Assembly (NCBI RefSeq): GCF_034058155.1
Contig: NZ_CP139148.1
Location: 3,348,001 to 3,412,000 of the forward strand
Source of the DNA: Flavobacterium sp. KACC 22761
GTDB taxonomy: Bacteria; Bacteroidota; Bacteroidia; Flavobacteriales; Flavobacteriaceae
DNA length: 64,000 nucleotides
Reading direction: 5' to 3'
Positions 1 through 64,000 of this stretch are shown here, piece after piece. The translations under genes and the position numbers were made by a program. The stretch's first letter is position 1, and each line of letters opens with the position of its first letter. The notes beneath the pieces were generated by a model, which saw nothing but the letters and a program-made list of their open reading frames with translations, did not search any database and had not been told where the DNA came from.

Positions 1-1
1 A

Positions 2-709
2 AAATCAGGATGCGGACTCGTAACGATTTTTATACCCAAGTGCGGTTATCAAATTCTGCAAATCTCCATTCCAGAAGTCATGACCGTAACCGATGAAAAT
101 ACCAATTTCATTACCAATATTCATTTGCCATTAATACCTCAAGCCATCGGAATTGGTCCGGGAATAGGCAAGGAGCTCGGAACACAAAAAGCCTTGTTTG
201 AGTTTTTGAGAATAAATAAAACGGCTTTAGTTCTAGATGCTGATGCGCTGAACATCATTTCAGAAAATTTATCATGGTTAGAACTAGTTCCCGAAGACAC
301 AATCTTGACACCTCATCCAAAAGAATTAGAACGCTTAATTGGAAAATGGAATTCAGAATCAGAGAAATTCCAAAAAACAATTGCTTTTTCAGAAAAATAC
401 AAAGTTATTGTGGTCATGAAAGGCGCTCCAACTTACATCATAAATAAAACCTCAGTTTACGAAAATACCACAGGAAATGCTGCACTAGCAACCGCAGGAA
501 GTGGCGACACCTTAACGGGAATCCTGACAAGTTTACTCGCACAAGGTTATGAACCGAAATATGCGTCAAAACTAGGAGTTTACCTCCACGGATTAACTGC
601 AGATTTAGCTTTGCCCAAAACAGGTCATGAATCTTTTACGGCATCAACGATTATTAAGTATTTAGGAAAAGCTTTTCTTGAATTAGATAATTTGTCAATT
701 AGAGAATAA
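2..709 (+). CDS. nnrD: NAD(P)H-hydrate dehydratase domain (C-terminal part, gene cut by window start)
   Basis: The reading frame is open from base 2, so the gene begins outside the window and the ATG at 80 is internal. The product is the ADP-dependent (S)-NAD(P)H-hydrate dehydratase domain, which repairs hydrated nicotinamide cofactors in the cytoplasm. Seen in sequence: [11 protein letters not shown] and the nucleotide-binding/catalytic loop [16 protein letters not shown], both hallmarks of the YjeF C-terminal, ribokinase-like fold. Bacteroidota usually carry this domain fused behind an NnrE epimerase domain, so the missing 5' part is probably the epimerase; that is inference. The next gene is on the same strand 337 bases away across a repeat-filled gap, so co-transcription is unlikely. 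Confidence 0.9.
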
Positions 710-730
710 GATAATTTTTATTGTGGAGCT

Positions 731-828
731 TGTCACCCTGAGCGAAGTCCAAGAAGATCAAGTAGCTCGACAAAGTGGCTAAACTTTGCGGTTCTTCTCC
801 CGAAGTCTCGGGATCGCTCAGAATGACA
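731..828. repeat. Imperfect inverted repeat, GTCACCCTGAGCGAAGTC type
   Basis: The left arm at 731-749 (tgtcaccctgagcgaagtc) pairs imperfectly with the right arm at 812-828 (gatcgctcagaatgaca). Inside is a smaller palindrome, cccgaagtctcggg. From memory this type of element recurs in intergenic regions of Flavobacterium and other bacteria. It lies just behind the nnrD stop and could fold into a long hairpin that ends the transcript. With the element at 931-1030 it fills the 337-base gap from 710 to 1046; no gene is seen there. Confidence 0.7.
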
Positions 829-930
829 TAAAATGAAAATCGATCTGCCTTATCTGCAAAATCTGCGAGAGCAAAAAAGGGAGAATAGAAAATCAGTATA
901 ATCAACTTAAATTATTTAATTTGCATGAAA

Positions 931-1030
931 CAAAGACTTTGCGACTTTGCGTCTTTGCGAGCAAATTCTCTATCATGTAAATCAATCCTTGCGTTCTTTG
1001 CGTAAACCTTTGCGCTCTTTGCGGTTAAAA
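931..1030. repeat. TTTGCG-type degenerate intergenic repeat
   Basis: A run of degenerate words built on tttgcg/tttgcgtc (tttgcgactttgcgtctttg, then gcgttctttgcg and tttgcgctctttgcgg) fills the rest of the gap before the HipA-like gene. The same vocabulary recurs at 2245-2310, 17110-17255, 34180-34310, 52930-53110 and 57930-58005. No coding potential is evident. Confidence 0.65.
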
Positions 1031-1042
1031 TCATTAAGTTTG
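1009..1042 (+). promoter_or_regulatory. Putative Bacteroidota promoter for the HipA-like gene
   Basis: A -7 box TAAGTTTG at 1035-1042 matches the Bacteroidota consensus TAnnTTTG. A TTTG at 1009-1012 lies 22 bases upstream, inside the accepted -33 range; that TTTG belongs to the repeat. The predicted start of transcription (about 1046) coincides with the ATG at 1047, so the mRNA would be leaderless or nearly so. Recognised by consensus only. Confidence 0.4.
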
Positions 1043-1046
1043 TAAC

Positions 1047-1826
1047 ATGAAAAACTTCGATCTCAGAACGGTAAACGTCATGCGTTACATAACACCACTG
1101 CGCGAAGGCGGTTCTTTACCCGCTTTGGCAGAAGCCGATGACGATTTTAAATACGTATTAAAATTTAGAGGAGCCGGACACGGCGTAAAAGCTCTTATAG
1201 CCGAATTAGTAGGCGGACAAATTGCAAAAGCCTTAAAATTACAATTGCCAGAATTAGTTTTCGCGAATCTCGACGAAGCTTTTGGAAGAACCGAAGGCGA
1301 TGAAGAAATTCAGGATTTATTGCAAGGAAGTCAAGGTTTGAATTTGGCATTACATTTCTTGTCTGGAGCAATTACATTTGATCCTGCTGTTACAACTGTC
1401 GACGCCAAATTAGCTTCACAAATTGTTTGGTTGGATGCTTACATTACAAACGTTGACCGAACTTTCAAAAACACGAATATGCTGATCTGGCATAAAGAAT
1501 TATGGCTGATCGATCATGGAGCATGTTTGTATTTCCACCATTCATGGAACAACTGGGAACAACATGCTAAAAGTCCGTTTGCTTTGATAAAAGATCACGT
1601 TTTATTGCCTCAAGCTTCACTGTTAAAAGAAGTTGACGCCGAATTTAAAGCGATTTTGACTTCAGAAATTCTAGAAGAAATTGTCAATACGATTCCGCTA
1701 GACTGGTTACAATGGGAAGATGCAGACGAAACGCCAGAAGGTTTGCGAAATGTATATTTGCAGTTTTTAAAAACAAGATTAGAGAATTCAGAAATATTTG
1801 TAAATCAGGCTCAAAATGCAAGATAA
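1047..1826 (+). CDS. HipA-like kinase domain protein
   Basis: A 259-residue protein of the stand-alone HipA-like kinase type (HipA_2), which lacks the N-terminal subdomain of true HipA toxins. Seen in sequence: a conserved start (VMRYITPLREGGSLPALAEADD, then YVLKFRGAGHGVKALIAE), a catalytic-loop-like WLDAYITNVDRTFKNTNML at about 131-149, and LIDHGACLYFHH in the place of the metal-binding DFG/DFD motif. The stop overlaps the next gene by 11 bases, which implies translational coupling with the DUF3037 protein. This kinase-like/DUF3037 pairing is known from other bacteria, but the substrate is not known to me. There is no HipB-like DNA-binding partner nearby, so a classical toxin-antitoxin role is not supported. 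Confidence 0.8.
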   Translation: MKNFDLRTVNVMRYITPLREGGSLPALAEADDDFKYVLKFRGAGHGVKALIAELVGGQIAKALKLQLPELVFANLDEAFGRTEGDEEIQDLLQGSQGLNLALHFLSGAITFDPAVTTVDAKLASQIVWLDAYITNVDRTFKNTNMLIWHKELWLIDHGACLYFHHSWNNWEQHAKSPFALIKDHVLLPQASLLKEVDAEFKAILTSEILEEIVNTIPLDWLQWEDADETPEGLRNVYLQFLKTRLENSEIFVNQAQNAR

Positions 1827-2199
1827 CCATTTATACGAATATGCTGTGATTCGTGTTGTGCCAAGGGTAGAGCGCGAAGAATTCCTGAATATCGGAATTA
1901 TTTTGTTTTGCAAAAAAGCCAAATTTATAAAGGTTCTTTTTCACTTAAATAAAGAAAAAATACAAGCCCTTTCTGCCGATTTCGACATTGAGCAATTAGA
2001 ATGCAACTTGACGTCATTAGTAAAAATTGCCAACGGAACCAAAGATGGCGGCCCAATCGCAGAATTTGAAATTCCGGAGCGTTTTCGTTGGTTAACAGCT
2101 ATTAGAAGCTCTGCAATTCAAACTTCCAGACCTCATCCGGGTTTGTGTCAGGATTTGGAGAAAACGGTTCAGCGTTTGTTTCAGGAACTTGTTCTTTAA
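1816..2199 (+). CDS. DUF3037 family protein
   Basis: A 127-residue cytoplasmic protein starting YEYAVIRVVPRVEREEFLNIGIILFC, the typical DUF3037 opening. It also has a conserved C-terminal segment containing RPHPGLCQDLEKTVQRLFQELVL. The start codon lies inside the end of the HipA-like gene (11-base overlap), so the two are one translational unit. The biochemical function is unknown. The strict pairing suggests that it binds, is modified by, or modulates the kinase-like partner, which is inference. A perfect 26-base-arm hairpin follows the gene. Confidence 0.85.
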   Translation: MQDNHLYEYAVIRVVPRVEREEFLNIGIILFCKKAKFIKVLFHLNKEKIQALSADFDIEQLECNLTSLVKIANGTKDGGPIAEFEIPERFRWLTAIRSSAIQTSRPHPGLCQDLEKTVQRLFQELVL

Positions 2200-2244
2200 A
2201 CCATATAAGTTATATAAGTTAATTTAAGCTTTGACTTAAAAAAA

Positions 2245-2310
2245 AATCACGCAAAGACGCAGAGTCGCAACGTTTTATTTTTCTTTGCGACTCTGCGTCT
2301 TTGCGTGATT
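2245..2310. terminator. Perfect 26-bp inverted repeat between convergent genes
   Basis: The arms at 2245-2270 and 2285-2310 are exact reverse complements (26 of 26) around a 14-base loop containing a T-rich run. The sequence is the TTTGCG repeat vocabulary (acgcaaagacgcagagtcg and its complement). It separates the plus-strand DUF3037 gene from the minus-strand GNAT gene and probably ends both transcripts. Confidence 0.7.
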
Positions 2311-2362
2311 AAGAACTTGGTTAATCTCTGTGCAATACTATGTGAATTTTTGCGGTAAAACG

Positions 2363-2869
2363 CTACAACACTTTCTTCAAGAAAATAAACTCCAAAGGTT
2401 CTTCAGAAACAGTAACATGAATACCACTTTCCGGAAAAGCCTCTCTTTCGCCTGTATCAACATAACCATGACGTTTGTACCAAGCAATAAGTTCTTCACG
2501 AACCGAAATAACGGTCATAATAATACTCGATAAACCCAAAGATTTAGCATGATTTTCGGCTGCAACCAAAAGCTTTTTCCCAATGCCGCCGTTTTGAAGT
2601 TCCGGTGAAACCGTCAGCATTCCTAGATAGAGTTGATGACCTTTTTCAACCAATAAAACCGAACCAATAATTTTACCATTCTCTGTAAATTTCAGAATCG
2701 TATTTTTTGGATCTTCGAAAATGGCTGTCATTTCCTGTTCGTCGGTTCTCTTTCCTTCTAATAAATGAGCTTCGGTTGTCCAGCCTTTTTTAGAAGTTTC
2801 CCCTCTGTAAGCTGAATTTATTAGGGTTGTTAATGCAGGAATGTCTTGTAATGTTGATTTTGTAATCAT
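2363..2869 (-). CDS. GNAT family N-acetyltransferase
   Basis: A 168-residue single-domain acetyltransferase that would transfer acetyl from acetyl-CoA to an unidentified amine. The acetyl-CoA-binding signature is LTVSPELQNGGIGKKLLVAAENHAKSLG (about 86-113), with QNGGIG as the pyrophosphate loop. The C-terminal part (AWYKRHGYVDTGER) is the usual strand-helix-strand end of the fold. It opens with ITKSTLQDIPALTTLINSAYRGE, a common opening for this group. It stands alone, convergent with the DUF3037 gene. Substrate cannot be told from sequence. Confidence 0.85.
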   Translation of the reverse strand: MITKSTLQDIPALTTLINSAYRGETSKKGWTTEAHLLEGKRTDEQEMTAIFEDPKNTILKFTENGKIIGSVLLVEKGHQLYLGMLTVSPELQNGGIGKKLLVAAENHAKSLGLSSIIMTVISVREELIAWYKRHGYVDTGEREAFPESGIHVTVSEEPLEFIFLKKVL

Positions 2870-2906
2870 TATGTATTAAGTGAAATGTATTTTATAAAAT
2901 TGAATA

Positions 2907-3028
2907 GCCTCCAGCTTTAGCAGGAGGAACAAAATTACATTAGAAAATGGCTTCAGCCTAATCTTTAACGTTTTTTGGCTAAAGCCTAATTATTCCATAA
3001 AACAAAACCTCCAGCTAAAGCTGGAGGC
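2907..3028. repeat. 122-bp composite hairpin element (CCTCCAGCTTTAGC type), copy 1
   Basis: A terminal hairpin gcctccagctttagcaggagg (2907-2927), an inner pair of GGCTTCAGCC / GGCTAAAGCC palindromes, and a terminal hairpin cctccagctaaagctggagg (3008-3027). The element at 10603-10724 has the same 122-base length and layout. A third, right-end-only copy lies at 8850-8870. Structured, non-coding and probably a miniature mobile or REP-like element; mobility is inference. Confidence 0.75.
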
Positions 3029-4599
3029 AATTGACTTTGTATTTATTCGGAACAAAGAAATTAAATTTAATATTTTGCAGGTTCGCTAGGTTTAGGCAAC
3101 GATTGCTTTATAAATGTTCTGATGTCTTCATTTGCGGTTTCTAAGTCGGCTTTTCTCAAATACATCATGTGACCGCTTCTGTAGCCTTTCCAAGACATTC
3201 TATCATTTAGTTTTCCGCTTGGATCCATTTGCCATAAATCATATTTTGCATTAAAATAATCACAAGCGCCATCATAATATCCTGATTGCACCATGACATG
3301 CAAATACGGATTTTGTGCCATCGCTTGTCTTAGATTTTCGCCTGTTTTATCGTTAGATCTGTCCCAAGGATGCACAGGACCAAACATATTGTATTTAAAG
3401 TCTGTTTTGTAGTTCAGATTATTGCGCAGATACATATTGATGGCCGGCGTAAAAGAATGCAGCCAAGACGTAAGTTCGGCATTAAAATCAACACTTTCGC
3501 CAGAGTCCTTGCGATCAATTCCTTTGTATCTTGAATCAAGTCTTCCTATCGTAAAACCTTGATCTCTCAATAATTCTTTCCAGAAATAATCATACGGAAC
3601 ATCTAAATTGTTTTGCAGAATAACTTTTTCTGAAATACCAGAATAACGCGCCATTTTTGCAGCAATTTCTTTTCGTTTTTGTTCGTCCAAAGAGCCTCCT
3701 TTGCTTAAGGCAGGAAGGAGTTCGTTTATGGTGAAATTTTCTACTTCTGGCAACATATCCGTTAAATCTTTGCTTTGAAGATCCGGACTTAGCATTTTAT
3801 GATACCAAGCCGTAGCAGCAAAATAAGGCAACTTAAGCGCGGCATCAGAAACAACACCACGCGTTATTCCTAAATCAGTTGGCGACACTAAAATTACGCC
3901 GTTAAGATACATCCATTGATTATTTTGCAATTGGAGCGCTAATCCCGAAACTCGAGTCGTGCCATAACTTTCACCTATCAAGTATTTAGGCGAAGCCCAA
4001 CGATTAGTACGGGTTACAAAACCATTGATCCAATCGGCTAAGTATTTAATGTCGGCATTTACGCCGAAGAATTTTGCAGTAGGGATTTCTTTGCTTGTAG
4101 GTCTTGAATAGGCTGTATTAACAGGATTTACAAAAACGATATCTGCAACATCTAAAATAGAATACGGGTTTTCTTTTATTCCGTAAGGTTGCAAAGGGTA
4201 TCCTTCATCATCAATATTTAATAAACTTGGTCCCGTATAAGCAATCTGCATCCAAACGGAAGCTGATCCTGGACCACCATTAAATGAAATAACCAAAGGA
4301 CGGGAATCCCTATCTTTTACATCAGAACGTTCATAATACGTAAAAAATAATCCGGCAATTGCTTTTCCGTCTTCATCCCAAACTGGCATAGTACCGGTTG
4401 TTGCCTTATAAGAAACTTTTTGTCCTTTTATTGTGGTTGTATGATTTGTGACTACTTGAGAATCTGGATTGAAAGTAAGGTTAGAAGGAGAGTTTTCTTC
4501 TTTTGCAGGAGGTGTTTTCGGTTTTGAATCCGGCTTTGATTCCTGAGCGTAGGCAGTTAAAAATCCTGCTAAAAGAAATGAGATTAATGTTTTTTTCAT
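2988..4599. repeat. Segmental direct repeat, copy 1 (partner 8830-10441)
   Basis: This 1.6-kb segment recurs at an exact offset of 5842 bases: 2988 aligns with 8830, and 4599 with 10441. The 3' flank (2988-3066) is essentially identical, and the coding part differs mainly at synonymous sites. The left breakpoint falls inside the 122-bp composite element, so the second copy carries only the right half of that element. Upstream of the start codons the similarity decays to a shared TATATCTTTAAAA-like promoter segment. Confidence 0.9.
3067..4599 (-). CDS. Secreted S10-family serine carboxypeptidase, copy 1
   Basis: A 510-residue exported serine carboxypeptidase-like protein. It has a signal peptide (KKTLISFLLAGFLTAYAQ), then a low-complexity Pro/Lys linker. 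Catalytic landmarks of the S10 fold are present: the oxyanion region SFNGGPGSASVWMQ, the nucleophile motif GESYGTTR, a late Asp region (YYDGACDY) and the His in GYRSGHMMYL. It probably removes C-terminal residues from peptides in the periplasm or outside the cell. It is about 98% identical (11 differences by eye) to the product of 8909-10441, so the two are recent paralogues. No in-operon partner is evident; a gene for a small membrane protein lies 50 bases upstream. Confidence 0.9.
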   Translation of the reverse strand: MKKTLISFLLAGFLTAYAQESKPDSKPKTPPAKEENSPSNLTFNPDSQVVTNHTTTIKGQKVSYKATTGTMPVWDEDGKAIAGLFFTYYERSDVKDRDSRPLVISFNGGPGSASVWMQIAYTGPSLLNIDDEGYPLQPYGIKENPYSILDVADIVFVNPVNTAYSRPTSKEIPTAKFFGVNADIKYLADWINGFVTRTNRWASPKYLIGESYGTTRVSGLALQLQNNQWMYLNGVILVSPTDLGITRGVVSDAALKLPYFAATAWYHKMLSPDLQSKDLTDMLPEVENFTINELLPALSKGGSLDEQKRKEIAAKMARYSGISEKVILQNNLDVPYDYFWKELLRDQGFTIGRLDSRYKGIDRKDSGESVDFNAELTSWLHSFTPAINMYLRNNLNYKTDFKYNMFGPVHPWDRSNDKTGENLRQAMAQNPYLHVMVQSGYYDGACDYFNAKYDLWQMDPSGKLNDRMSWKGYRSGHMMYLRKADLETANEDIRTFIKQSLPKPSEPAKY

Positions 4600-4649
4600 A
4601 GAATTTAGGGTGTATAATTATAGCTTTTAAAGATATAAAAAAAGATTTT

Positions 4650-5177
4650 TTAACTAATAGGAATTATTTTGCGATCAAAGAAAACGATTATTTCTTCAAA
4701 TTTTTCCTTTCCAACTTCTTTTTCAGATAACATAAATCGAATTCCTAATTTCGAGTCTACAAATATTGTTTCATCAATTTTTGTATATTTCACTATTGCA
4801 GGCCATTTAAAATTTAAATCATGTTGATAATCTTTATAATGAAAGTAATCATCGTGAAGTTCCCAAATTGGATGATCTGATGCAGTTTCTCTAGATTTTA
4901 TTTCATTAGAAATGGCTTCAAAATATTTTTTTTTATTCTGTTTATAGGATGTATTCGTACGATAAACCAAGTAGAAACCAAACCATCCAATCATGCAAAA
5001 GATTCCACCAACATTGTTTTTTCCAACTATAATCAGAATTCCAAGCAATGTTGTAACTATTGAAATGATTTTATTTGTTCTGTTTGTCTTTAAATTTTTT
5101 GCCCAAGCGGCATCAAAATGTAATTTGGATTGTTCGGTGTAAATGTCCTTATTAAATGGAATTTCTATATTTATCAC
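4650..5177 (-). CDS. Small membrane protein, YcxB-like layout
   Basis: A 175-residue protein with a short soluble start, two adjacent hydrophobic segments (about 37-54 and 57-73: IISIVTTLLGILIIVG and GGIFCMIGWFGFYLVY) and a soluble C-terminal half. It contains WPAIVKYTKIDETIFVDSKLGIRFML and FEEIIVFFDRKI, the pattern seen in YcxB-like proteins (membrane hairpin plus PH-like domain). That family link is from layout only. It sits between peptidase copy 1 and the FAD oxidoreductase, with 76 bases to the latter. Function unknown. Confidence 0.6.
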   Translation of the reverse strand: MINIEIPFNKDIYTEQSKLHFDAAWAKNLKTNRTNKIISIVTTLLGILIIVGKNNVGGIFCMIGWFGFYLVYRTNTSYKQNKKKYFEAISNEIKSRETASDHPIWELHDDYFHYKDYQHDLNFKWPAIVKYTKIDETIFVDSKLGIRFMLSEKEVGKEKFEEIIVFFDRKIIPIS

Positions 5178-5253
5178 TATGGTTAATTTATTATTTCGAT
5201 TTGGATAAAATTATATTATTGCAAAATTTTGAGAATGAAAGTAAAAATTATTC

Positions 5254-7770
5254 TTAATAATCATAAACATGTTCAATGGTAAGCTTATTCTTTTTCGAAT
5301 CCTTTATAAAAGGCAATAATTTTTCAACGGATAAAAGATAAACATTTCGTTTTAAACTGTCATCCGTCACAATTTCAGATTGATATAATAATTTTACATC
5401 TTTTAAATTGGGTTTATTATGCTCATTCTCAATTGTAGAAACGACAATTTCATCATTCCCCGAAATCTCATAAATTTTCACCTCCTGATTTGAAAGTTTT
5501 ATCATTTCTTTGGTAAAGATTTCCCAGCGGGTAACTGAAATAATCATTTTATCGCGATCTCTGCTAATGATTTTTAGGTTCGGATTTTCTTTAATCGTAT
5601 CAACATTCGAAACAATTAAATAAATAGAATTAGAAGGTATTTCATAACTGGATTTTGCGCCCCATTCGATAACTTTCGAATAAAAAGCTTTAAATGAAAA
5701 TTCTAATGTAAAAATCATTGTTCTTTCCCATTTTCGAAGTATGCTGTGATCTGAATTTTCAGAAGCCGTCCATACTTTTTTAATCCAAGGCAGAAATTTA
5801 AATTCATACCAAGCCGTTTGATAAATAAAATCGCTGTACGCGCGCTGTGCTTCAATAATTGTCTTTTCAGCCTCGGAGTTTTTTTCTTCTGCAAATAAAG
5901 CAAAGAACCTTCCAATCGTATTTTCATAAAGGATTTTCGCGCCATATTCCATTGTCATGCTTACTCCAATAACCTGCAACATGGTTTTATACTCGCCGTT
6001 TTCAGGATACGCTTCAGAAGCCAGTTTTATCGAACGGTCATACAATTTCCAATATTCATCAATCGATTTGTAAAAAGGAAAATCGGACGGGTTTTTACCA
6101 CTTTCCAGATAATCAGCATATTCTTTCGGATTGTAAACTAAATACCATTCCGGAACTGTCAAAACGGTTTGTTCTTCGGCTCTGAAATAGTCTTTTATCT
6201 TTTTCTTTTCCTCAGCAATTTTGCTTTTCGCATACGGATTGTATTTGTCCAGAAGCTTGTTTGTAAAGCGTTGATCAGGATCTAATTTGTTCTTTAAAGC
6301 AAAATATTTATCGCTGTCCGGATATCCTTTTTTAAATTGCTCAACCGTCGCATGAGGCTGATACGGAAGATACCAGGTTCCGTTTTCGCTCAAAATAGCG
6401 TCGGTCATTTCAAGCGTCCATTTTTTTACGTGATCTTTCGCTTGTTGATCGGTATTTTGCTTGTAATAAATCACAAAAGCAAAAACTTCTTTTCGCGCCC
6501 ACGACAAATAACTTTCATGATCCGGAAGCGCATGTCGCAAAGAAACATTGATAACATTTACTTTATTGTTCTGAAAAACGGCACTCATTTTCGGAATAAA
6601 AGATTTTATGTTCTCCACCGGAATAAAATATTCCTGCAAAACATAAGTGTTTTTTTCGCGCGAAGCCGGCTCCAATTCTTTCACATCATAACTCGCTTCT
6701 TTATTTCGCCATCGCACTGTTTTCGGAATATAATATAAAGGATCGATCGTGTATTCCCGAATCCATTTTCCCGAATTTCCCCAGGAAACCACGCCGGCTA
6801 AATGCGATTCGATCCAATAATTCTCATTTTCAGGAATTAATCGATCCGTATCGGTTAATGGATTTGTTGTTTTTTGCCACGAAACACTCATTATTTTGTC
6901 GTATTTCGGCGGATACAAATTACCATTTTGAAAAACGACATTTTTATTGTTTTTGATGTTTTTATCAAAAAAATCTTTGTACTCTTCAATTGGCATCACC
7001 TCGTGAAATCGTTCTACTTTTTCATTGTCGACCAATTGCAACGTCACTTCGGCGATAACGCCAATTCCGCCATAACCGCCAATTACGGCGTTGAAAATAT
7101 CCTGATTTACTTCCCGATTCACAACGACAATATCGCCGTTTGCCGTAATAATTTTAACTTCTAAAACCGATGAAATAATTGGGCCGTAACCTACATATCT
7201 TCCGTGACAATTTACGGATATCGCGCCTCCAACTGTAAAATTAGAATACGTCTGCATGATTTTTATCGACAAATTCAAAGGATCAATCACTTTTTGAATA
7301 TCTCTCCATCGAATTCCGGCTTGTACTGTAATCTGCTTTTTTGTTTTGTCGATATGGATGATTTTATTGAAAGAACGCATGTCGATATGCAGACTATTTT
7401 CAAAAGCCGTTTGTCCGCCCATGCTGTATTTTCCTCCGCCAATAGAAATTGGTCCGGTTGTGCTTTTTATAGCAGAAACAATTTCGTTTACCGTTTTGGG
7501 TTTTATAACCTGATTTACCTGAATCGGATTTAATTGCGTGACATCGTTTAAGGTTTTGTTTTCTAAAGTGGTTTCGAATGCTGAATCTCCCGAAAACTGA
7601 ATCAATAAAAAGATATAAATCGCAAAGGCAATAAAACTGTAAAACGGAATAAATAAGCGTTTTTTGCCATTAATATATCGGATCGAATTTTTGATTCCGG
7701 CGTATATAAATTTTATGATTTTTAGAAAATAGGCGAAGAGAAGCTTAACCAAACGGTAGATTTTTTTCAT
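5254..7770 (-). CDS. Membrane-anchored FAD-dependent oxidoreductase fused to an uncharacterised C-terminal domain
   Basis: An 838-residue protein. A membrane anchor lies at about 39-58 (FIPFYSFIAFAIYIFLLIQF). A PCMH-type FAD-binding domain follows (about 85-270: GPISIGGGKYSMGGQ, VGGAISVNCHGRYVGYG, GGYGGIGVIAEVTL), then a D-arabinono-1,4-lactone-oxidase-like C-terminal domain ending near DPDQRFTNKLLDKY (about 520). Related oxidases usually have a His in the first motif that binds FAD covalently; here it reads GGGKYS, so FAD may be non-covalent. Residues about 545-838 are an extra domain (TVPEWYLVYNPKEYADYL...) that I do not recognise. It follows the methyltransferase gene after 17 bases and is probably co-transcribed with it. 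The substrate is unknown; an aldonolactone, sugar alcohol or lipid is possible. Confidence 0.8.
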   Translation of the reverse strand: MKKIYRLVKLLFAYFLKIIKFIYAGIKNSIRYINGKKRLFIPFYSFIAFAIYIFLLIQFSGDSAFETTLENKTLNDVTQLNPIQVNQVIKPKTVNEIVSAIKSTTGPISIGGGKYSMGGQTAFENSLHIDMRSFNKIIHIDKTKKQITVQAGIRWRDIQKVIDPLNLSIKIMQTYSNFTVGGAISVNCHGRYVGYGPIISSVLEVKIITANGDIVVVNREVNQDIFNAVIGGYGGIGVIAEVTLQLVDNEKVERFHEVMPIEEYKDFFDKNIKNNKNVVFQNGNLYPPKYDKIMSVSWQKTTNPLTDTDRLIPENENYWIESHLAGVVSWGNSGKWIREYTIDPLYYIPKTVRWRNKEASYDVKELEPASREKNTYVLQEYFIPVENIKSFIPKMSAVFQNNKVNVINVSLRHALPDHESYLSWARKEVFAFVIYYKQNTDQQAKDHVKKWTLEMTDAILSENGTWYLPYQPHATVEQFKKGYPDSDKYFALKNKLDPDQRFTNKLLDKYNPYAKSKIAEEKKKIKDYFRAEEQTVLTVPEWYLVYNPKEYADYLESGKNPSDFPFYKSIDEYWKLYDRSIKLASEAYPENGEYKTMLQVIGVSMTMEYGAKILYENTIGRFFALFAEEKNSEAEKTIIEAQRAYSDFIYQTAWYEFKFLPWIKKVWTASENSDHSILRKWERTMIFTLEFSFKAFYSKVIEWGAKSSYEIPSNSIYLIVSNVDTIKENPNLKIISRDRDKMIISVTRWEIFTKEMIKLSNQEVKIYEISGNDEIVVSTIENEHNKPNLKDVKLLYQSEIVTDDSLKRNVYLLSVEKLLPFIKDSKKNKLTIEHVYDY

Positions 7771-7787
7771 AAAAGAAAGTACAATGA

Positions 7788-8729
7788 TTAGATTTTGGTG
7801 AAAAGCATTAAAGCATTTTTGGTTGGATCGCCTTTTTGATACAAGGTTTTTTTATGAAACTTAAACCCGATATTTTCCACAAAAGCAATGATAAAATCCA
7901 AAGAATAAAAGTTTCGAACCTCTTTTTCATTGTATTCCCAAGTTTCGTTTACACCCAAATTAAAAACGTCGTGTGCCAATGCCACCAATACTTTTTGATC
8001 TTCGGTATCGCAATTGTGATCTCTTAAAATCATTTTTCCGCCCACTCGTAAAGTATCGCGAATCGAAGAAATATATTGCGTTCGCAACTCTAAAGGGCAA
8101 TGATGAAAACCAATATAAATCGTCACCAAATCAACACTATTGTGTGGAACATGATCGCCAAACTTAGTTTTGTAATTCGTAAACGGAATATATTCGGCAC
8201 CAATGGCAATTTGACCGCGATCGACCATTTCAGAAAAAGAGTATTTTGGCTTTCTGCCGTCAGCGTAATATCTTTTTCCTTTAATGGAAACTTTTTCTTC
8301 CAGATAATCCAAATATCTACCCGAAGAACCAATTTCTAAATAACCATTGTACGAACTGTCTTCGCCTAGCAGAGCAACCGTTTCAATCGACATTTCATTT
8401 TTTTGATGCATCAAAGCGGGAAGCTGATAGCGAAAACTGGATAAAAAAGGTGTGATATCGTCCAGCTGTGATTGTGTTGCAAGATAAATTTCTTTATCAC
8501 TATTTTTTGCAATCGTGTTTTTAGAAATTAATTCGTGGAATTCGTTTTCTGGATATAAATTGAAAACATTTTTTAAAAACAAAAAGAACTGATTTTTCAG
8601 CTTTGCATTGGTATAAATATGCTTGAAGTTGTTCCGAACTTCTAAAGTCAGATTTAGTATCGTATTAGGAAACATTTGCACAGAAGTTGCAAAAAGTAGA
8701 GCTGTTTTAATAAAATTCCTTCTTTTCAT
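7788..8729 (-). CDS. Class I SAM-dependent methyltransferase-like protein with Tat-like N-terminus
   Basis: The ATG at 8729 is preferred over a TTG 24 bases upstream; it gives 313 residues. The N-terminus KRRNFIKTALLFATSVQ resembles a twin-arginine export signal. The body has a Rossmann methyltransferase pattern: motif I YLEIGSSGRYLDYL (no GxGxG), SVDLVTIYIGFHHCP as motif II, and LRVGGKMILRDHNCD as post-motif II. SAM is cytoplasmic, so an exported methyltransferase would be odd; the segment may instead act as an uncleaved membrane anchor. The gene lies 17 bases upstream of the FAD oxidoreductase and probably shares its transcript. A TATGTTTG box at 8751-8758 could be the promoter. Confidence 0.75.
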   Translation of the reverse strand: MKRRNFIKTALLFATSVQMFPNTILNLTLEVRNNFKHIYTNAKLKNQFFLFLKNVFNLYPENEFHELISKNTIAKNSDKEIYLATQSQLDDITPFLSSFRYQLPALMHQKNEMSIETVALLGEDSSYNGYLEIGSSGRYLDYLEEKVSIKGKRYYADGRKPKYSFSEMVDRGQIAIGAEYIPFTNYKTKFGDHVPHNSVDLVTIYIGFHHCPLELRTQYISSIRDTLRVGGKMILRDHNCDTEDQKVLVALAHDVFNLGVNETWEYNEKEVRNFYSLDFIIAFVENIGFKFHKKTLYQKGDPTKNALMLFTKI

Positions 8730-8908
8730 AAATAAAAAATATTCCGTTTTCAAACATAGTGATTATACTTACAAAAAGCTAATTTGATTTTTGGGAAACT
8801 CGAATTGATTGGGCTTTTACCTAAAATCAAATTATTCCATAAAACAAAACCTCCAGCTAAAGCTGGAGGCAATTGACTTTGTATTTATTCGGAACAAAGA
8901 AATTAAAT

Positions 8909-10441
8909 TTAATATTTTGCAGGTTCGCTAGGTTTAGGCAACGATTGCTTTATAAATGTTCTGATGTCTTCATTTGCGGTTTCTAAGTCGGCTTTTCTCA
9001 AATACATCATGTGGCCACTTCTGTAGCCTTTCCAAGACATTCTATCATTTAGTCTTCCGCTTGGATCCATTTGCCATAAATCATATTTTGCATTAAAATA
9101 GTCGCAGGCACCATCATAATAACCTGATTGCACCATGACATGCAAATACGGATTTTGTGCCATTGCTTGTCTTAGGTTTTCGCCTGTTTTATCGTTAGAT
9201 CTGTCCCAAGGATGTACAGGTCCAAACATATTGTATTTAAAGTCCGTTTTGTAGTTCAGATTATTGCGCACATACATATTGATAGCAGGTGTAAACGAAT
9301 GCAACCAAGACGTAAGCTCGGCATTAAAATCAACACTTTCACCAGAGTCCTTGCGGTCAATTCCTTTGTATCTTGAATCAAGTCTTCCTATCGTATAACC
9401 TTGATCTCTCAACAATTCTTTCCAGAAATAATCATACGGAACATCTAAATTGTTTTGCAGAATAACTTTTTCTGAAATACCAGAATAACGCGCCATTTTT
9501 GCAGCAATTTCTTTTCGTTTTTGTTCGTCCAAAGAACCTCCTTTGCTTAATGCAGGAAGAAGTTCGTTTATGGTGAAATTTTCAACTTCAGGCAACATAT
9601 CCGTTAAATCTTTGCTTTGAAGATCTGAACTTAGCATTTTATGATACCAAGCCGTAGCAGCAAAATAGGGCAACTTAAGCGCAGCATCAGAAACAACACC
9701 ACGCGTTATTCCTAAATCAGTTGGCGATACTAAAATCACTCCGTTAAGATACATCCATTGATTGTTTTGCAATTGAAGTGCTAATCCCGAAACTCGAGTT
9801 GTGCCATAGCTTTCTCCGATCAAATATTTAGGTGAAGCCCAACGATTAGATCGAGTCACAAAACCATTAATCCAATCGGCTAGGTATTTAATGTCGGCAT
9901 TCACGCCAAAGAATTTTGCAGCAGGGATTTCTTTGCTTGTAGGTCTTGAATACGCTGTATTTACAGGATTTACAAAAACGATATCAGCAACATCTAAAAT
10001 CGAATACGGATTTTCCTTTATTCCGTAAGGTTGCAAAGGATAACCTTCATCGTCAATATTTAACAAACTTGGCCCTGTATACGCAATCTGCATCCAAACT
10101 GAAGCAGAACCAGGCCCGCCATTAAATGAAATCACTAAAGGACGAGAATCACGATCTTTCACATCAGAACGCTCATAATAGGTATAAAATAATCCCGCAA
10201 TTGCTTTTCCATCTTCATCCCAAACAGGCATCGTTCCTGTTGTCGCTTTGTACGAAACTTTTTGGCCTTTTATTGTCGTTGTATGATTGGTTACGACTTG
10301 ATAATCTGGATTAAAAGTAAGATTAGAAGGAGAGTTTTCTTCTTTTGCGGGAGGCGTTTTCGGTTTTGAGTCTGGTTTTGATTCCTGAGCGTAGGCAGTT
10401 AAAAATCCAACTAAAAGAAATGAAAGTAATGCTTTTTTCAT
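8909..10441 (-). CDS. Secreted S10-family serine carboxypeptidase, copy 2
   Basis: A 510-residue near-duplicate of the 3067-4599 product: same signal peptide type (KKALLSFLLVGFLTAYAQ), GGPGSASVWMQ, GESYGTTR and GYRSGHMMYL. All catalytic landmarks are intact, so both copies should be active. Only 11 amino-acid differences were counted, and most are conservative (for example T/S, L/V, K/R, F/Y), which points to purifying selection after duplication. The leader is longer than in copy 1; the shared TATATCTTTAAAA segment lies about 65 bases upstream here and about 30 bases upstream in copy 1. Confidence 0.9.
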   Translation of the reverse strand: MKKALLSFLLVGFLTAYAQESKPDSKPKTPPAKEENSPSNLTFNPDYQVVTNHTTTIKGQKVSYKATTGTMPVWDEDGKAIAGLFYTYYERSDVKDRDSRPLVISFNGGPGSASVWMQIAYTGPSLLNIDDEGYPLQPYGIKENPYSILDVADIVFVNPVNTAYSRPTSKEIPAAKFFGVNADIKYLADWINGFVTRSNRWASPKYLIGESYGTTRVSGLALQLQNNQWMYLNGVILVSPTDLGITRGVVSDAALKLPYFAATAWYHKMLSSDLQSKDLTDMLPEVENFTINELLPALSKGGSLDEQKRKEIAAKMARYSGISEKVILQNNLDVPYDYFWKELLRDQGYTIGRLDSRYKGIDRKDSGESVDFNAELTSWLHSFTPAINMYVRNNLNYKTDFKYNMFGPVHPWDRSNDKTGENLRQAMAQNPYLHVMVQSGYYDGACDYFNAKYDLWQMDPSGRLNDRMSWKGYRSGHMMYLRKADLETANEDIRTFIKQSLPKPSEPAKY

Positions 10442-10602
10442 AAAATTTTTGGGTATTATTATTTTGATGTTCTGAATTTGGGGATTGTCGATTAAAGTTT
10501 TTAAAGATATAAAAAAATTATAAGCGATGATTTTTAGACTTAAATAAGGACAAAATCATTTTATGAAAGTGCTCAATTAAGAAGATGCTATTTTTTCGAA
10601 TT

Positions 10603-10724
10603 GCCTCCAGCTTTAGCTGGGGGAATAAAATTACATTAGAAAATGGCTTTAGCCGAATCCACAATGTTTTTTGGCTAAAGCCGAATCTTGCTCAAAATAT
10701 AAACCTCCAACTAAAGTTGGAGGC
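10603..10724. repeat. 122-bp composite hairpin element, copy 2
   Basis: Same length and layout as 2907-3028: terminal hairpin at 10603-10623, inner GGCTTTAGCC and GGCTAAAGCC palindromes, and terminal hairpin cctccaactaaagttggagg at 10704-10723. Compensating changes keep the right-hand hairpin paired (aactaaagtt versus agctaaagct), which suggests selection on structure. The 318-base gap 10442-10759 holds this element and the peptidase leader only. Confidence 0.75.
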
Positions 10725-10759
10725 AATTGATTTTTATATGCTCTAAGCAATCCTTGAAA

Positions 10760-11554
10760 TTACGCGAAAGTAAAATCGAAACTATAAAATACAGATTCAT
10801 AAATGCCAATTGCAATAGCCCATTTTTGTTCTTCTGCATTTAAGTTTTCGTTATTATCCATTAATGAATATTCTGGATAGGGTTCTCTATATTCCATCAT
10901 ACTTCGTTTATAGCGGTATGCAGAATTTGGCCTTTCGTAAAATACGTTTCTTACAAATCTATTATTATCGTAACTTTTGTTGATTTCCAAACTATTTTCT
11001 GAATCAAAATTTATAACGTATTTGCTATTAGGATTGTCTCGGTTTAAAGTTCCAATTCTGTTATTTGAAGAATCAAAAATATCCTTTAAATGCATGATTT
11101 TTCCAAAATATTGATCATTGTATTCAATGATAATTTCTTCCGGATTTATTTCATAAAAATATTTGAATTCAGTAGAACATGCCAATATTCTGCAATTTAA
11201 GCGAATTCCCCTTTGAAGCCTTTGAAAAGCAATTACACGATTGCCATCTTGTGCTAAAATATGCCCAGTTAGTTTGTTCGTGATCCACTTTTTATAGGAG
11301 TATTCAAGGTCGTTTGTAATGTCATTTATGGAATATTTATTCCAATCTACAATCGATGTTTTTAGACTATTGACCTTTTTTTCCATCTCTAATTTTTCAG
11401 CTCTTAAGAAATCAGGTGTTTTCTTTTCTACTGACTTTTTAAAAACATAACCAATAAAAAATAAGGTTCCAAACATTGAAAGTAGGATATACAATATAAA
11501 ACCAATGAAGATAATTGCTAGTATGACGACTACGATTGTAACTATAATGTGCAT
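10760..11554 (-). CDS. Hypothetical membrane-anchored protein
   Basis: 264 residues. A long N-terminal hydrophobic stretch (about 2-37: IIVTIVVVILAIIFIGFILYILLSMFGTLFFIGYVF) is followed by a soluble domain. The body contains short beta-rich segments (ILAQDGNRVIAFQRL, IFDSSNNRIGTLNRDN, KYVINFDSENSLEI) that faintly recall LURP/scramblase-type tubby-like folds; this is only a suggestion. The C-terminus ends WAIAIGIYESVFYSFDFTFA. No family is recognised. It sits in a run of small membrane-protein genes on the same strand, with 111 bases to the next gene downstream. Confidence 0.55.
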   Translation of the reverse strand: MHIIVTIVVVILAIIFIGFILYILLSMFGTLFFIGYVFKKSVEKKTPDFLRAEKLEMEKKVNSLKTSIVDWNKYSINDITNDLEYSYKKWITNKLTGHILAQDGNRVIAFQRLQRGIRLNCRILACSTEFKYFYEINPEEIIIEYNDQYFGKIMHLKDIFDSSNNRIGTLNRDNPNSKYVINFDSENSLEINKSYDNNRFVRNVFYERPNSAYRYKRSMMEYREPYPEYSLMDNNENLNAEEQKWAIAIGIYESVFYSFDFTFA

Positions 11555-11665
11555 ATAATTTTAAGGTTTATTTTAGTTAGGGGAAATAATTTTCAGGGAT
11601 TTTTAAGGAACAACGATTAAAAGATATTGCCAAATTGCCATTTTTGTAAACGGTATTTAATTTTA

Positions 11666-12142
11666 TTACTCAAATATTCCCCAAATATATCTGTCGTCTA
11701 CAATTGCATTTGGATTTTCACTTACTTTCTCTAAGAAATGGCTAAAGTTGTTATAAGTTCTAAACTTATACATTACTTGCTGGCCTGCATTGTCTATAAT
11801 TATTTTCCAGACTCTTCTTTTGTTAATGGTAACCGCAGTTCTTCTAGCTTCAATAATTGTGGAGAGCTGATGCGTAATTAAAGGCTCATTTGGTTTTATT
11901 ACGTATAAATTACTTTCATCGAAATAAAAAATAGTGGTGTTAAAGATGAATTTTTCTAGACCCCAGAAAAATGGCGTAGGTGCTGATAATCTATAAAGAG
12001 ACCACAAATCAAGACCTGTTCTTTTTTTAAATTCTATGGCTCTTTGTTCTTTATAGTAATCAACCCAAGATTGGACTTTGGGGTAAATGATAAGAGAAAT
12101 AATAACTAATGCTAAAAAGACCAGAACAATGTTTGTACCCAT
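11666..12142 (-). CDS. Small single-span membrane protein, tandem copy A
   Basis: 158 residues. One N-terminal membrane segment (IVLVFLALVIISLIIYPKVQSWV) is followed by a cytoplasmic-looking domain with DESNLYVIKPNEPLITHQLSTIIEARRTAVTINKRRVWKIIIDN and a C-terminal FSHFLEKVSENPNAIVDDRYIWGIFE. The body looks like a small PH-like or YcxB-like beta domain, but no named family is recognised. Copy B lies immediately upstream on the same strand and is about 94% identical. Confidence 0.7.
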   Translation of the reverse strand: MGTNIVLVFLALVIISLIIYPKVQSWVDYYKEQRAIEFKKRTGLDLWSLYRLSAPTPFFWGLEKFIFNTTIFYFDESNLYVIKPNEPLITHQLSTIIEARRTAVTINKRRVWKIIIDNAGQQVMYKFRTYNNFSHFLEKVSENPNAIVDDRYIWGIFE

Positions 12143-12273
12143 ATTGAATTTTATTGTTTTTAACCAAACATAATGAACTTATTCAAATTTTAAAAAGAAA
12201 GATTTTGTTTTTTGAATTTCTTTGCGTTCACGAGCGGGACGCTCGCGCTAGCGGGGGAAATTAAAATTTAATA

Positions 12274-12750
12274 TTACTCAAATATTCCCCAAATGTATCT
12301 GTCGTCTACAATTGCATTTGGGTTTTCACTTACTTTCTCTAAGAAATGGCTAAAGTTGCTATAAGTTCTAAACTTATAAATTAATTGCTGGCCTGAATTG
12401 TCTATAATTATTTTCCAGACTCTTCGTTTGTTAATGGTAACCGCAGTTCTTCTAGCTTCAATAATTGTGGAGAGCGGATGCTTAATTAAAGGTTCATTTG
12501 GTTTTATTACGTATAAATTGTTTTCGTCGAAATAAAAAATAGTGGTGTTAAAGATGTATTTTTCTAAACCCCAGAAAAATGGCGTTGGTGCTGATAATCT
12601 ATAAAGAGACCACAAATCAAGACCTGTTCTTTTTTTAAATTCTATGGCTCTTTGTTCTCGATAGTAATCAACCCAAGATTGAACTTTGGGGTAAATGAAA
12701 AGAGAAATAATAACTAATGCTAAAAAGACCAGAACAATGTTTGTACCCAT
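12274..12750 (-). CDS. Small single-span membrane protein, tandem copy B
   Basis: 158 residues, same layout as copy A at 11666-12142: membrane segment (IVLVFLALVIISLFIYPKVQSWV), then the INKRRVWKIIIDNSGQQLIYKFRTYSNFSHFLEK domain. Ten substitutions separate the copies, for example T-H-Q-L-S versus K-H-P-L-S. Both reading frames are intact, so both may be expressed. Function unknown. Confidence 0.7.
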   Translation of the reverse strand: MGTNIVLVFLALVIISLFIYPKVQSWVDYYREQRAIEFKKRTGLDLWSLYRLSAPTPFFWGLEKYIFNTTIFYFDENNLYVIKPNEPLIKHPLSTIIEARRTAVTINKRRVWKIIIDNSGQQLIYKFRTYSNFSHFLEKVSENPNAIVDDRYIWGIFE

Positions 12751-12855
12751 ATTGAATTTTATTGTTTTTAATCAAACATAATGAACTTACTCAAATTTTA
12801 AAAAGAAAGATTTTGGTTTTTGAATTTCTTTGTGTTCACGAGCGGGACGCTCGCG

Positions 12856-13734
12856 CTAGCGGGGGAAATTTAGTCTTAGTTTTTTGAAAATAATTTGTTT
12901 TAATTCTGTTAAGGAAATATTGTATTTTTCAAAATTATCGTCTAGCATTCTAAGATATTCTTCATGAGTGCAACTTACATATTGTATAGCTTGTTTATAT
13001 ATCACAATGTCAATCAACATCCATAAATAGGGATCCATTTTACCGATTTCGGTTTTTACAAAAAATCTTTTTCCAGATAATGGAATTATGTAATCATCTT
13101 CATAAACATTAGGGAACTCATCTTTTTCAAAAATGATTGGATTGTCGGAGCAAATAAAAGGTAAATTTTCGTGTTTCGGAATAATCGTGTAAGGAGTTCT
13201 GCAATTAAGTCCTCGCACACTATCAAATAAAGAAGTTAGAAATTTGTAACTTTTTATAAATTGAAGGTCGTTTTTCAATTCTTCTGATGCAATTTGATTT
13301 ACAGAATTATCAGCATTATGGACATTGAAACCTAATTGATTAGCGGGTGTGCTTTCAATAATTATTTCTAATTCTTTTTTATTCTTTGGTAAACGCCAAT
13401 AGATAAGACTCACAAAAGTGTTGAGCATTGGCATATCATCTTCATTTACACCAAACTTTGTGTCGCTGTCTGCTAAATCAATTTTTTTAATAATCTTAGA
13501 TATTTTTCCTTCTAAATCAGAATAAGACTTTTCGATGAAATCACTTTTTCCTTGAGGTGTAAAAACTGTATTGGCATTTTTTTCATAGAAATATGAACCC
13601 GGAGAAAATTCTTTTCCTTTTTGAACAAAACATTTTTTTTGAACATTATAGATTTTAAATTTTCCAGATTCCTTTGTGAATCCTTTCAAATAAAAAACGG
13701 GAAGGTAATGATGTTTCGAGGAAATATTGTTCAT
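12856..13734 (-). CDS. DUF4238 domain protein
   Basis: 292 residues. The DUF4238 signature is at the N-terminus (SSKHHYLPVFYLKGFTKESGKFKIYNVQKK), with the mid-protein landmark LPFICSDNPIIF about two-thirds along. It is a soluble protein without signal peptide. The last residues and stop (NFPR-stop) are encoded by the GC-rich repeat that edges the tandem duplication, so the original C-terminus may have been changed. The family's function is unknown to me. It is AT-rich like its neighbours and sits in an accessory-looking block. Confidence 0.8.
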   Translation of the reverse strand: MNNISSKHHYLPVFYLKGFTKESGKFKIYNVQKKCFVQKGKEFSPGSYFYEKNANTVFTPQGKSDFIEKSYSDLEGKISKIIKKIDLADSDTKFGVNEDDMPMLNTFVSLIYWRLPKNKKELEIIIESTPANQLGFNVHNADNSVNQIASEELKNDLQFIKSYKFLTSLFDSVRGLNCRTPYTIIPKHENLPFICSDNPIIFEKDEFPNVYEDDYIIPLSGKRFFVKTEIGKMDPYLWMLIDIVIYKQAIQYVSCTHEEYLRMLDDNFEKYNISLTELKQIIFKKLRLNFPR

Positions 13735-13794
13735 TAATAAGATTTAAAATGTCACATAACGTCCCACTATTACAATGGGATAAAAGTAAAGGTA

Positions 13795-13887
13795 TGTCGC
13801 TAGCGTGAGTATCTCGCTTGTGAACACAAAGAATTTCAAAAAACAATTGGAACGTTCACGAGCGAGAAGCTCGCGCAAGCAGGAAAT
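13795..13887. repeat. Two oppositely oriented copies of the GTTCACGAGCGxGAxGCTCGCG motif
   Basis: A reverse-orientation copy at about 13795-13828 and a forward copy at about 13852-13887 face each other and could pair into a long hairpin. They match the motif at 12226-12257 and 12834-12865; a looser relative lies near 57790-57826. The hairpin lies between the 48-residue gene and the DUF4238 gene and could act as a terminator or processing site. Confidence 0.7.
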
Positions 13888-13893
13888 TGTTTT

Positions 13894-14040
13894 TTATCTT
13901 TTTGGTCTATCTCCAGAACCTGTTCCGCTTTTAATTCTTTCATTTTCTTGTTGTTGACGCCTTTTTTCTTCTTCATGACGTCTAATGTCTTGTTGTTGTT
14001 TTGCTTCGGACTCTCTTCTTCTTTTTTCTTCTTCACTCAT
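13894..14040 (-). CDS. 48-residue highly charged, Gln/Glu/Arg-rich small protein
   Basis: An ATG at 14040 opens a 48-codon frame ending in TAA at 13894-13896. It runs MSEEEKRRRESEAKQQQDIR and continues with more Glu/Lys/Arg/Gln-rich residues to the end RPKR. The composition predicts a single charged helix or coiled coil. It begins 5 bases after the stop of the upstream membrane-protein gene, which supports translation in an operon. A competing 66-codon GTG frame overlaps it but carries repeat-derived sequence at its end, so it is less likely. Function unknown. Confidence 0.5.
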   Translation of the reverse strand: MSEEEKRRRESEAKQQQDIRRHEEEKRRQQQENERIKSGTGSGDRPKR

Positions 14041-14045
14041 GATTT

Positions 14046-14507
14046 TTATATATTACATTTAACAAATATTATTGTTTGAATTATTGCAATTACTAAACAT
14101 ACAAATGATAATAGATTTAAAAAATCTGTTGTTTTATTGCAGATCGTATGTATAATTTCTATAAGTTTAGGATTTCCATCAATTTCTCGTTCTTCAATTT
14201 CATTGATTATATTATTCACGCACTTGATATCAAATTTATTTGAAAAATATCCAGAAATTTGAGAGAGTAGGTTTATAATTAATGCAGTTGAAAAAAACAT
14301 CCACGATAATCCAACTACATATTTATCGGCTTCCTTAAAATTAGAATATAAATTAATACATAAAACTAAGCCTCCACTTGACAATGTGATTATCAAAATG
14401 TCAAATCTTTCTATTGAATATTTAACTCTATTTTCAGCTTTTAAAATATACTCTTTAAGTGCAACTAAATATTTTTCATCCCTTTCTTTTTCTTTGTCGT
14501 CAGTCAT
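14046..14507 (-). CDS. Hypothetical membrane protein with long helical N-terminus
   Basis: 153 residues. A charged helix (TDDKEKERDEKYLVALKEYILKAENRVKYSIERFD) leads into two membrane segments (about 37-55 ILIITLSSGGLVLCINLYS and 65-86 GLSWMFFSTALIINLLSQISGY). A soluble helix and a final segment (LLSFVCLVIAIIQTIIFV) follow. The layout recalls SLATT-like effector membrane modules, but there is no nucleotidyltransferase or other partner here, so this is only a resemblance. It is the first gene of a likely two-gene unit with the 48-residue protein. Confidence 0.6.
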   Translation of the reverse strand: MTDDKEKERDEKYLVALKEYILKAENRVKYSIERFDILIITLSSGGLVLCINLYSNFKEADKYVVGLSWMFFSTALIINLLSQISGYFSNKFDIKCVNNIINEIEEREIDGNPKLIEIIHTICNKTTDFLNLLSFVCLVIAIIQTIIFVKCNI

Positions 14508-14729
14508 AAATTTCTATATTAATTTAAGGTTGTTTATTTTGAATATCAATTATTCTAATAAGCCCTTAATAATTAACTAGTTTGTAAGTTTCCCAAATTT
14601 ACAAATTGTTATGATTGTTAACATTTATTTTTATAAACATGTTTCGGTTGATAACTGTTGTTTGTGTAACGAAAATCTATTGTAAGATGTTTAGATTGCA
14701 TTAAGTATATAGAATAGAATTAATCCATA

Positions 14730-14760
14730 AAAAAAACGACTGAATTTTTTTTCAGTCGCT
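14730..14760 (-). terminator. Rho-independent terminator of the thr operon
   Basis: The arms cgactgaa (14737-14744) and ttcagtcg (14751-14758) are perfect, with a 6-base loop. On the minus strand a run of T follows (complement of 14728-14736). It lies 22 bases after the thrC stop. Confidence 0.85.
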
Positions 14761-14782
14761 TTAAATATGAGTTGTAAATTTA

Positions 14783-16072
14783 TTACCCCAAGAAATCTTT
14801 CAATTCCTCATAACTCCCAATCTTCACACTAACTTTCTCCTCATTAATAACACTCTCAATTTGAGCAGGAATAGGAAGCGTAATTCCTAGCGCCGGTTCA
14901 ACAACATCTAAGAATTTAATAGGATGCGCCGTTTCTAAGAAAATACCAATTGCGTTGGGGTGTTTTTCCAATTCTTTTTTTAAACCTAAATAACCAACAG
15001 CGCCGTGCGGTTCTGCTATATAACCGTCTGTGTTGTAAATTTTCTTCATCGCTTCAAGCGTTTCTTCATCAGTATAACTATAAGAAGAAAAGTCTTTTTC
15101 GAAAGCTTTTAAGTCATTGTTGTATAATTCCTGAATTCTAATAAAGTTGCTTGGGTTTCCAACATCCATAGCGTTGGAGATTGTGGCTTTAGAAGGTTTC
15201 GGGTCGTATTTTCCGTTTTCTAAGAATCTTGGCACCGTGTCGTTTACGTTTGTAGAGGCAACAAAATGTTCAATTGGCAAACCTAATTTTTTTGCCATAA
15301 TTCCGGCACAGATATTCCCAAAGTTTCCGCTTGGGCAAGAGAAAACTAAAGGTTTGTTTTGGCTTTTCAACGCTTTATAAGCAAAGAAGAAATAAAACAT
15401 TTGCGGTAACCAGCGCGCAATATTAATAGAATTCGCCGAAGTCAGGTTTTTATGCGCTAAAGTTTCATCTAAAAACGCTTTTTTCACCATATCCTGACAA
15501 TCGTCAAAAACGCCGTCAACTTCTAATGCTTTTATGTTTTGCCCTAAAGTCGTCAATTGTTTTTCCTGAATATCGCTGACTTTTCCAGACGGATATAAAA
15601 TAACAACATCAACGCCGTCAACGCCTAAAAATCCGCTCGCAACGGCTCCGCCTGTATCTCCAGAAGTAGCTACTAAAACGGTGTTTTTAGAATCTTTTTT
15701 GTCTTTGTTGAAATAACCCAAACAACGCGACATAAAACGCGCTCCAACGTCTTTAAATGCCATTGTCGGGCCGTGGAATAATTCTAACGAATAGATTCCG
15801 TTTTCGACTTTCACCACCGGAAAATCAAAAACTAAAGTTTCTGCAATGATTTCTTTTAGTTTTTCTGCTGGAATTTCGTCTCCAACAAATTGTTTGATCG
15901 CTTCAAAAGCGATTTCTTCGTGGCTTAAACTTTCGATTTTCTCAAAAAAGGAAGGATCAAGCGGTGTAATGCTTTCTGGGAAATATAATCCTTTGTCAGT
16001 TGCTAATCCTTGTATAACTGCTTCTTGAAAAGAAACTTTTGGGGCATTATGGTTTAAACTGTAGTATTTCAT
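14783..16072 (-). CDS. thrC: Threonine synthase
   Basis: 429 residues; converts O-phosphohomoserine to threonine with PLP in the cytoplasm. Seen in sequence: N-terminal YYSLNHNAPKVSFQEAVIQGLATDKGLYFPE, the PLP-lysine motif FHGPTMAFKDVGARF (Lys near 108), and the phosphate loop SGDTGGAVASGF. Also present is SCPSGNFGNICAGIMAKKLGLP, as in the long (E. coli-like) threonine synthases. It is the last gene of thrA-thrB-thrC, 97 bases after thrB, and is followed directly by a terminator. Confidence 0.95.
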   Translation of the reverse strand: MKYYSLNHNAPKVSFQEAVIQGLATDKGLYFPESITPLDPSFFEKIESLSHEEIAFEAIKQFVGDEIPAEKLKEIIAETLVFDFPVVKVENGIYSLELFHGPTMAFKDVGARFMSRCLGYFNKDKKDSKNTVLVATSGDTGGAVASGFLGVDGVDVVILYPSGKVSDIQEKQLTTLGQNIKALEVDGVFDDCQDMVKKAFLDETLAHKNLTSANSINIARWLPQMFYFFFAYKALKSQNKPLVFSCPSGNFGNICAGIMAKKLGLPIEHFVASTNVNDTVPRFLENGKYDPKPSKATISNAMDVGNPSNFIRIQELYNNDLKAFEKDFSSYSYTDEETLEAMKKIYNTDGYIAEPHGAVGYLGLKKELEKHPNAIGIFLETAHPIKFLDVVEPALGITLPIPAQIESVINEEKVSVKIGSYEELKDFLG

Positions 16073-16086
16073 TTTGATTTTATTTG

Positions 16087-16171
16087 AACACGAATTTCAC
16101 AGATTGTCACTAATTCTTTGCGTTTAAATTATTACACAAACCAATTGGTGTAAATTCGTGAAATTTGTGTT
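16087..16171. repeat. Inverted repeat AACACGAATTTCAC / GTGAAATTTGTGTT in the thrB-thrC gap
   Basis: The left arm aacacgaatttcac (16087-16100) and right arm gtgaaatttgtgtt (16158-16171) pair at 13 of 14 positions. The right arm runs into the thrB stop codon. The 97-base gap between thrB and thrC consists of this element, with the loop holding a second, imperfect pairing. It may set relative message stability; that is inference. Confidence 0.6.
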
Positions 16172-17093
16172 ATATAATTCTTACGCCATCAGGATTGATT
16201 TTCGAAACGTGAATTTCATACGGTAAATTCATTTTTTCGTAAACGTCGCTCATGGCTTTTGCGATTTTTTCGGCGGTATCTTTTCCTCTGCTTAAAGCGA
16301 AAATCGACGGGCCTGAACCTGAAATTCCTGAACCTAAAGCGCCGTTTTCATAAGCCGTTTGTTTGATTTGATCAAATCCTGGAATTAAAACGCTTCGAAC
16401 TGGTTCAACAATTTCATCATGAAGTGATCTTCCGATCAAATCATAATCTTTGGTGTAAAGACCAGCAACCAATCCGCCTACGTTACCCCATTGCGTTATA
16501 GCGCTTTTTAGCGAAACATTTTGTTTTAAAACCGAACGAGCGTCAGAAGTTTTTAACTCAATCTGCGGATGAACAACCGTTGCGTACAATTCCTCAGGAC
16601 TGTCAATTCTAATGATATCCAAAGGCGAATAGCTTCTTACCAAAGTAAAAGCGCCTAAAAGAGCAGGAGCAACGTTGTCGGCATGTGCGTTTCCGCTGGC
16701 TAATTTCTCGCCTTGCATTGCAAACTGAACCAAATCTTTACGGGAATAAGGTCTTCCCAATAATTCATTTATTCCGAAAACCGCTCCGGCAGAACTTGCA
16801 GCACTGCTTCCGATGCCGCTTCCGGCTTTGATATTTTTATAAATTTCGATTTCGAATCCAAAATCCAATTCGTCTAAAGTTTCCAGCATGGCCAAAGCGG
16901 CAACTCCAGAAACGTTTTTCTCGGTTTCCAAAGGCAAATCGGCACCCACAATTTTAGTGATTCGAACTCCTTTTTGATCGACTTTTCGAACAATCATTTC
17001 ATCGCCCGCATTGTCTAAGCAAAGTCCCAATACGTCAAATCCGCACGAGAGGTTGGCGATTGTAGCGGGACAGAATAATTTTATTTCTTTCAT
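16170..17093 (-). CDS. thrB: Homoserine kinase
   Basis: 307 residues from the ATG at 17093; a longer frame (to 17183) translates repeat sequence and is rejected because the family starts at KEIKLFCPATIANLSCGFDVLGL. GHMP kinase that phosphorylates homoserine with ATP. Motifs: the ATP-loop KAGSGIGSSAASSAGAVFGINELLG, and the third GHMP motif GALGSGISGSGPSIFALS near the C-terminus. Second gene of the thr operon, separated from thrA by a 161-base repeat-filled gap. Confidence 0.95.
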   Translation of the reverse strand: MKEIKLFCPATIANLSCGFDVLGLCLDNAGDEMIVRKVDQKGVRITKIVGADLPLETEKNVSGVAALAMLETLDELDFGFEIEIYKNIKAGSGIGSSAASSAGAVFGINELLGRPYSRKDLVQFAMQGEKLASGNAHADNVAPALLGAFTLVRSYSPLDIIRIDSPEELYATVVHPQIELKTSDARSVLKQNVSLKSAITQWGNVGGLVAGLYTKDYDLIGRSLHDEIVEPVRSVLIPGFDQIKQTAYENGALGSGISGSGPSIFALSRGKDTAEKIAKAMSDVYEKMNLPYEIHVSKINPDGVRII

Positions 17094-17160
17094 TTTTGGT
17101 TGGTTTTGCCACGAAGGCACAAAGTCACAAAGTTTTATTTTTTTAAGGCTTTGGTTTTTT

Positions 17161-17255
17161 GCCACGAAGGCGCTAAGACGCAAAGATTTTTTTATTTTTT
17201 GCGCTAAGTCTCAAAGGAAAAACTTAAAAACTTAGCGTCTTAGTGCCTTAGCGGC
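17161..17255. repeat. Imperfect 25-bp inverted repeat between thrA and thrB
   Basis: The arms 17161-17185 and 17231-17255 pair at 21 of 25 positions. The words are gccacgaaggcgctaag and its complement, with further gccacgaaggcacaaag text at 17108. The right arm reaches the thrA stop. The sequence belongs to the degenerate repeat vocabulary found in most gaps of this window, here inside an operon. Confidence 0.6.
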
Positions 17256-19702
17256 TATACATTCCCAATGCGTATCACGTCAGCAAAAATTCCTGATGCG
17301 GTTACAGCTGCTCCAGCGCCGGCTCCTTTGATCAATAAAGGCTGATCTACGTAACGATCGGTGTAGAAAAGCACGATATTGTCTTTCCCTTCTAAATTAT
17401 AGAAAGGATGATCTTTTGGAATGAATTGCAGACCAACGCTTGCTTTTCCGTTTTCGAATTGCGCTACGTATTTCAGTCTTGAATCTTTTGCTAAAGCTTC
17501 TTTATAAATGTTCTCGAAATGAGAAGCATGTTTGATTAACGACGCAAAGAAATCTTCGTTATTTGTTGTTGCTAAACATTCTGCTGGCAAAAACGATTCG
17601 TTTGCAATGGCGTCAATATCCATTTCGTAACCGCTTTCGCGAATTAGAATTAGGATTTTACGAGCCACATCGATTCCGCTTAAGTCGATTTTCGGATCTG
17701 GTTCTGTGAAACCTTGAACTCCAGCTTCTTTCACCACATCGTGGAAAGAATTATTCTCATCAAAATTGTTGAAAATAAAGTTCAAACTTCCTGATAAAAC
17801 CGCTTGAATTTTATGCACTTTATCGCCAGATGCAATTAAGTTTTTTACCGTATCAATAATTGGCAATCCCGCACCAACATTCGTTTCAAACAAGAAAGGA
17901 GCGTTGTATTGACGAGATAAGCTTTTTAGTTTTTTATAGTTGTCGTAAGCAGATGAACAAGCAATTTTGTTGCAAGTTACAACCGCAATACTTTCTTTTA
18001 AGAATTTTTCATATAGATCAGAAACGCCTGCATTTGCTGTAATATCCACAAAAATGCTGTTTCTTAAATTCAGTTCTTTGGCACGAGCGATAAATTCTGT
18101 CGGAATTGCTTCTTCACCTTTGTCTAAAGTCGCTTGCCAGTCTTTTAAAGAAATTCCGTCTTCGTCAAACACCATTTTTCTTGAGTTTGATAAAGCAATG
18201 ACACGAACATTGATCTTTAAAACATCTTTTAAGAATTTCTTTTGATTGTGGATTTGCTCGATGAATTTTTCACCCACATTTCCAACTCCCATTACAAATA
18301 AATTAAGCTGTTTTGTGTTTTCTTCGAAGAAATTCTCGTGCAAAGTATTCAAGGCTTTTTTAACGTCTCTTTCATTAATTACAGTCGAAATATTTCTTTC
18401 AGAAGCACCTTGTGCAATCGCGCGAATGTTTACGTTGTTTTTTCCTAAAGTACTGAACATTCTTCCGCTCAAACCTTGGTGGTTTTTCATGTTTTCACCT
18501 ACCAAAGCAATGATGCAAAGGTCTTTTTCTACATAACAAGGGTCGATTTTGTTTTGCGAAATTTCGATTTCGAATGCACGGTTGATCGCAGCTTCAGCAT
18601 TATCAGCATCCGAATTTAAAATTCCGATGCAAATTGAGTGCTCAGAAGAAGCCTGAGTGATAAAAATTACGTTGATTTTTTCCTGAGACAATACTTCAAA
18701 CAAACGTCTAGAAGAACCTGCAACTCCAATCATTCCTGGACCTTCAAGAGTTAAAAGCGAAATATTATCGATATGGCTGATTCCTTTTACAACTGTATCT
18801 TTTGATAAAACAACGTCAGAAATTAAAGTTCCTTCCGCTTCTGGCTCAAAAGTATTTTTGATTAAAATCGGAATGTTTTTTCTTAAAACTGGTTGAATTG
18901 TTGGCGGATATAACACTTTTGCTCCAAAGTGCGACAATTCCATCGCTTCTTGATAAGAGATATTTGCAATTGGCTGTGCTTGTTTTACAATTTTCGGGTT
19001 TGCAGTAAACATTCCGTTCACATCAGTCCAGATTTCAAGTTGTTCAGCATCAATTGCTCCAGCGATAATCGCTGCAGTATAATCAGATCCGCCACGTCCT
19101 AAAGTCGAAGTGATTCCGTCTAAAGTTTGTGCAATAAATCCAGGCAGAATATTGATTTTTGCTTCATTCTGAGCAAAATATTCCTGAATTAATTTATTAG
19201 AAATTTCAAAGTTTACAACCGCTTTTCCGAAATCAGCATTTGTTTTGATCAATTCTCGGCTGTCTTTGTAAATGGCGTCGTTATTGATTTGCTGATACGC
19301 TTGTGCGATAATGAAAGAAGATAATAGTTCTCCAAAACTTAAAATGGTATCGGCAGTTCTTGGAGATAATTCTCCTAAAAGGAAACAGCCGTCTAATAAA
19401 GTTTCTAAGTGATTAATGATTCTTTTTACATGGCTCAACAAACTGCTTTGTTCGCTTACCGGAATCAATTCTTTTAGAGTGTCAAGGTGTTTTTTCTCGA
19501 TTTCGGCAACAACTTCCCTGAAGCTTTCGTCATTTGCCGCTGCTTTTGCCGCTGCCAATTGCAGTAAATCGGTTACCTTGCTTAATGCAGATACTACAAC
19601 AACTAATTGATCTTTTTCGGCTTTTTGTTTAACGATTTCAAGAACGAGTTTTATATTTTGAGCATTGGCTACCGAAGTTCCGCCAAATTTTAATACTTTC
19701 AT
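17255..19702 (-). CDS. thrA: Bifunctional aspartate kinase / homoserine dehydrogenase
   Basis: 815 residues from the ATG at 19702; a frame extending to 19843 adds an unrelated 47-residue tail and is rejected because the kinase starts MKVLKFGGTSVANAQN. Domains: aspartokinase (1-~285; KFGGTSV, GRGGSDYTAAIIAGA), ACT regulatory repeats (~310-455), and homoserine dehydrogenase (~465-815; NAD(P) loop VMGVGNVGEKFIEQI, FVDITANAGV, LSGSLNFIFNNF). It performs the first and third steps from aspartate to threonine. The fusion and length match E. coli ThrA. ACT domains imply feedback control by threonine, and the leader peptide upstream adds transcriptional control. Confidence 0.97.
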   Translation of the reverse strand: MKVLKFGGTSVANAQNIKLVLEIVKQKAEKDQLVVVVSALSKVTDLLQLAAAKAAANDESFREVVAEIEKKHLDTLKELIPVSEQSSLLSHVKRIINHLETLLDGCFLLGELSPRTADTILSFGELLSSFIIAQAYQQINNDAIYKDSRELIKTNADFGKAVVNFEISNKLIQEYFAQNEAKINILPGFIAQTLDGITSTLGRGGSDYTAAIIAGAIDAEQLEIWTDVNGMFTANPKIVKQAQPIANISYQEAMELSHFGAKVLYPPTIQPVLRKNIPILIKNTFEPEAEGTLISDVVLSKDTVVKGISHIDNISLLTLEGPGMIGVAGSSRRLFEVLSQEKINVIFITQASSEHSICIGILNSDADNAEAAINRAFEIEISQNKIDPCYVEKDLCIIALVGENMKNHQGLSGRMFSTLGKNNVNIRAIAQGASERNISTVINERDVKKALNTLHENFFEENTKQLNLFVMGVGNVGEKFIEQIHNQKKFLKDVLKINVRVIALSNSRKMVFDEDGISLKDWQATLDKGEEAIPTEFIARAKELNLRNSIFVDITANAGVSDLYEKFLKESIAVVTCNKIACSSAYDNYKKLKSLSRQYNAPFLFETNVGAGLPIIDTVKNLIASGDKVHKIQAVLSGSLNFIFNNFDENNSFHDVVKEAGVQGFTEPDPKIDLSGIDVARKILILIRESGYEMDIDAIANESFLPAECLATTNNEDFFASLIKHASHFENIYKEALAKDSRLKYVAQFENGKASVGLQFIPKDHPFYNLEGKDNIVLFYTDRYVDQPLLIKGAGAGAAVTASGIFADVIRIGNV

Positions 19703-19889
19703 TTTTATGATATTTTTTAATAAGGTGCACAAATTTTGAGTAAAAGGTTCAATGGTTATTAACTGTGAACTGAGACTGAAATCTGCAACTATTTTTTTTC
19801 TTTGTAAATATTTTTTATGTATCCAATAACTCTCTTCTTTCAAGAAAAAAGTATAGGTAACCTAGGATTATATGTGAAAATGTATACCC
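19703..19889 (-). promoter_or_regulatory. thr attenuator region between leader peptide and thrA
   Basis: On the minus strand the leader stop lies in a hairpin TACCCC-TTA-GGGGTA. A TAGGGGTATA / TATAATCCTA pairing follows, then a TAGG-TTA-CCTA stem before a run of six T (complement of 19845-19850). These overlap, so they could be mutually exclusive, as expected for attenuation. The pairing was judged by eye, and the exact terminator and antiterminator are not assigned. The rest of the gap up to the thrA ATG shows nothing more. Confidence 0.5.
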
Positions 19890-19991
19890 CTAAGGGGTAG
19901 TAGTTGTTGTAGTAGAAATAATCGTAACAGCAATCGCAGTTCTAGTTTGAACTGTCATAGTAGATTGATATTTTGTGCTGTTATTTTTCAT
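19890..19991 (-). CDS. thrL: Threonine operon leader peptide
   Basis: A 33-codon frame (ATG at 19991, TAG at 19890-19892) upstream of thrA. It runs MKNNSTKYQSTMTVQTRTAI and ends AVTIISTTTTTTP. Twelve of 33 residues are Thr, six in a row at the end, plus three Ile. This is the signature of a threonine/isoleucine-sensing attenuator like E. coli ThrL. A second in-frame ATG at 19958 gives a 22-residue version closer to the E. coli length. A TACTTTTG box at 20003-20010 would leave only about 8 untranslated bases before the first ATG but about 40 before the second. Which start is used is open. Confidence 0.85.
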   Translation of the reverse strand: MKNNSTKYQSTMTVQTRTAIAVTIISTTTTTTP

Positions 19992-20002
19992 TTTTGATTT
20001 TT

Positions 20003-20010
20003 CAAAAGTA
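20003..20010 (-). promoter_or_regulatory. Putative -7 box of the thr operon
   Basis: The minus-strand sequence TACTTTTG matches TAnnTTTG exactly and lies 12 bases upstream of the first thrL ATG. No clear TTG -33 element is visible at the usual distance. The remaining gap 20011-20344 shows only this and the hutH promoter candidate; no gene is seen. Confidence 0.45.
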
Positions 20011-20308
20011 CAGCTTTTAAGTAGGATTAAAAACTCTGAAAGGCTTTTTGCGAATATTTTAATAATTCAAATCTCAAAAAATCAATATTGAGTATTTGTT
20101 AAAATTCGTTAGGCTAAATTGAAGTTTTGATATATTTAGTATTGGTTTTTTTACTGATAAAAGATGCATAATGAATTGATTTTTAACTAAAGCTTTGCAA
20201 AAAATCGTTGATTTTGGCAAAATTTCAGATTGCTGAATAAATAAAACTGGAGAATTGCTTTGATGCAAATTTTAATTATTGTGATAAATTGTTGCTTTTT
20301 AATATTGA

Positions 20309-20336
20309 TTTGTTGAATTTTGACGTCTTAAATTTA
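20309..20336 (+). promoter_or_regulatory. Putative hutH promoter
   Basis: TTTG at 20309-20312, a 16-base spacer, and TAAATTTA at 20329-20336 (TAnnTTTG with one mismatch), ending 8 bases before the hutH ATG. The spacer is one base short of the usual 17-23. Confidence 0.35.
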
Positions 20337-20344
20337 AAATAATC

Positions 20345-21859
20345 ATGAGAGAGATTCATTATATAAGTACTGAAACCATAACTTTAGAAACATTGCAAGA
20401 AATTTTGAGCAATAATAAAATGCTTGAATTATCTGAAGAAGCAAAAGTAAATGTTCAGAAATGCCGTGATTATTTAGACAAAAAAATGGCAACGCATACT
20501 GCGCCAATCTACGGAATCAATACAGGTTTTGGCTCATTATATAGTGTAAAAATCTCTAACGAAAATTTATCTAAGCTTCAGGAGAATTTAGTGAAATCGC
20601 ACGCTTGTGGCACGGGCGAAGAAGTTCCTTCCGAAATCGTAAAAATGATGTTGCTGCTTAAAATTCAATCTTTGAGTTATGGTCATTCGGGCGTTCAGTT
20701 GAAAACACTGGAGCGTTTAGTTGATTTCTACAATAATGATATTCTTCCTATTATATATACGCAAGGTTCACTTGGAGCTTCTGGTGATTTGGCTCCTTTG
20801 GCTCATTTGTCTTTGCCTTTAATTGGCGAAGGAGAAGTGCTCTTTGAAGGAAAAAAAGTAGCTTCTGCTGAAGTTTTAAAACGTTTTGATTGGGAACCGA
20901 TCGTTTTGCAATCAAAAGAAGGTTTGGCTTTGTTGAACGGAACGCAATTCATGAGTGCTTATGGAGCTCATATTCTAATAAAAGCTTATAAATATTCGTA
21001 TTTGGCTGATTTGATCGGAACGATTTCTTTGGAAGGTTTTGATGGGCGAATCGAACCTTTCAACGAATTGATACATTATATACGTCCGCACAAAGGCCAA
21101 ATTGTAACGGCACAAAGAATTGCTGAATTTTTAGACGGAAGCGAAATTATCGCTCAAGAAAAGAAACACGTTCAAGATCCGTATTCGTTCCGTTGCATGC
21201 CACAAGTTCACGGCGCCTCAAAAGATGCGATTGATTATGTTCGAAAAGTATTTAAGACAGAAATTAATTCTGTTACAGATAATCCAAACATATTTGTTGA
21301 AGCGGATCAGATTATTTCAGGAGGAAATTTCCATGGACAGCCTTTAGCTTTGGCTTTGGATTTTATGGCAATTGCTTTAGCCGAATTAGGAAGTATATCT
21401 GAAAGAAGAACGTATCAGTTGATTTCTGGTTTGAGAAATCTTCCAGCATTTTTGGTTGATAATCCGGGATTGAATTCAGGATTTATGATTCCGCAATATA
21501 CTGCGGCAAGTATTGCAAGCCAAAACAAACAATTGGCAACTCCGTCAAGTATTGATAGTATTGTTTCAAGTAATGGACAAGAAGATCACGTAAGTATGGG
21601 AGCAAATGGTGCTACAAAAGCGTTGAGAGTTTTAGATAATTTAGAGCGTATTTTGGCAATTGAATTGCTGAATGCATCACAGGCAATTGCCTACAGAGAG
21701 CCTTTGAAATCAAGTGATTTCATCGAAATGTTCTTGAGCAGTTATCGTGAAGTTGTGCCTTTGGTAAAAGAAGACAGGATCTTGCATTATGACATTGAGA
21801 ATACCGTTGCGTTTCTAAATAGTTTCCAAATTGAAAACGATTTGTTAACAATGGCTTAA
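20345..21859 (+). CDS. hutH: Histidine ammonia-lyase
   Basis: 504 residues; deaminates histidine to urocanate using a self-formed MIO cofactor. The Ala-Ser-Gly triad that cyclises is in GSLGASGDLAPLAHLSLPLIGEGE. The substrate-selectivity region reads LVKSHACGTGEE, with the Ser-His pair typical of histidine rather than tyrosine/phenylalanine lyases. QDPYSFRCMPQVHGA and SVTDNPNIF are conserved. No hutU, hutI or hutG lies nearby, so either the pathway is split or urocanate is the product of interest. The next gene (DUF47) lies 48 bases downstream with its own promoter-like box. Confidence 0.93.
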   Translation: MREIHYISTETITLETLQEILSNNKMLELSEEAKVNVQKCRDYLDKKMATHTAPIYGINTGFGSLYSVKISNENLSKLQENLVKSHACGTGEEVPSEIVKMMLLLKIQSLSYGHSGVQLKTLERLVDFYNNDILPIIYTQGSLGASGDLAPLAHLSLPLIGEGEVLFEGKKVASAEVLKRFDWEPIVLQSKEGLALLNGTQFMSAYGAHILIKAYKYSYLADLIGTISLEGFDGRIEPFNELIHYIRPHKGQIVTAQRIAEFLDGSEIIAQEKKHVQDPYSFRCMPQVHGASKDAIDYVRKVFKTEINSVTDNPNIFVEADQIISGGNFHGQPLALALDFMAIALAELGSISERRTYQLISGLRNLPAFLVDNPGLNSGFMIPQYTAASIASQNKQLATPSSIDSIVSSNGQEDHVSMGANGATKALRVLDNLERILAIELLNASQAIAYREPLKSSDFIEMFLSSYREVVPLVKEDRILHYDIENTVAFLNSFQIENDLLTMA

Positions 21860-21880
21860 CACTGCAAAATATTAATGAAG

Positions 21881-21888
21881 TAATTTTG
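21881..21888 (+). promoter_or_regulatory. Putative -7 box for the DUF47-Pit operon
   Basis: TAATTTTG matches TAnnTTTG and ends 19 bases before the ATG at 21908. No convincing -33 TTG is seen at the expected distance, so confidence is low. Confidence 0.3.
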
Positions 21889-21907
21889 CACTATCAAAAA
21901 TATAAAA

Positions 21908-22552
21908 ATGTCAATAAACAGTATTTTCCAATTTTTAGTGCCGAAAGACAAGAAATTCTTTCCACTTTTTGAAGAGGCTTCAAGCAATTTAATTGAATTA
22001 GCTTCTAACTTACACGAAGCTGTAAACCTTCCATTAAAAGAAAGAGAAATCCTTTTTCAAAAGATTGACGAATTAGAACAAAAAGGGGAGGACATTACAC
22101 GTCAAACCAATTTGGAATTGAGCAGAAACTTCATTACTCCATTTGACAGAGAGGATATTCACACATTAATTACTTCTATTGATAACGTTGCTGATTACCT
22201 TCACGGTGCTGCAAGTCGTATGAGATTGTATCAAGTTGATAAGATCACAAAATCAATCAGAAAAATGACAGAAATCAACCTTGAAGCCTGTCAAAACATC
22301 GACAGTGCTGTAAAAGAGTTGAGAAATTTACAGAACTTTAAAATCATTAAAGATGCTTGTGCCAGAATCAACAAACTGGAAAACAAATCGGATAATGTTT
22401 ACAACAAAGCAGTTTTTGAAATCTTTGAAAACGAAACAGACGCTAAAAATATCATTAAATACAAAGAGGTATTATCTGTTTTAGAATCAGCAACAGATAA
22501 ATGTAAGAGTGTTGCGAACATACTAGAATCTATTTCTGTAAAACATTCTTAA
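21908..22552 (+). CDS. DUF47 / PhoU-like phosphate transport accessory protein
   Basis: 214 residues, all helical, of the DUF47 family related to PhoU. Typical segments: FPLFEEASSNLIELASNLHEAV, EQKGEDITRQTNLELSRNFITPFDREDIHTLITSIDNVADYLHGAASRMRLY, and a C-terminal CKSVANILESISVKHS. The DREDI...D metal-binding region is present. It is encoded 25 bases upstream of a Pit transporter, the usual arrangement, and presumably regulates or assists low-affinity phosphate uptake. Confidence 0.9.
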   Translation: MSINSIFQFLVPKDKKFFPLFEEASSNLIELASNLHEAVNLPLKEREILFQKIDELEQKGEDITRQTNLELSRNFITPFDREDIHTLITSIDNVADYLHGAASRMRLYQVDKITKSIRKMTEINLEACQNIDSAVKELRNLQNFKIIKDACARINKLENKSDNVYNKAVFEIFENETDAKNIIKYKEVLSVLESATDKCKSVANILESISVKHS

Positions 22553-22577
22553 TTTTTCAATCTGAAGTTATAATTTT

Positions 22578-23909
22578 ATGACGATACTTATATTAATTAT
22601 AGTATTAGCTTTAATTTTTGATTACATCAATGGTTTTCATGATGCGGCAAATGCTATTGCGACAGTTGTTGCAACGAAGGTTCTGACGCCTTTTCAGGCC
22701 GTTCTTTGGGCAGCGTTTTTCAACTTTTTAGCCTATTGGGTTTTCGGGTTTGGTGTTGCAGATACAGTTGCAAAAACGGCACACACCATGGAAATCAACC
22801 TAGTGGTGATTTTAGCCGGAGTTATTGCGGCAATTTGTTGGAACTTATTGACTTGGTGGTTAGGAATTCCTTCAAGTTCTTCACATACACTTATCGGAGG
22901 TTTTGCAGGAGCGGCGGTTGCGCATGCGATTGCAGTTCACGGATTTTCAGGATATATTGGAGAAGATGGTGCTACACATTATTGGTACCAAATTGTTAGC
23001 TGGTATAAAGCCGGAAAAGATGGTGGAATGCCTTCGGGAGTTCTTATCATTATTGCTTTCATTGTTTTGGCACCATTATTAGGAGCGTTAGCATCTTATT
23101 TGATTTCGATTTGGTTGTTAAATGCTTCTCGTAAAAGTATTTGGCCAAAAATATTTACAGTAGGCTTGATGATTGCAACAATTTGGTTTGTTTACAGCCA
23201 AATGGTTCCTTATGAGAAAATCGAAAAACCAAGATTTGATTCTCACTTCTGGAGCGTAGCTTTTGATGCGCACAATATTAAATGGTTCTTAGTTGCCTTT
23301 ATTATATTAACAGTAAGTGGATTTTGTTTGATTTTCAGTAGTTTGAATCTGCATCAAGCTGATGCTGCTTTGAAAAAGATGCAATTAATATCTTCTGCTG
23401 CATTTAGTTTAGGACACGGAGGAAATGACTCTCAAAAAGTAATGGGTATTATTGCTGCGGCAGTAGCAGTTTACATCAATACAAATCCTGGTGTTCATAT
23501 GGATTCTTGGTTAGACGTTGTCTTGCCAAATGATGATTTAGGAGTTAAAGGTGTTATGCCAGGCTGGATTCCATTAGCTTGTTATTCTGCAATTGCTGCA
23601 GGAACTTTAAGTGGAGGATGGAAGATTGTAAAAACAATGGGTTCAAAAATCACAAAAGTAAGCTCATTTGAAGGTGTTGCAGCTGAAACTGCCGGTGCTT
23701 TGACGCTCTACTTTACAGAGCATTTAAAAATTCCAGTAAGTACAACGCATACTATTACAGGTTCTATTATTGGTGTTGGATTAACAAAACGTGTTTCTGC
23801 CGTTAGATGGGGAGTTACAGTGAGCTTAATCTGGGCTTGGATCTTGACTATTCCAATTTCAGCTATTCTTGCAGGTTTGGTTTATTTTGTTTTGAGCGTA
23901 TTTATTTAA
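22578..23909 (+). CDS. Low-affinity inorganic phosphate transporter, Pit family
   Basis: 443 residues with many membrane segments. The two inverted PiT signatures are present: FDYINGFHDAANAIATVVATKVLTPFQA at the N-terminus and FSLGHGGNDSQKVMGIIAAA in the second half. The repeated IPSSSSHTLIGG and IPVSTTHTITGSIIGVG loops are also visible. It moves phosphate (as metal phosphate or with cations) across the inner membrane. It is the second gene of the DUF47-pit unit and is closed by a strong palindromic terminator. Confidence 0.93.
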   Translation: MTILILIIVLALIFDYINGFHDAANAIATVVATKVLTPFQAVLWAAFFNFLAYWVFGFGVADTVAKTAHTMEINLVVILAGVIAAICWNLLTWWLGIPSSSSHTLIGGFAGAAVAHAIAVHGFSGYIGEDGATHYWYQIVSWYKAGKDGGMPSGVLIIIAFIVLAPLLGALASYLISIWLLNASRKSIWPKIFTVGLMIATIWFVYSQMVPYEKIEKPRFDSHFWSVAFDAHNIKWFLVAFIILTVSGFCLIFSSLNLHQADAALKKMQLISSAAFSLGHGGNDSQKVMGIIAAAVAVYINTNPGVHMDSWLDVVLPNDDLGVKGVMPGWIPLACYSAIAAGTLSGGWKIVKTMGSKITKVSSFEGVAAETAGALTLYFTEHLKIPVSTTHTITGSIIGVGLTKRVSAVRWGVTVSLIWAWILTIPISAILAGLVYFVLSVFI

Positions 23910-23963
23910 GATGTTAGAAGAATTTGTAAAACATGAAATAAAAATCATGTTTTATTGCTATAC

Positions 23964-23996
23964 AAAAGCCGATTTCAAATTTGAAATCGGCTTTTT
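23964..23996 (+). terminator. Terminator after the Pit gene
   Basis: A perfect palindrome aaaagccgatttcaaa / tttgaaatcggctttt (16-base arms) ends in a T run. It lies 55 bases after the Pit stop. Confidence 0.85.
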
Positions 23997-24124
23997 CTTT
24001 GGCAAAGACTTTTAAAATAAACCTTCAAATGGTATTTAAATGGCTTATAGAGTAAAATAGTTTACTTAGATAAAGGCATCTTCGCGGCTTGAAATAATAG
24101 GTTTTTATAAAAGATTATTTGCTG

Positions 24125-24640
24125 ATGTCAAGAAATAGTATAGTCCTTAAGTTGTTTTTATTGGTTGTTGCGGTTTTTGTGTTTTCGTGTAAAAAGCCAG
24201 ATGATATGCGAAAGGTGTATTTGGAAGGAGATCAAAAGAAAGTGACTGAAAGACCCAATGAAGAATCGGATTCAATTTCTTATTTTCTGAAAAATTGGAT
24301 AAACAGAACCTTGAAAGGTATTGATACAGATAAATTGAAGTATTATACAAGAGAAAAAAATGACACTTTGCTTGTAATTGTAAAAGTGGGTGATATGTTG
24401 ACGATTGATAGATCCTCGCGGAAAATGCTTTTGTATTCAGTAGAAGATGGGTTAAGAATGTGTGAGCATACTTGCAACAAAGCAATTTATATTGATGTAG
24501 AGGGCAATTTTAATACGTTATTGGTGAAGAGCCCTCTGAGATATGATTTGGATGGAAAATTTGCCAATGAAGATTTGCTGTTGCCGTTTTATGGAAAATC
24601 GCATATTTCTGTAAAAGAAACAACCAATAAAAATTTTTAA
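24125..24640 (+). CDS. Hypothetical lipoprotein
   Basis: 171 residues from the ATG at 24125; an upstream TTG (24119) is less likely. A lipoprotein signal peptide is present: LKLFLLVVAVFVFSCKK, with Cys as the lipidated residue. The mature part is small and polar, without a recognised domain (SYFLKNWINRTLKGIDTDKLKYYT, LTIDRSSRKMLLYSVEDGLRMCEHTCN). Two Cys near the middle (MCEHTC) could form a disulfide. It is convergent with the DUF421 gene, with 10 bases between the stops. Confidence 0.65.
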   Translation: MSRNSIVLKLFLLVVAVFVFSCKKPDDMRKVYLEGDQKKVTERPNEESDSISYFLKNWINRTLKGIDTDKLKYYTREKNDTLLVIVKVGDMLTIDRSSRKMLLYSVEDGLRMCEHTCNKAIYIDVEGNFNTLLVKSPLRYDLDGKFANEDLLLPFYGKSHISVKETTNKNF

Positions 24641-24650
24641 ATTACGATTG

Positions 24651-25169
24651 TTAGAATTTCTGTAAATTCTTTCGATTGTGTTTTCTTTTGTAATGCGTTT
24701 GTTTTAGCTTTTTTTCATCTTCAGAAATAATACTTATAGTTCCGTCGATTTCAAGCATCGCTAGTTTTACATTCTTAAAAAACTCAATGCCATGTTCTCT
24801 CATGGCTTCTTTGAGTTCCTCATCTGAAATATCTAGCCTGCTTAAGGCTTTGAAATCAAGTTTTCCGTCATGAATTAATATTTCTGGTTTGTCTAACAAT
24901 ATTTCTCCGAAAACTTTGTATTTGTGAGTCAGTTTTTTAATTATGTAATTAATGATAAATAGGACTAAAGCGGCGATTAAGCCACCTGTTAAACTTGTAT
25001 CAGGGCCCACCATAGCATTTTGTACAGAGTTGCTTATCAGTAAGATCAAAATAACGTCGGCAGTATTTAGTTGTGAAAGTTCTTTTTTGCCAAATATTCG
25101 TAAAGCAATCGTCATGAAAAAATAAACGGCGATGCTTCTTAAAACGATATCTAAATAAGGAAAAGTCAT
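24651..25169 (-). CDS. DUF421 (YetF-like) membrane protein
   Basis: 172 residues. N-terminal membrane segments (IVLRSIAVYFFMTIALRIFG; TADVILILLISNSVQNAMVGPD; TGGLIAALVLFIINYIIKKL) are followed by the conserved YetF domain VFGEILLDKPEILIHDGKLDFKALSRLDISDEELKEAMREHGIEFFKNVKLAMLEIDGTISII. The family includes sporulation-linked YetF/YdfS proteins; a role here is not known. Length is slightly short of typical because the C-terminal extension is missing. Stand-alone gene. Confidence 0.88.
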   Translation of the reverse strand: MTFPYLDIVLRSIAVYFFMTIALRIFGKKELSQLNTADVILILLISNSVQNAMVGPDTSLTGGLIAALVLFIINYIIKKLTHKYKVFGEILLDKPEILIHDGKLDFKALSRLDISDEELKEAMREHGIEFFKNVKLAMLEIDGTISIISEDEKKLKQTHYKRKHNRKNLQKF

Positions 25170-25196
25170 GTTTTTTATTTTAAAGTTAAATAAAAA

Positions 25197-25229
25197 AGCT
25201 TTGTCAAAGTTTTAAACTTTGACAAAGCT
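25197..25229. repeat. CTTTGTCAAAGTTTTAAACTTTGACAAAG inverted repeat, copy 1
   Basis: Arms of 16 bases (25197-25212 and 25214-25229) pair perfectly around one base. The same core recurs at 57889-57921, and a half-copy (tgtcaaagttttaaa) lies near 43007. It lies between two minus-strand genes and may end the RimK transcript. Confidence 0.65.
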
Positions 25230-25269
25230 GCTAAATTATTTATGGGATATTAAGTTGAAATGAACTTAA

Positions 25270-26637
25270 TTATAATTTAAAATTCTTTTCAATCGCTTTA
25301 ATCATTTCTCCTGCAACATCTTTATTGGTTGCGCCTTCAATCCCTTCAAGGCCAGGTGAAGAGTTTACTTCAAGCAATAATGGGCCTTTAGAAGAGCGAA
25401 TAATATCGACTCCGGCTACTTTCAAATCCATTGCTTTTGCGGCTTTTATGGCAATCTTTTTTTCTTCGGCAGTTACTTTGATTACAGATGCTGTGCCACC
25501 TAAGTGAATGTTTGCTCTAAATTCACCCGGCATAGCTTCACGCTGAATTGCCGCAACCACTTTTCCGTCAATCACAAAACAACGAATGTCTTTTCCGTTG
25601 GCTTCTTTAATGAATTCTTGAACTAAGATGTTGGCATTTAAACTTTTGAAAGCATTGATAACACTTTCTGCCGCTTTTTTGGTTTCGGCCAAAACAACAC
25701 CTTTTCCTTGTGTTCCTTCTAACAATTTTACAATTAAAGGCGAACCGCCAACCATTTTAATCAAATTATCTGTATCAAGCGGAGAATTGGCAAATCCAGT
25801 TGTTGGAATATCAATGCCGCTATTCAATAATAATTGTAAAGAATATAGTTTGTCTCGAGATTGCGTAATTGCTGTGGCTGAATTTAGTACAAATACTTTT
25901 AAAGCTTCAAATTGGCGCGTTAATGCACAGCCATAAAAAGTAATGCTCGGACGAATTCTCGGAATAATAGCGTCAAATTCATTCAGGATTTTTCCGCCTC
26001 GATAATGGATCTCAGGTTTTTTGGCGTCAAGTTTCATATAACATTCCTTGATATTTAAGAAATGCATTTCGTGCCCACGCATTTCTCCAGCTTCCATAAT
26101 TCTTTTATTACTATACAATTCCGGATTGCTGGCTAAAAGACCAATTCGTAAACCCGTTTTTGCTTTTTCTGAATTCTGGTATAATTCTTTAAGAGATTCT
26201 GCTGTAGGTTGCCCTAAAAGATATTTTTGTTCCGGATCAACCAAAACCCTTCCGCTCATAGCTTCGCGTCCTAAAAGCATTCGGAATCCCATAGAATCGC
26301 GATTAGTCAAAGTCATTTCAATTGGCCATTTTGCATCGCCAATTTTTAAGCTGGTTTGAATCACATATCGATGTTCTCTAAACCCGCTTGAGCTTTTTAC
26401 AATTCTTTTATCAACCAGCGGTGCTTCACAATGAATGATAGTTTTGATATTATTTTGAATTGGATTAATGTCAAATTTCACCCAATTGGCATCATTTTTT
26501 ATAAAAGGAGCTATGTTTATTGCGTGCATTGCCGAAGTTTTGGCACCAGAATCCACACGAGCTTTAATTGTTGGGATTCCAAGTTCTGGAAATGAGCACC
26601 ATTCTTCGCTGCCTAAAATGACTTTGTTTTGAAGCAT
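25270..26637 (-). CDS. RimB-RimK fusion: retropepsin-like protease domain plus ATP-grasp glutamate ligase
   Basis: 455 residues. The N-terminal ~150 residues form a RimB-type (ATP-dependent zinc protease / retropepsin-like) domain with [12 protein letters not shown] as the Asp-containing motif and [12 protein letters not shown]. Residues ~165-455 form a RimK-type ATP-grasp ligase ([104 protein letters not shown]). RimK adds glutamates to ribosomal protein S6 in E. coli, and RimB-type proteins work with it. The fusion makes a ligase/protease pair likely here. The true substrate is not proven. Confidence 0.85.
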
Positions 26638-26708
26638 AAGTTGTTTTTATTATAGAATTTAAATTCAAAAATAGCTATTTGCTTTTACTAAAGATAGTGA
26701 TTTTTAAT

Positions 26709-26747
26709 AAAAAAAATACCCGTTATGTTATGAAAACGTAACGGGTA
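26709..26747 (-). terminator. clpC terminator
   Basis: The hairpin tacccgttatgtt...aacgtaacgggta (26717-26747) is followed on the minus strand by a T run (complement of 26709-26716). It lies about 30 bases after the clpC stop. Confidence 0.8.
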
Positions 26748-26776
26748 AGTTATTTCTGTTATAGATTTAAACTAAA

Positions 26777-29323
26777 TTACTGATTTGTCGGTTCTTCAGC
26801 TTTATGAATTTCAACTGATAATTCTTGTGAGTCATCTTTCAAATCCATCATGATTTCATCGCCAGAATGAATTTTTGAAGTGATGATTTCTTCAGCTAAC
26901 AAATCTTCAACATATTTCTGAATTGCTCTTTTCAGCGGTCTAGCTCCAAATTGTTTGTCAAAACCTTTTTCAGCGATAAATGCTTTCGCTTTGTCAGTTA
27001 AGCTTAATTTGTATCCTAACTCTGCAATGCGAGAATATAGTTTTTTCAATTCGATTTCGATAATCAAATCGATATCAGCTTTTTCTAGTGCGTTGAATAC
27101 AATTACGTCATCAATTCTGTTTAAGAACTCAGGAGCAAAAGTTTTTTTCAATGCATTTTCGATAATGCTTTTTGAATTTTCATCGGCCTGAGCTGTTCTT
27201 GCAGCAGTTCCGAATCCAACACCTTGTCCGAAATCTTTCAATTGGCGTGCGCCAACGTTAGATGTCATGATGATGATAGTGTTTTTAAAGTCAATTTTAC
27301 GACCTAAACTATCTGTCAAATATCCGTCATCTAAAACTTGAAGCATCATGTTGAATACATCTGGATGCGCTTTTTCGATCTCATCTAAAAGAACCACACA
27401 GTATGGTTTTCTACGAACTTTCTCAGTCAATTGACCACCTTCTTCGTATCCAACGTATCCTGGAGGCGCTCCAACTAAACGAGAAATCGCAAATTTCTCC
27501 ATGTATTCACTCATGTCAATACGAACTAAAGCATCTTCCGAATCAAATAATTCTTTTGCTAAAACTTTAGCTAATTGCGTTTTACCAACCCCAGTCTGGC
27601 CTAAGAAAATGAATGAACCAATTGGTTTGTTCGGATCTTTAAGTCCAGCTCTGTTACGTTGAATAGAACGAGCGATTTTTAAAACAGCTTCATTTTGACC
27701 AATTACTTTGTTCTGAATCAATTCAGGCAATTGAGCCAATTTGTTGCTTTCTGTTTGTGCAATTCTGTTAACAGGAATTCCAGTCATCATAGAAACAACA
27801 TCGGCTACGTTATCTTCTGTAACTTCAATTCTGTTGTTCTTAGAATCTTCTTCCCATTGTTCTTGTGCTGTAGCAAGATCTTTTTCGATGCGTTTTTCAT
27901 CATCGCGAAGTTTGGCTGCTTCTTCATATTTTTGTTTTTTAACAACCATATTTTTCATTTCGCGAACTTCTTCCAACTGACGTTCTAAATCCAAAATTTG
28001 TTTCGGAACATCGATGTTAGTGATGTGTACACGTGAACCAGCTTCGTCCATCGCATCAATCGCTTTGTCTGGTAAGAAACGCTCAGACATATATCTGTTC
28101 GTTAATTTAACGCAGGCTTCGATAGCTTCTGGAGTATAAGTTACGTTATGGTGATCTTCGTATTTGTCTTTTACGTTGTTCAAAATAGCGATTGTTTCTT
28201 CAACAGAAGTTGGTTCTACAATTACTTTTTGGAAACGTCTTTCTAATGCACCGTCTTTCTCGATATATTGTCTGTACTCATCAAGAGTAGTAGCACCAAT
28301 ACATTGAATTTCGCCTCTTGCTAAAGCAGGTTTGAACATGTTTGAAGCGTCAAGCGAACCTGTTGCTCCACCAGCACCTACAATAGTGTGGATCTCATCT
28401 ATAAAAAGAATGATATCGTCGTTTTTCTCAAGCTCGTTCATTACGGCTTTCATTCTTTCTTCAAATTGTCCTCTGTATTTAGTTCCAGCTACTAAGCTTG
28501 CTAAATCTAAAGTAACAACGCGTTTATGGAAAAGAATACGAGACACTTTCTTTTGGATGATACGTAGAGCAAGTCCTTCTGCAATAGCAGATTTACCAAC
28601 TCCCGGTTCTCCGATAAGAAGCGGATTGTTCTTTTTTCTACGGCTTAAAATTTGCGATACACGCTCAATTTCTTTTTCTCGTCCTACAACAGGGTCTAAT
28701 TTTCCCTCTTCGGCCATTTCTGTTAAATCTCTCCCAAAATTATCTAAAACAGGAGTTTTTGATTTTTTGTTTGACTTATTGGCGGGATTATTAAAGCTGC
28801 TTTCTTTTAGACTGTCATCTTGTCCTGAATCGTCATTGTATGATTCGTTTCTTGGCAAGTTTTCTAAGAATTCTTCTTCGTTTGGAGTCATATTTAAGTA
28901 CTGTTCTTTAGCTACGTCATAATCTATTTTTAGTTTATTCAGCAGCTTGGTTGTTGGATCGTTTTCGTTTCTCAAGATGCATAACAGCAAATGTGCCGTG
29001 CTAATCGATGAACTTTGAAATACTTTTGCTTCAAGAAAAGTGGTCTTCAGGGCTCTTTCGGCCTGTCGGGTAAGATGAAGGTTTTTCTTTTCTGCATTTA
29101 CTTCAACGCTCAGGTTGGCAGGGCTCAGTATTTCTACTTTTCTGCGTAAATGATCTAAATCGACAGCTAGGTTATTAAGTATATGAATAGCTTTTCCGTT
29201 ACCATCTCTTAAAATACCTAGCATAAGATGTTCTGTACCAATAAAGTCGTGCCCTAGACGTAGAGCTTCCTCTTTACTGTAGGTAATAACATCTTTTACT
29301 CTTGGTGAAAAATTATCATCCAT
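26777..29323 (-). CDS. clpC: ClpC-type AAA+ unfoldase
   Basis: 848 residues. Order: Clp N-domain (~1-150: FSPRVKDVITYSKEEALRLGHDFIGTEHLMLGIL), AAA1 (GEPGVGKSAIAEGLAL Walker A, ILFIDEIHTIVGAGG Walker B), UVR-type middle domain (~445-480: KQKYEEAAKLRDDEKRIEKDL), AAA2 (GQTGVGKTQLAKVLAKELF, VVLLDEIEKAHPDVF) and ClpB D2-small domain. It unfolds proteins for ClpP in the cytoplasm. A linker (~160-195) is rich in Asn, Ser and Asp. Monocistronic, with its own terminator. Confidence 0.96.
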   Translation of the reverse strand: MDDNFSPRVKDVITYSKEEALRLGHDFIGTEHLMLGILRDGNGKAIHILNNLAVDLDHLRRKVEILSPANLSVEVNAEKKNLHLTRQAERALKTTFLEAKVFQSSSISTAHLLLCILRNENDPTTKLLNKLKIDYDVAKEQYLNMTPNEEEFLENLPRNESYNDDSGQDDSLKESSFNNPANKSNKKSKTPVLDNFGRDLTEMAEEGKLDPVVGREKEIERVSQILSRRKKNNPLLIGEPGVGKSAIAEGLALRIIQKKVSRILFHKRVVTLDLASLVAGTKYRGQFEERMKAVMNELEKNDDIILFIDEIHTIVGAGGATGSLDASNMFKPALARGEIQCIGATTLDEYRQYIEKDGALERRFQKVIVEPTSVEETIAILNNVKDKYEDHHNVTYTPEAIEACVKLTNRYMSERFLPDKAIDAMDEAGSRVHITNIDVPKQILDLERQLEEVREMKNMVVKKQKYEEAAKLRDDEKRIEKDLATAQEQWEEDSKNNRIEVTEDNVADVVSMMTGIPVNRIAQTESNKLAQLPELIQNKVIGQNEAVLKIARSIQRNRAGLKDPNKPIGSFIFLGQTGVGKTQLAKVLAKELFDSEDALVRIDMSEYMEKFAISRLVGAPPGYVGYEEGGQLTEKVRRKPYCVVLLDEIEKAHPDVFNMMLQVLDDGYLTDSLGRKIDFKNTIIIMTSNVGARQLKDFGQGVGFGTAARTAQADENSKSIIENALKKTFAPEFLNRIDDVIVFNALEKADIDLIIEIELKKLYSRIAELGYKLSLTDKAKAFIAEKGFDKQFGARPLKRAIQKYVEDLLAEEIITSKIHSGDEIMMDLKDDSQELSVEIHKAEEPTNQ

Positions 29324-29581
29324 AATATATAATTGGTATTGTAAATTTAGTGAATTACAGTTTTAAAAACAAAAACCATACCCATCGACATCTCCTGTCA
29401 GCTAATAGACGAAAAAAAAGACAATAAAAGAGTTAAAAAACGTTTAATTTATTAACTAAAAGCCAAAATAAAGTTGTTAATAAATCATTGAAATAAGTGT
29501 AAGGAAATAGCTGAAAAAATTTCAAAAAAACGTATCTTGGCACGCTTTGAAAACTAATATAATTATTTAATATAACAACTT

Positions 29582-32224
29582 ATGTCTGAAGGAGAAAAGT
29601 TAATTCCTATTAACATAGAGGATGAAATGAAGTCAGCTTACATCGATTATTCGATGTCAGTAATTGTATCGAGAGCACTTCCTGATGTTAGAGATGGCTT
29701 GAAACCAGTGCATCGAAGAGTTCTTTACGGAATGTATGATTTAGGTGTAACATCAAGATCTGCCCACAAAAAGTCTGCGAGAATTGTAGGGGAGGTTCTG
29801 GGTAAGTATCACCCGCACGGTGATACCTCTGTTTATGACGCAATGGTGCGTATGGCGCAGGAATGGAGTATGCGTTATTTATTAGTTGATGGTCAAGGTA
29901 ACTTTGGTTCTGTAGATGGTGACAGTCCTGCGGCAATGCGTTATACTGAGGCTAGAATGCGCAAAATTTCTGAAGAGATTATGGCAGATATCGAAAAAGA
30001 AACAGTTGATTTTCAATTGAACTTTGACGATACCATATATGAGCCAAAAGTAATGCCAACAAGAGTTCCTACTTTATTAGTAAATGGAGCAACAGGTATT
30101 GCGGTTGGTATGGCAACAAATATGCCACCACACAATTTAACTGAGGTGATCAACGGTACTTTAGCGTACTTAGATAACAATGATATTGAAGTAGACGAAT
30201 TAATGTCTCACATCAAAGCTCCTGATTTTCCAACAGGAGGTATTATTTATGGATACGAAGGTGTTCGTGAAGCTTTCAAAACTGGTAGAGGCCGTATTGT
30301 AATGCGTGCTAAAGTCGGTTTCGAAGAAGTGGACGGAAGAGAATGTATTATTGTTACAGAAATTCCATATCAAGTTAACAAAGCCGAAATGATCAAACGT
30401 ACGGCTGATTTGGTTAACGATAAAAAAATTGAAGGCATTGCCAATATCCGTGATGAGTCGGATAGAAATGGTATGCGCATCGTTTATATCTTAAAACGTG
30501 ATGCTACACCAAACGTAGTTTTAAATACTTTATACAAATACACTCAATTACAATCTTCATTTAGTGTAAATAATATTGCATTAGTTAAAGGACGCCCTCA
30601 ATTGTTGAATCTAAAAGATATGATTCACTACTTTATTGAGCACCGTCATGATGTAGTAGTTAGAAGAACACAGTTTGAATTACGCAAAGCAGAAGAAAGA
30701 GCGCATATTTTAGAAGGATTAATTATTGCTTCTGATAATATCGACGAAGTAATTGCGTTAATTAGAGGTTCTAAAAATACAGATGAAGCTAGAGAAAAAT
30801 TAATCGAAAGATTTAAATTGTCAGATATTCAGGCTCGTGCAATTGTTGAGATGCGTCTACGTCAATTGACAGGTCTGGAGCAGGATAAATTAAGAGCTGA
30901 GTTTGATGAGTTAATGAAGTTGATCGAACATTTGAAAGCTTTATTAGCAGATGTTAATTTGAGAATTGATTTGATTAAAGAAGAATTGACTGAAATCCGT
31001 GATAAATACGGTGATGAGCGTCGTTCTAAAATTGAATACTCAGGAGGAGATGTAAGTATTGAAGATTTGATTGCTGATGAAAATGTGGTAATTACCATTT
31101 CGCATGCAGGTTACATCAAACGTACGAACTTGACAGAATACAAAACTCAAAATAGAGGGGGAGTTGGTCAAAAAAGTGCTGGAACAAGAGATCAGGATTT
31201 CTTGGAACACATGTTTGTTGCAACCAATCACCAATATATGATGTTCTTTACGCAAAAAGGAAAATGTTTCTGGATGCGTGTTTATGAAATTCCAGAAGGA
31301 AGCAAAACGGCAAAAGGTAGAGCAATTCAGAACTTGGTGAACATTGAAAGTGATGATAAGGTAAAAGCTTTCATTTGTACGCAAGATTTAAAAGACAAAG
31401 ATTATATCAATACACATAATCTTGTAATGGTAACGAAACAAGGGCAGGTTAAGAAAACTTCTTTAGAGAAATATTCTAAGCCTCGTGTAAATGGAGTTGC
31501 CGCAATTACAATTAAAGAAGGTGATGAGTTAATTGGAGCTCAGTTGACAAACGGAGAAAGCCAAATTATCTTAGCGGTTAAATCTGGTAAATTAGTTCGT
31601 TTTGAAGAAACTAAAACACGTCCGATGGGAAGAACAGCTTCTGGAGTTCGTGGAATTACTTTAAAAGATGAAACTGATGAAGTAATCGGAATGGTAACTG
31701 TTGATAAAAATGATATAGCTGAATCTCAAATCTTGGTTGTTACTGAAAATGGATACGGAAAACGTACCAAATTGGTTGACGAAGATGGAGAAGATGTTTA
31801 TAGAATTACAAACCGTGGTGGTAAAGGAGTTAAAACACTTAATATTACTGAAAAAACAGGTAAATTAATCTCTATCAACGCTGTGACAGATTCTGATGAT
31901 CTGATGATTATCAACAAATCAGGATTGACAATCAGAATGGCAATCGAAGACTTACGCGTTATGGGACGTGCAACTCAAGGTGTGAGATTGATCAACTTAA
32001 AAGGAAAAGATTCTATCGCTGCCGTAACAACCGTAATGAAAGACGAAGCTGAGGAAGTTGTTGTTGATGAAGATGGAAATGTTATTGAATCTGCAATCGA
32101 AAGAGTTAAGCCTGATCTTGATGAAGTTCTTGAAGACGATGGAGCATCAGAGGATGACGATGATGACGCTGATGACGTAGTTGAGGACGAAGAAGAATCT
32201 GATGATGAGGATTCGGAAGAATAA
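29582..32224 (+). CDS. gyrA: DNA gyrase subunit A
   Basis: 880 residues. N-terminal breakage-reunion domain with catalytic Tyr in [11 protein letters not shown], and the quinolone-resistance region [17 protein letters not shown] (Thr at the position of E. coli Ser83). The C-terminal beta-pinwheel has six blade motifs; the GyrA-box region reads QNRGGVGQ, a variant of QRRGGKG. The final ~40 residues are almost all acidic ([21 protein letters not shown]), an extended tail that could modulate supercoiling activity. It precedes a TPR gene by 44 bases, so the two may share a transcript. Confidence 0.96.
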
Positions 32225-32268
32225 ATAATTATTAAAAAAATTAAAATTAAATACACAAATTGAATATT

Positions 32269-33537
32269 ATGAAAAGTAAATATGTAATACTTGCTTCAGC
32301 ATTATTGATTTCAGTAGCTACTTTTGCTCAGAAGGATCAAATCAAAAGTGCTGAAAAAGCGCTAAAAAGCGGTGATGCTCAAGGAGCAATTGCAATTTTG
32401 AAAGATGCTGAAAATTTAGTTACAAATGCTAAAGATGTTGAGCAAGCACAATACTATTTTGTTAAAGGAAATGCTTATTTGGATTTAGCAAACAAAAAAG
32501 TAGACGAAAGCAAAAACTTGTCTGCCGCTGCTGAAAGCTACAAAACATTAATTGATGTTGAAAAAACTTCTGGAAAACCAAAATATTCAACTCAAGCTGC
32601 TGCTTCAATTACTGAAATTAAAGGAAAATTAATCAATTCGGCTATTGCAGATTCTCAAGCTAATAAACATAAGGAAAGTGCGCAAAAACTGTATGACGCT
32701 TATCAATTAGATAAAAATGATACGATCAATTTATACTATGCAGCTTCTACAGCGGTAAATGCGCAAGATTATGATACTGCTTTGCCTATGTATGAAGAAT
32801 TGAAAAAATTAAATTACTCAGGAAAAGGAACTCTTTATACTGCTGTAAATAAAATTTCAGGAAGTGAAGATGGTTTTGCTAATGCAAAAGACAGGGATTT
32901 AGCTGTAAAATTAGGAACTCACGAAAAACCAAAAACAGAAGCAGTTCCTTCTAAAAGAGGTGAGATCTACAAAAATTTAGCTTTGATTTTAGTTCAGAAA
33001 GGAAGAACTGAAGACGCTAAAAAAGCAATTGCTGATGCAAGAAAAACAAACCCAGAAGATACTTCATTGATTCTTACTGAAGCTAATTTGTATCTTGAAA
33101 CTAAAGATTTTGACACTTACAAAAAATTAGTAAATGAAGCTTTAGAGAAAGATCCAAACAATGCTGATTTGATTTTTAACTTAGGAGTTATCAGTGCAGG
33201 TGCAAAAAACACTGCAGATGCTGAGAAATACTATTTAAAAGCTATCGAAATCAAACCTGACTATGTAAATGCATACATCAATATTGCAGCATTGAAATTA
33301 GAGGCTGAAAAACCAATCATCGACGAGATGAATAAATTAGGTACTTCTGCTAAAGATATGAAACGCTACGATGTGTTAAAAGCACAAAGAGAAGGAGTTT
33401 TCAAAAGCGTAATTCCTTACCTTAAAAAGGCTAACGAATTAGATCCTAAAAACGAAGATGTTACTAAAACATTATTAGGAGTTTACAGTGCTCTTGAAAT
33501 GACTGCTGAAGCGAAAGCATTGAAAGCTAAAATGTAA
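32269..33537 (+). CDS. Secreted tetratricopeptide repeat protein
   Basis: 422 residues from the ATG at 32269; a TTG 9 bases upstream is less likely. A signal peptide (KSKYVILASALLISVATFAQ) directs it to the periplasm. The body is a series of TPR-like helices (QIKSAEKALKSGDAQGAIAILKDAE, AQYYFVKGNAYLDLANK, ADLIFNLGVISAGAKNTADAEKYYLKAIEIKPDYVNAYINIAALK). It probably forms a scaffold for an envelope complex; the partner is unknown. It lies behind gyrA and ends at a strong bidirectional terminator. Confidence 0.85.
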   Translation: MKSKYVILASALLISVATFAQKDQIKSAEKALKSGDAQGAIAILKDAENLVTNAKDVEQAQYYFVKGNAYLDLANKKVDESKNLSAAAESYKTLIDVEKTSGKPKYSTQAAASITEIKGKLINSAIADSQANKHKESAQKLYDAYQLDKNDTINLYYAASTAVNAQDYDTALPMYEELKKLNYSGKGTLYTAVNKISGSEDGFANAKDRDLAVKLGTHEKPKTEAVPSKRGEIYKNLALILVQKGRTEDAKKAIADARKTNPEDTSLILTEANLYLETKDFDTYKKLVNEALEKDPNNADLIFNLGVISAGAKNTADAEKYYLKAIEIKPDYVNAYINIAALKLEAEKPIIDEMNKLGTSAKDMKRYDVLKAQREGVFKSVIPYLKKANELDPKNEDVTKTLLGVYSALEMTAEAKALKAKM

Positions 33538-33556
33538 TAGCTTTTTCTAAATAAAT

Positions 33557-33590
33557 AAAAAAACCATTCACCACGGTGAATGGTTTTTTT
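33557..33590. terminator. Bidirectional terminator between convergent TPR and OsmC genes
   Basis: Perfect arms aaaaccattcacc / ggtgaatggtttt, flanked by A and T runs on both sides, suit termination in both directions. Confidence 0.85.
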
Positions 33591-33610
33591 ATGCTTTATA
33601 CTTTCCTTTT

Positions 33611-34030
33611 TTAACTTTCTAAAGTCGCGTTAAGTGTAATTGTGGTGTTTAGAAGTTTGGAAATTGGACAAATCTCTTTTGCTTTTGCTGCTGTGGCATT
33701 GAATTCCGCTTCAGAAATTGAAGGTACTTTTCCTTTTAATTCAAGATGAATCAATGTTATGGTGCCGTCTTCAAATGTTACTGTGGCTTCTGTAGTTAAA
33801 TCGTCTGCGGTAAAACCTGCGTCATTCAATAAAAAGCTTAATTGCATTGTAAAACAGCCTGAATGCGCGGCGGCAACAAGTTCTTCTGGGTTTGTTCCTA
33901 CACCGTCTGCGAATCTGGTTTTAAATGACAATTGTGCATTATTTAAAGTTGTGCTTTGTGTACTTATTGTTCCTTTGCCTTCCATGCCGGTTCCTTGCCA
34001 GTTAGCGTGTGCTTTTCTTGTAAATTTCAT
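33611..34030 (-). CDS. OsmC family peroxiredoxin-like protein
   Basis: 139 residues, OsmC/Ohr fold. Both redox cysteines are present: AAHSGCFTMQLSFLL (peroxidatic) and AKEICPISKLLN (resolving). The start MKFTRKAHANWQGTGMEGKGTISTQS is typical of the OsmC branch. It reduces organic hydroperoxides with thiol donors in the cytoplasm. Single gene, convergent with the TPR gene. Confidence 0.92.
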   Translation of the reverse strand: MKFTRKAHANWQGTGMEGKGTISTQSTTLNNAQLSFKTRFADGVGTNPEELVAAAHSGCFTMQLSFLLNDAGFTADDLTTEATVTFEDGTITLIHLELKGKVPSISEAEFNATAAKAKEICPISKLLNTTITLNATLES

Positions 34031-34169
34031 TTTTGTTCTATTTAAAATTAATATTAAATGTTTGTTTGATTGATTGTTAACAGTTGTAACTCAAATATAA
34101 TCAATATTTTGCAGAATATTTTTGCGGAATTTAATTAGAATGTTAAGTTTTGAGCTTTTGTTGAAAATT

Positions 34170-34383
34170 GGATTGTATTTTTAACGCTGAGGACACAAAG
34201 ATTTTCGCAAAGTCTTTTTTTTATACAATTATGAAAGCCCGCAAAGCTATGTCTGAAGATAGCTTTGCGAACTTTGCGTTAAAAAATAAGCACAAAATAA
34301 GACGCAAGGATTTTAATAATAACGTTCAAAAAATAAAAATTCCAAATTCCAATCAAAACTATTATGATTGGAATTTGGAATTT
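34170..34383. repeat. Composite repeat block upstream of OsmC gene
   Basis: The 377-base gap 34031-34407 holds words of the gcaaagtctt / aactttgcgtta type, then a perfect 18-base inverted repeat (34337-34354 with 34366-34383, attccaaattccaatc type). That hairpin lies next to the end of the DUF349 gene (minus strand) and may act as its terminator. A 74-codon open frame here is made of repeat text and is not called. Confidence 0.65.
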
Positions 34384-34407
34384 AAGAATTGAAATTTAAA
34401 TGCTATT

Positions 34408-36399
34408 TTATTCTTGATTTAAATTACGCAACTGTTTTAATTTATCTTTCCACAATTCAAGGCTTTCCTTGTGGATTGCAATGTTTTTACGCACTTCTAA
34501 AACAATTGAATTTTCTTTTTTTGCATTTTTTGTATTAGTAAAAAACTGAATGTTGTTTTCTAATTGGAAAATTTCATTTTGAACTTCCTCGATTTTACGC
34601 ATAATAAAGATTTTTTCATTGTCTAATTTGCGTGTATCGTTGCTGTCTGAAAGTGAATCAATACGATTAGAAAAACGCATCATTTCGCTTTCTTTTTTGC
34701 TTAAGCTCAATTTTTCAAAAAGTGCATCCAGGATTTTGTTGAATTTGCCTTCAATATGACGTCTTGAAAACGGTACTTTTCCGTACCCTTTCCAGATTTC
34801 GATATGCTGTTTAATGGCATCCAAATCGGTTTTGTGATCTCCAGTAAGTTGATAAGCTCTCAAGATGTCCAAATATGCTTTTTTGTTGTCAAAAGCAGCT
34901 ACTTCATCAGCATTTTCTTCAGATTTATGTTCTTTTAGCTTGTCAAAATAATGATTGCAGGCATCTTTAAACTCTTTCCAGATTTTATCTGAATATTTTT
35001 TCGGAACGTGGCCAATTTGTTTCCACTCTTCCTGAATTTGTTTCATGATTGGAGTGGTAGAACTGAAATCAGTGCTTTCCTGGAGCTCTTTAGCTTTTGC
35101 TACAAGAGCCATTTTTTTGTTTAAATTATCGTTTTGATCTTTTTTGATGTCTTTATAGAACGAATTTTTGAATGCATTGAAGTTACGAACTGCGGTTTTA
35201 AAAGCGGCCCAAGTTTCTTCATTTACTTCCGAAGGGACTTTTCCTGCTGCGAAAAATTCATTTCTAAGTGCTTCAACTTTTTGGATCTGAACTAGCCATT
35301 GCGAATGCGAATTTACTTTTTCAGTTCCTAAAACTTCGATTTTGCCAATTATTTCTTTTTTCACTTCAAGATTTTTCTGCTCGTTTGCTCTTTGGCTTTC
35401 AAACAATAATTCTCTCTTGTCGTGGATTTTTTTTGTCAGTTCGCTGAATTTGTTCCAGATTGAATCACGATGTTCTTTAGAAACAGGTCCAATATCTTCT
35501 TTCCAAATTCTGTGTAAATCCTGTAGTTCACGGAATGCTTTGCTGATGTCAGTTTCATTAGCCAATTCCTCAACGCGTGTGATGATTTTTTGTTTTTGTT
35601 CCAAATTGTATTTGAAATCCAAATCTCTTGCTTCACGGTCTAAATGCAGATAATCATAGAAATTTTCTACATGGAAATGGTAATTGTTCCAAACGTGGTT
35701 GTATTTGTCTTTTGGGATTGCTCCAGCATTTTTCCATCTCTCTCTTAATTCATTAAAATGCTTAAGCGTATCTTTGATGTTTTCCTGCGGATTGATAAGC
35801 TCTTTTAGCTCTTCAACAATAGCAAGTCTGTTTTCCAAATTTGCTTTTAGATTGGTTTGCAAATGCTTGAAATGAGCATTTCTTTTTTCTCTAAAAACAT
35901 TATAATATTCATCAAATTTAGATTTTAAAGGAGAATGATATTCAAATTCTTCATTTGGATCTTGTTTTGAAGCGTTGAATTCCTCTTTTTTCTCTTCAAT
36001 TAAATGATTGTATTGCAGTAAAAATGACTTTTTAATTTCTTCAATATGATCTTTGACAGACATTACTTTGTCTATTTGAATCAGTTTTCTTAATTCATCA
36101 ACAAGAGCATCTAATGTAAAAGTGTCATAATCCTTCATAGGAATATCATGACGCTCTTTCAGCGTTTCATCTTCACTTTCTTCTGCATTAGAATTTGTAA
36201 TCGCGTCTAACGCTTGTTGATGATCATTTTCTTCAACAATTACGGTTTCTACTGGTGCAGTTTCTGTTTCTGAAACTGAATTTTCAGTAGTTGTTTCATC
36301 GCTTGATGCATCAATTGCGTCTTCTTGAATAGAATCAGTAGTATCGATTCCTAATTTTCCGTCTGCTTCTTGCAGGTTATCATTCTTTTCTTCTAACAT
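34408..36399 (-). CDS. DUF349 repeat protein
   Basis: 663 residues. The first ~90 residues are low-complexity and acidic (TDSIQEDAIDASSDETTTENS). Several DUF349 repeats follow, recognised by W-x3-G-x-VP/I-like cores: LRERWKNAGAIPKDKYNHVWNNY, IWKEDIGPVSKEHRDSIWNKF, EFFAAGKVPSEVNEETWAAFK, EEWKQIGHVPKKYSDKIWKEFKDA. A final long coiled coil (~590-660) closes it. All-helical and cytoplasmic; the function is not established to my knowledge. A good promoter lies directly upstream. Confidence 0.88.
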   Translation of the reverse strand: MLEEKNDNLQEADGKLGIDTTDSIQEDAIDASSDETTTENSVSETETAPVETVIVEENDHQQALDAITNSNAEESEDETLKERHDIPMKDYDTFTLDALVDELRKLIQIDKVMSVKDHIEEIKKSFLLQYNHLIEEKKEEFNASKQDPNEEFEYHSPLKSKFDEYYNVFREKRNAHFKHLQTNLKANLENRLAIVEELKELINPQENIKDTLKHFNELRERWKNAGAIPKDKYNHVWNNYHFHVENFYDYLHLDREARDLDFKYNLEQKQKIITRVEELANETDISKAFRELQDLHRIWKEDIGPVSKEHRDSIWNKFSELTKKIHDKRELLFESQRANEQKNLEVKKEIIGKIEVLGTEKVNSHSQWLVQIQKVEALRNEFFAAGKVPSEVNEETWAAFKTAVRNFNAFKNSFYKDIKKDQNDNLNKKMALVAKAKELQESTDFSSTTPIMKQIQEEWKQIGHVPKKYSDKIWKEFKDACNHYFDKLKEHKSEENADEVAAFDNKKAYLDILRAYQLTGDHKTDLDAIKQHIEIWKGYGKVPFSRRHIEGKFNKILDALFEKLSLSKKESEMMRFSNRIDSLSDSNDTRKLDNEKIFIMRKIEEVQNEIFQLENNIQFFTNTKNAKKENSIVLEVRKNIAIHKESLELWKDKLKQLRNLNQE

Positions 36400-36433
36400 C
36401 TTAAATGTATAAGGTTTGTACTTTAAACAGTGC

Positions 36434-36464
36434 GAAAGATAGTAAAGGTGTTTCTAAATACAAA
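36434..36464 (-). promoter_or_regulatory. Putative promoter of the DUF349 gene
   Basis: On the minus strand TTTG (36461-36464), a 19-base spacer and TATCTTTC (36434-36441) match the Bacteroidota promoter pattern. The predicted leader is about 30 bases. The 247-base gap up to 36646 shows no other feature. Confidence 0.5.
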
Positions 36465-36646
36465 ATAAATCACTTGTTTATGCTTTATTTTACGATGAAA
36501 TTCTTATTCTTTGCTCTGTTTTGCAAGTGTGATATATTAATTTTTACTTTTTCTTTAAATGAAGTGTAAATTTTAATTTCTTATAAATTTTGGAAAAAGA
36601 AAGGAAAAAAAGGCGTCAGATGATTAAAATTATTGTTTATCTAAAA

Positions 36647-37399
36647 TTAAAATAAAATTAACAATCCCATTTCTACTCCAAAGTTATATGATTTTTCTCC
36701 ACCAAAAGCTACGCTGGGGTGCACGTAAGCCAAATTAGTAGGTGTGATTTTTCGACCAAATTCTACAAAAGCATTATTTTGAAATCCGTCCAGAACATAA
36801 TTGTATCGAAAGGCTACATCGGTTGCAATCCAGTTTTTGCCAAAGAACCATAGAAAATTGTTTTCGAGTATGGTTACGCTAACATCACTTCGGTTGCTAG
36901 AACCTGCAAAACTTTGGGAATGTTCCATGTCAGAAATCCATAGAAACTTTTTTTGTTTAAAATATCTTGCATAAAAAACTGCTGGTATAACAACCCATTT
37001 TCCGCTTCCAAAACTTGGATCGACGGCTGAGTTTGCCGTTACTCTAGTTCTAACGGCAAAACCTTCATTTTTTTTAAAGTAAGGAATGTAGCTAATTCCG
37101 GCGCCAACATCGCCAAGACCAGTTTGATTAGTAGAATTTGAATTGGTTGAAATTAAAGGAAGATCAAATCGAAGATTCCAAGATTTATTTCCAATAGGGT
37201 GTAAGACACGTAAATTAGTGGTGTTGAAGGAACCGTTTTTCGTGTCTAGATATTCATTGTAAAGTAAAATAGTTTTTAAGAAATAATTAAAACGAGGTTC
37301 GTTAAATGGTCCCTCGCTTCTGTTGATATCTTCATCTTGTGCTTTGACAACAAATGAGAATAGAAAAAACAGAAAAATGTAAAGTAATTTTTTTTTCAT
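36647..37399 (-). CDS. Outer-membrane beta-barrel-like protein
   Basis: 250 residues from the ATG at 37399. A signal peptide (KKKLLYIFLFFLFSFVVKAQ) is followed by alternating beta-strand-like segments (NLRFDLPLISTNSNS, LGDVGAGISYIPYF, FAVRTRVTANSAVDPSFGSGKWVVIPAVFYARYF, WIATDVAFRYNYVLDG) and an aromatic C-terminus (LLILF). This resembles small transporter-like barrels of the phenol-degradation MetA type; that name is a weak family guess. Substrate unknown. It is the last gene downstream of aroE on the strand, 66 bases apart. Confidence 0.65.
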   Translation of the reverse strand: MKKKLLYIFLFFLFSFVVKAQDEDINRSEGPFNEPRFNYFLKTILLYNEYLDTKNGSFNTTNLRVLHPIGNKSWNLRFDLPLISTNSNSTNQTGLGDVGAGISYIPYFKKNEGFAVRTRVTANSAVDPSFGSGKWVVIPAVFYARYFKQKKFLWISDMEHSQSFAGSSNRSDVSVTILENNFLWFFGKNWIATDVAFRYNYVLDGFQNNAFVEFGRKITPTNLAYVHPSVAFGGEKSYNFGVEMGLLILF

Positions 37400-37465
37400 A
37401 ACTGTCTGCAAATGAGTAGACTAATTTACAAAAATTACTTTAACATTTTAACAGTCACCATTTTT

Positions 37466-38215
37466 TTATTTGTTCCATATTTTCCAAGCTTTTTCAGCTT
37501 GAAAAATTAACATATCATAACCATTTTTTATAATTGCACCTCTTTCTTTAGCATTTTTCAAAAACTGAGTCTCCGCCGGATTGTAGATTAAATCGCAGGC
37601 AATATGTTTTTCTGTGAAAAATTCATAAGGCAAGTCAGGACAAGCTTCAATGTTTGGGCTTGTTCCTATTGGGGTACAATTGATTATGATTTGAAAATTA
37701 TCAAAAGTTGTTGCATTGATCAAGCTATAATCAATGATGTTTTCTCTAGCTTCACGAGATACAAAAACATACGGAATGTCAAGTTCATCAAGTGCAAAAG
37801 CTACACCTTTTGAAGCGCCTCCGGTTCCTAAAATCAAAGCTTTTTTATGATGTGGTTCAAGTAAAGGCTTTAAGGATTTTTTGAATCCATAATAATCAGT
37901 GTTGTAGCCTTTCAATTTACCTTTTTTGGTGAATTTAATGGTGTTTACAGCGCCAATCAAAGTGGCTTTTGTTGAAAGTTTATCTAAAAAGGGAATAACT
38001 TGCTCTTTGTAAGGAATGGTAACATTCAAGCCTTTCAAATCAGGATTGTTTTTTAGCAATCCTTTGAAATGGCTGATTTCAGAAATGTCGAAGTTTTCGT
38101 AGGTGTTGCCCGCAAAAACTTCGTTGTTGAATTTTTCTGTAAAATATCCTTTTGAAAAAGAGTAACTTATATTACGGCCCAATAAGCCAAATCGTCTTTT
38201 TAGAGTATCAATCAT
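37466..38215 (-). CDS. aroE: Shikimate dehydrogenase
   Basis: 249 residues; reduces 3-dehydroshikimate with NADPH in aromatic amino-acid synthesis. Motifs: FGLLGRNISYSFSKGYF (substrate SxS site), GLNVTIPYKEQVIPFLDKLS (catalytic Lys), GAVNTI, ILGTGGASKGVAFALDEL (NADP loop) and GYDMLIFQAEKAWKIW at the end. It lies 2 bases after the TPR gene, so it is co-transcribed with it. Confidence 0.93.
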   Translation of the reverse strand: MIDTLKRRFGLLGRNISYSFSKGYFTEKFNNEVFAGNTYENFDISEISHFKGLLKNNPDLKGLNVTIPYKEQVIPFLDKLSTKATLIGAVNTIKFTKKGKLKGYNTDYYGFKKSLKPLLEPHHKKALILGTGGASKGVAFALDELDIPYVFVSREARENIIDYSLINATTFDNFQIIINCTPIGTSPNIEACPDLPYEFFTEKHIACDLIYNPAETQFLKNAKERGAIIKNGYDMLIFQAEKAWKIWNK

Positions 38216-38217
38216 CC

Positions 38218-39612
38218 TTATTTCTTATGTTTTTCGATGTAATTTTTAACCATTTTTTTTGACCATACTACAGGGAACAAGTCCTCGATTAAGATGTAAT
38301 TGTCAAAGTTTAAACGCAATCCATTACTTAAATGGAATTTTGCTTTTGTATTGTCTTGAATCATGAAATACAATCCAGCTAATCGGTACTCAATTTCGTT
38401 TTCTTCTGGAAAATATTCTGATGCTTGCAATAATGTCTGAATCGCACTTTCAAATTCGCCAAGAAATTGAAGAATGTCAACCCAAAACAACCAAGTGTCT
38501 AGTGCATAATCTCCAAATTCTACTGCTTTTCTATATCCAAATTCAGCTTCTTCAAAAAAATTCATTTGTTTATTGATTGTCGCGTAGCGTTTCCAGTACA
38601 AACGATTTTGATTGTCAATTGCCAAAGCTTTGTTTACAAAAAACAATGCTTTTTGGAAATTTTTCTGGCGCATATAAAAATCAGTAATCGCAATCCATCC
38701 TTTATCCAAAAGCGGATCTTCGTGAACGGTTTGATTATAATACTGAAGCGCTTTTACCGCATTTCCAAGTTTTTCGTAACATTTTCCAATACGCAATAAA
38801 GCATATGATGTTGCATCATCCAGCTCAATTGTACGATTGTAGCTTTCAATTGCTTCGTTGTATTTTTTAAGACGTTCATAAGCTTTCGCTTTTTCCATAA
38901 ACGCGCCTAAAAATTCATCATCAATAAGCGTTGCATAGTCAAAAGCGCGAATTGCGGCTTCATATTCTTTTACGCCATAATGCAAGCGTCCAAGCTGATG
39001 CCAGGCAATTTCACTATACGGATTTCTGTTAATATATTCGTTAAGATAAACGATAGCTTCCTGATTTTGGTCTAAAAATTCAAAACAGTACACTACGTTG
39101 TATAAGGCCGACTGGTCTTCTAAATCTTCTTCAAGACATTTGATGAAGCTGTCTTTTGCCATCTCAAGATTATCCATAAAAAGATATTCCATTCCAATCA
39201 AGTTGTACACATCAGCATAATCATCTGTATATTGCAAAGCAATTTTCAGTAATTCTACAGCTTTTTCGTGTTGATCTCTTTTAGAGCAGATATTGGCTTT
39301 CTGGATATAAATTTCCTCGTTGTTCGGTTCAATTGCATACAACTCGTTTAAAAGCTTCTCGGCGATATCGAGTTTGTCGTCGTAAACCAGCATTTCTACT
39401 TGTACTAATTTTAAGCCTGTAGATTTTGGATGCTGATCTAATGCAAGTTTTAAGGCTTTTTTTGCTAAATTGGCCTTGCCTATATCTAAATAATGAAGAA
39501 TAATTTCTTCAAATTCTTCAGAATCAAAAAAGAGTACTTTGTTAGTTTTTAACATCGACTCAAATTTGGATAGAGATAGGTTATAATCTTCTTCTTCGTT
39601 GCTTAATTGCAT
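38218..39612 (-). CDS. Cytoplasmic TPR protein
   Basis: 464 residues, no signal peptide, with about ten TPR units (AEKLLNELYAIEPNNEEIYIQKANICSKRDQHEKAVELLKIAL, AWHQLGRLHYGVKEYEAAIRAFDYATLIDDEF, AYERLKKYNEAIESYNRTIELDDATSYALLRIGKCYEKLGN). A protein-interaction scaffold of unknown partner. First gene of a TPR-aroE unit. Behind its start lies a 267-base gap (39613-39879) without recognisable features. Confidence 0.85.
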   Translation of the reverse strand: MQLSNEEEDYNLSLSKFESMLKTNKVLFFDSEEFEEIILHYLDIGKANLAKKALKLALDQHPKSTGLKLVQVEMLVYDDKLDIAEKLLNELYAIEPNNEEIYIQKANICSKRDQHEKAVELLKIALQYTDDYADVYNLIGMEYLFMDNLEMAKDSFIKCLEEDLEDQSALYNVVYCFEFLDQNQEAIVYLNEYINRNPYSEIAWHQLGRLHYGVKEYEAAIRAFDYATLIDDEFLGAFMEKAKAYERLKKYNEAIESYNRTIELDDATSYALLRIGKCYEKLGNAVKALQYYNQTVHEDPLLDKGWIAITDFYMRQKNFQKALFFVNKALAIDNQNRLYWKRYATINKQMNFFEEAEFGYRKAVEFGDYALDTWLFWVDILQFLGEFESAIQTLLQASEYFPEENEIEYRLAGLYFMIQDNTKAKFHLSNGLRLNFDNYILIEDLFPVVWSKKMVKNYIEKHKK

Positions 39613-39879
39613 ACTTTCTCTATTTGAAATTAGCCTGTTATAAATTTAGGCAACCATATAATTGTTGTAAGGAAAGGGAATTAATTGTTTTGAACAATTT
39701 AATTAACAAAATATGATGTTTTTTATTCGGTTTTAGGAAGAAATATCCTTTATTCTTAAAGGATTAACTTCGTTTTTGTTCTTTTTTATTTTCAAAGATG
39801 AATTTTATTCAATTGAAAATGTGTTGTTTATTATTTGATGTCGTCGTGTTGAAATTTGAAAAATCATCTCAAAATTGAG

Positions 39880-41070
39880 TTATTTTTGTTTTTCCAATAT
39901 TTCATCCATCACAGCCAAAATTGTTGCACAACCTTCTCTAATTTCATCTTCTGAAATGGTCAAAGGAGGCGTTATTCTGATCGCACATCCTTCAAATAAA
40001 AGCCAAAATAAAATCAATCCTTTGTCTTGGCAATTTAAGATGACTTCATTTGTAATTTCAGCCGATTCTGTCATGGCGGCCAACATCAATCCTTTTCCTC
40101 TTACTTCTGTTATCAAAGGATGTACCAAAAGCGATCTGAAGAGTTTTTCCTTCTCAAGCGTTTCTGCCATTAAATTTGTTTCAGTTAATTCCTGCAAAGT
40201 AGCAAGACAAGCTGACGCAATGACAGGATGTCCTCCAAAAGTTGTGATATGTCCTAATTTGGGATTTTCGGTGAGCAGATCCATTTTTTCGGCAGAAGCA
40301 GTAAATGCGCCAACTGGCATGCCGCCTCCCATTCCTTTTCCCATTACCACAATATCTGGTACGACGTCATAGTTTTGAAAACCAAAAAGCTTTCCTGTTC
40401 GCCCGAAACCAGGCTGAATTTCATCAACAATCATCAAGGCTCCAACTTCATCACAACGCTTGCGGACTTTCTCCAGATAATTGTTTTTTGGCTGAATAAA
40501 TCCAGCGCCTCCTTGTATGGTTTCTAATAAAATTGCAGCTGTTCTAGTGGTTATTTTTTGTAAATCTTCTTCATTGTTGAAGGTAACAAAATCAACATCT
40601 GGAAGAAGCGGTCTAAAAGCTTGTTTGCGCTCTTCAAAACCCATAACGCTCATAGAACCCATTGTGTTTCCGTGATACGCATTATGGCAAGAAATCAATT
40701 GGCTGCGTCCCGTGGTTCTTTTGGCTAGTTTTAAAGCGCCTTCAATCGCTTCTGTGCCAGAATTTACCAAATAAGTTTTGTTTAAAGATTCAGGTAGGAG
40801 CGAAGCCATCAATTTGCAATATTGAACCGCCGGACTTTGTGAATATTCGCCATAAACCATAACATGCGAATATTTGTCCAATTGATCTTTTATCGCCTGA
40901 TTGACACGTGGATGCTGGTGCCCAAGCGTACAAGCAGAAACACCTGCAACGAAATCTAAATATTTTTTATCGTTTGTATCGTAAATATAAGAGCCAATGG
41001 CGTGAGAAACTTCCATTCCTAAGGGATAAGGAGAAGTTTGTGCCTGATATTTTATAAAATCTGGATTCAT
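39880..41070 (-). CDS. Class III PLP-dependent aminotransferase
   Basis: 396 residues of the ornithine/acetylornithine/4-aminobutyrate aminotransferase superfamily. Motifs: SHAIGSYIYDTNDKKYLDFVAGVSACTLGHQHPRV, VNSGTEAIEGALKLAKRTTGR, the Asp in LMIVDEIQPGFGRTGKLFG, and the PLP Lys in VVMGKGMGGGMPVGAF. The exact amino donor is not clear. The gene stands alone, without arginine or lysine pathway neighbours. Only the repeat text at 41080-41120 separates it from the OstA-like gene upstream. Confidence 0.85.
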   Translation of the reverse strand: MNPDFIKYQAQTSPYPLGMEVSHAIGSYIYDTNDKKYLDFVAGVSACTLGHQHPRVNQAIKDQLDKYSHVMVYGEYSQSPAVQYCKLMASLLPESLNKTYLVNSGTEAIEGALKLAKRTTGRSQLISCHNAYHGNTMGSMSVMGFEERKQAFRPLLPDVDFVTFNNEEDLQKITTRTAAILLETIQGGAGFIQPKNNYLEKVRKRCDEVGALMIVDEIQPGFGRTGKLFGFQNYDVVPDIVVMGKGMGGGMPVGAFTASAEKMDLLTENPKLGHITTFGGHPVIASACLATLQELTETNLMAETLEKEKLFRSLLVHPLITEVRGKGLMLAAMTESAEITNEVILNCQDKGLILFWLLFEGCAIRITPPLTISEDEIREGCATILAVMDEILEKQK

Positions 41071-41218
41071 TTTTTTTAAGGTTCAAAGTGGCAAAGGTAC
41101 TAAGGGACTAAGTTTTTTATTTTTGGCTTAGGTTAATTTTGCACCAAGATTAAATTTTCTATACTAAATTTCTAGAAAAAGGTCAAGTAAGCTGAAGACT
41201 GAGACTGAAAACCGAATA

Positions 41219-42898
41219 CTATTTCGAAGTTTTTGCTGGAGCAGTTTTGGCAGCAGGTTTCTTTTTATCGTAATTCAAGGTTTCTTTCCTGACTTTCATC
41301 GGGATGTCTTTGCCTTTTTGTTCTTGCTCTTTTCCTTCTTTTACTAATTTTTCGTTTAGTTCATTGTCTTCATCGGTAAAAATATCATCTTTAGATTTTA
41401 TTCGTTCATCACCGCGCCAATGCAAACCTCTAAGTTTTCGTGCATTTTCAGGCAAATCGGCTTCAGGATATAAATCTCCGTCGACGTTTGTAAAAAGAGT
41501 CAGAGTTTCGATTTGATTGTCTTCAATAATCAAATTGATTTTACTGCTCACGCTTTTGTCGATTCCAACAAGCTCATTTTGATCATTTCGACTATAGTAA
41601 ATTACTTCGGTGTTTTTGATAATATCAACATTGTGAAGTTTTCCATCTTTGAATTTTCCAAATAAATTGAGCCCTTTTACCTGGTTAAATCCAGTTCCTA
41701 ATGTGTCCCGCGAGACTAGAAAAGTGTTGTTCAATACTTTTAGCGAATCTATTTTTTTGGTATTGTTATCGCCAATCAAATGCATAACATCACCCGTAAT
41801 TTGGCTTTCTCCACTCCATAAAATAGGATTTCCTATCAATTTTGTTAATGCAGTTTTAGAGTTTGAATGAATCGAATCACATTTGCCGCTCATATCCGTT
41901 TTATAGAAACGAACATTATTATAAGCTCTTAAAATTCGTTCACCTTCTTTTCCAGTCACCATTAATTTTTTTCCATGAATGTAAACTGAATCATTTTCGA
42001 CAAAATTTACGGCAACAGCTCTTTTGGTTACAAACATCGAATCTTTCAATTTGTAAATTTCGGCATAATGCCCCTTTACAATACCACGATTTATAGAGTC
42101 GGTTATTTTTACATTTCGAGTTGCCGATGCAAATTCAATATTCCGGTTATAATACAAACTATCGCCTTCAATGCGCCTATCGTCATATTTTATGTATGAT
42201 TTTCGGAGAAAATGAGCGAGGTTTTTCTTCGTATCATAAAAACCTTTTTCGGTATAAATATAATTGGCTTTGCTTGTAATAGTCGAAGGTCCGAGTAAAT
42301 AAGTATGTCCAGAATTGCTGTAATAATCCAAATGATTTGATTTGATTACGTATTTCGGATTGGTAATCGTTACTTCGGTTAAAAATTGGAATTTTTTCTC
42401 CTCCACAAAATAGCGCCCTGATTTGCTTACCAAAGTGTTGTCTTTGTTGACAATTGTTCCTTTTGTATTGTAAAAAACCTGCTGTACATTTCGGTCAAAA
42501 TTAATTGTATCGGTTTGCAAAGTAGCATCCGGCGAAGTCATTACTGCGTCTCCAGTAGCAAACGCTTTTTTCAGGTTTCCGTTGTATTCGGCATATTTGC
42601 TGTTTAAGTATAAAGTATCACCTTGTACCAATTGTACATTTCCAAATGCTTTTAAGTAATTTTCTTTTTGAAAAAAATAGGCTTTGTTGCAGGTCAAAAC
42701 CACTCCATCATGGTTTATTTTTACGTTTCCAGTTAATAAAACCGCATCTGGTGCTATTTCCTGGTTGACGTCAGAAAAGTCAGCGTTCTCGATAATTATT
42801 TTTTTAGCTCCCGGCTTATTTTTTGATGCCTGTGCAAAACCAAATTGCACAGCTAATAACAGCAGACAAAAAGATATGAAAAAGAGTGATTTCTTCAA
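41219..42898 (-). CDS. OstA-like protein (LPS/envelope transport, OstA/LptA-LptD type domain)
   Basis: 559 residues starting at a TTG (42898); no ATG lies in frame near the signal peptide KKSLFFISFCLLLLAVQFGFAQ. The body carries OstA beta-jellyroll repeats: IAPDAVLLTGNVKINHDGVVLTCNKAYFFQKENYLKAFGNVQLVQGDTLYLNSKYAEYNG, with several later copies. The C-terminus is Lys/Pro/Ala-rich (KKPAAKTAPAKTSK). This family is thought to bind or carry LPS across the periplasm. A TAAATTTG box at 42915-42922 lies 16 bases upstream of the TTG. Confidence 0.85.
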   Translation of the reverse strand: MKKSLFFISFCLLLLAVQFGFAQASKNKPGAKKIIIENADFSDVNQEIAPDAVLLTGNVKINHDGVVLTCNKAYFFQKENYLKAFGNVQLVQGDTLYLNSKYAEYNGNLKKAFATGDAVMTSPDATLQTDTINFDRNVQQVFYNTKGTIVNKDNTLVSKSGRYFVEEKKFQFLTEVTITNPKYVIKSNHLDYYSNSGHTYLLGPSTITSKANYIYTEKGFYDTKKNLAHFLRKSYIKYDDRRIEGDSLYYNRNIEFASATRNVKITDSINRGIVKGHYAEIYKLKDSMFVTKRAVAVNFVENDSVYIHGKKLMVTGKEGERILRAYNNVRFYKTDMSGKCDSIHSNSKTALTKLIGNPILWSGESQITGDVMHLIGDNNTKKIDSLKVLNNTFLVSRDTLGTGFNQVKGLNLFGKFKDGKLHNVDIIKNTEVIYYSRNDQNELVGIDKSVSSKINLIIEDNQIETLTLFTNVDGDLYPEADLPENARKLRGLHWRGDERIKSKDDIFTDEDNELNEKLVKEGKEQEQKGKDIPMKVRKETLNYDKKKPAAKTAPAKTSK

Positions 42899-42970
42899 TT
42901 GATTAAATTTTTGTCAAATTTATGAAAAAGGTTACAACCATATAATGTTATTAGGATTAATTTATATTTT

Positions 42971-43080
42971 TAGGTTCAGAGGCCCAAACGGGCAAATGTC
43001 AAAGTTTTAAAATGATTTTTTTTACATTTTTATTGATTTTTAAAGAGTTTTGTGTCTTTGTAACTTTGAACCTCTGAATC
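42971..43080. repeat. GGTTCAGAGGC / AACCTCTGAA inverted repeat block
   Basis: aggttcagaggcccaaa near 42972 faces its imperfect complement tttgaacctctgaatct near 43066; between them lies a half-copy of the gtcaaagttttaaa repeat. It lies in the 359-base gap between the divergent OstA and GH13 genes (42899-43257), which otherwise holds their promoters. Confidence 0.55.
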
Positions 43081-43164
43081 TTAAATTTATCAACAAAATA
43101 ACCAACTCTCACGTTGTAGTAAACTGTTTTTTGCTGATTCTCAAACAATTTAAAATCAGTTTTA

Positions 43165-43193
43165 TTTGAGTTTTAAAAATTAGAGTAAATTTA
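43165..43193 (+). promoter_or_regulatory. Putative promoter of the GH13 lipoprotein gene
   Basis: TTTG (43165-43168), a 17-base spacer and TAAATTTA (43186-43193) fit the Bacteroidota pattern with one mismatch. Predicted start about 43197, giving a 60-base leader to the ATG at 43258. Confidence 0.45.
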
Positions 43194-43257
43194 GGAAATG
43201 ATTTTCAGAACCAAATTTTATTCTGAAATCTTAAAAAAGACTGATTTTATAAAGAAT

Positions 43258-45126
43258 ATGATAAATAAACGATTTTTTGCTGCGGGAATGGCAGCAAGCA
43301 TGCTTTTTACGGCATGTAAAACAAAAGATTTAAAAATGAGTAATGTCAAAGAAGAAAATGCTCCAGCAAATAAAGTTGTAGTTTATCAAGTTTTTACACG
43401 TTTGTTTGGAAATAAGAATACAACAAATAAACCTTGGGGTACAATCGAAGAAAATGGCGTTGGAAAGTTTAATGATTTTACTGACAAAGCGCTTCATGAA
43501 ATTAAAGATTTAGGGGTAACATACATTTGGTACACTGGCGTGCCTCATCATGCATTAGTGCGAGATTACACCGCTTTCGGAATTTCGAATGATGATCCAG
43601 AAGTGGTAAAAGGACGCGCGGGATCACCTTATGCGGTTAAGGATTATTACAATGTAAATCCTGATTTGGCAGTAAATCCAGCGAACAGATTGCAGGAATT
43701 TGAAGCTTTGATTGCGCGCACGCACAAAGCAGGTTTGAAACTCATTATTGATATTGTTCCAAATCATATTGCGAGAAAATATGAAGGGAAAAATAATCCC
43801 GAAGGCGTAAGAGATTTTGGTGCCGATGATGATGTAACAGTTGAATACAAAAGAGATAACAACTTTTATTATATTCCGAATGCTTCTTTTGAAATTCCTG
43901 ACGGAGATGTTCCTCTAAATGGAGAAAAAAATTCGTTGATTGATGGTAAGTTTGCAGAAAATCCTGCGAAATGGACCGGAAATGGTTCTAGAAAAGCAAA
44001 ACCAGACCAAAATGATTGGTACGAAACCGTAAAAGTAAATTATGGGGTTCGTCCTGATGGTTCAAAAGATTTTCCTGAGCTTACTGCAGGGTTTGATCAA
44101 AAATCATACAAAGAACATTTCGCTTTTTGGCAAGATAAAGATGTGCCAAGTTCATGGAAAAAATTCAGAGATATTGCTTTGTATTGGACGGCAAAAGGTG
44201 TTGATGGTTTTCGTTATGATATGGCCGAAATGGTTCCTTATGAATTTTGGAGTTATATGAATTCGGCAATTAAAATGAAAAATCCAGATGCTTTTTTATT
44301 AGCCGAAGTTTATAATCCGAACGAATATCGAAATTACATTCGTTTAGGAAAAATGGATTATTTGTATGATAAAGTTGAAACGTATGATAAACTCAAAGAT
44401 GTAATTCGAGGAAAATCGTCACCAGATAGTTTGTCAGATATTCAAAAAGGAATGGCAGATATCGAGCATCATATGCTTCACTTTTTGGATAATCATGATG
44501 AGCAACGTTTGGCAAGTCCGGAATTTGCGGGAAATCCAGAACGTGGAAAACCTTTGATGGTTGTTTCGACAACAGTAAGCACTTCGCCTACAATGATTTA
44601 TTTTGGACAAGAAGTAGGAGAGGCCGGAAATGAAGATGCTGGTTTTGGAAAACGCTCGAGAACTTCAATTTTTGATTATATAGGAGTTCCAAATCATCAA
44701 AAATGGATGAACGACGGAAAATTTGATGGCGGAAAGTTATCTGATTCAGAGAAAAAGCTGCGTGATTTCTATAAACAATTATTGAATTTTTCGATTAACA
44801 GTTCGGCTTTAATGGGAAGTTTTCAAGAAATCCAATCTGTTAATCGCCAGAATACAGGTTATGACGAATTGATTTATTCGTACACAAGATGGTCTGAAAA
44901 ACAAAAACTAATTATTGTTGCTAATTTTTCATCTGAAAAAACAAGCGAATTTGAGTTGAAAGTGCCTGCTGATGTTATCTCAAAATGGAAATTAAAAGAC
45001 GGTTCGTATGTTTTGGTTGATAAATTGTATTCAGAAAATAAAACCTATTTTACGGTGAAGAATGGAGAAGGAGTGGCGAGAGTCAAAATCAAGCCTTCAG
45101 AATCATTTATTTTTGAAGTGAATTAA
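43258..45126 (+). CDS. GH13 alpha-amylase family lipoprotein
   Basis: 622 residues from the ATG at 43258; a longer frame begins at 43198 but the lipoprotein signal INKRRFF-like start (MINKRFFAAGMAASMLFTACK, lipidated Cys) fixes the choice. All four GH13 regions are present: DIVPNH, GFRYDMAEMVPYEFW (nucleophile Asp), FLLAEVYNPNE (acid/base Glu) and FLDNHDEQRLASPE (third acid). The C-terminal beta-sandwich domain (~540-622) is typical. It is anchored in an outer membrane or periplasmic leaflet and would cleave alpha-glucans. No Sus-type receptor genes accompany it. Convergent with the GH130 gene. Confidence 0.9.
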   Translation: MINKRFFAAGMAASMLFTACKTKDLKMSNVKEENAPANKVVVYQVFTRLFGNKNTTNKPWGTIEENGVGKFNDFTDKALHEIKDLGVTYIWYTGVPHHALVRDYTAFGISNDDPEVVKGRAGSPYAVKDYYNVNPDLAVNPANRLQEFEALIARTHKAGLKLIIDIVPNHIARKYEGKNNPEGVRDFGADDDVTVEYKRDNNFYYIPNASFEIPDGDVPLNGEKNSLIDGKFAENPAKWTGNGSRKAKPDQNDWYETVKVNYGVRPDGSKDFPELTAGFDQKSYKEHFAFWQDKDVPSSWKKFRDIALYWTAKGVDGFRYDMAEMVPYEFWSYMNSAIKMKNPDAFLLAEVYNPNEYRNYIRLGKMDYLYDKVETYDKLKDVIRGKSSPDSLSDIQKGMADIEHHMLHFLDNHDEQRLASPEFAGNPERGKPLMVVSTTVSTSPTMIYFGQEVGEAGNEDAGFGKRSRTSIFDYIGVPNHQKWMNDGKFDGGKLSDSEKKLRDFYKQLLNFSINSSALMGSFQEIQSVNRQNTGYDELIYSYTRWSEKQKLIIVANFSSEKTSEFELKVPADVISKWKLKDGSYVLVDKLYSENKTYFTVKNGEGVARVKIKPSESFIFEVN

Positions 45127-45148
45127 ATTCACACATTAAATTTTATTG

Positions 45149-45186
45149 AAAACAGGTTTAGGAAGAGATTTTCTAAACCTGTTTTT
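45149..45186. terminator. Bidirectional terminator between GH13 and GH130 genes
   Basis: Arms aaaacaggtttag (45149-45161) and ctaaacctgtttt (45173-45185) are perfect, with an 11-base loop and flanking A/T runs. Confidence 0.85.
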
Positions 45187-45192
45187 GTTTTT

Positions 45193-46251
45193 TTAAACGG
45201 CCACTAAAAGTGACAAGATTTCTTTAATTGAAAATTGAGCACCGCAAACAAATTCGTCTGATGCGCCGTAATACATTGTTAGCGTGTCGCCATCAGGTTC
45301 TATAATGTGTCCGTTGGTAAAAACTACATTTCCAAAAAAGCCGCTCAATTCATAATCAGTTGTTGGAAACATAATTGGGTCTTCGGTTCTTGAAATTACT
45401 TTTGAAGGATCTTCCAAATCCATTAAAAAAGCGCCTAAACAATACAAATGATGCTCATTTGCGCCATGGTAAATTTCCAGCCAACCTTTTTCTGTTTTTA
45501 TAGGAGCAGCTCCGGCGCCAACTCTTATGCTATCCCAGAAATTTTTGCGGGTTTTGATAATACATTTATGATTTCCCCAATGAATGCCGTCTGGAGAGGA
45601 AGCAATCCAGATGTAATTGCCACCAAGATCAACGCTGCTAGGGCGGTGCAAAGCATAGAATAATCCGTTTATTTTTTCTTCAAAAATAGCGCAGTCTTTA
45701 TTGTGCGGAGGCAAAATCATTCCGTGTTTTTGAAAGACTTTCCAATCTGTCGTGGTACGCAATCCAACTCCAACACCATTTTCTGAAACAGATGTAAAAG
45801 TCAAATAATATTTTCCTTCTAGAAATGAAACTCTACAATCTTCAATCCCGAAAGTTTCTAAAATTCCTTCGCCAACTAAATGCGGATAATTTTCTGGCTC
45901 ATAAAAATGATGTCCGTCTTCACTGCACAGCAATCTAATATGCGAAAGTGTTGTTAGATGGTCAACTCCTTGAAAATTGATTACTCGCGCATCTGTGGCA
46001 ATCAATTCTGGATGATCTTTTAAAATTTCAATAATTTGGATGGTGCCAGTTTCAGTTAAAATTGGAAAGGAAATAATGTTTTCAATTTGTTTTGGTCTTT
46101 CGGCCACGCGCACGGCCAGCCATATTTTATTTTGAAACAGAAATACACCCGGATTTAAAAGACAGGTGATTTCTAATCCTTCTCTGCTTGGAGGAATATC
46201 TGTAGGAGACAATAGTGGATTTTCGATAAAACGGTTGGCAATATCTTTCAT
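45193..46251 (-). CDS. GH130-type glycoside phosphorylase/hydrolase
   Basis: 352 residues, five-bladed beta-propeller type. The GH130 signature is GIEDCRVSFLEGKYYLTFTSVS (about residue 134), with the catalytic Asp in the EDxR-like segment, and WLAVRVAERP near the N-terminus. The C-terminal part has GAAPIKTEKGWLEIYHGA and LTMYYGASDE. GH130 enzymes act on beta-mannosides or mannosyl-glucose by phosphorolysis or hydrolysis. No signal peptide, so it is cytoplasmic. The preferred substrate cannot be told. Confidence 0.88.
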   Translation of the reverse strand: MKDIANRFIENPLLSPTDIPPSREGLEITCLLNPGVFLFQNKIWLAVRVAERPKQIENIISFPILTETGTIQIIEILKDHPELIATDARVINFQGVDHLTTLSHIRLLCSEDGHHFYEPENYPHLVGEGILETFGIEDCRVSFLEGKYYLTFTSVSENGVGVGLRTTTDWKVFQKHGMILPPHNKDCAIFEEKINGLFYALHRPSSVDLGGNYIWIASSPDGIHWGNHKCIIKTRKNFWDSIRVGAGAAPIKTEKGWLEIYHGANEHHLYCLGAFLMDLEDPSKVISRTEDPIMFPTTDYELSGFFGNVVFTNGHIIEPDGDTLTMYYGASDEFVCGAQFSIKEILSLLVAV

Positions 46252-46280
46252 GTTTTCTGAAAATAAACATTAAGATATAA

Positions 46281-46316
46281 AAAAAAGCTGATACATTTTT
46301 GAGTATCAGCTTTTTT
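46281..46316 (-). terminator. Terminator of the LUD-cdsA-psd-ACBP-SOD unit
   Basis: Arms aaaaaagctgatac and gtatcagctttttt pair perfectly around an 8-base loop, just after the superoxide dismutase stop on the minus strand. Confidence 0.85.
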
Positions 46317-46321
46317 ATGAT

Positions 46322-47104
46322 TTATACTTTTTTGACTTTCTTCAAAGCCTCGACGTAATTTTCGTTTACTTTTTCCCAATTTATATGTTTGTAAAAAGCA
46401 TCAATATAACTTCCTTTTCTGTTTTGGTAGTCCAAATAATAAGCGTGTTCCCACAAATCAATTCCTAAAATTGGAGTTCCGGGAATCAAAGCATTTTTCA
46501 TTAAAGGATTGTCCTGATTGTCTGTTGTGGTAATTTGCAATTTGCCATAACGATCAACGACCAGCCATACCCAGCCAGAACCAAATTGTTTTTCAGCCTG
46601 TGTTTTAAATTGGTTTGTCAAATTGTTGAATGAGCCAAATTCCTTATTAATCGATCCTGAAAGTGTATCTTTTGGAGTCTGCTCTTTTGGAGTAAGCACA
46701 TTAAAATATAATGTATGATTATAATAACCTCCAGCATTTTGACGAAGCTTCGCATTGCTAAGATCCATTTTCTTCAGAATATCTTCGATTGGCATATTTT
46801 CATACTCAGTCGCAACGATTTCTTTGTTTAAATTATTCGTGAACGTAACATAGTGTTTAGAATAATGTGATTCTAGAGTTAGCGAACGAATATCTGGTGC
46901 TAAACCGTCATAACCAAATGACAGTTTTGTAAGTCCAAAGGAGCCCGGATCTATAGTCACCTGATCTGGAGTCCCGATAGTAATTTTTTCTTCTTTAGTT
47001 GGCAGCGGAACTTCAACAACTTCAGTAAGTTTATTACCGTCATTACAAGAAAATAATACAAAAAATGAAGCTAAAATGCCAAAACGAGTAATGTTTCTCT
47101 TCAT
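46322..47104 (-). CDS. Exported Fe/Mn superoxide dismutase lipoprotein
   Basis: 260 residues. A lipoprotein signal peptide (ITRFGILASFFVLFSCNDG) is followed by an about 50-residue linker and a complete SodA/SodB fold. Ligand regions: LESHYSKHYVTFTNNL, GGYYNHTLYFNVL, and DLWEHAYYLDYQNRKGSYIDAF (Asp and His). It probably detoxifies superoxide outside the inner membrane. Most bacterial Fe/Mn enzymes are cytoplasmic, so the lipid anchor is unusual. It lies 7 bases after the ACBP gene at the end of an envelope-lipid operon. Confidence 0.92.
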   Translation of the reverse strand: MKRNITRFGILASFFVLFSCNDGNKLTEVVEVPLPTKEEKITIGTPDQVTIDPGSFGLTKLSFGYDGLAPDIRSLTLESHYSKHYVTFTNNLNKEIVATEYENMPIEDILKKMDLSNAKLRQNAGGYYNHTLYFNVLTPKEQTPKDTLSGSINKEFGSFNNLTNQFKTQAEKQFGSGWVWLVVDRYGKLQITTTDNQDNPLMKNALIPGTPILGIDLWEHAYYLDYQNRKGSYIDAFYKHINWEKVNENYVEALKKVKKV

Positions 47105-47111
47105 GATTAAG

Positions 47112-47381
47112 TTATTTTGATGTTAGTGAATTGATGATTTCGATATAATTTTCTTTTGCTTCTTCAATAGAAATATGACTAATTTGCATCCAAGCATTTG
47201 TTTTGAAGGCGTCCCTCAAATCAAAATTTTGCGACTGATTGTAAACTGCTGTTCCAAATGTAGCTTGTTTGTAATATGCATAAAGCCTTAACTGCACATC
47301 TTGTGGCAGCGAGGCTTGAGTCATTTGCATGGCAGTTTTAACAGCCTCTGAAAAGCGTGTATCTAAATCTTTTTCAGTCAT
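47112..47381 (-). CDS. Acyl-CoA-binding protein
   Basis: 89 residues, the normal ACBP length. Conserved features: the N-terminal FSEAVKTAMQM, YAYYKQATFGTAVYN as the acyl/CoA-binding motif, DAFKTNAWMQISHISIEEAKENYIEIINSL as the helix 3-4 end. It binds and shuttles long-chain acyl-CoA. The start codon overlaps the psd stop by one base (TAATG), so it is translationally coupled to lipid synthesis. Confidence 0.9.
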   Translation of the reverse strand: MTEKDLDTRFSEAVKTAMQMTQASLPQDVQLRLYAYYKQATFGTAVYNQSQNFDLRDAFKTNAWMQISHISIEEAKENYIEIINSLTSK

Positions 47382-48034
47382 TAAGCTTTTTTAGCTATAA
47401 TCGTTTTTCCGCCAATTGCTTTTTGGCCTAAAACCACATCAATTGGTGTGCCTAAAGGTAAAAATAAATCTACTCTTGAGCCAAATTTTATAAAACCAGC
47501 ATCTGTTCCTTGAACAACCTGCATTCCTTCTTTTGCATAGTTTACAATTCTTCGTGCCAAAGCTCCGGCGATTTGTCTGTAAAGAACAGCTCCAAAAGTA
47601 TCATTTTCGATAACTACAGTTGTTCTTTCGTTTTCTTCACTTGCTTTAGGGTGCCACGCCACCAAAAATTTCCCTGGATGGTATTTACTGAATTTTATAA
47701 TTCCGTCCATTGCGTAACGTGTTACGTGTACGTTAATTGGAGACATAAAGATAGAAACCTGTAAACGTTTGTCTTTGAAATACTCGCCTTCGTAAACTTC
47801 TTCAATAACTACTACTTTTCCATCAACTGGTGCAAGAACATGATCGCTGTTGCGAATTGCAATTCTTTTAGGATTTCTAAAGAATTGTAAAATAATAATC
47901 AAAACTACTACGCCAAAAATTTGAACTAGCATTCTAAGCCATGTGATATCAATAAACTTTTCAGCTATTAAAAGCAAGGCTACTGCAAAAACGGTACCTA
48001 TTAAAATCGATGGTCCTCCTTCTTTATGAAACAT
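47381..48034 (-). CDS. psd: Phosphatidylserine decarboxylase (short form)
   Basis: 217 residues. Two N-terminal membrane segments (PSILIGTVFAVALLLIAEKF and LRMLVQIFGVVVLIIILQFF), then VLAPVDGKVVVIEEV, VSIFMSPINVHVTRYAMDG and the autocatalytic site region GFIKFGSRVDLFLPLG, where the chain is cut before Ser to make the pyruvoyl group. It converts phosphatidylserine to phosphatidylethanolamine. It overlaps cdsA by 11 bases and touches the ACBP gene. Confidence 0.93.
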   Translation of the reverse strand: MFHKEGGPSILIGTVFAVALLLIAEKFIDITWLRMLVQIFGVVVLIIILQFFRNPKRIAIRNSDHVLAPVDGKVVVIEEVYEGEYFKDKRLQVSIFMSPINVHVTRYAMDGIIKFSKYHPGKFLVAWHPKASEENERTTVVIENDTFGAVLYRQIAGALARRIVNYAKEGMQVVQGTDAGFIKFGSRVDLFLPLGTPIDVVLGQKAIGGKTIIAKKA

Positions 48035-48914
48035 AATATAAAATTTGATAAAATAAAAATATAATTGGTGCTACAAATATAACACTATCTAAGCGATCTA
48101 AGATGCCTCCGTGTCCGGGCATTATTGAGCCACTGTCTTTTACGCCAGCAATTCGTTTAAACTTGGATTCAATCAAATCTCCAATTGTACCAAAAATGCT
48201 CACAATTACAGCGATTATGGTCCAAATTAAAATTGATTTGCTGCTAAATTCTGGATTCGGCTGAATGTACAATTTTGATATTAAAAAACCTGCAAAAGCG
48301 GCAAAAACGGCACCACCCAAAAATCCTTCAACGGTTTTTTTAGGAGAAACTCTTTCAAACAATTTGTGTTTTCCCATTGATTTTCCAACCAAATAAGCAA
48401 AAGTATCATTGGTCCAAATCAAAATGAATAAGCCTAAAATGATTTTTGGGTTATAATCATTGGTTCCAAAAGAGATTTTGACGATAAAAATAAAAGGAAG
48501 TGTAATGTATCCTAATAAATATAAATATTTTGATGAAGTACTTATTTTTTGAACGGAATCATAAAATAAAAATAATATGCATTTTATTGAAACCACTATA
48601 GTAACGGCGAGCAAGATTAAATCTAACTGCTTTATATTGATATTTAAATCCAAATTAGATCTTAGAGCATCATTCAAAAACAAAGTAATTTCTTTGTTAT
48701 AATGACTAATCAGCAAAACCGATGCATAAATCAACGTTCCAAAAACAATTGAAAATATTTTGTTCAGATTGACTAGATTACTGAATTCGTAAATCGTGAT
48801 AATCAAGAATACTCCAAAAAGAATAATAAAGCTTTCAGTCGAAAACAGAATAGAGGTAAGCAGCAAAGCGATATAAACAGCACCAGAGATGGTTCTCTTC
48901 AATGTTTCGTTCAT
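48024..48914 (-). CDS. cdsA: Phosphatidate cytidylyltransferase
   Basis: 296 residues, about eight membrane segments. The CDP-diglyceride synthase signature is at the C-terminus: GDLIESKFKRIAGVKDSGSIMPGHGGILDRLDSVIF. KSMGKHKLFERVSPKKTVEGFLGGAVFA is also conserved. It makes CDP-diacylglycerol from phosphatidate in the inner membrane. It begins 1 base after the LUD gene stop and overlaps psd downstream. Confidence 0.95.
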   Translation of the reverse strand: MNETLKRTISGAVYIALLLTSILFSTESFIILFGVFLIITIYEFSNLVNLNKIFSIVFGTLIYASVLLISHYNKEITLFLNDALRSNLDLNINIKQLDLILLAVTIVVSIKCILFLFYDSVQKISTSSKYLYLLGYITLPFIFIVKISFGTNDYNPKIILGLFILIWTNDTFAYLVGKSMGKHKLFERVSPKKTVEGFLGGAVFAAFAGFLISKLYIQPNPEFSSKSILIWTIIAVIVSIFGTIGDLIESKFKRIAGVKDSGSIMPGHGGILDRLDSVIFVAPIIFLFYQILYYVS

Positions 48915-48915
48915 C

Positions 48916-49521
48916 TTAAAGATCTTCTAAAAGCAGTAAATAAAGATTTTTGGCAACACTTCCGTATTGTGTAAAATCTTCCTCTTTTGCCTTTTCGAAA
49001 TATTTTATTGTGGTAATGTTGGTTGGATAGTCACGTTCGTACTTGCGTTTAATTGCGCTCAAGCCGTCACTTTTCATTGGTAAAATTTGGCTAGTTGTAG
49101 CAATTATGACAATGTTTGCAGGAAGTTCATTAGGTTTATCCTGTCTGATTTGTTTGGAAGAAAACAAAATTGAACCTTCGTCAGCAATTAAGTTTTCGCA
49201 TGAAGCCAATAAAAATCTTGGATTTCTTGGTGAAATGTAAGTGAGCTTATTTTCTTCTAATAAATGAAATAAAGCAGGTTCGTAACACAAAACTTCGTTT
49301 TCAAACCAATCATTTTCTTCTAATATGTTTTCAAATTGTTCAGCAACTTCTTGTGTGTTTTCACAATACAAAAATTTACCGCCATTTTTCTTAAAGTTAA
49401 AAATGAATTGTTCGTCTATAGATAAATGACTGTTCTGAATAGGATTTCCTCCGTATTCGCTTTCGTGCTCTTCGTCTGAAGCAGATTCACTCGAACCAAA
49501 TATTTTTTTGAAAAAATTCAT
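48916..49521 (-). CDS. LUD domain (LutC/YkgG-like) protein
   Basis: 201 residues. A leading acidic stretch (FGSSESASDEEHESEYGG) is followed by an LUD fold: ISPRNPRFLLASCENLIADEGSILFSSKQIRQDKPNELPANIVIIATTSQILPMKSDGLSAI. LutC-type proteins take part in lactate oxidation, but here no lutA/lutB lies nearby, and the gene heads a lipid-synthesis unit (cdsA follows after 1 base). Its role is therefore open. Confidence 0.8.
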   Translation of the reverse strand: MNFFKKIFGSSESASDEEHESEYGGNPIQNSHLSIDEQFIFNFKKNGGKFLYCENTQEVAEQFENILEENDWFENEVLCYEPALFHLLEENKLTYISPRNPRFLLASCENLIADEGSILFSSKQIRQDKPNELPANIVIIATTSQILPMKSDGLSAIKRKYERDYPTNITTIKYFEKAKEEDFTQYGSVAKNLYLLLLEDL

Positions 49522-49569
49522 TTTTATATGAAATACTTTACATGTTAATTGAAAACGTTCAAAGATAAA

Positions 49570-49608
49570 AAAATCTTAATTCAAAAGGCGATTTTGAATT
49601 AAGATTTT
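49570..49608 (-). terminator. ftsH terminator
   Basis: Arms aaaatcttaattcaaaa (49570-49586) and ttttgaattaagatttt (49592-49608) pair perfectly around 5 bases, between ftsH and the LUD gene on the minus strand. Confidence 0.8.
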
Positions 49609-49635
49609 AAAAAATATTACATATTTCAGTACAAT

Positions 49636-51561
49636 TTACGAAACTACTTCTTCTAGATTTTTGTCAAAAGTTCGTTTTCCGAAAATTGTTTCTAAGTCAT
49701 CTTTAAAAATAACTTCTTTTTCTATCAGTATATCAGCAAGTTGGTTTAACTTGTCTTTGTTTTCTTCAAGAATTTGAATAGCTCTTTGATATTGGCCTTC
49801 AATTAATTCTGAAATTTCTTTGTCAATTACTTTTGCAGTTTCGTCAGAATAAGGTTTAGAGAAATTGTATTCGCTTTGTCCTGTTGAATCGTAATAAGTA
49901 ACATTTCCGATTTTATCATTCAAACCATAAATCGTTACCATCGCACGAGCCTGACGTGTTACTTTTTCCAAATCGCTTAATGCTCCTGTTGAAATTCGGT
50001 CAAAAGTTACTTTTTCAGCAGCTCTACCGCCCATTGTAGCGCACATTTCGTCTAACATTTGATCTGTTCTTACGATTTGTCTTTCTTCTGGAAGGTACCA
50101 TGCAGCTCCTAAACTTTGTCCACGAGGAACGATTGTTACTTTAATAAGTGGAGCAGCGTGCTCTAACATCCAGCTCACAGTTGCGTGACCCGCTTCGTGA
50201 ATCGCAATTGCTCTTTTTTCGTCTGGAGTTATGATTTTATTTTTCTTTTCAAGACCACCAATGATTCTATCAACTGCATCAAGGAAATCTTGTTTGTCAA
50301 CAGCATCTTTATTATTACGAGCAGCAATTAATGCAGCTTCGTTACACACGTTTGCGATATCAGCACCAGAGAAACCTGGAGTTTGTTTTGCCAAGAAATC
50401 AAGATCAAGGCCTTCCACTTTTTTGATAGGTGCTAAGTGAACTTTAAAGATTTCAGCTCTTTCGCGAATATCTGGTAAGTCAACAAAAATTTGTCTGTCA
50501 AAACGTCCTGCACGCATTAATGCTTTATCAAGAACGTCAGCTCTGTTTGTTGCTGCTAAAACAATTACGTTTGAGTTTGTACCAAAACCATCCATTTCTG
50601 TCAATAATTGGTTCAAAGTATTTTCTCTCTCGTCGTTTCCGCCAGACATATTACTTTTTCCTCTTGCTCTACCTACAGCATCAATTTCGTCGATGAAAAT
50701 GATAGCAGGAGATTTTTCTTTTGCTTGTTTGAATAAGTCACGTACACGAGATGCACCAACTCCTACAAACATTTCAACGAAATCAGAACCTGATAATGAG
50801 AAGAAAGGTACTTGAGCTTCACCCGCAACAGCTTTTGCTAATAAAGTTTTACCAGTTCCCGGAGGCCCTACAAGTAAAGCTCCTTTAGGGATTTTACCTC
50901 CTAAGTTTGTATATTTTTCTGGATTTTTAAGGAATTCAACGATTTCTTGAATCTCTTCTTTTGCACCTTCTAGACCAGCAACATCTTTAAATGTTGTTTT
51001 GATATCTGTTTTTTCGTCAAAAAGTTTTGCTTTAGATTTTCCAATATTGAAAATCTGTCCACCTCCGCCAGCGCCTCCGCCAGACATTTTACGCATGATG
51101 AAAATCCAAACACCAATAATGATGATAATTGGAAGCAGACTGATTAAGATGTCGCTCCAATTGTTTTTCTGCAAGAAATTGAAATCTTTTAATTTTCCTT
51201 CACTAACCGCTTTTTCAAGTTTAGTTTGGAAAATTTGATCGTTACCAATTTCTAACGTATAGTGCGGTCCTTTATTTACATTTTTAAAAATGTCTTTAGA
51301 AACCTTCTCGTTTGCTTTGTCTTTTAGCGCGGCAGCTGTCAGGTAAACTTCAGCTTCGGCTTTATTATAAACGATAACTTTTTCAATTTGGCCTTTTTCT
51401 AAAAGGGTATTGAATTTAGAAGAAGTCAATTGAGCAGGCTCGCTTAAGTTAGATCCTCCGGTTGCAAAACTTATAAATAAAAAAACTAAAAGTATTGCGG
51501 TATATATTAACCAAGGACTTATTTTAAATTTATTCGGATTTGGATTATTATCTTTAGCCAT
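49636..51561 (-). CDS. ftsH: ATP-dependent zinc metalloprotease FtsH
   Basis: 641 residues. Two membrane segments (~17-33 and ~134-152) bracket a small periplasmic domain. Then follow a Gly-rich linker, the AAA domain (GPPGTGKTLLAKAVAGEA Walker A, IIFIDEIDAVGRARG Walker B, ATNRADVLDKALMRAGRFDRQ second region of homology) and the zinc protease domain (HEAGHATVSW). It degrades membrane and short-lived proteins. It follows rsfS by 14 bases. Confidence 0.96.
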   Translation of the reverse strand: MAKDNNPNPNKFKISPWLIYTAILLVFLFISFATGGSNLSEPAQLTSSKFNTLLEKGQIEKVIVYNKAEAEVYLTAAALKDKANEKVSKDIFKNVNKGPHYTLEIGNDQIFQTKLEKAVSEGKLKDFNFLQKNNWSDILISLLPIIIIIGVWIFIMRKMSGGGAGGGGQIFNIGKSKAKLFDEKTDIKTTFKDVAGLEGAKEEIQEIVEFLKNPEKYTNLGGKIPKGALLVGPPGTGKTLLAKAVAGEAQVPFFSLSGSDFVEMFVGVGASRVRDLFKQAKEKSPAIIFIDEIDAVGRARGKSNMSGGNDERENTLNQLLTEMDGFGTNSNVIVLAATNRADVLDKALMRAGRFDRQIFVDLPDIRERAEIFKVHLAPIKKVEGLDLDFLAKQTPGFSGADIANVCNEAALIAARNNKDAVDKQDFLDAVDRIIGGLEKKNKIITPDEKRAIAIHEAGHATVSWMLEHAAPLIKVTIVPRGQSLGAAWYLPEERQIVRTDQMLDEMCATMGGRAAEKVTFDRISTGALSDLEKVTRQARAMVTIYGLNDKIGNVTYYDSTGQSEYNFSKPYSDETAKVIDKEISELIEGQYQRAIQILEENKDKLNQLADILIEKEVIFKDDLETIFGKRTFDKNLEEVVS

Positions 51562-51575
51562 TAGAAAAATTTTCT

Positions 51576-51947
51576 TTAGTATTTGTTTTCGATTGTAGTT
51601 ATTTTGGCGTCACCCCAAAGGCTCTCGATATTATAGTATTCGCGAATGTGTTTCTGGAAAACATGTACCACGATATGCACATAATCCATCAGAACCCATT
51701 CTGCATTATCGGTTCCTTCTACGTGCCAAGGTTTGTCTTTTAAGTCTTTAGATACTGTTTTCTGTATAGAGTTTACTATGGCGTTAACTTGAGTGTTTGA
51801 AGTTCCGTTGCAAATAACAAAATAGTCGCATACAGCGGTATCTATATCTCTTAAGTCAAGAATATCGATATCATTCCCTTTTACTTCTTCAATCCCTTTG
51901 ATTATGTTCGCCAATAGAACATCATTATTAATAGTCTTTTTCGCCAT
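51576..51947 (-). CDS. rsfS: Ribosomal silencing factor
   Basis: 123 residues, RsfS/YbeB/Iojap family. Motifs: ANIIKGIEEVKGNDIDILDLRDIDTAVCDYFVICNGTSNTQVNAIV and WHVEGTDNAEWVLMDYVHIVVHVFQKHIREYYNIESLWGDA. It binds ribosomal protein L14 and blocks subunit joining when nutrients are scarce. First gene of the rsfS-ftsH unit; divergent from birA with 93 bases between starts. Confidence 0.95.
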   Translation of the reverse strand: MAKKTINNDVLLANIIKGIEEVKGNDIDILDLRDIDTAVCDYFVICNGTSNTQVNAIVNSIQKTVSKDLKDKPWHVEGTDNAEWVLMDYVHIVVHVFQKHIREYYNIESLWGDAKITTIENKY

Positions 51948-52040
51948 GAATTATTTTTATGAATTTGTAAAGTTACCAAAATTTGTGATTATTTTTGAAC
52001 CTTAACAAAATATTAAATTAAGTTAATTTAAATTATTTAA

Positions 52041-52769
52041 ATGAAACTAATCAAACTCGATGCCATAGATTCTACAAATGACTTTCTAAAGGCATTGTCA
52101 AGCCAAGATGAACTGGAGAATTTTACTGTGGTAACGGCTGAAAATCAGACAAAAGGAAAGGGGCAAATGGGAGCGAAATGGCAGTCTGAATCAGGTAAAA
52201 ACTTAATTATGAGTGCCTTGGTAAAAGATTTTATATTTGATAACGAACAGGTTTTTAATTTAAGTTTAATAGTCTCATTAAGTGTCATTGAAGTGTTAAA
52301 ATCATTAAATATTCCCGAATTAAGCATAAAGTGGCCAAACGACATTATGTCATATAATAAAAAAGTTGGTGGCATATTAATCGAGAATACCATCAAAAGT
52401 GATGGCAGAATCGTGTCAGTTGTCGGATTAGGGTTAAATGTCAATCAGACAAATTTTGACGAATTGCCAAATGCTTCTTCATTGGCAGTTATTTTAGGAA
52501 AAACTTTTGACAAGGAAGAGTTGGCAATCTTAATCGTTGAAAAACTAAAAGAAAAAATTCAATCTTGGAACACCTCATCGCAGACTTTCTGGGATGACTA
52601 TTTTAATTTTTTATTTAAAAAAGGAATTCCAACTGCATTTAGAGACAATAACAATCAAGATTTTATGGGAATCATTCAAGGAGTTTCTCCAATAGGAAAA
52701 CTACAAGTTTTATTAGAAGATGATTCTGTTGTAGAGTTTGAGATTAAAGAAGTGAAAATGCTTTATTGA
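52041..52769 (+). CDS. birA: Biotin-[acetyl-CoA-carboxylase] ligase, monofunctional
   Basis: 242 residues. Motifs: DSTNDFLKAL, TKGKGQMGAKWQSESGKNLIMSALVK (biotinyl-AMP loop), KWPNDIMSYNKKVGGILIENTI (Lys of the adenylation site) and GLGLNVNQ. No N-terminal helix-turn-helix, so it only attaches biotin and is not a repressor. Followed by a 420-base repeat-filled gap. Confidence 0.94.
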   Translation: MKLIKLDAIDSTNDFLKALSSQDELENFTVVTAENQTKGKGQMGAKWQSESGKNLIMSALVKDFIFDNEQVFNLSLIVSLSVIEVLKSLNIPELSIKWPNDIMSYNKKVGGILIENTIKSDGRIVSVVGLGLNVNQTNFDELPNASSLAVILGKTFDKEELAILIVEKLKEKIQSWNTSSQTFWDDYFNFLFKKGIPTAFRDNNNQDFMGIIQGVSPIGKLQVLLEDDSVVEFEIKEVKMLY

Positions 52770-52774
52770 GAGTT

Positions 52775-53115
52775 GCAAAGTGACTGAGGGACAAAGTGAC
52801 AAAGGTTTTTCGTAGAGACGCACTGCAACGTCTAACTAAGGTGCTAAGGTTCTGAGATGCTAAGATTCTAAGTTTTTTTGCCACGAAGTTTTTTGTAGAG
52901 ACGCACTGCAGTGCGTCTAACGTATTGGTGAAATCTCGCAAAGACGCGAAGTCGCAGAGTTTTTTTACAGATTTATTCAGAAAACCAAGTGTGAAAAAGT
53001 GTGAAAATGACAAACTGTATGAAGCTTTGCTAAAAGAGAAACTCTGCGACTTAGCGACTTTGCGAGAAACAAATCTGCAAAATCTGCGTAAAAAAACTTT
53101 GTGTCTTAGTGTCTT
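52775..53115. repeat. Mosaic of intergenic repeat words, including a perfect GACGCACTGCAGTGCGTC palindrome
   Basis: The gap 52770-53189 is a patchwork. It contains caaagtgactgagggacaaag text, gtagagacgcactgcaacgtc (52814) and, about 78 bases later, a variant with the palindrome agacgcactgcagtgcgtct. It also has gctaaggttctgagatgctaag, then the gcaaagacgcgaagtcgcag / ctgcgacttagcgactttgc pair that faces itself across about 100 bases. Open frames here (147 and 100 codons) are repeat text and are not called. Confidence 0.7.
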
Positions 53116-53128
53116 CGTGGCATTCAAA

Positions 53129-53160
53129 GAAAAAGCCCGATCGTTAAATATCAGGCTTTC
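53129..53160 (-). terminator. Terminator of the SRPBCC gene
   Basis: aaagcccgat...atcaggcttt forms a near-perfect hairpin, followed on the minus strand by TTTTTCTTT. It lies 30 bases after the SRPBCC stop. Confidence 0.7.
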
Positions 53161-53189
53161 ATTTATAATTAACAATTTACAATTCACAA

Positions 53190-53582
53190 TTATAATTTGT
53201 TCATATTGTTTGCGAGAGTTTCAATAAACTTGCTGATTGGGCCTTTGATCATCATGGCCATCATAGCGTTGAATTCGCCTTCAAAAAATAATTGAACTGC
53301 ACTTTCAGAGTCAGAAACGCTATCAATATTTGAAGTCAAAGTAAACGGAAGCTTGTCGCTTGCAGCACCCAAAACAATTTTGTTTGGCGCTACTTTATCT
53401 TTCATTTTCAATTTGATTTCAGGCATCCCTTTCAATCCAAAAATAAAAGCGTCTTCGCCAGTCACTTCAAATTTAGCGATATTGTCTGGCATTAATTTTT
53501 CGAAATTCTTTACGTCGGTCAGTTGGTCAAACAAATCTTGAGCCGATTTCTGAACAGTAACTTTTGGACTTTCTAAGTTCAT
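53190..53582 (-). CDS. SRPBCC family lipid-binding-fold protein
   Basis: 130 residues. Typical START/SRPBCC pattern: VTVQKSAQDLFDQLTDVKNFEKLMPDNIAKFEVTGEDAFIFGLKGMPEIKLKMKDK, and a C-terminal helix MIKGPISKFIETLANNMNKL. It would bind a small hydrophobic ligand; the ligand is unknown. It lies downstream of pyrE on the same strand after 164 bases of repeat text, so co-transcription is uncertain. Confidence 0.8.
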   Translation of the reverse strand: MNLESPKVTVQKSAQDLFDQLTDVKNFEKLMPDNIAKFEVTGEDAFIFGLKGMPEIKLKMKDKVAPNKIVLGAASDKLPFTLTSNIDSVSDSESAVQLFFEGEFNAMMAMMIKGPISKFIETLANNMNKL

Positions 53583-53746
53583 ATTGTATTTGTTTTTGTT
53601 TTTTAACGCAAAGTGCGCTAAGTTTTTTATATGCTAGGTTTTGAAAAAAAACACAAAGTTCGCAAAGCTGAAACTTTATTAAATTCCAATTTTTAAATTC
53701 CAAAAAAGAGCGAAGTGATTTTTTGGAGAGATCTAAAATCTAAAAT

Positions 53747-54391
53747 CTATTCCTGTCCCCAAGTCGATGGACTTTGGCTCCATTCTAATAAAGTCGATTG
53801 TTGATCTTCGGTGATATATTGTTTCTGAACAGCTAAGCTTAAAAGATTTTCGTAGTTGCTTAACGTGAATAAATCAACATTCGCTTCTTTGAAATTTTCT
53901 TCGGCTACGCCAAAACCGTATGTAAAAATTGCGGCCATACCTTTAATATTAGCACCTTCGCTTCTTAAAGCCTCAACAGCCATCAAACTGCTTTTTCCAG
54001 TACTAATCAAATCTTCAACAACCACAACATTTTGTCCTTTTTGTAAAAAACCTTCCACTTGGTTTTGTCTTCCGTGTTTTTTAGGTTCCGGACGCACATA
54101 TACGAAAGGAAGACCTAAACTTTCGGCAACCAAAATTCCAACACCAATGGCTCCAGTAGCAACACCAGCAATCACATCAGGTTTTCCAAATTGTTTTTCA
54201 ATGTTTTTAGCAAATTCATCACGAACATAGTTTCTGATGCTCGGAAATGAAAGAATTAACCTATTATCACAGTAAATAGGCGATTTCCAACCAGAAGCCC
54301 ACGTAAAAGGATTTTCGGGATTCAATTTAATTGCATTTATTTGCAAAAGCAATTCGGCTGTTTTTTCGGCAGTATCTTTATTAAAAATCAT
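53747..54391 (-). CDS. pyrE: Orotate phosphoribosyltransferase
   Basis: 214 residues from the ATG at 54391; a longer frame to 54424 overlaps the divergent NUDIX gene and is rejected because the family begins near IFNKDTAEKTAELLLQINAIKLNPENPFTWASGWKSPIYCDNR. The PRPP loop is VVVVEDLISTGKSSLMAVEAL. It makes orotidine 5'-phosphate. The start codon is only 7 bases from the start of the NUDIX gene on the other strand. Confidence 0.95.
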   Translation of the reverse strand: MIFNKDTAEKTAELLLQINAIKLNPENPFTWASGWKSPIYCDNRLILSFPSIRNYVRDEFAKNIEKQFGKPDVIAGVATGAIGVGILVAESLGLPFVYVRPEPKKHGRQNQVEGFLQKGQNVVVVEDLISTGKSSLMAVEALRSEGANIKGMAAIFTYGFGVAEENFKEANVDLFTLSNYENLLSLAVQKQYITEDQQSTLLEWSQSPSTWGQE

Positions 54392-54395
54392 AATA

Positions 54396-54425
54396 CAAAT
54401 GTATAAAGTTTTTGTAAACGACAAA
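54396..54425 (-). promoter_or_regulatory. Putative pyrE promoter inside the NUDIX gene start
   Basis: On the minus strand TTTG (54422-54425), an 18-base spacer and TACATTTG (54396-54403) match both Bacteroidota boxes exactly. The -7 box covers the ATG of the NUDIX gene. The predicted start (about 54392) would give a leaderless or one-base-leader pyrE message. Confidence 0.5.
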
Positions 54426-55031
54426 CCACTTTTTTTGACAAATGAAATCTCGCGTGAAACAGATTTCCAATTGTTCTTGTTGGAGAGTATTGATATCGAA
54501 CAGCTTATTATAAAAATTTTTCAAAATAAAATTCAAAAAGCCATTCTATATCATCCAGATGAAAGTGAGATCATGAAAACCCTTAAAGCCAAAATTCCGG
54601 TGAACAAAGCTGGTGGAGGTTTTGTGTACAATAAAAAAGGCGAAGTTTTATTTATATTCAGAAACGGAAAGTGGGACTTGCCAAAAGGCGGTATCGAGAA
54701 AGGGGAAGACATTGAAGCGACGGCTATGCGTGAGGTAGAGGAGGAGACAGGAGTAAACAAGCTTCGTATTACGAATAAACTTCAAAAAACCTACCACATC
54801 TTTAAACGCAATGGAAAATACAAACTCAAAATCACGCATTGGTTCGAAATGCAGTCTGATTTTGAAGGAACACCGCACGGACAACTTGAAGAAGGAATTG
54901 AAAAAGTTGCTTGGTTAAATCGAGAACAAATCAAAGAAGCGCTTAAAAACTCTTATGAAAACATAAAATTGCTTTTTCAAGAAGAAAATTACTCTCCTTC
55001 AGATTTAAAAACAAAAAAAGAAAACTTATAA
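54399..55031 (+). CDS. NUDIX hydrolase
   Basis: 210 residues. A ~65-residue N-terminal extension (YKVFVNDKPLFLTNE...) is followed by a NUDIX domain. The box GGIEKGEDIEATAMREVEEETGV has all the metal-binding Glu and Arg residues of Gx5Ex7REUxEExGU. C-terminal: LEEGIEKVAWLNREQIKEALKNSYENIKLLF. The substrate (nucleoside diphosphate derivative or diadenosine polyphosphate) is unknown. It is divergent from pyrE with 7 bases between the start codons. Confidence 0.9.
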   Translation: MYKVFVNDKPLFLTNEISRETDFQLFLLESIDIEQLIIKIFQNKIQKAILYHPDESEIMKTLKAKIPVNKAGGGFVYNKKGEVLFIFRNGKWDLPKGGIEKGEDIEATAMREVEEETGVNKLRITNKLQKTYHIFKRNGKYKLKITHWFEMQSDFEGTPHGQLEEGIEKVAWLNREQIKEALKNSYENIKLLFQEENYSPSDLKTKKENL

Positions 55032-55060
55032 TCTTAAATTTAGATTTCTATAATGGTATA

Positions 55061-55098
55061 AAAAATGCCCAATAACAATTTGTTATTGGGCTTTTTTA
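55061..55098. terminator. Bidirectional terminator between NUDIX and lipoprotein genes
   Basis: gcccaataacaa (55068-55079) and ttgttattgggc (55081-55092) are exact complements, with A and T runs outside. Confidence 0.85.
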
Positions 55099-55103
55099 AT
55101 GTC

Positions 55104-55505
55104 TTATTTGTTTGTAATAAACAAAGTAGGTCCGCAGGTTCCTTTTTCGCTTTCACCAACGGAATGAACCGATCCTTTCTCAAAATTGTCTTTAAAAGTT
55201 AAACTAATCATCTCTCCATTATTGTTTCCCTTTATAACAATGCTTCCGGCTGGTTGCGCTTCAATTGTCCATTGAATTTTTGTAGCATTTAATGAGCTAC
55301 TATAGTAAAAATCAGTAGTTGATCCTGGTTTTGCAATACAAGTCGCATTATTGTCCTTGTCAAAGAAAACAGTATTTCCAGAAATGTAGCAATATGTTCC
55401 TTGTAGGTTCGATGGTATGCTAGATTTATTGCCAGCTTCAGCTTTCTCATCATTAGAACAGGAAACGATGAAAAGCGTTGCGAATATTACATATAATTTT
55501 TTCAT
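55104..55505 (-). CDS. Hypothetical lipoprotein
   Basis: 133 residues. Signal peptide with lipobox LYVIFATLFIVSCSND. The mature protein looks like a small beta-barrel (LQGTYCYISGNTVFFDKDNNATCIAKPGST, KIQWTIEAQPAGSIVIKGN, ISLTFKDNF, KGTCGPTLFITNK), with three Cys in the mature part. Similar in feel to lipocalin-like or DUF-type calycins; not assigned. Confidence 0.65.
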   Translation of the reverse strand: MKKLYVIFATLFIVSCSNDEKAEAGNKSSIPSNLQGTYCYISGNTVFFDKDNNATCIAKPGSTTDFYYSSSLNATKIQWTIEAQPAGSIVIKGNNNGEMISLTFKDNFEKGSVHSVGESEKGTCGPTLFITNK

Positions 55506-55586
55506 TTTGCTTTTTGTTTGCGTTATATTTTATAGTACAAAAAGCTTGAAAAGGTTGCGTTCGAAGATTGATTTTTAAACAGAAAT

Positions 55587-55740
55587 AGTTGGGCGTGCCA
55601 CCATCCCGATAAAAGGGCTAATTCACTGTGCGCTTATTCGCCCTTTTATCGGGATGCTGTCGGGCTTTCGCCTCCGCCACGGCGGATTAGCTCTATCCCT
55701 CACGCGGCAAGGCGTTTCTAGTTTACAGCCTTTCGCATAA
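55587..55740. repeat. GC-rich structured intergenic element
   Basis: gttgggcgtgccaccatcccg starts a GC-richer element in an AT-rich gap. Perfect arms atcccgataaaaggg (55603-55617) and cccttttatcgggat (55641-55655) pair around 23 bases. tcgggctttcgcctccgcca, then ggcggattagctctatccct and cacgcggcaaggcg, follow. From memory such sequence recurs many times in Flavobacterium genomes. No coding frame is evident. It occupies most of the 248-base gap 55506-55753. Confidence 0.7.
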
Positions 55741-55753
55741 AACGAAGTTTCTA

Positions 55754-57149
55754 TTAATTAAATTTATTCAGCTTTAAAATTTCAGTTTTCAATTCTTCAG
55801 GTGTTACTGGATTAAATTGTAAATCCTTTGCAGATTTTTCACTTGTAGTCGTTTCGTTAATAGCTAGAAATGGTTTGCCTTCAAAATATTTAACAGCAAC
55901 GATTGTAATTTTTTCTTTTAAAAGCGAATTGTAAAAAACAACTTTTTTAGGACTTAAGGCGCCCCTCATAATCGATTTAAAACGATGGTAGATAATGTTG
56001 ACAGAAATATTGCTTTCATCTTCAACAATAACACCATAATTGATTACCATTGATGGAACATAGGTCAAAAAACGATCGCAATTTATATATCCTAGATTTG
56101 TGCTATTGAACATATAGTAACTAATTTCATCTGCCTTTTTATTTTCATCAGTTTTTGTAACATACGGTTCTAGAGCGATTCTATTGTTGTAATTATTTGA
56201 GGAGGAAATATCGGAGTCTGCTGATTGTAAGGTAATTGATATGGTATAGATACAGTTTACGGGAACACCTTTTATTTTGCCGGGAGTAAATTTTCCAAGT
56301 TTTTTGAGAACTCTAAGAAATTCTTCATCAGCAGCTCTGCTCAAACCTTTTTTTATCTTAACATCAGTGACATTTCCTTCTTTGTTTACAACAAAAGTAG
56401 CATATATTTTGCCGCTAATTTCTTCGTCAGGACAGTCTGTAGTTATTACCAATAAATTTGTAAAATGCATCCTTTCCACCTATATATACTGGCATTTCGT
56501 CAACATTTTCAAAAGTCTCACTTAAATCAAACGAACTTTTGTCGACAATCCAATTGATTTGATTTTTTTGCCAAATTCCATTAAAAAGCTGCATTCCATC
56601 TTTATTTCCTTTTTTTGGAAAAGCAATTTCCATATTCTTTCCTTTTCTTAAATCACATTTTTCGCCATTTGCTGTTGCAGCAATATGCAACATTCCGCCC
56701 GTTTCCAACAATTTTCCATTAGAAGTTGTCGAAAGTCCGCCCAAAATCATATCCGAAATCGAATAATATTCTTTAACCGATATTTTGATTTTTGCTGTCG
56801 CTTCCTTTCCTGTTTTAAGCAAAACAAAAGAATTTGCTTTAATGGTAATCTTGGTTTTCTCTGCGCATAAAATTGTTGTGTCTTTCTGGTTATTAATCAA
56901 AAAGAATTGTGGCTTTTTGTCATTTTTGATAAAGAAATCAGATAATAATTTTTTGTTTTCGGCCACATTATTTTTTGGCGAACTTATAACTGCAGTATCC
57001 GTTTTTAAATCATCATTTAAAATAGTATCCTTTTCAAGTTTTATTCCCGAAGAATCGGGATTAGATTTAAGATTTTCTTCTTTTGTCTCATTTTTACATG
57101 AAGAAATTCCAATAACAAATACGATTATCAACGCGAGTTTAAATTTCAT
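55754..57149 (-). pseudogene. Lipoprotein with TonB C-terminal-like domain, split by a frameshift
   Basis: Two overlapping frames look like one broken gene. The upstream frame (57149 to 56427, 240 codons) has a lipoprotein signal (LALIIVFVIGISSCKN) and a linker, and stops after FENVDEMPVYIGGKDAFYKFIGNNY. The downstream frame (56479 to 55754) continues with DCPDEEISGKIYATFVVNKEGNVTDVKIKKGLSRAADEEFLRVLKKLGKFTPGKIKGVPVNCIYTISITLQ. PVYxGGxxAFxKFI...SGKxYxxFVVxxxGxVTDVKI is the TonB/TonB-like C-terminal domain, cut at about 56430-56445. One extra base there restores a protein of about 465 residues. A sequencing error cannot be excluded. No slippery sequence is seen. Confidence 0.75.
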
Positions 57150-57364
57150 CTGGCTAGTTTATTAAAAGAAATAATTTTACAAAATGTTACATCAATTCAG
57201 CATAAGCAATTCCGAATAAAAATATGGAAAGCACAATATCAATATTTCTGATTAGTACGGGTAATACTATTGAAACTCAAATATAGAATGTTGAAATTGA
57301 ATATAGTTACGGCAAACCGTAAAGTTTTTTCTAATAAAGAAATTACCATACCGATAGCGCGGAT

Positions 57365-57745
57365 TTATAAGTCAGAGTTATTGTTTTTTTTAGTTAACAT
57401 CTTATTCAGTATCAAAGAAGATAGAAAACCAGCGAGAGCGAGTAAAATTAAGAGCAAGCTTCTTAATGGTTTTTCGTTAAAAGCAGCAAAGGGAAAAATA
57501 GCGACTGAAGCAAAAAGAATTAATGCGACCCAATAAATATTCTTTTTAAAAAATGCTAAATAAAAATTAAATAAAAGAATAGCCAAATTGAAAAAAATCC
57601 CAGTGAAAAGAATCGTTAATCCAAACCCAACAGACTTGTGTGGTATTGGATAAAGTCGGACAATTGCCTTATATGTTATCACCGATAAAATTAGTTGAAT
57701 AAAAGAAATAATTATTGGTTTCAGGATTTTGTTTATCATTGTCAT
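57365..57745 (-). CDS. Hypothetical small integral membrane protein
   Basis: 126 residues with four predicted membrane segments (ILKPIIISFIQLILSVITYKAIV, SVGFGLTILFTGIFFNLAILLFNFYLAFF, YWVALILFASVAIFPFAAF, LRSLLLILLALAGFLSSLILN) and a short charged tail. No family recognised. A second ATG two codons in is equally possible. The 215-base gap 57150-57364 downstream shows nothing. Confidence 0.55.
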   Translation of the reverse strand: MTMINKILKPIIISFIQLILSVITYKAIVRLYPIPHKSVGFGLTILFTGIFFNLAILLFNFYLAFFKKNIYWVALILFASVAIFPFAAFNEKPLRSLLLILLALAGFLSSLILNKMLTKKNNNSDL

Positions 57746-57787
57746 TCTTTCATTAATTTGAATATACTTTTTAGTAATTTAATTTTA

Positions 57788-58010
57788 TGCGTTCACGAGC
57801 GCACCGTTTGTACTCGTTCACGCTATTGTTTCTTTTAGTGGCAGGGAATGCATATTCGCGTTATCGAGGAAAAAAGTGTGTGAGCTTCAACTTTGTCAAA
57901 GTTTTAAACTTTGACAAAGTTCTACACGCATAGCTTTGCGATCTTAGCGTTTGCTAAACTCAATCAAAATCAAAAAAATCTTAGCGCACTTTGCGTTAAA
58001 AAATAGATGC
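57788..58010. repeat. Repeat block with CTTTGTCAAAG hairpin copy 2 and TTTGCG words
   Basis: gttcacgagcgc text (57790-57826, related to the motif at 12226), a perfect hairpin aactttgtcaaagttt / aaactttgacaaagtt (57889-57921, same core as 25197-25229), then tagctttgcgatcttagcg and gcactttgcgttaaaaaa. It fills the 279-base gap 57746-58024. Confidence 0.65.
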
Positions 58011-58024
58011 GCCATCAAAAAAAA

Positions 58025-59752
58025 CTACAAAACTCGATAAACAGGATACTGCAAATGTGCCTTCTCATAATAAACAGAATGCTTGTAAATCCAATCCAAC
58101 TGCGCTTCGGCGTTTTTAGCAAATTCGCGGTCGTTTTGTTTTTTGGTTTCCAATTCTGCTTTTAAAGCTGGATTGTCTTTTAAAAGTTGTCCGGCAGTAT
58201 CTTCAAAAATATACTCTGAATAATGTTCTTTTTGCTGTAAAATAGGGTCGAAGAAATTCCAGTTAAAAAATGAATCAACGCCTTCTGGTTCAAAAGCTTC
58301 GATTAAATATTTAACGCCTTTTTGGTTTGTTGGAACATAATAATCTCCTTTGGCGAAAGCCATTTTGACCATTTTAGAAGTTACGGTCGTGTTTCTATGG
58401 GCATAATGTCCTTCGTAAGCAGATGGAACCGTTTTAAAATCGGCAATTCTGTAGCTTTCGACTTCAATTATCGTATCGTTTTTAAATTGACGAAATGAGA
58501 TATTGTTGTTTTTCAAAAGATCAATAATATTCCAATAACCTCGTGGCACTATATACGCCGTAGGAATCACAATTTCCTTAGCCGATTTGAATTCTTTGAT
58601 ATACGGAACATCTTTTTTGTACGGTTTGCTTCTGTCATAATACAAACGGTCGCCAGTTGTAGCGTCACTTTTTTTGTAACCCGCTTCGTAGCCTAAAAAA
58701 GTAAATTTTGTGGCTTTTGTGCTGTCCATTTCCCATTGTAAAGTATAGGATTTTTTAGGCTGATACTGTTCTAAATTCTTAACTCTTAAATCTTTTATTT
58801 TTTGATAATTCGCATCGGTAAAATCCAAAGTTGATTTCATGTATTCGTATGTCATTTTTACGCGTTCAGCATATTTTTTCAGCATGTGCGTTTCAACTAC
58901 AAAACCAATTGTATTGAATAATGAAGTATAACCAGTAGTATATCGCGGACTATCAACAAATTGTCCAAAACCTTTATCTGGCGTATCTTTAAACGAATCC
59001 ACATAAGGCGTGGTTTCGATTTTCTTTTTTTGAAGATCTTTTACCAAAGCCGGCATCATTTCGTCATTCATAAAATCACCCAAAACTTTTCCGAGTTTGT
59101 TGTGTTGCGTCATGATGTACGTCAGCTTGTATTGGTAATCAGAGCCGTTGCTCACGTGATTATCGATAAAAACATCGGCATTTATTTTTTGGAAAATTTC
59201 TACAAAACTCTTCGTATTTCGAGTATCCGATTTCATCAAATCACGATTCAAATCGTAATTTCTGGCATTTCCTCTAAAACCATAAATTTCCGGCCCGTCC
59301 TGATTGGCGCGCGTTGTTGAATTTCGGTTTAAAGAACCGCCAATATTGTAAACGGGAATCGTAACCAAAACCGTATTTTTTGGTGCTTTCATTTTTCCGG
59401 TTGCTAAATCTCTGTAGAATTGCATCGTAGCGTCGATTCCGTCTGGTTCTCCGGCGTGGATTCCGTTATTTATAAAAAGAACTGCTTTGGTTTTCTGAAT
59501 TTTATCGAAATCAAATTCCTTGTCCGGATTAAAAGTTATCATGTGCAAAGGTTCACCAGAATCGGTCAATCCCATTTCTTTCATTTGAATGGTTGGAAAA
59601 TCGGCAGCAAGCATTTTAAAATAAGCTATAGTTTCTTGATAAGATGCCGATTGGTTTCCGTTTCCTTTCTCAAAAAACGTATCGTATTTTTTATTGTTTT
59701 GAGCAAAAGTAGTGATGGTAAAAAGTGAAATGAGAAATGTAAAAAGTTTCAT
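58025..59752 (-). CDS. Secreted M14-family zinc carboxypeptidase
   Basis: 575 residues from the ATG at 59752 (signal peptide KLFTFLISLFTITTFAQ). Peptidase M14 fold: zinc ligands in INNGIHAGEPDG (His and Glu) and VFIDNHVSNGSDYQY (His), with a Glu in GFVVETHML as a candidate catalytic residue. The C-terminal part (~330-575) is an extra domain with KEIVIPTAYIVPRGYWNIIDLL. Probably removes C-terminal residues from peptides outside the inner membrane. Monocistronic. Confidence 0.88.
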   Translation of the reverse strand: MKLFTFLISLFTITTFAQNNKKYDTFFEKGNGNQSASYQETIAYFKMLAADFPTIQMKEMGLTDSGEPLHMITFNPDKEFDFDKIQKTKAVLFINNGIHAGEPDGIDATMQFYRDLATGKMKAPKNTVLVTIPVYNIGGSLNRNSTTRANQDGPEIYGFRGNARNYDLNRDLMKSDTRNTKSFVEIFQKINADVFIDNHVSNGSDYQYKLTYIMTQHNKLGKVLGDFMNDEMMPALVKDLQKKKIETTPYVDSFKDTPDKGFGQFVDSPRYTTGYTSLFNTIGFVVETHMLKKYAERVKMTYEYMKSTLDFTDANYQKIKDLRVKNLEQYQPKKSYTLQWEMDSTKATKFTFLGYEAGYKKSDATTGDRLYYDRSKPYKKDVPYIKEFKSAKEIVIPTAYIVPRGYWNIIDLLKNNNISFRQFKNDTIIEVESYRIADFKTVPSAYEGHYAHRNTTVTSKMVKMAFAKGDYYVPTNQKGVKYLIEAFEPEGVDSFFNWNFFDPILQQKEHYSEYIFEDTAGQLLKDNPALKAELETKKQNDREFAKNAEAQLDWIYKHSVYYEKAHLQYPVYRVL

Positions 59753-59794
59753 GAGTTTTATTTTAATAGAAATCAAATATAAGTTTTTTTTGTT

Positions 59795-59970
59795 TTAGGT
59801 TTCAAGTTTCAAGTTTCATGTTGATCTGCTTTATGATTATTTTTTCTCTCGCAGATTTGGCAGATTGAGCGGATTTTTATTTTAAAATTTAATCTGCTAA
59901 ATCTGCCAAATCTGCGAGAAACAAAACTTTATGTTAAGTGACTTGAAACCTGAAACAAGAAAACTTGAAA
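59795..59970. repeat. Nested inverted repeats (TTTCAAGTTTC / TCTCGCAGATTTGGCAGATT)
   Basis: The inner arms 59847-59866 and 59900-59919 pair perfectly over 20 bases (tctcgcagatttggcagatt). The outer words aggtttcaagtttcaag (59798) face gacttgaaacctgaaac (59940). The two nested pairs fill the gap between the M14 and DEAD-box genes. Related aatctgcaaaatctgcg text occurs near 853 and 53080. Confidence 0.65.
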
Positions 59971-59981
59971 TAAATTTTAAT

Positions 59982-59989
59982 TACTTTTG
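59982..59989 (+). promoter_or_regulatory. Putative -7 box of the DEAD-box helicase gene
   Basis: TACTTTTG matches TAnnTTTG and is followed by CAAA and the ATG at 59994, so the message would start at or next to the start codon. No good -33 TTG is seen at 17-23 bases. Confidence 0.4.
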
Positions 59990-59993
59990 CAAA

Positions 59994-61355
59994 ATGAACA
60001 AAAAACACCATTCTCAAGATATACTTTCGAATTTAGGGATTGATAGCCTAAATGAAATGCAGGAAATGGCACATGATGCTGTTTTAAACGAAAACAACAC
60101 CTTACTACTTTCTCCAACTGGATCTGGAAAGACATTAGCTTTTTTGCTTCCAATTTTGGAATTGTTGCAGCCTGAAATTTTATCGGTGCAATGTTTGATT
60201 TTAGTTCCGTCGCGCGAACTTGGATTGCAGATTGAGCAGGTTTGGAAAAAAATGGGAACGCAATATAAAGTAAACATCTGCTATGGTGGACATTCAATAG
60301 ATACTGAAATCAAGAATTTGAGAAATCCGCCGGCGGTTTTGATTGGAACTCCAGGAAGAATTGCAGATCATATTGACAGAGAAACTTTCAGAACCGATAA
60401 AATTCAGACGCTTGTTTTAGATGAATTCGACAAATCGTTGCAATTGGGTTTTCATGAGCAAATGTCTTTTATTATTGCAAGATTGCCGAAAGTCAATAAA
60501 AGAGTTTTGGTTTCGGCCACTTCAGATATCGAAATTCCGAAATATACAAAAGTTGTAAATCCGGTTGTTTTGGATTTTATTCCAGAAGAAGAGGAAAAAA
60601 CAAATCTTTCGATGAAAATGGTGATTTCCCCAGCAAAAGATAAATTGCAGAGTTTGTTCAATTTGATTTGTTCACTAAAATCAGAATCGGCCATTATTTT
60701 TTGTAATCACAGAGATGCTGCAGAGCGAATCAGCGACACTTTGAACGAAAAAGGAATTTATTCGGTTTATTATCATGGCGGAATGGATCAAGACGAGCGC
60801 GAGCGTGCTTTGATTCAGTTTAGAAACGGAAGTATTGGTTATTTGGTCACAACAGATTTGGCTGCAAGAGGATTGGATATTCCAGAAATGAAACACGTAA
60901 TTCATTATCATTTGCCGTTAAAAGAAGACGAGTTCACGCATAGAAATGGGCGTACGGCTCGTATGCAGGCAACAGGAACGGCTTATGTAATTATCCACGA
61001 AAGTGAAAAAGAATTGGATTATATTGATTATGAAATGGAGATTTTGGACGTTGAAGGAAAAGTTTCATTGCCAAAACCGCCACAATTTCAAACTATCTAT
61101 ATTAGTGGCGGAAAGAAAACAAAGCTGAACAAATTTGACATCGTAGGTTTCTTTTCTCAAAAAGGAAAATTGGAAAAAGATGATTTAGGGTTGATTGAAG
61201 TAAAAGATTTTGTATCGTTTGCCGCAGTAAAATTCAATAAAGTAAAAGATCTTTTGAAGAATATTAAAGACGAAAAAATGAAAGGCAAAAAGTTTAAAAT
61301 TGAAGTTGCCCGCAATGTCGTTAAGAAAGAAGAGGACAAAAACAAAAAATACTAG
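59994..61355 (+). CDS. DEAD-box family RNA helicase (DEFD variant)
   Basis: 453 residues from the ATG at 59994; a longer frame (59931) translates repeat text. Motifs in order: LSPTGSGKTLAFLLP (I), VPSREL (Ia), TPGRI (Ib), VLDEFDKSL (II, DEFD instead of DEAD), VSATSD (III), IIFCNHRDAAER (IV), VTTDLAARGLDIP (V), HRNGRTARM (VI). A basic C-terminal tail (KGKKFKIEVARNVVKKEEDKNKK) may bind RNA. It is an RNA remodeller in ribosome assembly or decay; the exact target is unknown. Confidence 0.92.
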   Translation: MNKKHHSQDILSNLGIDSLNEMQEMAHDAVLNENNTLLLSPTGSGKTLAFLLPILELLQPEILSVQCLILVPSRELGLQIEQVWKKMGTQYKVNICYGGHSIDTEIKNLRNPPAVLIGTPGRIADHIDRETFRTDKIQTLVLDEFDKSLQLGFHEQMSFIIARLPKVNKRVLVSATSDIEIPKYTKVVNPVVLDFIPEEEEKTNLSMKMVISPAKDKLQSLFNLICSLKSESAIIFCNHRDAAERISDTLNEKGIYSVYYHGGMDQDERERALIQFRNGSIGYLVTTDLAARGLDIPEMKHVIHYHLPLKEDEFTHRNGRTARMQATGTAYVIIHESEKELDYIDYEMEILDVEGKVSLPKPPQFQTIYISGGKKTKLNKFDIVGFFSQKGKLEKDDLGLIEVKDFVSFAAVKFNKVKDLLKNIKDEKMKGKKFKIEVARNVVKKEEDKNKKY

Positions 61356-61532
61356 AATGGGTAAAAATTGGATAGGTGCGTAAAATTTAACCTATTGTGT
61401 TGTTTATCAGTGTTTTGTAAAATTTGAATTAAGTTTTGCAATTTTGTGTTAAAAAAATAATGATTTGATAGCGATTTTTTCATTATTTCTATGTTTTTTT
61501 GCTACAGTAAAATTGTAAACCCCAAATCTGTT

Positions 61533-61979
61533 ATGAAAAACATTATTACCGTTGCTGCTTTGTTTTTAAGTTTCGTTTCATTTGCACAAATTAAAGTTCT
61601 TGAAACAGTTCCTGTTGAGAAATTAGGAAAAGTAAATAACAACTACATTCAAAAAATTGGAGACGAGTACACAGTGTATTACACTAGTATTCAAAATGAT
61701 GACGATTCTTCTTCTTTAAGAAAATTTTCATTCAAAAATGTGAATAACGATTATTCAAATCTTTACACTATTATCATGAATGGTTTTGGCGCAAATCCAT
61801 TGTACGATATTAAATTAGAATTACCAAACAACTATATCTGGTTGCATTACACAGGAAGTGTTGTTCCAGATAAAGCAACTGTTCAATTTATGGTTTCTAG
61901 CAAAGAAGCTACTTCTGCAACAAGCAGTGTTTCTGAGCCATTCGTAAGAGATCAAATCAATAAATTATTCCAGAAATAA
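61533..61979 (+). CDS. Hypothetical secreted protein
   Basis: 148 residues from the ATG at 61533. Signal peptide KNIITVAALFLSFVSFAQ, then a small alpha/beta domain (IKVLETVPVEKLGKVNNNYIQKIGDEYTVYYTSIQ; IWLHYTGSVVPDKATVQFMVSSKEATSATSS). No family recognised. The stop is followed by a palindromic terminator. Confidence 0.7.
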   Translation: MKNIITVAALFLSFVSFAQIKVLETVPVEKLGKVNNNYIQKIGDEYTVYYTSIQNDDDSSSLRKFSFKNVNNDYSNLYTIIMNGFGANPLYDIKLELPNNYIWLHYTGSVVPDKATVQFMVSSKEATSATSSVSEPFVRDQINKLFQK

Positions 61980-61984
61980 TTTTA

Positions 61985-62137
61985 TAAGGTTCAAAGGGAC
62001 GAAGAAACAAAGTGACAAAGGCTTCAAATCTTTGTCTCTATATCATAAAAAAAGCTGTTCAATTGAACAGCTTTTTTTGTTTAGTTTCAGGTTGAAAACC
62101 TTTGTCAATTTGTTTCTTTGAACCTTTGTACCTTCAA
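61985..62137. terminator. Terminator hairpin flanked by GGTTCAAAG / CTTTGAACC repeat arms
   Basis: The core aaaaaaagctgttcaattgaacagcttttttt (62047-62078) is a perfect palindrome that terminates in both directions. Around it ggttcaaagggacgaag (61988) faces tttctttgaacctttgt (62113), a second, outer pairing made of repeat words. It lies between the convergent secreted-protein and PhnA-like genes. Confidence 0.75.
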
Positions 62138-62142
62138 AAAAA

Positions 62143-62721
62143 CTATATTTTCTTTACATACTGTGTAATAATCACAATTTGTTGCCCATCAACTTTCCCT
62201 TCGATGTATTCTGCATTTTCGTGGTCTAAACGAATGTTTCTAACCGCAGTTCCTTGTTTGGCAACCATGCTTGAGCCTTTTACCTTAAGATCTTTAATTA
62301 AAACAACCGAATCTCCATGTTGCAAAACAACGCCATTGCTGTCGCGGTGAACGAGTTTGTTTTCGTCGTCTTCGCCTTCGCCAGTTGCTTGGGCCCAAGC
62401 CAGTGTGTCTTCATCTAAGTACATCATGTCAAGCAATTCCTGAGGCCAGCCTGCGGCACGCATTCTGCTTAACATTCTCCATGCTACCACTTGAACCGGA
62501 ATATTTTCATTCCACATGCTGTCGTTTAAACATCTCCAATGGTTTAAATCGACATTGTCTGGGTTTTCAATTTGGTCAATACAGGTATTGCAGGCAAATA
62601 TTGCTTCATCAATTCCGCCTTTTTGAGTTGGCAGTACTTGATATACTTTTAGGTTTTCCTCGGCGCCACAAAGTTCACATTTAGATCCGCTTCGTTTGCT
62701 TAATTCTCTCTCGATGCTCAT
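62143..62721 (-). CDS. PhnA domain protein with zinc ribbon
   Basis: 192 residues from the ATG at 62721 (a longer frame to 62775 is rejected; SIERELSKRSGSKCELCG is the conserved start). An N-terminal zinc ribbon (CELC...CNTC) is followed by a helical part, then the C-terminal PhnA/YjdM domain (DSNGVVLQHGDSVVLIKDLKVKGSSMVAKQGTAVRNIRL...EGKVDGQQIVIITQYVKK). The family was named from phosphonate use, but its actual role is unclear. Single gene. Confidence 0.88.
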   Translation of the reverse strand: MSIERELSKRSGSKCELCGAEENLKVYQVLPTQKGGIDEAIFACNTCIDQIENPDNVDLNHWRCLNDSMWNENIPVQVVAWRMLSRMRAAGWPQELLDMMYLDEDTLAWAQATGEGEDDENKLVHRDSNGVVLQHGDSVVLIKDLKVKGSSMVAKQGTAVRNIRLDHENAEYIEGKVDGQQIVIITQYVKKI

Positions 62722-62793
62722 TATTTTGTTTGTTTTAAAAAATGCGAAATTACTTATATTTTGCTTCGCATGCAAGTTTGAGGCAAGTGACTA

Positions 62794-63396
62794 TTAATGT
62801 CTCACTACCTCGTAAATTTTATTTTCTTTAAAAAGTTTTTGTAAATCTTTTTTTGCTATAATTTTTTTATCTCTGTAATTTTTTTCCAGGTCAATTTTAT
62901 CAATTCCAGTTTTCTTATCCACTTCCATATCGTTCAGCAACAAAGTCAAACTGTCTTTTGAAATTTCAGTCAATTTCATCGTAGAATAAAAACCATTTGC
63001 ATTGTCGATGCTGTAAACATCTCCAATTTTTGGACTTTCAATGTAAGCGATATTATCTTTTCCTTTTTGTACCGTACTATACATTCCAAATAGAAAAAGA
63101 CCAGCTATAATAAAAATTCCTGAATACATCCAAAGCGGGCTACTGATTCTTCCAATTGAGTGTTGTATTTTTTGTTTAATAGGTGCTGGAAATTCTTTTT
63201 GTTCAAATGTCTTTTTGCACGAGTTGCATTCGGCGAAAGTTAATTTTTTAATTGGAAAAAAAGGTATCCAGTAAATGTGCGCATATTTTTCATATAAACT
63301 GTAGTTCATGGAAACTGTAGCGTTGCAATCTGGACAATCTACATTGGTAATTCGGTCGTTTTTAATGTGTTTTGATTTGGTTCCGTAAAAAATCAT
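62794..63396 (-). CDS. Zinc-ribbon membrane protein
   Basis: 200 residues. An N-terminal zinc ribbon (CPDC...CNSC, about 20-60) with YWIPFFPIKKLTFAECNSCKKTFEQKEF, one membrane segment (~89-108, WMYSGIFIIAGLFLFGMYST), then a C-terminal domain outside the ribbon. This zinc-ribbon/transmembrane layout is common in Bacteroidota; function unknown. The gene is on the same strand as the PhnA-like gene, 72 bases upstream. Confidence 0.75.
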   Translation of the reverse strand: MIFYGTKSKHIKNDRITNVDCPDCNATVSMNYSLYEKYAHIYWIPFFPIKKLTFAECNSCKKTFEQKEFPAPIKQKIQHSIGRISSPLWMYSGIFIIAGLFLFGMYSTVQKGKDNIAYIESPKIGDVYSIDNANGFYSTMKLTEISKDSLTLLLNDMEVDKKTGIDKIDLEKNYRDKKIIAKKDLQKLFKENKIYEVVRH

Positions 63397-63477
63397 TAGT
63401 TAAGTTTTATAGGTTATGTCAACAAAAATAATGATTTATCTTACCTATGCAAGTAAATTAAAAAATGATTTATTCAG

Positions 63478-63936
63478 TTATTTCTTAGCTCTTACCGCCT
63501 CTGGAACCAGCATCTCATATTCGCCGCCATTTCGCAATACATCACGCACAATACTTGAACTGATAAAAGAAGTACTTGCGGCAGTCAATAAAAATACAGT
63601 TTCAATTTTTGAAAGTTTTCTATTGGTGTGGGCAATGGCTTTTTCAAATTCAAAATCGGCTGGGTTGCGCAAACCTCTTAAAATAAAATGTGCTTTTTCT
63701 TTTTTTGCTAAATCAATAGTTAGTCCTTCATAAGTTATTACCGAAATTTTTGGTTCGTCTTTGAAGGTTTCTTCAATGAAACGTTTTCTTTCTTCTAATG
63801 AAAACATGTATTTTTTTTCGGCATTTACACCAATCGCAATTACGATTTCATCAAATAATGAAATTCCTCTTTTGATGATGTCTTCATGTCCGAGTGTAAT
63901 GGGGTCGAACGATCCTGGAAATATGGCTTTTCGCAT
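63478..63936 (-). CDS. coaD: Phosphopantetheine adenylyltransferase
   Basis: 152 residues; makes dephospho-CoA from 4'-phosphopantetheine and ATP. Motifs: AIFPGSFDPITLGHEDIIKRG (T/HxGH nucleotide motif), LRGLRNPADFEFEKAIAHTNR, and FISSSIVRDV near the end. Normal length. The gap to the window end holds only ggttctaaggttctgag repeat text. Confidence 0.95.
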   Translation of the reverse strand: MRKAIFPGSFDPITLGHEDIIKRGISLFDEIVIAIGVNAEKKYMFSLEERKRFIEETFKDEPKISVITYEGLTIDLAKKEKAHFILRGLRNPADFEFEKAIAHTNRKLSKIETVFLLTAASTSFISSSIVRDVLRNGGEYEMLVPEAVRAKK

Positions 63937-64000
63937 TTTTTTTAAGGTTCTAAGGTTCTGAGAGGCTGAGCTACTATATGTAAAGCTTCAGAACTTAATT

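Follow-up and report, generated by a model that had tools for sequence, protein, structure and literature searches.

A threonine-rich leader peptide with a stop-codon hairpin and a conserved ATAT box upstream of thrABC in Flavobacterium: a candidate ribosome-sensed attenuator with no U-tract terminator found

The window, by which we mean the whole 64,000-nt stretch of Flavobacterium sp. KACC 22761 DNA analysed here, carries a threonine operon on its minus strand in the order thrA-thrB-thrC, assigned by curated NCBIfam models scoring above their cut-offs. The thrA gene (17255..19702) encodes a bifunctional aspartate kinase/homoserine dehydrogenase I (NF006959, 1049 bits against a cut-off of 726), thrB (16170..17093) a homoserine kinase (NF002288 and TIGR00191) and thrC (14783..16072) a threonine synthase (TIGR00260). 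We infer that thrB starts at an internal ATG; its longest frame begins at 17183. Upstream of the operon and on the same strand, a leader ORF at 19991-19890 encodes the 33-residue peptide MKNNSTKYQSTMTVQTRTAIAVTIISTTTTTTP, in which 12 residues are threonine, six of them in a row. It ends with a TAG at 19892-19890, and a gap of 187 bp separates it from the thrA start at 19702. The first-pass annotation of this DNA had singled out the same frame, and its account of the threonine content agrees with ours. The divergent neighbour of the leader, at 20345, is histidine ammonia-lyase.

We take TAnnTTTG to be the consensus of the Flavobacterium -7 promoter element, and a putative match, TACTTTTG, lies at 20003..20010 (minus strand). 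Of 37 genus representatives, 35 have this pattern no further than 45 nt upstream of the leader ATG, compared to 6.4% of shuffled sequences. With the element at 20010-20003, transcription would start at the leader ATG or just ahead of it, and the leader ORF would thus be the 5′ end of the mRNA. Promoters of F. johnsoniae are described as carrying a -7 element in the excerpted text of PMC6847099.

Several structures can be drawn on the minus strand in and after the leader ORF. Hairpin A (19937..19954; CAGTTC-AAACTA-GAACTG) lies inside the ORF, and its paired sequences differ in other species. Hairpin B (19885..19899; TACCCC-TTA-GGGGTA) is a palindrome that spans the TAG, as had been claimed of the stop codon from the window sequence. 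Nine nucleotides downstream of hairpin B is a conserved, ATAT-containing box, ACATATAATCC (19865..19875). Between the leader ORF and thrA there is also a T6 run at 19850-19845, and hairpin C (19829..19852; ACTTTTTTCT-TGAA-AGAAGAGAGT) has no U tract after it. From hairpin C to thrA (about 19828-19703, minus strand), close relatives fall into two main length classes about 78 nt apart, with the leader stop around position -185 or -107 from thrA.

We compared these features across thrA loci from the genus, the family and the phylum. The genus set combined the best 30 places, 80 places from a second search and 60 hand-picked places (170 in total), where the first two groups may repeat species; three of the hand-picked loci (L162-L164, 38-39% identical) were dropped, no thrA start having been found in them, which left 167. 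An anchor consisting of an AC codon, a hairpin-like stretch and CATA matched 156 of these 167 loci, from which 38 genus representatives were taken. Hairpin and box counts on the representatives, and on a set of 55 leaders, are circular because both were selected by this anchor, and the threonine, hairpin, box and terminator counts were repeated on all 167 loci. Loci from other genera of the family (60) and from the rest of the phylum (40) were hand-picked from match lists, while families f10 and f15 are each represented by the best 30 places of 41 genomes. A comparison of 135 leaders leaves out L352, L354 and L384 as duplicates.

A short ATG frame with at least four threonines in 12 residues precedes thrA at 162 of the 167 Flavobacterium loci, as compared to a frame with at least five in only 0.3-1.0% of dinucleotide-shuffled upstream regions (0.3-0.7% for the non-genus sets), and the threonine-dense leader frame is therefore not a product of chance. 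The remaining five loci have no leader. Raising the threshold to five threonines retains 161 of the 167 loci, including 80/80 named ones, and 39 of 41 representative loci from a set pre-selected by the anchor. The same threshold was passed at 29/60 loci from other genera of the family, 14/40 from the rest of the phylum, and 17/30 and 16/30 of the best places in f10 and f15, none of these four sets having been chosen by leader features. Many genomes outside Flavobacterium in these four sets therefore lack such a frame, and isoleucine codons are also frequent in the leaders found there. It had been proposed to check the Thr and Ile codons across Flavobacterium, with a frame that keeps its length and loses its threonines as the refuting case; this check comes out in favour of the proposal.

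The codons themselves point in the same direction. At the 156 anchored loci, where the anchor codon is threonine by construction, the codons at -1, -2 and -3 from it encode threonine in 147, 147 and 145 cases. Codon -1 is ACT in 130 loci, ACA in 13, ACC in 3, ACG in 1 and an isoleucine codon in 9; within the genus, threonine is conserved while its codon varies at the third base. A threonine sensor, with cognate codons in a short ORF directly upstream of thrABC, is well supported by these sequence comparisons. As a separate observation, the run before hairpin B is partly serine (SSSSS) rather than threonine in three diverged Flavobacterium loci (L157, L158 and L159), possibly a shift in the sensed amino acid.

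Hairpin B is short, mostly 5-6 bp, and its folding energy is better than that of shuffled sequences (P ≤ 0.05) in 86 of 94 leaders. Hairpin B and the box occur together, with no terminator, at 157 of the 167 genus loci; one locus has all three, four have no hairpin and five are leaderless; in three of the four without a hairpin (L057, L132 and L138), the frame reads past the usual stop. We then located the stop codon in 101 leaders from the wider comparison that have hairpin B and no terminator. It overlaps the loop in 44 leaders, has its first base within the 3′ arm in 23 and lies at most 3 nt past the hairpin in 34, a placement that is partly by construction as hairpin B was looked for near the stop codon. 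At each of the three loop-proximal stem positions, 81-86 of these 101 leaders have a C-G pair and 13-15 have a G-C pair. The swapped stem, ACGGG-GTRA-CCCGT, is typical of family f15, and the automatic alignment puts such stems out of register. The comparison thus indicates that the stem is kept through a compensatory C-G/G-C swap between families. L057 (Flavobacterium johnsoniae CI04) lacks the usual TAG within the hairpin loop, and its leader frame extends to 61 residues.

The box was scored in a strict form, CATA[TC], and in a relaxed form, [CT]ATA[TC], that was picked after the sequences had been inspected. The strict box was found in 37/37 genus leaders (a circular count), 12/38 family, 7/11 phylum and 11/14 f15 leaders, compared to 4-8% of shuffles. 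The relaxed box was found in 37/37 (again circular), 30/38, 8/11 and 11/14, compared to 9-14% of shuffles, and in the single f10 leader that has hairpin B only; it is absent from 14 of the 101 leaders. In the other 87, its position varies with a standard deviation of 1.9 nt when counted from the loop end and 5.3 nt from the stop codon, within a search range that was tied to the hairpin. When the measurement was repeated without the narrow range, scanning 66 nt after the loop, 106 of 164 box occurrences fell 11-17 nt past the hairpin loop, and positions counted from the stop codon formed several separate clusters. The spacing between hairpin and box is thus fixed independently of the stop, which points to RNA polymerase as the ruler. 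The distance from box to thrA is variable (standard deviation 35 nt), and several species (L181, L188 and L190) have a spacer between hairpin and box that is not rich in U. A box-like stretch is also present near the start of the leader ORF (about 19980-19957 on the minus strand of the window, and in L158, L160, L181 and L190), where it occurs in two reading frames; 21 of 37 genus leaders contain [AC]ATAT among their first 45 nt.

Other roles for the box were considered and rejected. The sequence ACATATMATCC has seven copies in the window's own genome. Five of the six non-thr copies lie, by position, inside frames of at least 90 codons, and the sixth (L233) is at the edge of such a frame, where a lone short upstream frame has no amino-acid run; we discarded the box as a general element. 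A looser hairpin-box pattern gave one further place in this genome, L171, between two genes, and no short ATG frame (8-59 codons) starts in the 150 nt before it. Across the genus, a pattern of the hairpin-box type is present in 122 of 199 genomes, and most of the listed places resemble thr leaders by eye, the exceptions being four places in G072 and one each in G075, G151, G046, G105 and G057. Several CCCC..GGGGT..CATAT matches in G072 (contigs C9, C18 and C27) are unlike thr leaders and are perhaps a repeated palindromic element. Pairing of the box with hairpin A, with GGGGTAT or with sequence past hairpin C gave matches that were weak or limited to a clade. A promoter -10 role was likewise set aside, little being kept beyond the ATAT core outside the genus.

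The hairpin A region folds better than its shuffles (mean z -1.69; P ≤ 0.05 in 20 of 37). One candidate antiterminator was tested, a pairing between the 3′ arm of hairpin A and the Thr run, and it found no support: in 57 leaders it scored -4.35 within species and -4.39 between species (P = 0.57), no better than with permuted partners. Covarying terminator and antiterminator stems had been suggested as a check; no intrinsic terminator was found in the window's leader, and the one pairing tested shows no species-specific fit. Hairpin C is AU-rich and variable, with a mean folding z of -1.38 and P ≤ 0.05 in 18 of 55 anchor-selected leaders, where 5% would be 2.75.

The same genome offers three further amino-acid leaders for comparison. 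The hisG leader (L244; G000:C1, about 3948395) is a longer frame that contains HHHH and whose final 19 residues are MISNQLHHHHFHYCSQAMC; the trpE leader (L277, about 240971) encodes MKILMNNTWWWKNLRQTS, with WWW; and the ilvD leader (L265, about 3965574) encodes MQISVIIITSVVVVNVISTSASGMV, with IIIITSVVVV. Downstream of all three leaders lie a strong hairpin and a long U tract. In a uniform scan, intrinsic terminators were found in 14/14 his, 13/13 trp and 7/7 ilv leaders (medians of -15.6, -15.9 and -12.4 kcal/mol, respectively), which represent 14 of 15 hisG loci, 13 of 14 full-strength trpE loci and the 7 of 14 ilvD loci with a visible leader. All 34 of these leaders pass at -11 kcal/mol or better. 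The same scan found no hairpin followed by a U tract in the window's thr leader. At -6 kcal/mol or better, a terminator is present in 2 of the 55 anchor-selected thr leaders, and at -10 kcal/mol in 1 of the 167 genus loci. Judged from these sequences, peptide-leader control looks general in this genome, and the thr leader, lacking the terminator that the his, trp and ilv leaders have, looks like the odd one out.

Hairpin and terminator are distributed in opposite ways among the thr leaders. The 135 leaders comprise 101 with hairpin B only, 25 with a terminator only, 4 with both and 5 with neither (Fisher 2.6e-18), and the four sets that were not anchor-selected (n = 95) comprise 64, 25, 3 and 3, respectively (Fisher 1.7e-16); both values overstate the evidence because species counts are not independent events. 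In family f10, a terminator is present in 19 of 20 leaders and a hairpin at -4.5 kcal/mol or better in 3 of 20. Family f15 is mixed, with a hairpin in 14 and a terminator in 3 of 18 leaders. Among other genera of the Flavobacteriaceae type, the window's family, the hairpin is present in 38/40 and a terminator in 1/40. Hairpin B therefore appears to occupy the place held by a terminator in other lineages, the two being largely mutually exclusive.

None of the family models examined describes the window's leader. At gathering scores, Rfam gave no match in the window, and Thr_leader (which we take to be RF00506) gave no hit near the leader at E ≤ 1; no family was matched in the further thr loci that we scanned. 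NCBIfam returned no thr leader peptide match, and Pfam matched nothing in the window's peptide and no thr-leader family in a second peptide, the thr operon leader peptide families presumably being TIGR02077 and PF08254. The trp leader of the same genome is a member of the Rfam family Bacteroid-trp (RF01692; 67.2 bits, cut-off 49). Of 20 loci scanned, it alone matched that family, the window's thr leader remaining unmatched, and the his and ilv leader loci of this genome matched no Rfam family at the gathering score.

Bacteroid-trp resembles the thr leader as a Bacteroidota peptide leader that is present in the same genome, but it has Trp codons and a strong intrinsic terminator, and the window's leader has neither. 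The thr leaders of f10 (L347, L351 and others) share the gene, the location and a Thr/Ile-rich leader ORF; they differ in having a strong intrinsic terminator and usually no stop hairpin. The likeness to E. coli thrL is a short Thr/Ile leader ORF upstream of thrA, with isoleucine occurring in the window's relatives. According to the excerpted text of PMC9291695, thrL is linked to threonine and isoleucine levels and contains RNA polymerase pauses, of which thrL1 is NusA-responsive. Unlike thrL, the window's leader has a stop-codon hairpin followed by an ATAT box, and no intrinsic terminator was found in it.

Among the matches listed in our literature search, no title or opening of an abstract describes a leader of the thr operon in Flavobacterium or in Bacteroidota at large. 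The authors of a 2010 study knew of no leader-peptide system, ermC aside, from outside Proteobacteria and Actinobacteria before their own Firmicutes case (excerpt of PMC2965389). Bacteroides sORFs have been called reminiscent of leader peptides, and the excerpt includes no amino-acid operon among them (PMC7366714). Bacteroid-trp appears in Table 1 of PMC2864571, and Bacteroidota leaders may perhaps already be contained in the surveys by Lyubetsky and colleagues (2007, 2010; as cited in the excerpt of PMC4833913). The first-pass remark that such leaders are rarely annotated in Bacteroidota is thus fair for thr within the literature searched and does not extend to trp, whose counterpart is RF01692.

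On balance, and with confidence a little better than even, we interpret the locus as a ribosome-sensed attenuator of thrABC whose output would be a hairpin-dependent pause or termination of RNA polymerase, and not a U-tract terminator. We infer both the type of output and the direction of control. The comparisons support the layout of the mechanism: the promoter would make the leader ORF the first part of the mRNA, and the terminal run of Thr codons (in relatives, also Ile codons) leads directly into hairpin B at the stop codon, with the box about 10 nt further on. In pauses of the his/trp type, a hairpin lies 10-11 nt upstream of the position where the polymerase stops. The distance from hairpin to box in the thr leader is constrained, and that the box is the stop position is our assumption. 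By this analogy, hairpin B would sit in the polymerase's exit channel with the box at the active site and, if free when the polymerase reaches the box, could hold or release it. In the absence of a U tract, a helper factor would probably take part.

A shortage of charged tRNA-Thr would slow the ribosome on the final Thr codons, where it would mask the 5′ arm of hairpin B; the polymerase would then pass, and thrABC would be transcribed more. When charged tRNA-Thr is sufficient, the ribosome would reach the stop codon and leave, hairpin B would fold behind the polymerase, and transcription of thrABC would fall. For hairpin A we would expect the early, polymerase-pacing role known from classic leaders. 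Several considerations count against this mechanism. A ribosome stalled on the first Thr codons would leave hairpin B free and turn the operon down during starvation, and a terminating ribosome also covers hairpin B for some time. The shortness of hairpin B, the spacers that are not rich in U, the low family count of the strict box (12/38) and the missing species-specific fit of the tested antiterminator pairing weigh in the same direction, and hairpin C is left without a part in it.

An explanation that overlaps with ours, and to which we give a modest but real chance, is Rho-dependent attenuation, whereby hairpin B and the box only pause the polymerase and Rho terminates once the ribosome has gone, a stalled ribosome shielding the RNA. 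It would account for a conserved Thr sensor with no intrinsic terminator. A precedent is E. coli toiL, where the excerpt of PMC12121999 describes a ribosome's position on a short uORF controlling the downstream gene with Rho-dependent termination, although toiL senses antibiotics and acts via occlusion of the ribosome-binding site. Against Rho, the stretch between leader stop and thrA is frequently as short as about 65-115 nt in the family set not chosen by leader features (the window has 187 nt) and is partly structured, which leaves little loading room. The classic terminator/antiterminator scheme, in which a weak hairpin would act before the T6 run at 19850-19845, is quite improbable. The run and a small CCTAGGTTACCTA repeat before it are indeed in the window, and canonical thr terminators do exist in f10 (19/20 leaders), but the window has no passing hairpin with a U tract, and the genus count of 1/167 stands against 34/34 for his, trp and ilv. 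The T run itself is thus there, and the earlier reading of it and its alternative hairpins as a terminator is not supported; the proposal of attenuation holds for Thr/Ile leader-peptide control, which the comparisons strongly support, and finds no support for a terminator/antiterminator output.

Control at the level of translation, with leader structures opening and closing the thrA start site, would suit the fairly short distance from leader to thrA in many family members. It is nevertheless improbable: in 100 leaders, the thrA start region is predicted to be a little less paired than when its upstream sequence is shuffled (0.61 versus 0.55 unpaired) and to pair little with hairpin B or the box (0.022), so that occlusion of the thrA start is unlikely, and the distance from box to thrA varies, as noted above. 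A nuclease site at the box, where a ribosome stalled on the leader would protect the message, could explain a short conserved sequence beside a hairpin that is independent of the distance to thrA. It leaves unexplained why the stop hairpin sits where other lineages have a terminator, and we likewise hold it to be quite improbable. The most doubtful reading takes the CCCC..GGGG palindrome for a repressor's DNA operator, the peptide being incidental. The element is palindromic and its sequence is nearly invariant in the genus, but another family has swapped the stem to GGG..CCC with pairing retained, loop lengths range from 3 to 6, and the Thr codons are conserved.

Our preferred reading, a ribosome-sensed attenuator acting through a polymerase pause or termination, leads to a broader and more tentative suggestion, in which our confidence is somewhat below even. 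Bacteroidota may have a second kind of attenuator, a stop-codon hairpin with a YATAT box about 10 nt on, forming a ribosome-responsive polymerase stop or pause site that is free of a U tract and has been swapped with a terminator among lineages at the thr operon. If true, a leader peptide could control an operon by means of a compact polymerase signal and a short hairpin placed at the peptide's stop codon, with no intrinsic terminator. Three canonical attenuators (his, trp and ilv) share a genome with the thr design, and f10 uses a terminator for the same operon, so that the two designs are directly comparable. Such a system would offer a way to study pausing, termination factors and the coupling of transcription to translation in Bacteroidota.
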